A stretch of 20,506 nucleotides of DNA, from IMG/VR virus record IMGVR_UViG_3300025770_000102, positions 1-20,506 of that record, one strand, 5' to 3'. Shown here piece by piece: positions 1 through 20,506 of this stretch. Position 1 is the stretch's first letter. The number at the start of each line of letters is the position of its first letter. Under the pieces are notes generated by a model. That model ran no database searches and was not told where the DNA came from. It worked only from the letters and a program-made list of their open reading frames with translations. Source of the stretch: a virus. Made by a program: the position numbers and the translations under genes.

Positions 1-121
1 TTGCGTTCTTGTGGAGTGGTGTCACTGGGATGGTCTGGAAGAGATGGATGAAGAATCTACACTCGTAGAAATTACAACAACAGCAAAAGACGCGGAGGCA
101 TTATTGTACCAAGATGGCTAG
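1..121 (+). CDS. C-terminal end of an unidentified upstream late gene (partial)
   Basis: An open frame enters from the left edge (first full codon at base 2) and stops at the TAG at 119-121, giving 40 residues. The tail is acidic (LEEMDEES, then a KDAEALLYQDG ending) and carries no signature I recognise. It overlaps the start of the gp25 gene by 8 bases, a spacing typical of translationally coupled phage structural genes, so it is probably another baseplate or tail gene of the same transcript. In T4-like phages several baseplate genes can sit here, but the fragment is too short to choose among them. The frame is well supported by the overlap; the identity is unknown. Confidence 0.65.
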   Translation, partial: CVLVEWCHWDGLEEMDEESTLVEITTTAKDAEALLYQDG

Positions 122-494
122 ATACACCGATTTCGATTTGAATATGACTCGGCATCCACTGACAGGGGATGTTCCTACTGTCGATGATGTTACTGCGGTC
201 AAGCGATCAGTGAAGCATATCGTTCTTACTAACTTCGGAGAACGTCCATTCAAGACCAAGTTTGGTTCTAATATTCGCGCCCAATTGTTTGAACAGGCTA
301 CATCATTTTCGGCTCTTTCTATCAGAAATAATATCCAGTTCGCTCTGGAAAAGTATGAACCACGAATCGACATCATCGACATAACTGTTATAGATGACCA
401 CGAACGGAATGGGTATGATGTCAGTCTAAACTTCGTGATTCGTCATATACATACAGATGTACAATTGTCCGTAAAACTATCAAGGATGAGATGA
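114..494 (+). CDS. 25: Baseplate wedge protein gp25 (GPW/gp25 family)
   Basis: This 126-residue protein has the length and pattern of T4 gp25, a small baseplate wedge component related to the gpW/gp25 lysozyme-like fold that helps connect the wedges to the hub and start of the sheath. The visible family signature is the block LTNFGERPF followed by KTKFGSNI (about residues 38-54). After it comes a helix and then EPRIDIIDI (about 82-90), which matches the usual 'EPRI' strand of the family. The start ATG at 114 lies inside the end of the upstream gene; a GGAGG at 94-98 is rather distant (15 bases), so coupling probably matters. The gp6 gene begins one base after its stop, the usual gp25-gp6 partnership. 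The family call is firm; that it lacks enzyme activity is an inference from T4. Confidence 0.88.
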   Translation: MARYTDFDLNMTRHPLTGDVPTVDDVTAVKRSVKHIVLTNFGERPFKTKFGSNIRAQLFEQATSFSALSIRNNIQFALEKYEPRIDIIDITVIDDHERNGYDVSLNFVIRHIHTDVQLSVKLSRMR

Positions 495-495
495 G

Positions 496-2322
496 ATGGC
501 AGATCTGTTCACAACAAACAACATTGACTTTGAGTCCATCAAAAGTAGTCTTCGGGACCATCTGAGAACTACAGATACCTTCAAGGATTATAACTTCGAG
601 GGTTCTGCTCTGGCAATGATCATTGATATCCTTGCATACAATACCCAGTATCAAGCATTCTACAACAATATGGTCATCAACGAGATGTTCATTGACACTG
701 CTGTTGCACCAGAATCTATCAACTCAATTGCCAAATCTCTTGGATATCGACCCTCATCAATAACCGCAGCGATGGCAGAAGTTGACATCACATTATCTAA
801 CACGGACGATTATCCTCTTGGCTCTTTTCTTCCAGCCAATACTTTATTCACCGCATCAAATGGTGGGCAGTCATACACATTCCAGACAATCGAAACCACA
901 CTCGTAACATCAGCCGATGCGCCACAACTGTCGGGTGTGAAAGTCTACGAGGGTACTCTACAGAATTCTCAGTTTGTCTATGACACATCCAAGTCAAACA
1001 ACAGATATGCCATCCCAGAAAAGAACGTAGACATCACCACAATCAAGGTGAATGTACAGACGAGCGTTGGTGATAACACTGGTTACTCTGATAAGTGGAA
1101 TCTGTCCGACAGTCTTCTCTCCGTCGATTCTAGCGATAAGGTGTTCTTCATTCAGAAGAATCGAGAAAATCGTTATGAAGTATACTTTGGTGACGGGATA
1201 GTCGGTGAGTCGCTTGCCCACGGCAATCTCGTCTATATTTCCTACCTGATCACATCCGGCGCCGCCGCGAATGGTGTAGGTGAGGGAGACACAAGCACAA
1301 GTCGAATCTTCACCTCTGTCAGTTTATCCAACGACATTGCAGTAACTTCAGTTGCTCAAGGTGGATCACCACCAGAATCAATTGAATCTGTTCGGACAAA
1401 CGCACCTCTTTCATATCAGGCACAGAACAGAGCGGTTACTACAACCGACTACAAAGCAATCATCCAAGAGCAATTTCCTAGTCTGGAAAGTGTAAGTGTG
1501 TATGGTGGGGAAGATGAGGATCCCCCACAATATGGTCGAGTAATGATTGCAGTGAAACCGTTTAGCGGAAAGTTCCTCACAGACGCAACCAAGAACAGCA
1601 TTGCAGAAGCAATCAAGAAGTCAAAGGGTGTGATCGGAGTCACTCCTATAGTAACCGACGCAGAATATCTCTACGTTAAACTAAATGTGAAAACCAAATA
1701 CCAGTCAACCAAGACTGGTATTTCAGAAGATACCATCCGGGCAACCATCAACACGCTGCTCACAAACTATATTGACCTCAACCTTGAGAAGTTCAGTCAG
1801 AGCCTATACCTGTCAGGATTACAGTCTCTCGTAGACAACACCGACTCATCTATTCTAGGAAACGACATTAAGATAACAATGGAGAAGAGGTTGGTTCCAA
1901 ACCTTGCGAGTGCAATTACCTACGCCACTTCATTCACGAACCCAATCCACAATCCTCACATCGGACACGTTCCTGTAATTGGAAGTAGATCGTTTACATT
2001 CGTTGATGATAACGGTGCTAGTAAGACAGGAAGTCTGATTGACGATAGTACAGGAAAATTGAAGATCGTAGACAACCTCGGTGTTGTGTTGAAGGAAAAT
2101 GCAGGTGATGTGAACTACGACACGGGACACCTCACACTCAACCGAATCAAAATTAATGCTGTTGATGGAAATTCTGCCTACCTCGATATTCAAGCCAAAC
2201 CAAGAGATTCCGACATTCTTGCTCCCCGAAATACGATCATCACTTACGATTCAGCGGACCCAATGGTGATTCAAGTCGCTATGAATGATATCGACAACAT
2301 TGCAAACTATGGACAAGGATGA
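496..2322 (+). CDS. 6: Baseplate wedge protein gp6 (baseplate J-like)
   Basis: At 608 residues this is close to T4 gp6 (about 660), the protein that forms the continuous inner ring of the contractile baseplate as dimers. The N-terminus shows the family block YNFEGSALAMIIDILAYNT (about 32-50) followed by NEMFIDTA and a LGYRPSS segment, a hallmark of T4-type gp6. A second hallmark lies mid-protein: YQAQNRAVTTTDYKAII (about 305-321), leading to a QYGRVMIAVKP strand near 345-355, the baseplate-J-like core. An AAGGA at 482-486 sits 9 bases before the ATG. The C-terminal 100 residues are beta-rich, ending in an IITYD strand and a short acidic tail. Its position directly after gp25 and before the gp7/gp8-position genes agrees with a wedge role. 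Confidence 0.9.
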   Translation: MADLFTTNNIDFESIKSSLRDHLRTTDTFKDYNFEGSALAMIIDILAYNTQYQAFYNNMVINEMFIDTAVAPESINSIAKSLGYRPSSITAAMAEVDITLSNTDDYPLGSFLPANTLFTASNGGQSYTFQTIETTLVTSADAPQLSGVKVYEGTLQNSQFVYDTSKSNNRYAIPEKNVDITTIKVNVQTSVGDNTGYSDKWNLSDSLLSVDSSDKVFFIQKNRENRYEVYFGDGIVGESLAHGNLVYISYLITSGAAANGVGEGDTSTSRIFTSVSLSNDIAVTSVAQGGSPPESIESVRTNAPLSYQAQNRAVTTTDYKAIIQEQFPSLESVSVYGGEDEDPPQYGRVMIAVKPFSGKFLTDATKNSIAEAIKKSKGVIGVTPIVTDAEYLYVKLNVKTKYQSTKTGISEDTIRATINTLLTNYIDLNLEKFSQSLYLSGLQSLVDNTDSSILGNDIKITMEKRLVPNLASAITYATSFTNPIHNPHIGHVPVIGSRSFTFVDDNGASKTGSLIDDSTGKLKIVDNLGVVLKENAGDVNYDTGHLTLNRIKINAVDGNSAYLDIQAKPRDSDILAPRNTIITYDSADPMVIQVAMNDIDNIANYGQG

Positions 2323-2330
2323 TTTACTAA

Positions 2331-4319
2331 GTGCTTCTACCACTCAGAGTTAATCTAGAAGACGGTACAGTATCCGGGGTAACTCTTGCCAATGTCCTGG
2401 CGCCTGAACCAATTCCCGGTTACTACACTTCTACCATTCTACCAGACCAACTTCCTGAGTTCGTAGGACTTGAACACACTACGTTTGTTGAGTTCCTCCG
2501 GGAGTACTATCGTTGGATGGAGCAAGGGGTCACGCACGGTGGTACAGGCGCAGGTGAGATATACACATCACAACACCTCAAAGACAACCGAAATCCTGAC
2601 GAAAACATTGACTTCTTCTTCGACATGATGAAGAGAGAATTGCTAGATTCCTTTCCCGAATCATTTGCAGGTGGAACTAACAAGAGGACCATCATCAAGA
2701 ATATTCGCTCCTTCTATAGAGCAAAGGGTTCTGTTGATAGTGTCAAGTTTCTTTTCAAGATGCTCTTTGACACAGATACTGAAATCTACACTCCCAAAGA
2801 AGACATCATAAAGACATCGATGGGAAAGTATACGAGTGATAAGCAACTGCTAGTATCTACTTCCCATGGTGCATCAATCTATGAATCTGAAGGACAGTTG
2901 ATTTCACAGTTCGATCCTGTGGACCTAGACAAGCAAACAGCCTCTGCCGGTGTGAAGAGAGCAGTGAGATACGTTGGGGAGGGATATGACTTCTTCGCAC
3001 TAGAACTCGATGCCATATCGGGCATCTTTGATCCTAGTCTTCCAACCGAGATACCAACAGACGGCGCTTCGGTCACAGAAAAGATTCTTCCTACCATCAG
3101 CAAAATCACCATCGACAACGGTGGGCAGGAGTATGCAATCGGTGACTCAATCAAAATAACCGGAACCCGAGGTCGGGGTGGTCGAGGGTATGTGTCCTCT
3201 GTGAAGTCTAGATCATCTGGTTTCTCTGCTGGAGCAATCAACACTATCGACATCTTAGACTACGGAGTCAACTTCATAGACAGTGATGGTATTACTGTGG
3301 AAATCGACACCAAGAACGGAAGTGATGCTTCTATCGGTGTATCTGGTGGTGGAAGTGTGCATCTAACTCGTGGTTTCTATGAGGCGAGTAGTCATCTCGT
3401 TTCGAGTAAGAGTAAGATGCAGGACAATCACTACTACCAAGACTTCTCGTATGTTATTCGATCTGGTCTTCCTCTGTATCAATATAAGACCATCATCAAA
3501 AAGATTGTTCATCCAGCCGGGTATGCTCTATTCGGAGACTACCTCATTCCTCTTACGGTAGAGTCAGACAGCACGATCACAGGATCGACTGCTGCATTCG
3601 AGACTCCCATCATCGGACATTACACCCCATACAACTTAGAGTCGTGGGAAAATCTCAGGAACAACTCTCAAAGCACAGATCTCTTCCCTAATGGATTTAG
3701 TGGTGATCTAGAAGGAACATTCACAGAATCAGGAACAAGCGTTCACGTTCTTGGTGCGAGTGGTCCGTTGGGCGACGAGGATAATCCAGGCGGAACCGCA
3801 AACCGACCCCAATGCAACCAGTTGGTGTTTGTTGGGACTGACTCTGCTACTGCTGATCATTGGTTGGTATATCCACATCCCAATACAAGAACTATCTCTG
3901 GCTCTTCGTATGGAAGTGGGATTACGAATGGTGACGATATTATGATACAAAGAACATTGGTGGTTCATCCGGCGGGCGATGGAACTATTTCTGTGGGTGA
4001 TTATATTTATCAGACAACTGGCATATTCTCCCCAGAGGCTCAGGGAATTGTTGTTTCTATCGCCGCCGTTGGGCCCAACGGAACCCGCAGTGACCTTACA
4101 GTTGCTACATATTCTAATGATCCCTTTATGGCAAGTGATATAAATACAGGACACGGAGGTACATCAGGGTTGATGTACTCTGTTGCAGATGCAGGCGGAC
4201 TTACAGGGTGGTTTTTGAAGGAGGAACCATCCACGGTAACGACAGAAGATTATGATGGACTCACCTTTGACTTCAAGCCTTTAGTGATCAAAGAATTCCA
4301 TAGAAAGATTACTCGATGA
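2331..4319 (+). CDS. Baseplate wedge protein, gp7 position (GTG start)
   Basis: This 662-residue protein lies between gp6 and gp8, where T4 has gp7, the wedge initiator of about 1030 residues. Two blocks look like those of marine T4-like wedge proteins: FYRAKGSVDSVKFLFKMLF with TEIYTPKEDI (about 128-162), and QDFSYVIRSGLPL with KKIVHPAGYALFG (about 370-403). Between them, about 260-350, is a Gly-rich beta segment with the GGQEYAIGDSIKI pattern. Residues 410-640 form a further Gly/Ser/Thr-rich beta region I do not recognise. The GTG at 2331 follows an in-frame TAA directly, so no earlier start exists; AAGGA at 2315-2319 is 11 bases upstream. It overlaps gp8 by the ATGA at 4316-4319. The wedge role rests on synteny plus these blocks; equating it with T4 gp7 is less certain because it is much shorter. 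Confidence 0.68.
   Translation: MLLPLRVNLEDGTVSGVTLANVLAPEPIPGYYTSTILPDQLPEFVGLEHTTFVEFLREYYRWMEQGVTHGGTGAGEIYTSQHLKDNRNPDENIDFFFDMMKRELLDSFPESFAGGTNKRTIIKNIRSFYRAKGSVDSVKFLFKMLFDTDTEIYTPKEDIIKTSMGKYTSDKQLLVSTSHGASIYESEGQLISQFDPVDLDKQTASAGVKRAVRYVGEGYDFFALELDAISGIFDPSLPTEIPTDGASVTEKILPTISKITIDNGGQEYAIGDSIKITGTRGRGGRGYVSSVKSRSSGFSAGAINTIDILDYGVNFIDSDGITVEIDTKNGSDASIGVSGGGSVHLTRGFYEASSHLVSSKSKMQDNHYYQDFSYVIRSGLPLYQYKTIIKKIVHPAGYALFGDYLIPLTVESDSTITGSTAAFETPIIGHYTPYNLESWENLRNNSQSTDLFPNGFSGDLEGTFTESGTSVHVLGASGPLGDEDNPGGTANRPQCNQLVFVGTDSATADHWLVYPHPNTRTISGSSYGSGITNGDDIMIQRTLVVHPAGDGTISVGDYIYQTTGIFSPEAQGIVVSIAAVGPNGTRSDLTVATYSNDPFMASDINTGHGGTSGLMYSVADAGGLTGWFLKEEPSTVTTEDYDGLTFDFKPLVIKEFHRKITR
4139..4146 (+). 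promoter_or_regulatory. Candidate T4-type late promoter box upstream of gp8
   Basis: An exact TATAAATA, the consensus -10 element read by the T4 late sigma factor gp55, lies inside the 3' part of the gp7-position gene, about 170 bases before the gp8 ATG. T4-like late promoters need little beyond this box, so it could start a transcript for gp8 and genes downstream. The match is seen in the sequence; activity is inferred, and an 8-base AT-rich word can occur by chance in a window this long. Confidence 0.4.
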
Positions 4320-6268
4320 CACAGATCCCATTACGAACAGAGATATGTAAGACACTACAGGCATTGTTCCAAGTGGACTCTGGTCATAGTCTCTACATGA
4401 TAATATCAAAACCATTTAGTACAGGATCTAATTACACCGAGTCCCGAGCAATGGAACTTGATGTGTGGAAGAATGCCATCGCTGCAAAAAGAATCCTCGA
4501 CCTCGATGTCTATCTAATGGCAAGCAAGAACACTTGGGTCTATGGAGCAACCTACTCCCAATATACCGATGACTTGGCGTATAATGGAGATACACCCCAA
4601 TACGTTTCCACAACAAATGGCAACGTATATAAATGTCTGGACAATAACGGTGGCGATGCGGCACAAAAAACGAGTACAACTTCTCCGTATGGTGCCGATA
4701 CCGAAGACATCCGAACGCCTGACGGTTATGTGTGGAAGTATATAATGACCGTCACCGATGATCTTTTTGACTTCACTACAGATGATCTCATCCCAATCCG
4801 AACCCTTGCAGTCGATCCCAAAAACACCAACAAATATCCTGACGCCCGCGCACTTCAATATGATGTTCAGTTCAATGCTGTTGATGGTGCCGTACATACT
4901 GTCTTCTTGACAGGAACAAACACAGCATTATTCCCCGCAACAATTGCTAATGGCAAAATCGCTCGATTAGATGTTGATGCAGATGCGACAACCATTCATG
5001 TTCGAAATGACGACTTGGTTGGCAACCCAATAGGATATTCTCTAGTAATGACATCGGGTAATGGTTCTGGACTACACCGAACCATTACTGGATATACCTC
5101 AACAGAATCAAGTAAAACATATGTAATCGATTCTGCGTTTGGTGTCCCAATGTCGGTAAATGATCAATTCAAAGTCCTACCAAAGACAGAACTTATTGGT
5201 GATGGAAGTGGTGCCGTTCTAATTCCGATTATGAATAATGTTACCAAAGCCATAACTCGTGTTCTGGTCAACGACCGAGGATCTGGGTATAAGTACGCAA
5301 CTGCTCGTATCGTCCCTCCAAACGAAACAACTGGTGTAGATGGTACAGTAGGCGCTGCAATCGTTGGAACTATTCCGAGTCTTGACCCACAGATTCCCCC
5401 AGTTGGCGGACACGGATCCGATCCAGTGATGGAACTTAGACCCGACAAGATTATGGTCACTGCATTCTTAGATAGAGAAGAAGATAAGTTCCCGAGTGAG
5501 AATGACTACTCACAGTTCAGTCTGGTTCTGGATCCAAAGATTGGCGGAACCGGACCCAACGCAGGCAGGATTGCCGGGTCAGAAATTCAGAGATTCTCTC
5601 TAGCCACCATCAGAACCAAACCCGGAGACTACACAAACCAACTTAATTATGTTGTGGGTGACCTCCTTCTGGGCAAAGATTCTCATTCTGCCGGAGCAAT
5701 CGTTGATATACGAAGTCTCTCAGATACGGTCGCATATATTGATCTGTCGGATGTTAGTGGAGCGTACAAAGAATCAGAAGAGGTTGTTGGAATTACTATG
5801 GGTAGTTCTGGTGTATTCTCTAGTTCTGGTAAAAAGGCATCGGTGATTCAGTTCCAAGAGGACAGATACCTCGGAACCAACACCAATAACTATCGACTCA
5901 CTACAACACTCGGCGTACACCGACCAACAGGAATTGCGGCCGCTGACATTCTACTCGACGCAACCATTGTCGGAGCGTCTGGAAGTACCGGAATCGCAGT
6001 CTACTCGGACACGACATCGGCAGGAACTACTGCCAACATCTACGTCACCGGAATCACTGGTGGAACGTGGGGGACTGAGTATGGATACACCTTCGGAGAG
6101 TACATTACCATCGGTGGGGGTATCACAGCCAGTATAAATACCATAACCACGCCGGGTCTACAAGCAGGAACAGGAAGAATACTTCACGGACACACTCTAG
6201 AAAATAGTATCACTAGACATTGTGAGCAGTCGGAACTAATTCGTCTGCTGATAGACTTCGGAGTGTAG
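4316..6268 (+). CDS. 8: Baseplate wedge protein gp8 (enlarged)
   Basis: gp8 is a wedge protein that dimerises and binds gp7 and gp10 in T4. The N-terminal 200 residues show the family pattern: a NTWVYGATYSQY turn (about 68-79), then GNVYKCLDNNGG (about 101-112), then PDGYVWKYIMTV (about 135-146) and DDLIPIRTL. The C-terminus ends in GRILHGHTLENSITRHCEQS and RLLIDF, equivalent to the 'GEMIYMENR...QTEEINILF' ending of T4 gp8. Between these ends there are about 400 extra residues, making the protein 650 long against 334 in T4. The insert holds Gly-rich beta repeats such as NDRGSGYKYATARI and YVVGDLLLGKDSHSAGAIVDI. Translation is probably coupled to the preceding gene through the ATGA overlap at 4316-4319; no clear Shine-Dalgarno is visible. 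The identity is solid because both conserved ends are present. Confidence 0.85.
   Translation: MTQIPLRTEICKTLQALFQVDSGHSLYMIISKPFSTGSNYTESRAMELDVWKNAIAAKRILDLDVYLMASKNTWVYGATYSQYTDDLAYNGDTPQYVSTTNGNVYKCLDNNGGDAAQKTSTTSPYGADTEDIRTPDGYVWKYIMTVTDDLFDFTTDDLIPIRTLAVDPKNTNKYPDARALQYDVQFNAVDGAVHTVFLTGTNTALFPATIANGKIARLDVDADATTIHVRNDDLVGNPIGYSLVMTSGNGSGLHRTITGYTSTESSKTYVIDSAFGVPMSVNDQFKVLPKTELIGDGSGAVLIPIMNNVTKAITRVLVNDRGSGYKYATARIVPPNETTGVDGTVGAAIVGTIPSLDPQIPPVGGHGSDPVMELRPDKIMVTAFLDREEDKFPSENDYSQFSLVLDPKIGGTGPNAGRIAGSEIQRFSLATIRTKPGDYTNQLNYVVGDLLLGKDSHSAGAIVDIRSLSDTVAYIDLSDVSGAYKESEEVVGITMGSSGVFSSSGKKASVIQFQEDRYLGTNTNNYRLTTTLGVHRPTGIAAADILLDATIVGASGSTGIAVYSDTTSAGTTANIYVTGITGGTWGTEYGYTFGEYITIGGGITASINTITTPGLQAGTGRILHGHTLENSITRHCEQSELIRLLIDFGV
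6133..6140 (+). promoter_or_regulatory. Candidate T4-type late promoter box upstream of the DUF4815 gene
   Basis: A second exact TATAAATA lies within the 3' end of gp8, about 140 bases before the ATG at 6282. It matches the T4 late promoter consensus and would allow separate late expression of the large fibre block. The motif is directly visible; promoter function is inferred from the T4 family and from its place just ahead of a gene-block boundary. Confidence 0.45.
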
Positions 6269-6281
6269 AGGACGACAACCA

Positions 6282-9200
6282 ATGACACAAACTAAATCAC
6301 ATATCCCCTTGTTGTTTGACTCAAACCCATACTACGACGATTTCTCTGTCGATAAGGGGTTCCTTCGTCATCTATTCAAGCCTGGATATGGCATTCAAGC
6401 AAGAGAACTCACCCAGATTCAATCCATCCTCCAGAACCAAGTCGAGAGATTTGGTAGTCATATATTCGAGAATGGTTCAGTAGTTGTTGGTGGTGAAGTA
6501 GTAGAAGGAAAAATCCATTGGATTCGTGTTTCAGCAGCCGGTAAAGACGCAGCCGGTGTTGAGGGAGATCCAATTGACAACCTTGATATGATGGTAGGAC
6601 AAGATATTCAGTCGGGATCGATGAAGGGTCGGGTGGTCCATGTTCTTGCGGGACGCGACGGCACGCAACTGGATAAAGGTCAAGTTGTGTTCTTCACCCC
6701 ATCAACAGTTGGATCTTTTTCACCCAACGATGTTGTCTCTACTGTAGGAACCGATCATATCGGTGAGTCTTTTAGGATTGCAGATGGTACAGTAACTGAT
6801 GCAGTAGGAACGGATGCTATTTTAGTAACAGTGAACGAAGGATTCTTCTTTGTTGACGGGTTCTTCGTCCACACACCAAAGCAAAGTATTGTCCCCTTCA
6901 ATTCAACAGGAACTGCTGAAGATAGTAACGAACTACGAGTATTTTCTGATCCCACATCATCGGTTGGTTTTACTGTTTCTCGCATGATCGTGAACTCTTC
7001 GGAAGATGAAACTTTACGAGATCCCGCAAGTGGATTTTATAACTTCAATGCTCCCGGATCAGATCGCTACAAAATTGATCTTGCACTAACCTCCAAGGAA
7101 TTTACGGGTTCGTTTGGGGATGCCTCGACACTAACCTTCTCTGGGGACAACTTCGTCGAATTGATTCGTGTCGTCGATGGAAATACCACCAAGAAGATTG
7201 AACATGCCGACTATTCGGCTCTTGACGATTCGTTGGCTCGTCGGACATTTGATGAGTCAGGACACTACACAATTGGTAGTCCTAAACTCCGAGTCACCTC
7301 GCACGGAACTGCTTTCACTCCCTCCGACAACACCAACAAGTTTGCCGTGGGTATCGATCCTCACAAATCATATGTTAGTGGTTATGAACTAGAGACTCAG
7401 AGTCCGACCTTCTTGTCTGTAAACAAACCACGAACCACCCAAACTCATGCTATCGAAAATCTTGATCTTACACACGGAAATTACTTTGTCATAAACGGTT
7501 CGGGCAGCACGTTTCAAGAATACGGACCCGCATACAACGTAACATCTGGCGCACTGCACTACCTCCGTACTAGCACCGGGATATCCTTTGGATCTTGTAA
7601 TGTCGTTTGCGTCCGAGGGGTTGGTACTACGGGGGCTGGTGCTGAGTATCGAGCATATATTAGTGGTCTGAAAATTGACAACAACAATTACAACATTGGC
7701 AATACCGATAATATAGTGTATTTCGATGACTCAACAGGAGCGATGACTGCTGGCAGTCTAGATGTTGAAAGTATTGATGGATCAGTCGGTCCTAAGTTGT
7801 CTGGACACAAATCTCTCCTCTTTCCTACATCGGGAAACAACACCATCACCGAAAAGGGACTTGCTGGAGAAGGCCTTCCGGCCGGAACCAGACTTGCCGT
7901 TCAGTTGGTGCATATCGAAAAGGATGTGACCGGATCTAGTGTTACGATCACCCCAACAACCCCAAGAGAGTGGGATGATGATCCAGATAGTGGAAACGCG
8001 GTAACTAACTTCGAGATTGCAAATGCTCCTGTCATAGCCATTGATAGTAATGGAGAGATTGTAAATCAAAACGTAAGCGACCCGTCCCTTGACGGTACAT
8101 CAATGACTATCACTTTTGATGGTTCCGTGACTCCTAGTCATCAATCGATAACATTTTTATATTCAGCATATCTGGATTATGACAATGTGCCGGGCGGTGA
8201 GTTCTCCAACTTCTACAGAACTCTAGATCTGAAGACTGATGGACAGGACGATAACATAGTATCTTCCGAAATTCAAGAAGTAAATGGTATTGAATACGTT
8301 GTGTTTACTCTCACGAAGAGTGATGTTACATCCGTTACGAGCGTTGCGGACCAAATGAGTGATGGGGATGTAGCAACATCTGACGTTATTTTGGATAATG
8401 GACAACGATCTTATGCCTATACACTGGGTCGAGTATTTGTTCCCAAATCTAAACTAAGCGACACTGGAGATCAGGTAACATACAAAGTCGCCGTGAGTTT
8501 TTCCTATAACAAACATAGCGGAATTGGTCCTGTAACCATTGACAGTTATAATATACCATACGACGCAATTCCATCATTCACCGACAGAGACTCTGGTAAG
8601 TTTTATCGCCTACAAAAGTACATCGACTTCAGACCAATTCAATACAAGCCAACTGTTGATGGGTATCAAGTTCGGCAACACTCATTTGGGTTGCCTCTCG
8701 ATAATCCCAACGAAACCTCACAGATCAGTTATGAGCGATATCTTCCAAGAACCGATTCTGTGGTTGTGGGAGAAGACCGCACTCTTGGTGTAGTATCCGG
8801 GATCCCCGGTCTTCTAGGAGAACCCCCCCAAACATCGATGGATGATATGGTCCTATACCATCTCGATATTGAACCTTATGTGTTTGATCTTACCCGAGAT
8901 GTGCATGTACGGCATGTTGATAATCGTCGATTTACAATGAACCAAATTGGCAAGATGCAAAACGAGAATGATCTGCGATATCGCAGCGACATCTACGGAA
9001 AACTTGTGTCTAACGCAATCGCTAGATCGACCGAAGAACCAATTATGATGCATGGAGAAGAGAACCCCTACAATGTGTTCCCAGTTACAGAAGGCATCAT
9101 GGTAGACGATTTCACTGGACATGCATTTTCTGATGTTGCTAATCTAGACCACAACTGCTCGATGGATAGCAGGCTTGGTGGAGTACGACCTCCGTTCGAT

Positions 9201-11324
9201 GCTTCGGCAATCGAATTTGATGTTTCTCCGGGAACCAACCTCAACGAATCGGACGATGGTATCGTGACTTACGGGTACACACATACTCGAATTGTAGGAC
9301 AGACCGCCGGAACAGAAACAACTCATCCCAACCCATACGGAGAAGTTGACTATCTTGGTTTCGTAAAACTGAAACCAGCATCCGACTTTTACTTCGACGA
9401 AACGGTCGCTCCTTATGTGCTTGTCAATACTTTTGGTGAGAACAACGCATATCAAATTGGTCTGTCTTCCCATCAGGTAGGTAGATCATATGGATATGGA
9501 ACCCTCGATAAAGAATATCTTTATCATTGGTTAGGAACCAAGGACAATTCGTTCCAGTCGAGAGAGGTAGACCCATCAAGCAGAGAGTATGTCTCTCCTG
9601 TACCAAATCAAACCAATCGATATCCAGACCGAATTATGCGGACAGTAGGGAACAAGTCCATCGATGAAAGTGTTGTTCCTTACATGCGGGGAGTTGGAAT
9701 CACCTTCTCCGCAGAAGGTCTTCTTGGAGGATCGAAAGTCTATGCATTCTTCGATAATGCATCTGTAGGAAGTGCGGATGGATATATTGTAGGTTCTACT
9801 GGATCTGCAATAGGTCATATCGAAATCTCAGATGGTGCCTTCCTTACGGGAGAGAAGTCATTCCGACTCTCGGATAGATCAGACAACGACCTCGATCTTG
9901 CAAACACAATGGCTGAAACTAAATTCTATTCTCAGGGTCTATACGGAGACTCAGATAATACATCTCGGTCCTATAGAGAATTAGAAACTAGAAAGAGATC
10001 TGTCAATTCACCTGATATTATTGACTACTCTTATGACAGAACACAAGACAACAACTACACACCGATCTATGGTGGTATTGAACCTCTTGCACAAGAGATT
10101 ATTGTCGATTCCTCTAGATATCCATATGGGATTTATCTATCAAAGATTGATCTGTTCTTTCTTGGGGTGGATGGAAGTCATCCAATAACAATACAACTAC
10201 GTCCAATGGAAGCAGGATACCCTCATCCAAACAAGGTAGTTCCGCTGTCAACTGTTACCGTACAACCAGAAAGCGTACAACAAGATAACGGTCCCAACGA
10301 CTCCATGGAAACCACATTCGAGTTCTCTTCGCCCGTGTATCTACAATCAGGAAGATATGCTGTATGTGTTATCACGAATGGTTCAGAATACGAACTTTTC
10401 ACCTCGACCGTAGGAGAAATTGAATTGGATTCTACTGGAGGGCCCTCCGATGATAACATATTCAGCAAAGATGCTGGAATTGGAATCAAGTTGGGAAGTT
10501 TGTTCAATCCAATCAACAATGGCTCTAGAGTAGAGAATATGAATCGGGTGTTTATGATGAACATTTATAGGTGCAATTTTGATGCGTCTTCTGCGGGTAC
10601 CATCAACATGAGTCCTATTGCACCAGCAGGTTCGTATAAGGCACACTCCGTTCTCATCACAGGAAATCAGCAACCATACGGATCAGGGTTTATGCAACCC
10701 GTAGCGTCATATGGCAATATCGGAACTGAGTTGAATAGTGAGAGCATTCTTCCTACAGAACAAGACATCCTCATAGATCAAGTATCAAAAATCACATTCC
10801 CGTCCTCGGGCAACAACAGCCTATCTCCGGTGATTGATCTAGATCGAGTCGGACTAATCGCTGTACACGATAAAGCATCTACCTTCGCAAATTCTGATGT
10901 CCTTGGAGAACTACGAGGAACAGCCGGTTCTGCCAGTAACATTGCTAGGTACGTCAGTAAGAGAATGACCATCCCAGAGCGAATGGCTAATGACATGCTA
11001 GTCTGCCTCAAAGCATACGGAAAAGTAAAGGTCTACGCAAAGACCTCCAGTGGTGCAGCAGATTTTGATGGTATTCAGTGGGTAGAACTGTTCCCGACAG
11101 TCAGGGCTGATGGTGCTGACTCCTATCCAGCAACAACAAGATCCACCACAGCGGGTGTTCTTCAAGATTATTATTTCCGACCAAATACGCCCACTGCGTT
11201 AGGTAACTTCAATACATACAGTATCAAGATCGTCCTATTCAAAGAAGACGGTAACACCTCTAGCCGAACAACAATGTCATATGCACAAGATCTAAGAGCA
11301 ATTCCTCTTCAAAGCAATGTCTAA
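6282..11324 (+). CDS. Large DUF4815-type virion structural protein (baseplate/tail fibre)
   Basis: This 1680-residue protein matches the large DUF4815-containing structural proteins of marine T4-like phages. The N-terminus has the diagnostic run FKPGYGIQARELTQIQSIL (about 32-50) followed by FGSHIFENGSVV, which would be the attachment end. A mid block, FTDRDSGKFYRLQKYIDFRP (about 764-783), then YLPRTDSVVVGED and NRRFTMNQIGKM (about 885-896), continues the family pattern. Near residues 1158-1195 is a small module with GAFLTGEKSFRLSD. From about 1265 to 1430 a jelly-roll-like domain starts with PLAQEIIVD and contains ITIQLRPMEAGYP and SPVYLQSGRYAVCV, as in many phage fibre proteins. The C-terminus ends in TTMSYAQDLRAIPL, also family-typical. 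AGAGGA at 6267-6272 precedes the ATG by 9 bases. Role inferred: a fibre or baseplate-periphery protein built after the wedge. It is not a recognisable T4 gp9 or gp10. Confidence 0.78.
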   Translation: MTQTKSHIPLLFDSNPYYDDFSVDKGFLRHLFKPGYGIQARELTQIQSILQNQVERFGSHIFENGSVVVGGEVVEGKIHWIRVSAAGKDAAGVEGDPIDNLDMMVGQDIQSGSMKGRVVHVLAGRDGTQLDKGQVVFFTPSTVGSFSPNDVVSTVGTDHIGESFRIADGTVTDAVGTDAILVTVNEGFFFVDGFFVHTPKQSIVPFNSTGTAEDSNELRVFSDPTSSVGFTVSRMIVNSSEDETLRDPASGFYNFNAPGSDRYKIDLALTSKEFTGSFGDASTLTFSGDNFVELIRVVDGNTTKKIEHADYSALDDSLARRTFDESGHYTIGSPKLRVTSHGTAFTPSDNTNKFAVGIDPHKSYVSGYELETQSPTFLSVNKPRTTQTHAIENLDLTHGNYFVINGSGSTFQEYGPAYNVTSGALHYLRTSTGISFGSCNVVCVRGVGTTGAGAEYRAYISGLKIDNNNYNIGNTDNIVYFDDSTGAMTAGSLDVESIDGSVGPKLSGHKSLLFPTSGNNTITEKGLAGEGLPAGTRLAVQLVHIEKDVTGSSVTITPTTPREWDDDPDSGNAVTNFEIANAPVIAIDSNGEIVNQNVSDPSLDGTSMTITFDGSVTPSHQSITFLYSAYLDYDNVPGGEFSNFYRTLDLKTDGQDDNIVSSEIQEVNGIEYVVFTLTKSDVTSVTSVADQMSDGDVATSDVILDNGQRSYAYTLGRVFVPKSKLSDTGDQVTYKVAVSFSYNKHSGIGPVTIDSYNIPYDAIPSFTDRDSGKFYRLQKYIDFRPIQYKPTVDGYQVRQHSFGLPLDNPNETSQISYERYLPRTDSVVVGEDRTLGVVSGIPGLLGEPPQTSMDDMVLYHLDIEPYVFDLTRDVHVRHVDNRRFTMNQIGKMQNENDLRYRSDIYGKLVSNAIARSTEEPIMMHGEENPYNVFPVTEGIMVDDFTGHAFSDVANLDHNCSMDSRLGGVRPPFDASAIEFDVSPGTNLNESDDGIVTYGYTHTRIVGQTAGTETTHPNPYGEVDYLGFVKLKPASDFYFDETVAPYVLVNTFGENNAYQIGLSSHQVGRSYGYGTLDKEYLYHWLGTKDNSFQSREVDPSSREYVSPVPNQTNRYPDRIMRTVGNKSIDESVVPYMRGVGITFSAEGLLGGSKVYAFFDNASVGSADGYIVGSTGSAIGHIEISDGAFLTGEKSFRLSDRSDNDLDLANTMAETKFYSQGLYGDSDNTSRSYRELETRKRSVNSPDIIDYSYDRTQDNNYTPIYGGIEPLAQEIIVDSSRYPYGIYLSKIDLFFLGVDGSHPITIQLRPMEAGYPHPNKVVPLSTVTVQPESVQQDNGPNDSMETTFEFSSPVYLQSGRYAVCVITNGSEYELFTSTVGEIELDSTGGPSDDNIFSKDAGIGIKLGSLFNPINNGSRVENMNRVFMMNIYRCNFDASSAGTINMSPIAPAGSYKAHSVLITGNQQPYGSGFMQPVASYGNIGTELNSESILPTEQDILIDQVSKITFPSSGNNSLSPVIDLDRVGLIAVHDKASTFANSDVLGELRGTAGSASNIARYVSKRMTIPERMANDMLVCLKAYGKVKVYAKTSSGAADFDGIQWVELFPTVRADGADSYPATTRSTTAGVLQDYYFRPNTPTALGNFNTYSIKIVLFKEDGNTSSRTTMSYAQDLRAIPLQSNV

Positions 11325-11327
11325 ATA
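11320..11327 (+). promoter_or_regulatory. Possible variant late promoter at the DUF4815/fibre gene junction
   Basis: TCTAAATA overlaps the stop codon of the DUF4815 gene and lies 24 bases before the next ATG. It differs from the T4 late box at the second base. If used, transcription would begin a few bases downstream and leave a short leader holding the strong AAGGAG site. The position is attractive but the sequence match is imperfect. Confidence 0.25.
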
Positions 11328-11340
11328 GGTTAGATCCCCC

Positions 11341-11346
11341 AAGGAG
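11341..11346 (+). promoter_or_regulatory. Strong Shine-Dalgarno site for the 1397-residue gene
   Basis: AAGGAG ends 5 bases before the ATG at 11352. It is among the best ribosome binding sites in the window and sits in one of the longest intergenic gaps (27 bases). It fixes the start of the downstream gene and suggests high, independent translation, as expected of an abundant virion protein. Confidence 0.7.
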
Positions 11347-11351
11347 CGTTT

Positions 11352-14300
11352 ATGTCTGTAACACCACCATACTATGATCCGATCAGTAATCTGAATCTGG
11401 CGGACACCTTCTATACTTGGTATCGAAGGACTAATGACATTGTGCAGAAGTTGAACCCGTTAGAGTTGTATGGTCTTTCTGCCAGCACTCAGCCTGGATA
11501 TGATGGTCTTACTATCGATATCAATACAGCAACAGGAATTGCTCAACTTGGTTATGCGCTTCCGTATACCATTGGGAACGATCATGTTTTCACTGGCGGA
11601 CTCACGTTCGCGGGCGACATCGTTGCTATATCCGGTACATCCTTCATGGGTGGTAATGTTCAGTTCGAACCGAACGACACTAATGGGTTCGTTACATTCA
11701 ACAGTGGTGTTGTCCAGTTTGAAACCGGAGTGAACAAGGTTGACTTCTTCACAGATATCAACATTGATGATTCTGATATCAAGGTTACAGATAGTGATAT
11801 TGACATTATTCGTACGCCGGTCGAAATCGACCTCGCCGGGAATGTCGGGGCGCACAAGGTACTCATTACTTCACTCGGCGGCCAGATCACTACCCTCCCG
11901 ATCTTTGGATGTAAAGTTCCAACAGCATTCTATCATGCAGTCCAGTTTGAGGAAAGACCCAATGGTGAAGGCAGTTCTCCAATTACCTTTAGCAAGGATA
12001 CAACAATCGATGCTGCAAGTCCAACAGTAAATTTCCATGCTCAAACCACGAGTGAAAGACAATTCAAAATCTCTGGCAACAATGTTACGTTTAGCGGAAG
12101 TGAGGCATCGTGGGAATTCCAAAACGAAAAAGGTGTGAAGTTCAATCCCCTTTCTGCCATTAGTATTGAGTCTGGTGCTACCTTCGAGGAGGATAGCAAA
12201 CTCGTTCTGAAGGGAATGGTGTATGATTCTGATGGCTCAATGCCCGGAGCAGGGCACGTTCTGATCACAGATGCTGCCGGAAGACTAAATTATGGCGACA
12301 AGCAATTTATCTGGAACACAAATAAACCCGGATTAGGTACCGCGCACTTCGCAATGAACTATATGTTGGGAAATATGTCTCATGTAGCCCGGGCTGCAAC
12401 AGGCCTCCCTTTCGCAGTCCCCCGGTACTATGTATTCTCCAGAAGAACACTTTTGCCCGAGGACTGGGCCAGCAGTCAGTTCCATGGAGCATCTCATGGT
12501 GGAATCACATTCCACAAGGGAATCTATTCGATTATCCGCGCACATGGCGCGAGCGGGGATGATAATATCGAACCCATTGCTTCTTATGAAAATGAAAGAT
12601 ATCGGGGATTTGGTGGTACGATGAGTCCCACATTCGCAAAGATCCTTGCTTGTGGTGGGTACAAGACATTTGGAACTCCGTTTCCTGAAATGGGAATAAC
12701 CTTCTGTGGTTTGACAGGATGTACAGATAATAGAATGAAAAACAAGTACTGGTATGCTGACGTTAATATCTACGAAGGCCACCCAGATCCAACTCTAGAA
12801 GACTTGGATTCAACTGTCGGTGGGGAACATTACACATGGAAGCGGGACACCGTCCCAAAGACATACTGGTCCTCGAATATGAGAGCGAATCCAAACGACT
12901 ACCAAGACAATTCTTCTACCGGCTGGTTAGGAGTGACCGCCGGGACTTACCTACAACAAGGAATTCCTGTGGTTCCAGACGGTTTGCGCCAACTCGCCAC
13001 GTGGGCAGAAATGTCATCATCTATGAATCTTGGTAGTGGCCACCGAAACACAAATTACACTTCACATTCACCAGAATTATTTTATGAAGATCCAGTGGAT
13101 TTGATTGGATCGGAGCAGATTGGACAGTTCGGGGGAGTCATTCCTGATATAGAACTTCCGATATCACATTCCCCATATATGTTCAACGTCAAACTCCGAT
13201 ATAATGTCCCGGCAGGAATGAGATTGATAATTGCTTTCCAAATAGACCCGACATTTACCAAAAACTTTCCAAAAAACCAATTTGATAATTATCCCTTCCA
13301 TCGTGATGATAGTGCGGTGGGTGAAACAAAATCGCCTGATTGGGATGAAGATGACATCTCAGATGACGGGGAGTTTCGACAACAAATATTTACCCCATCA
13401 ACAAAAGTGAGTTCAGAATCTTTTGGTGGGGACGATTCCCACGAAATTCGAAGATTCCTTCGCATAAAATCAAGTGATTTTGCGAAGAAGGTGTGGCAAT
13501 TCGCGTTCAAGTATGTCACCAGTCCTTACGTCGAGAATGACGAAGTTACTGGTGTATCTACTGGTGTATCGTGGTCACAAAGACAAGATTGGCTAGCCAC
13601 TGAGACCAATGGAGGCCATGCAGTCTCAGTATGGGCCTATACTGGTTCTAATGGCACATTCACAAAGTCTGATTTTGAACCCAACGCCCTATATCCCATT
13701 CCATATCTGACAGATCCACCGGGTGAGAATCCTACCTCGCAAATAACCGCAAAAAAGGGAATGTCGATAGTCGCTGAAGGTTTGCAATATGGTGGTGCGT
13801 TGCTGGCTAAAGATTTCCCTATGAATGATGGTGGGGGTGAGGACCAAACATTCTTGAACTTATGGAATTCTTCGGCCGAGCGAATCGCACCGATTGGGGG
13901 TAAGGACACGCGCGCCTTGGGCATGACTTACTGGAATCGGGCAATGGCTCAACTTGCTAGCACTACAAGTTTTGATTTTGGTTTGTATGGTGTTACTGGT
14001 TGTGGACGGGACGAGAATGGTAAATTGTATGGGGCAGATGAAACACAACATGAAGACGAAGCGAATTGGACGGATCTGCGGGCGGGCATCAACACAAGTC
14101 GATTATACCACGATGGTCCTTATTCTGGACCCAGACCCGAGAGCGAGTATGCATCATCCGTCACCAACATCGGTCCTGATATGGGGTATTACGACAGGGT
14201 AATTCGTTATCAACTAAGGAATACTAAGCGTTCGGCAACGGACGGAAACTTGAGTGATACGTCTCTACTATTTGATGAACTAGAAACAACCCTACGGCTA

Positions 14301-15545
14301 CATAACGTGCGTGACAAAAACGCAATGGGCCACAATCATGAAGTAGTATTTGGTCGTGGACATTTTGCTAATGTTACTTGGGATCGACACAAACTGAGAC
14401 GAGATGCCAAGGGTAATCACAATGGCGCTGAGCCAAGATTAACAACATCATTCATCAATCCCCTCACCGGAGGTGGAACAGCAACCGGAATATATCAAAA
14501 AGATGCGAATGATAATGATGTAGAAATCATTCCATGGGAACGAGTTTCGTGGTGGTCAGATAATCAACCAACCACACCATTTTCTTTCCCCAACTCAAAG
14601 GCTGCGTTTGATTATTTTGGTGAACTGCCTTCTGTCACCGGAGACATATACGGAACTCATGAAATGGGTGGTGTTGGAAGTGCAACCGGAAAGAGAAAGA
14701 ACGTCGAACTCCGCGCATTCTTCAATGACAGCAACTCATCTATGTTCTCTCCTTTCAGGCCTAAATCTGGCGGTGAAGGCTGGACACGATGGACGAGCAA
14801 TGGGAGTCCTGTGTCGAAGGCGTCTGGGTATGGGGAAGTCCCAACTTATGAAAGAACAACCACTTGGGGGAGTGGCTATGTCTACTTCACGGATGATCGG
14901 CGAGATCAATTCATAGATCAATTTGACACAGCAACAGCAACCAATACAGTTAACTACGCTACCGAATTTATATTGACCGACCATTACGGAAATCAATATA
15001 CGGTTGATAATTTCCACCGGGGAACAATAGACAGTGTAAATGAACGGAACGAAACTCGTGGTAGATATTCTGAGGTAGATCTAGACTTTACTGATATTGA
15101 ACCTGACGAAGTCACGTACACGGGCGATGACGACGGTACTCGCCTGCTCGTTCGTCAGCCACAGGAAGGAGAAATTCTATTACAGATCCCATCTCCTCTC
15201 GGTGGAATTTTGACTAACTCGGGTGAATGCCCACATCCACTATATCTCAAATCTAAGATTATCGCTATGGACATCAACGATGGATGGAAAAGAACACCCA
15301 AACAAATCTGGGATAGTACATTGACCAAGAATTCGTCTATAATTCAAGCGAGTAGTGTTGCAGTACATGAGATCGATGACACATTTGTGCCGGGGGGCGA
15401 ATTGGCGGACTGCGAGACAAGATTGGGAAACACAGTGGTGGACACCTCCGGAAATGGAATCACAGTAGATGACCACAAAATTTATGCTGCCGATGGTGAG
15501 TACGTCATTCGATTTTTAGGAACAAACATTACCATCCAGAGGTAG
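11352..15545 (+). CDS. Putative tail fibre / host-contact virion protein, 1397 residues
   Basis: The N-terminus, NLADTFYTWYRRTNDIVQKL then NPLELYG (about 15-41), resembles the opening of structural fibre proteins in marine T4-like phages. Residues 75-190 and 205-290 look like short beta strands in tandem (FTGGLTFAG, NVQFEPND, FVTFNSGVVQFE, then DSDIKVTDSDIDI), suggesting a beta-helical or beta-prism shaft. At about 300-314 GHVLITDAAGRLNYG resembles the small 'VLTSDANG' link motif found before C-terminal domains of phage fibres. The remaining roughly 1080 residues are rich in Trp, Tyr, Gly, Asn and Asp and match nothing I know; no S74 chaperone signature is visible at the end. Placed between the DUF4815 protein and the neck genes, it occupies the slot of T4 short fibres and fibritin. 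Receptor binding is inferred from position, size and composition only. Confidence 0.6.
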   Translation: MSVTPPYYDPISNLNLADTFYTWYRRTNDIVQKLNPLELYGLSASTQPGYDGLTIDINTATGIAQLGYALPYTIGNDHVFTGGLTFAGDIVAISGTSFMGGNVQFEPNDTNGFVTFNSGVVQFETGVNKVDFFTDINIDDSDIKVTDSDIDIIRTPVEIDLAGNVGAHKVLITSLGGQITTLPIFGCKVPTAFYHAVQFEERPNGEGSSPITFSKDTTIDAASPTVNFHAQTTSERQFKISGNNVTFSGSEASWEFQNEKGVKFNPLSAISIESGATFEEDSKLVLKGMVYDSDGSMPGAGHVLITDAAGRLNYGDKQFIWNTNKPGLGTAHFAMNYMLGNMSHVARAATGLPFAVPRYYVFSRRTLLPEDWASSQFHGASHGGITFHKGIYSIIRAHGASGDDNIEPIASYENERYRGFGGTMSPTFAKILACGGYKTFGTPFPEMGITFCGLTGCTDNRMKNKYWYADVNIYEGHPDPTLEDLDSTVGGEHYTWKRDTVPKTYWSSNMRANPNDYQDNSSTGWLGVTAGTYLQQGIPVVPDGLRQLATWAEMSSSMNLGSGHRNTNYTSHSPELFYEDPVDLIGSEQIGQFGGVIPDIELPISHSPYMFNVKLRYNVPAGMRLIIAFQIDPTFTKNFPKNQFDNYPFHRDDSAVGETKSPDWDEDDISDDGEFRQQIFTPSTKVSSESFGGDDSHEIRRFLRIKSSDFAKKVWQFAFKYVTSPYVENDEVTGVSTGVSWSQRQDWLATETNGGHAVSVWAYTGSNGTFTKSDFEPNALYPIPYLTDPPGENPTSQITAKKGMSIVAEGLQYGGALLAKDFPMNDGGGEDQTFLNLWNSSAERIAPIGGKDTRALGMTYWNRAMAQLASTTSFDFGLYGVTGCGRDENGKLYGADETQHEDEANWTDLRAGINTSRLYHDGPYSGPRPESEYASSVTNIGPDMGYYDRVIRYQLRNTKRSATDGNLSDTSLLFDELETTLRLHNVRDKNAMGHNHEVVFGRGHFANVTWDRHKLRRDAKGNHNGAEPRLTTSFINPLTGGGTATGIYQKDANDNDVEIIPWERVSWWSDNQPTTPFSFPNSKAAFDYFGELPSVTGDIYGTHEMGGVGSATGKRKNVELRAFFNDSNSSMFSPFRPKSGGEGWTRWTSNGSPVSKASGYGEVPTYERTTTWGSGYVYFTDDRRDQFIDQFDTATATNTVNYATEFILTDHYGNQYTVDNFHRGTIDSVNERNETRGRYSEVDLDFTDIEPDEVTYTGDDDGTRLLVRQPQEGEILLQIPSPLGGILTNSGECPHPLYLKSKIIAMDINDGWKRTPKQIWDSTLTKNSSIIQASSVAVHEIDDTFVPGGELADCETRLGNTVVDTSGNGITVDDHKIYAADGEYVIRFLGTNITIQR

Positions 15546-15560
15546 AAAGCAAGATCATCA

Positions 15561-16859
15561 ATGGCAACCACATTTAACTCAATCTATGAAATCGCTCTGA
15601 ACGGGGAAGGTGTTCCTTCTACAACAAGTTCACCACTAAGTAAGTTGTCTGGAAACATCGGGGCAACGAAGTTGTCTATTAGCGACGTATTACTCCCAGC
15701 AGCGTCATACACAGGATCCATAACGCTACAGAGAAATCTTTCTATGGGATATTTGATGTCGTTCACCGATGCATATCTGGGACTTTACCAAATTGACAGT
15801 GTGGCAGATACTCTCCTAGATTTCCCTTCTTCAACTTCTACCTTAGATATTGATCTTCCGGGAGACTCGGTTCTTGAGCAAGATGCACGACGTTATAGCA
15901 ATTCTATTACAGAATTTATTCGTGTCGAGGGACAGCGGTTCGCTGATAGCAATCAAGATATCGAAAATTATGATAAACGCAAACTACGAACATATAACAA
16001 TTTCTCAAAAACAGCCACCAACGGTGGAATGCGTAATCTAGGAATCTCATTCGACCCATCTGTGATGTATGTTATGGGAATTACGAATGAGGGATATACC
16101 CATGGAGGATCCTCTTCTGGGTTCATGCTTGGAGAAACCTTTGGTAATGCAACAGGACCAAGTGGATTGGTCGTTGGTATAATGGACTTCACTGCTATAA
16201 CCGCAGGTACGTCGATTGGTGGACTTTCAGGATCTATAACTGGTGGTGTTTATGCTCTCTTCATGTCTGAAGTAGGACCAACATCAGGTGCTGGATACAC
16301 GCAATTTATTGTTGGTTCGACTGGTGGAGGATCCTCGTTCGGGGGGACAGGATCGATAAGTTGGATATATGATATCAATAGTCTCTATGTCCAAAAAGCA
16401 AAGAACTCTATCACCAAAACAATCAATACTATTATTCCCAATGTCCCTGTGGGGATGACTGTCGGTAGTATTACAGCAGGACATCAAATTCGGGTGTATG
16501 ATCAAAACGAAGATCATATCGAAAAAGTCATCAAGGGAATCGAGGAGGGTCAGGAAAGATATGATCTGGTCCGAGGATTCTCCGCTGGATATACATCAGG
16601 ATATCAATTCTCACCCAAGGCATTCGCGTCTTACGAATACAGCAACACACTTTTGCTTGCTCCAACCACAGCAGTAGGTGACTCTGCTTCTGAAGCACAG
16701 GAATTGGTCTTCTATATGACAACAGATTTGGCAGGAAAGAGAACCACATTTGAAACTCACGTTAGGTCACTAATGGTAGCCGGGTCGGAAATCGACACTC
16801 TCTACAAACTCTCCGAGTGGGGAATTCCAGAAACATTCAAACGATTATACGAGCAATAG
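15561..16859 (+). CDS. Unknown virion protein in the wac/fibritin position
   Basis: I do not recognise this 432-residue protein. Residues 1-170 are mixed, with an N-terminal MATTFNSIYEIALNGEG and a charged stretch (ENYDKRKLRTYNNF, about 134-147). Residues 180-275 are very rich in Gly, Ser and Thr with motifs such as GGSSSG, GNATGPSG and STGGGSSFGG, a flexible or beta-prism-like region. The last 150 residues include a polar segment (QNEDHIEKVIKGIEEGQERY) and end in SEWGIPETFKRLYEQ. The ATG at 15561 follows the previous stop by 15 bases with only a distant AGAGG. It ends six bases before gp13, where T4 carries wac, but no long fibritin-like coiled coil is visible. A structural role is inferred from context; no biochemical function can be assigned. 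Confidence 0.55.
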   Translation: MATTFNSIYEIALNGEGVPSTTSSPLSKLSGNIGATKLSISDVLLPAASYTGSITLQRNLSMGYLMSFTDAYLGLYQIDSVADTLLDFPSSTSTLDIDLPGDSVLEQDARRYSNSITEFIRVEGQRFADSNQDIENYDKRKLRTYNNFSKTATNGGMRNLGISFDPSVMYVMGITNEGYTHGGSSSGFMLGETFGNATGPSGLVVGIMDFTAITAGTSIGGLSGSITGGVYALFMSEVGPTSGAGYTQFIVGSTGGGSSFGGTGSISWIYDINSLYVQKAKNSITKTINTIIPNVPVGMTVGSITAGHQIRVYDQNEDHIEKVIKGIEEGQERYDLVRGFSAGYTSGYQFSPKAFASYEYSNTLLLAPTTAVGDSASEAQELVFYMTTDLAGKRTTFETHVRSLMVAGSEIDTLYKLSEWGIPETFKRLYEQ

Positions 16860-16865
16860 ACTAAT

Positions 16866-17615
16866 ATGTCAGTACCCGCATCTAGACAGGCACTCAAAGA
16901 ATACTCACTCCGGCAACTGGGCGCACCAGTCATCGAAGTGAATGTTGATGATATCCAAATAGAAGATGCTGTCGATGATGCCCTACAGTTTTTCGCAGAG
17001 TACCATTTCGATGGTGTCCAGAAAACCTTCTTGAAGCATGTTATCACCGCAGACGATGTGACTAACGAATACATTGACATGGATGCAATCGATAGTAGGG
17101 TAGTAAGCATTGTTCGGATGTTTGAAATCCAAACCCACTCGATGAATATGTTCGATGTCTCATATCAACTAGCACTCAATGACTTCTTCGGCACATTCAC
17201 TCCGGGGTCGATGACCAACTACACGATCACCAAGCAAAATCTTGCGATGATTAGTCAAATTCTAGATCCCGCAAAGAACTTCCGGTTCAGTCGAGTGACC
17301 AACAAACTCTACATTGATATGGACTGGGCAAACGATGTCGAAGTAGGAAACTATATTGTCATCGAGGCATACACTGCTCTCGATCCTCAGACATATCCCG
17401 AGATATACAGCGACCGACTTCTCAAGAAATACGTCACTGCTCTTATCAAGAAGCAGTGGGGAATGAACCTCATCAAGTTTGAGGGAGTCCAACTTCCCGG
17501 TGGAGTCGCATTCAATGGCTCCCGAATCTTAGACGAAGCGAAGGAAGAAATAGACAAGATCGAAGAACAAGTAGGGGATCTGTACGAACTACCCCCAGAC
17601 TTTATGGTAGGTTGA
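16866..17615 (+). CDS. 13: Neck protein gp13
   Basis: This 249-residue protein matches gp13 of T4-like phages, which with gp14 forms the neck that closes the DNA-filled head and gives the tail its docking site. The N-terminus has the familiar pattern SRQALKEYSLRQLGAPVIEV (about 5-24), then DDALQFFAEYHFDGVQKTF (about 38-56). The second half contains a LYIDMDW strand and the IVIEAYTALDP segment, followed by LLKKYVTALIKKQWGMNLIK and a VQLPGGVAFNG loop, all typical of cyanophage-type gp13. It is shorter than T4 gp13 (309). It is followed after three bases by gp14. No good Shine-Dalgarno is visible, so coupling to the upstream gene seems likely. Confidence 0.88.
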   Translation: MSVPASRQALKEYSLRQLGAPVIEVNVDDIQIEDAVDDALQFFAEYHFDGVQKTFLKHVITADDVTNEYIDMDAIDSRVVSIVRMFEIQTHSMNMFDVSYQLALNDFFGTFTPGSMTNYTITKQNLAMISQILDPAKNFRFSRVTNKLYIDMDWANDVEVGNYIVIEAYTALDPQTYPEIYSDRLLKKYVTALIKKQWGMNLIKFEGVQLPGGVAFNGSRILDEAKEEIDKIEEQVGDLYELPPDFMVG

Positions 17616-17618
17616 TCA

Positions 17619-18497
17619 ATGGCTACAAATTCATACTTCAGACCTAGCAAGGTAGACCAAAGGCTTATTGAAGATCTAGTCGTGGAGTCTATCAAGATTC
17701 ACGGACACGACTTCGTGTACATGCCACGCACCATCGTCAAACTCGACGAGTTGTTTGGTGAAGATGTACAATCTAAATTTGACGATGGACTCAACATCGA
17801 GATGTACATCGAGTCGGTAGACGGCTTCGAGGGTGAGGGTGATTTCATCTCTAAGTTTGGTCTTGAAATTCGTGATAGCGTTTCTCTGTCTGTATCAAAG
17901 AAACGATTTGGCGAAGTAGCGGCACAGATCGACTCGCCCGCGATCACGCGCCCGCGCGAGGGAGACTTGCTCTACTTCCCCCTGACCAACGGCATCTTTG
18001 AGATCAAGCATGTTGAGCATGAAAATCCCTTCTATCAGTCGGGCAAGAACTACGCCTACAAAATCTCATGCGAACTTTTCCAGTACAGTCAAGAAGAGTT
18101 CGACACAGGCTTCACAGTCATCGACAAGATCGATGCAGACTTGCGAGACTACGCATTCAACGTCATCCTGTCATCAGGCTCAGGTAACTTCCTTGTTGGT
18201 GAGAAGATCTTCCAAGGAGGATCCTTCTCTACGCACACTTTCAGTGCCGAAGTGATCAACTGGACCCTATCCTCCAAGACTCTGCAAATCGCGGGTGCAA
18301 GTGGTTCTCTGGACGCTACAGGAGGTCTGACGGGACAAGACTCTGCTGTCTACTACTCAATCGGTAGTACGGGTGACTCCGGTGTTACCACCGACATCCC
18401 AACGACTCCATACACAGACAACCGTGACATTCAGATCGAGGCTGATGATGTCTTCGACTTCACGGATGTGGATCCTTGGTCGGAGGGTGGATACTAA
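17619..18497 (+). CDS. 14: Neck protein gp14
   Basis: gp14 pairs with gp13 to form the head-tail neck. The visible signature is FRPSKVDQRLIEDLVVESI near the start, then FVYMPRTIVKLDELFGED (about 32-49), IRDSVSLSVSKKRFGE and NGIFEIKHVEHENPFYQSGK (about 127-146). Near residues 190-228 is a Gly-rich beta insert (NFLVGEKIFQGGS, then AEVINW and LQIAGASGSL). The C-terminal tail is acidic and ends in ADDVFDFTDVDPWSEGGY, like the DFSE-NPFG endings of related phages. At 292 residues it is slightly longer than T4 gp14 (256), and the beta insert could account for that. Bases around 17938-17960 are unusually GC-rich locally but encode an ordinary conserved stretch. Confidence 0.87.
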   Translation: MATNSYFRPSKVDQRLIEDLVVESIKIHGHDFVYMPRTIVKLDELFGEDVQSKFDDGLNIEMYIESVDGFEGEGDFISKFGLEIRDSVSLSVSKKRFGEVAAQIDSPAITRPREGDLLYFPLTNGIFEIKHVEHENPFYQSGKNYAYKISCELFQYSQEEFDTGFTVIDKIDADLRDYAFNVILSSGSGNFLVGEKIFQGGSFSTHTFSAEVINWTLSSKTLQIAGASGSLDATGGLTGQDSAVYYSIGSTGDSGVTTDIPTTPYTDNRDIQIEADDVFDFTDVDPWSEGGY

Positions 18498-18499
18498 AA

Positions 18500-19324
18500 A
18501 TGTTCGAAACATTCTACAACAAGTCGATTCGGTATCTCACTGTTGCATTCGGTTCCCTGTTCAACAACATCTATGTCCAACGTCTAGATGGCGCCGGAAA
18601 CGAGACAGAACGAATCCGGGTTCCTCTTGGGTATGGACCTAAGCAGAAGTACATTCGTCGTTATGCACTAGACATTGATTCAGGAACTGAAATGGCGGAC
18701 ACTCAAGTCACGCTTCCTAGAATCTCGTTTGAGATGACCGGTGCAGCCTATGATCCTACTCGAAAGAGAAATACTCTTCAAAAACGCCATATTGTGGGTG
18801 CGGGTAATGATACCACCTATAACAACTATGTCGAAGTACCCTACGACTTCTCGTTCTCTCTGTCTGTCCTCACCAAATTTATGGAAGATGGATTGCAGAT
18901 CACCGAACAGATACTTCCGTACTTCACGCCAGAATTCAATATAACAATCAACGTCAACGATGTGAATCAGAAGATCGACATCCCCATCGTCCTCGACAGT
19001 TACTCTATTACAGAGGACTATGAAGGTGATTTCGATGCACGAAGGCTCATCTCGTTTGATATGGAATTCACTGCGAAATCCTATGTGTTTGGTCCCACAA
19101 AGAGCAGCGACATCATTCGAACTGTCAGCACCACGTTCTACGATCATGCAGACGGATTCACATTCAACAACCGAGTTGTTGGAATCAGCGGACCTTCCCA
19201 CGAACTATCAAGAATCAATGTGGGTGTTACTGGTCCATCTGGTGCAAGTTCTGGTGTGGACAACTTCACCGCATTCACCGTAGAGACTCTTGTTCTTGGT
19301 GCATCTGGAGGACTTACTATATGA
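18500..19324 (+). CDS. 15: Tail completion / sheath stabiliser protein gp15
   Basis: gp15 caps the finished tail tube and contracted-sheath end and binds the neck. The protein shares clear features with T4 gp15 (272 residues): MFETFYNKSIRYLTVAFGSL at the start, FNNIYVQRLDG followed by RIRVPLGYGPKQKY (about 21-51), a LPRISFEMTGAAYDP strand, and TEQILPYFTPEFN (about 134-146). I chose the ATG at 18500, two bases after the gp14 stop; an in-frame TTG at 18476 would add eight residues inside gp14 but lacks support, since the T4 protein also starts at MF-x-x-FYN. GGAGG at 18482-18486 precedes the ATG by 13 bases. The length is then 274 residues. The last 45 residues form a Gly/Ser-rich tail (GVTGPSGASSG, VLGASGG) not aligned with T4. 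Confidence 0.9.
   Translation: MFETFYNKSIRYLTVAFGSLFNNIYVQRLDGAGNETERIRVPLGYGPKQKYIRRYALDIDSGTEMADTQVTLPRISFEMTGAAYDPTRKRNTLQKRHIVGAGNDTTYNNYVEVPYDFSFSLSVLTKFMEDGLQITEQILPYFTPEFNITINVNDVNQKIDIPIVLDSYSITEDYEGDFDARRLISFDMEFTAKSYVFGPTKSSDIIRTVSTTFYDHADGFTFNNRVVGISGPSHELSRINVGVTGPSGASSGVDNFTAFTVETLVLGASGGLTI
19307..19312 (+). promoter_or_regulatory. Shine-Dalgarno site for gp16
   Basis: GGAGGA lies 8 bases before the ATG at 19321, inside the last codons of gp15. With the ATGA stop-start overlap, it supports the gp16 start and translation coupled to gp15. Confidence 0.6.
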
Positions 19325-19797
19325 AAGATAATGGTAACGTAGACAAGAACTTATCAGAGGTGTTCGACGTAGAACCTGTAGTCGAAAACATTGAAGTCAT
19401 CGAAGGAAAGATTGAATTGGCTAAAGATTCTGAAAATCGAATTTCAAAAATCAACGCAAACTCAGATTATGATTTGGTTCGCCAAAACCTGAAGGACATC
19501 ATCGACCAAGGCAAAATTGCCATCGAAGGAATTCTCGACGTAGCAGGTGAGGGTGACTCCCCGCGTGCGTATGAGGTAGTCTCCCAACTTCTCAAGAGTA
19601 CTTCGGAGGCGAACAAAGACCTTCTCGATCTACATAAGAAGAAGAAGGAATTAGAGAAAGAAGACAGTGGTCCGAAGAACCAGACCACCAACAACAACCT
19701 GTTTGTAGGATCTACAAAGGATCTTCAGAAGATGATAGGGCGAATACTAAAAGATGACGAAGAGAATAACCAACGAGAACTACCTCGGAAATCCTAA
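19321..19797 (+). CDS. 16: Terminase small subunit gp16
   Basis: gp16 recognises phage DNA and regulates the gp17 packaging ATPase and nuclease. The 158-residue protein has the T4 gp16 layout: a short acidic N-terminus, a central helical region of about 50-113 with DYDLVRQNLKDIIDQG and SPRAYEVVSQLLKSTSEANK (compare the 'HPRAFEVVSTLLKT' block of T4), a LLDLHKKKKELEKED coiled-coil end, and a C-terminal NNNLFVGSTKDLQKMI, which matches the conserved FVGST-LQ segment. Length agrees with T4 gp16 (164). The start overlaps the gp15 stop as ATGA, and its own end overlaps gp17 by 44 bases, tying production of the two terminase subunits together. Confidence 0.9.
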   Translation: MKDNGNVDKNLSEVFDVEPVVENIEVIEGKIELAKDSENRISKINANSDYDLVRQNLKDIIDQGKIAIEGILDVAGEGDSPRAYEVVSQLLKSTSEANKDLLDLHKKKKELEKEDSGPKNQTTNNNLFVGSTKDLQKMIGRILKDDEENNQRELPRKS

Positions 19798-20506
19798 TCT
19801 CAAGTGTGTTGGGGTCGAGCAGGAATTTACTGAAGAGCAGGTCGAAGAGTACGTCAAGTGTTCCAACGATCCCCTGTATTTCATCAATAATTACGTCAAG
19901 ATTGTGACACTTGACGAAGGTTTACAGCAATTCAAACCTTGGGATTTTCAAGAAGATCTACTTCGGACAATCCACGACAATCGATTTGTAATATGCAAAT
20001 TCCCAAGACAAACAGGCAAATCAACCTGCGTGATCTCATACTTGCTGCATTATGTCCTATTCACCCCTGACGTTCGAGTAGGCATTCTAGCGAACAAGCA
20101 GGCAACGGCAAGGGAACTCCTACACCGACTCAAACTTGCATACGAAAACCTCCCGATGTGGCTCCAGCAGGGAGTCGAAGAGTGGAACAAGAGTACCATC
20201 GAACTTGAAAATGGATCGAAGATCATTGCATCTGCTACGTCATCTAGTGCAGTCCGTGGTGGATCATTCAATATGATTTTCCTTGATGAATTTGCCTATG
20301 TCCCGCACGGTGTCGCGGAGGAATTCTTCAGTTCAGTCTACCCTACTATCTCGTCAGGTCAAAAGACCAAGGTGCTTATTGTGTCCACCCCCAAGGGACT
20401 CAATATGTTCTATAAGATGTGGGTGGACGCAGAGAAGGGACGAAATTCTTACGTTCCTGTTGAAGTGCATTGGAGTGCTGTTCCGGGTCGGGATGAAGTT
20501 TGGCGA
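19754..20506 (+). CDS. 17: Terminase large subunit gp17, N-terminal part (runs off window)
   Basis: gp17 is the ATPase motor and headful nuclease that packages DNA into the prohead. The 251 codons present cover the ATPase domain. Visible elements: FTEEQVEEYVKCSNDPLYFI near the N-terminus, a QFKPWDFQEDLL adenine-side Q motif (about 66-77), Walker A PRQTGKST (84-91), GILANKQATARELLHRL, the WNKSTIELENGSKI block, AVRGGSFN, Walker B IFLDEF (175-180) and the coupling segment VSTPKGLNMFYKMW (about 209-222). The Walker B reads LDEFA, as in cyanophage-type gp17, where T4 has EDCA. The ATG at 19754 is preceded six bases upstream by an in-frame TAA, so the N-terminus is short: Walker A falls at residue 84, against about 161 in T4. 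The nuclease domain lies beyond the right edge. Confidence 0.93.
   Translation, partial: MTKRITNENYLGNPNLKCVGVEQEFTEEQVEEYVKCSNDPLYFINNYVKIVTLDEGLQQFKPWDFQEDLLRTIHDNRFVICKFPRQTGKSTCVISYLLHYVLFTPDVRVGILANKQATARELLHRLKLAYENLPMWLQQGVEEWNKSTIELENGSKIIASATSSSAVRGGSFNMIFLDEFAYVPHGVAEEFFSSVYPTISSGQKTKVLIVSTPKGLNMFYKMWVDAEKGRNSYVPVEVHWSAVPGRDEVWR

Follow-up and report, generated by a model that had tools for sequence, protein, structure and literature searches.

The last 1,083 residues of a tail fibre from a T4-like, marine-type myovirus probably form its distal receptor-binding module, which is swapped between phages together with the downstream gene. This reading is supported by the position of the fibre gene, by an N-terminal anchor that other fibres also carry, and by the presence of different C-termini beside near-identical neck genes, with a sharp junction between the differing ends and those genes; two relatives conserve the region over its whole length. 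The fibre itself is of a known kind, that of host recognition clusters, and ends in an orphan C-terminal family. The window, as we term the whole stretch of 20,506 nucleotides analysed, places the fibre between two recognizable genes:

6282..11324, + strand: DUF4815/VrlC-like baseplate protein, 1,680 amino acids (PF16075, phrog_358)
11352..15545, + strand: tail-fibre gene, 1,397 amino acids (ORF; position; full-length homologue in contig L159, 43% identity)
16866..17615, + strand: gp13-like neck protein, or head-tail adaptor (phrog_211; relatives annotated as neck protein)

The gene order in the window is gp25-gp6-wedges-DUF4815-fibre-u432-gp13-14-15-16-17, in which the name gp13 follows T4 gene order. 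The upstream neighbour matches PF16075 (E=1.7e-36) and phrog_358 (E=9.9e-206), and its relatives include VrlC of Pelagibacter phage Mosig and proteins named VriC or VrlC in Serratia and Klebsiella phages. The fibre gene of this T4-like myovirus therefore follows a DUF4815/VrlC-like gene and precedes the neck genes, the location that marks a host recognition cluster. The interval from DUF4815 to gp13, which holds the fibre and u432, spans 5.5 kb. A literature search for DUF4815 together with tail fiber found no report.

The original prediction described the N-terminal 300 residues as a single shaft. They are better divided into a conserved anchor and a variable shaft, followed by a short link:

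11352..11642, + strand: conserved N-terminal anchor, residues 1-97 (ADTFYTWY...KLNPLELY; 22 IMG/VR contigs; alignment)
11643..12245, + strand: fast-evolving shaft, residues 98-298 (identity to L159)
12246..12296, + strand: link GAGHVLITDAAGRLNYG, residues 299-315 (counterparts in L159, L006, L007 and L162)

Copies of the anchor, whether complete or partial, occur on 22 IMG/VR contigs, 19 of which carry no trace of the orphan C-terminal region; this N-terminal segment is thus common to the window fibre and to others. Among seven ORFs scanned, those of L175 and L178 gave a PHROG short tail fibre match, farther along fibres that share anchor residues 11-62 or 11-55 with the window. Identity between the window protein and L159 is 75% in the anchor, 45% in the shaft and 46% in the C-terminal region. 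The expectation that the end would vary faster than the N-terminal 300 residues consequently holds against the anchor; the shaft has diverged as much as the C-terminal region. The link has a counterpart, VLITDPxGxLxYG, in L159 and L006, and another, VLTSDGAGHVRW at residue 273, in the type-B fibres of L007 and L162.

Beyond the link lies the orphan region, in which three parts can be distinguished by alignment of its members:

12294..15542, + strand: orphan C-terminal region and candidate receptor-binding module, residues 315-1397 (no credible database match; relatives L006 and L159)
12294..13511, + strand: first part, residues 315-720, conserved best (HGASHGGITFH, ACGGYKTFG, GLTGC; 48-51% identity)
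13452..13961, + strand: middle, residues 701-870, conserved least and with many gaps (31-34% identity)
13962..15542, + strand: second part, residues 871-1397 (YGVTGCGRD, TGDIYGTH, ITIQR; 42-47% identity)

End-to-end relatives of the region occur on IMG/VR contigs L159 (46%) and L006 (43%), and all three proteins terminate in an invariant ITIQR. Because both relatives align over the whole length, the region is a genuine protein rather than a chance open frame. By sequence comparison it appears to be a rare family, with three sequences known to carry it. Scans with alignments of the three members yielded no further member, and the alignment designated A4, compared with 26 virus records with fetched loci (a list without the record of L006), matched that of L159 alone. 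Trp makes up 2.2% of the C-terminal region, against 0.5% both in residues 98-314 and in the pooled remainder of the window proteins, and His 2.6% against 1.7-1.8% (shaft; other window proteins). Tyr, at 4.5%, exceeds its share in the shaft (1.4%) but matches that in the remaining window proteins (4.7%). There is hardly any enrichment of Asn, Asp and Gly (5.8/7.7/10.1% vs 5.4/7.5/8.7%), so the earlier description of the region as rich in all five residues is only partly right.

Database searches bore out the original observation of some 1080 unrecognised residues at the fibre C-terminus. The window protein matched no Pfam family up to E=1, no PHROG up to E=0.1 and no NCBIfam model. For the C-terminal region, Pfam gave nothing up to E=10 with each of the three members; Peptidase_S74 was among the families not found, in agreement with the earlier remark that an S74 chaperone domain is absent. 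The single PHROG match to the region, at E=0.34, was to a 49-residue family. Searches with the region by tblastn against 50,697 phage records gave no match, and comparisons with 72,556 plasmids and with PDB sequences gave no credible one. Two pattern searches relied on short motifs that distant relatives could escape: one in bacterial and archaeal genomes returned 43 stretches, none related, and a DNA pattern for GDIYGTHxMGG found nothing. Matches to gp32 of PDB 8gme (E=0.015 over 57 positions) and to qacR (E=0.95) were judged to be chance. Weak whole-protein matches to DUF6799 in L006 (E=0.085) and to TIGR00156 in L159 (E=0.019) fall within the shaft. An internal duplication, suggested by the repeat-like GLTGC and YGVTGC, was rejected (hhalign of 315-860 against 860-1397, probability 0.4%), as was kinship with the repeats of about 155 residues in the type-B fibre of L007/L001, where IPxDATHhII resembles VPAGMRLII (best hhalign E=0.26).

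These searches bear on the suggestion that the region is a glycan-degrading tailspike, an enzyme (depolymerase, esterase or lyase) that attacks polysaccharide on the cell surface, as Ackermannviridae tailspikes encoded beside VriC can do. The neighbouring gene is of the same kind as in those phages, Trp and His are enriched, and several His and Asp are invariant among the three members. Against this, no glycosidase, lyase or esterase family was found in Pfam, NCBIfam or PDB sequences, the pattern tried detected no Asp box in the region, and a catalytic set cannot be singled out from three sequences. Nor did Pfam, PHROG or PDB sequences give a credible match to a beta-helix or glycosidase family of the kind seen in Ackermannviridae-type depolymerase tailspikes. 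We consider an enzyme unlikely. The original prediction had proposed either receptor binding or glycan activity; position, anchor and swap point to the former, and the latter gained no positive evidence.

The absence of a match to any known receptor-binding domain does count against receptor binding, as do the equal divergence of the shaft and the small size of the family, three sequences. HxH metal-binding motifs of the type in the T4 gp12 and gp37 tips were not found as a conserved feature: the window protein has a single HNH, at residue 994, and L006 and L159 lack an HxH where it aligns. AlphaFold monomer predictions had a mean pLDDT of 28.4 for the 1,083-residue region (below 50 for 1,081/1,083 residues) and of 26.4 for 406 residues (below 50 for all 406). 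We tentatively suggest that the end might be a receptor-binding domain of unseen fold, with two conserved halves flanking a hypervariable middle, and that its host recognition cassette might be unusually compact and travel with a single dedicated partner gene.

Comparison with close phages located the swap and the partner gene:

15561..16859, + strand: partner gene u432, which moves with the fibre type (identity in L159 and L006)
16860..16860, no strand: recombination junction, 6 bases ahead of the start codon of gp13 (DNA identity steps)

From gp13 onward the DNA of close phages is 95-99% identical to the window; directly upstream it is unrelated. In L162, L005 and L003 identity per 30 bases climbs at 16860 from 30% through 87% to 97-100%; in L002 the junction lies near 16770. 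The gp13-like gene is the first in the near-identical block (98-100% in L002-L005 and L162). Yet the C-terminal region of L162 (gp13 98%), the fibre end of L005 and the final 191 residues of the fibre-position ORF of L003 (gp13 99%) are all unrelated to their window counterparts. L006 has the same fibre type, with 43% identity in the C-terminal region against 92%, 90% and 89% in gp13, gp14 and gp15. The C-terminal part is thus replaced (L162, L003) or fast-evolving (L006) among close relatives. A point against the reading is that the exchange reaches beyond the fibre end, since the whole baseplate block of L162 has diverged (gp25 63%, gp6 59%, wedges 50% and 49%, DUF4815 43%). The u432 product is 57-61% identical in L159, where its 3' end is cut off, and in L006, both of the same fibre type as the window; L162/L005 and L003 have a very distant relative in its place.

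That the swap is an artefact, with metagenome contigs misjoined at the conserved gp13 start, is very improbable. The contigs are IMG/VR assemblies rather than isolates, and the near-identical stretch of L162 amounts to merely 678 bases at a contig end. However, the junction recurs in L005 (3,475 bases, 99%) and L003 (3,647 bases, 96%), with another in L002; the contigs differ in IMG dataset number, although the datasets may not be independent samples; and L006 shows a strongly diverged region of the same fibre type within a single contig. It is also quite improbable that the region is structural and does not bind a receptor, whether as a long baseplate or neck appendage or as a connector on which a receptor-binding protein such as u432 docks. 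In T4 the neck fibre gene wac directly precedes gene 13, and u432, which covaries with fibre type, could serve as an adaptor or as the actual tip; but a part obliged to fit the virion would not be expected to have unrelated ends in phages whose neck proteins are the same, and it is the anchor rather than the end that is widely shared.

Under the receptor-binding reading, residues 1-97 would fix the fibre, presumably a trimer, at the baseplate periphery, probably on the adjacent, upstream-encoded DUF4815/VrlC-like protein. A thin shaft and the VLITDxxG link would follow, and the 1,083-residue end would make contact with the host surface, where the likeliest target is a glycan of the envelope or a component of the outer membrane, so giving the fibre a direct part in host range. 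Swapping of fibre ends is a known phage route to altered bacterial recognition. Recombination between close phages would exchange the module and its downstream gene within the host recognition cluster, one of the junctions lying at the start of gp13, and a phage could thereby switch to another receptor and still retain its genes for neck and packaging.

Host determinants of marine T4-like phages are mostly unread because fibre ends often lack database relatives. The present case exposes a natural swap, with different fibre cassettes on near-identical neck and packaging genes and a precise junction; it supplies defined candidate modules for host specificity and names u432 as the partner gene of the fibre.

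Among known systems, the gene for T4 gp12, the short tail fibre, lies between baseplate and neck genes, a position comparable in the T4 order to that of the window fibre, but sequence similarity to the region was not found. According to PMC8432352, tail spikes downstream of vriC combine a conserved N-terminal module with a C-terminal receptor module that varies. The window resembles those Ackermannviridae TSP1-4 in its cluster after a vriC (DUF4815-related) gene, conserved N-terminus and swappable C-terminus; it differs in that no sequence similarity was found and nothing observed in the region points to an enzyme or a beta-helix. Alteromonas phage modules (PMC10579305) pair a fibre with a DUF4376 chaperone; u432 has no Pfam match and so no sign of that chaperone, and a chaperone role is not implied, but in both cases the fibre passes from phage to phage along with the gene after it. 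According to PMC7029224, the hypervariable host recognition cluster of pelagimyophages and cyanomyophages lies between VrlC and gp14, averages 44.6 kb and 34.2 kb respectively, and in most such genomes has tail fibres downstream of VrlC. The 5.5 kb of the window, measured from DUF4815 to gp13, is far more compact than those clusters, yet here too the fibre lies directly after VrlC and before the neck genes, and the content varies among related phages.

All genes in the window, an IMG/VR virus record of 20,506 bases, lie on the + strand, in the order gp25, gp6, two baseplate wedge genes, a 1,680-aa DUF4815 protein, the 1,397-aa fibre, a 432-aa partner ORF (u432), gp13, gp14, gp15, gp16 and the start of gp17. 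Assignments of gp25, gp6, the wedges, gp14 and gp15 are backed by family matches; gp13 and, putatively, gp16 and gp17 are named by T4 gene order. gp13 matches a PHROG head-tail adaptor and its relatives are annotated as neck protein. The features discussed here are:

11352-15545, + strand, fibre: anchor (residues 1-97), shaft (98-298), VLITDxxG link (299-315), C-terminal region (315-1397)
15561-16859, + strand, partner gene u432
16860, exchange junction, six bases before the gp13 start
16866-17615, + strand, gp13

The window DNA matched no phage record by megablast. Among the 15 matches listed of 2,215, its gp13 is 43-50% identical to T4-like phage proteins, mostly from Synechococcus and Pelagibacter phages. 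For the DUF4815 protein there are matches to VrlC of Pelagibacter phage Mosig, to Serratia and Klebsiella phage proteins bearing the name VriC or VrlC, and to the PDB entry DUF4815/ORF65. Because of these relatives of gp13 and the DUF4815 protein we term the window marine-type.

The fibre end is an orphan, is swappable, and lies in a known kind of cassette. As originally noted, residues 315-1397 go unrecognised: Pfam, PHROGs, NCBIfam and PDB sequences gave nothing credible (the rows returned had E=0.015 for PDB and E=0.34 for PHROGs). No tblastn match was found in 50,697 phage records, either with this region (E up to 0.01) or with its counterpart from contig L006 (E up to 1), nor in 72,556 plasmids (E up to 1). 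The original description of its composition held for Trp, and the region is also rich in His; Asn, Asp and Gly, also claimed, are hardly enriched. Structure prediction gave no confident model: mean pLDDT was 28.4 for the 1,083 residues with three sequences, and 26.4 for residues 315-720. Receptor binding by this end is likely, by inference; a putative new fold is possible.

By sequence comparison, the C-terminal region is a real but rare family, present also on contigs L006 (retrieved via gp13) and L159 (retrieved via the anchor), both then identified by blastp. It is 46.3% identical between the window and L159 (459/991) and 43.4% between the window and L006 (438/1010), with a gap-rich middle of 31-34% identity. 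Common to all three are motifs such as HGxxHGGITFH, ACGGYKTFG, GLTGC, YGVTGCGRD, TGDIYGTH and the final residues ITIQR. A three-sequence HMM, searched with filters off against ORFs of at least 100 aa from 180 loci, matched only L006 and L159 (next E=0.16). When the window protein itself was the query, the scan yielded L001 alone, which is related through the anchor. Four alignment-based scans, all with L006 in the alignment and three with L159, returned only these two contigs again (one of them, L159's, also as L181, L183 and L185); every scan comprised two to six short peptide patterns, by which distant relatives can be missed.

Twenty-two contigs carry the anchor, entire or as a fragment as short as residues 11-54; they include near-duplicates such as L165/L166, L168/L180, L169/L170, L174/L179 and L175/L176. 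Only L159 among the 22 has the orphan region. In nineteen the HMM did not find it at E<0.1 (two of these, L161 and L177, are truncated 3'), and L160 and L172 stop upstream of where it could appear; over its last 81 residues, L160 shares 90% identity with the start of L006. Uncut fibre ORFs on the anchor contigs range from 384 to 1,355 aa. Past the anchor, mid-protein, L175 and L178 match a PHROG short tail fibre (~42 residues, E ~1e-7). The fibres of L175, L176, L177 and L178 have the short anchor motif in common and are 1,322-1,331 aa long, except that L177 is truncated at 1,067; in its middle, the L175 fibre is similar to ORFs on several further T4-like contigs. Counterparts of the link occur in L159 and L006, and also in the type-B fibre, a different kind found in L007 and L162. 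The proposed check was whether the end varies faster than the first 300 residues; it does so relative to the anchor, but the shaft is equally divergent.

DNA of eleven loci was compared with the window. Downstream of 16860, identity is 96.0% over 3,647 bases for L003, 99.1% over 3,475 bases for L005 and 96.0% over 678 bases, to the contig end, for L162; upstream, the same three show 10-53% identity per 30 bases. In L002 the changeover lies near 16770, with 94.9% identity over 2,517 bases from 16686. The match of L004 starts exactly at 16860, 13 bases into that contig, as if assembly had broken at the exchange point. L006, with the same fibre type, is 81% identical from 16033, inside u432, onward. 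The whole of L009 and L082 is downstream of the junction, L159 and L160 stop upstream, and L008, at 67-72%, has diverged too far for the junction to be visible.

The L005 and L162 fibre and partner proteins are identical over their common stretch and thus count as one event, making about three in all: L005/L162, L003 and L002. The L005/L162 fibre end is unrelated to that of the window. L003 (1-576) retains the final 191 aa of its fibre-position ORF, which do not match the window region (HMM E=0.42, in another frame only; best blastx E=0.039, on the other strand) and show only a 12-residue resemblance to the L007 end (58%, E=0.92). The last stretch of L003, FSWTATKV, recalls FNWTATKTS of L007; L003 represents a third fibre-position ORF. 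L002 has 94 bases before its partner gene, too few for a fibre comparison. Upstream genes of L162 are all diverged from those of the window (gp25 63%, gp6 59%, wedges 50% and 49%, DUF4815 43%), and the exchanged block therefore extends to gp25 or farther. In pairwise comparison, only the fibre C-terminus and partner gene have no recognisable similarity left.

The type-B end (L162 7998-11432; L007 5433-8867, the same protein) contains three copies of a ~155-aa unit (IPxDATHhII...), with two more in L001. This unit has no Pfam match, and PHROG rows only at E=0.15 or weaker.

The partner gene follows the fibre type: u432 is 57-61% identical in L159 and L006, while a 368-aa ORF occupies its position in L162/L005 and a related 504-aa ORF in L003. 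Profile comparison reveals a distant relationship between the two partner families (P=8.4e-8, against 0.0018 for the best of ten column-shuffled controls and 0.11 for the reversed control), so the partner is an old companion with divergent alleles. The u432 family is also distantly related to same-place ORFs (335-380 aa and longer) in other T4-like contigs; tblastn found no u432 in phage records. It may act as a second adhesin, a chaperone or a neck appendage.

The window fits a known kind of cassette. In pelagi- and cyanomyophages the host recognition cluster lies between VrlC and gp14, with means of 44.6 kb and 34.2 kb respectively, and most genomes carry tail fibres downstream of VrlC (PMC7029224). 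Tailspikes downstream of vriC preserve N-terminal domains while C-terminal receptor modules are swappable (PMC8432352), fibre and chaperone are described as shared by distantly related phages (PMC10579305), and one listed protein, "tail fiber/VrlC", has lectin-like matches (PMC11406892). The window cassette takes the position of the PMC7029224 cluster but is compact, with the fibre and one gene in 5.5 kb (11325-16865). Whereas divergence in the most similar complete-genome pair described there is gradual, not complete replacement, the junctions at the window's locus are abrupt.
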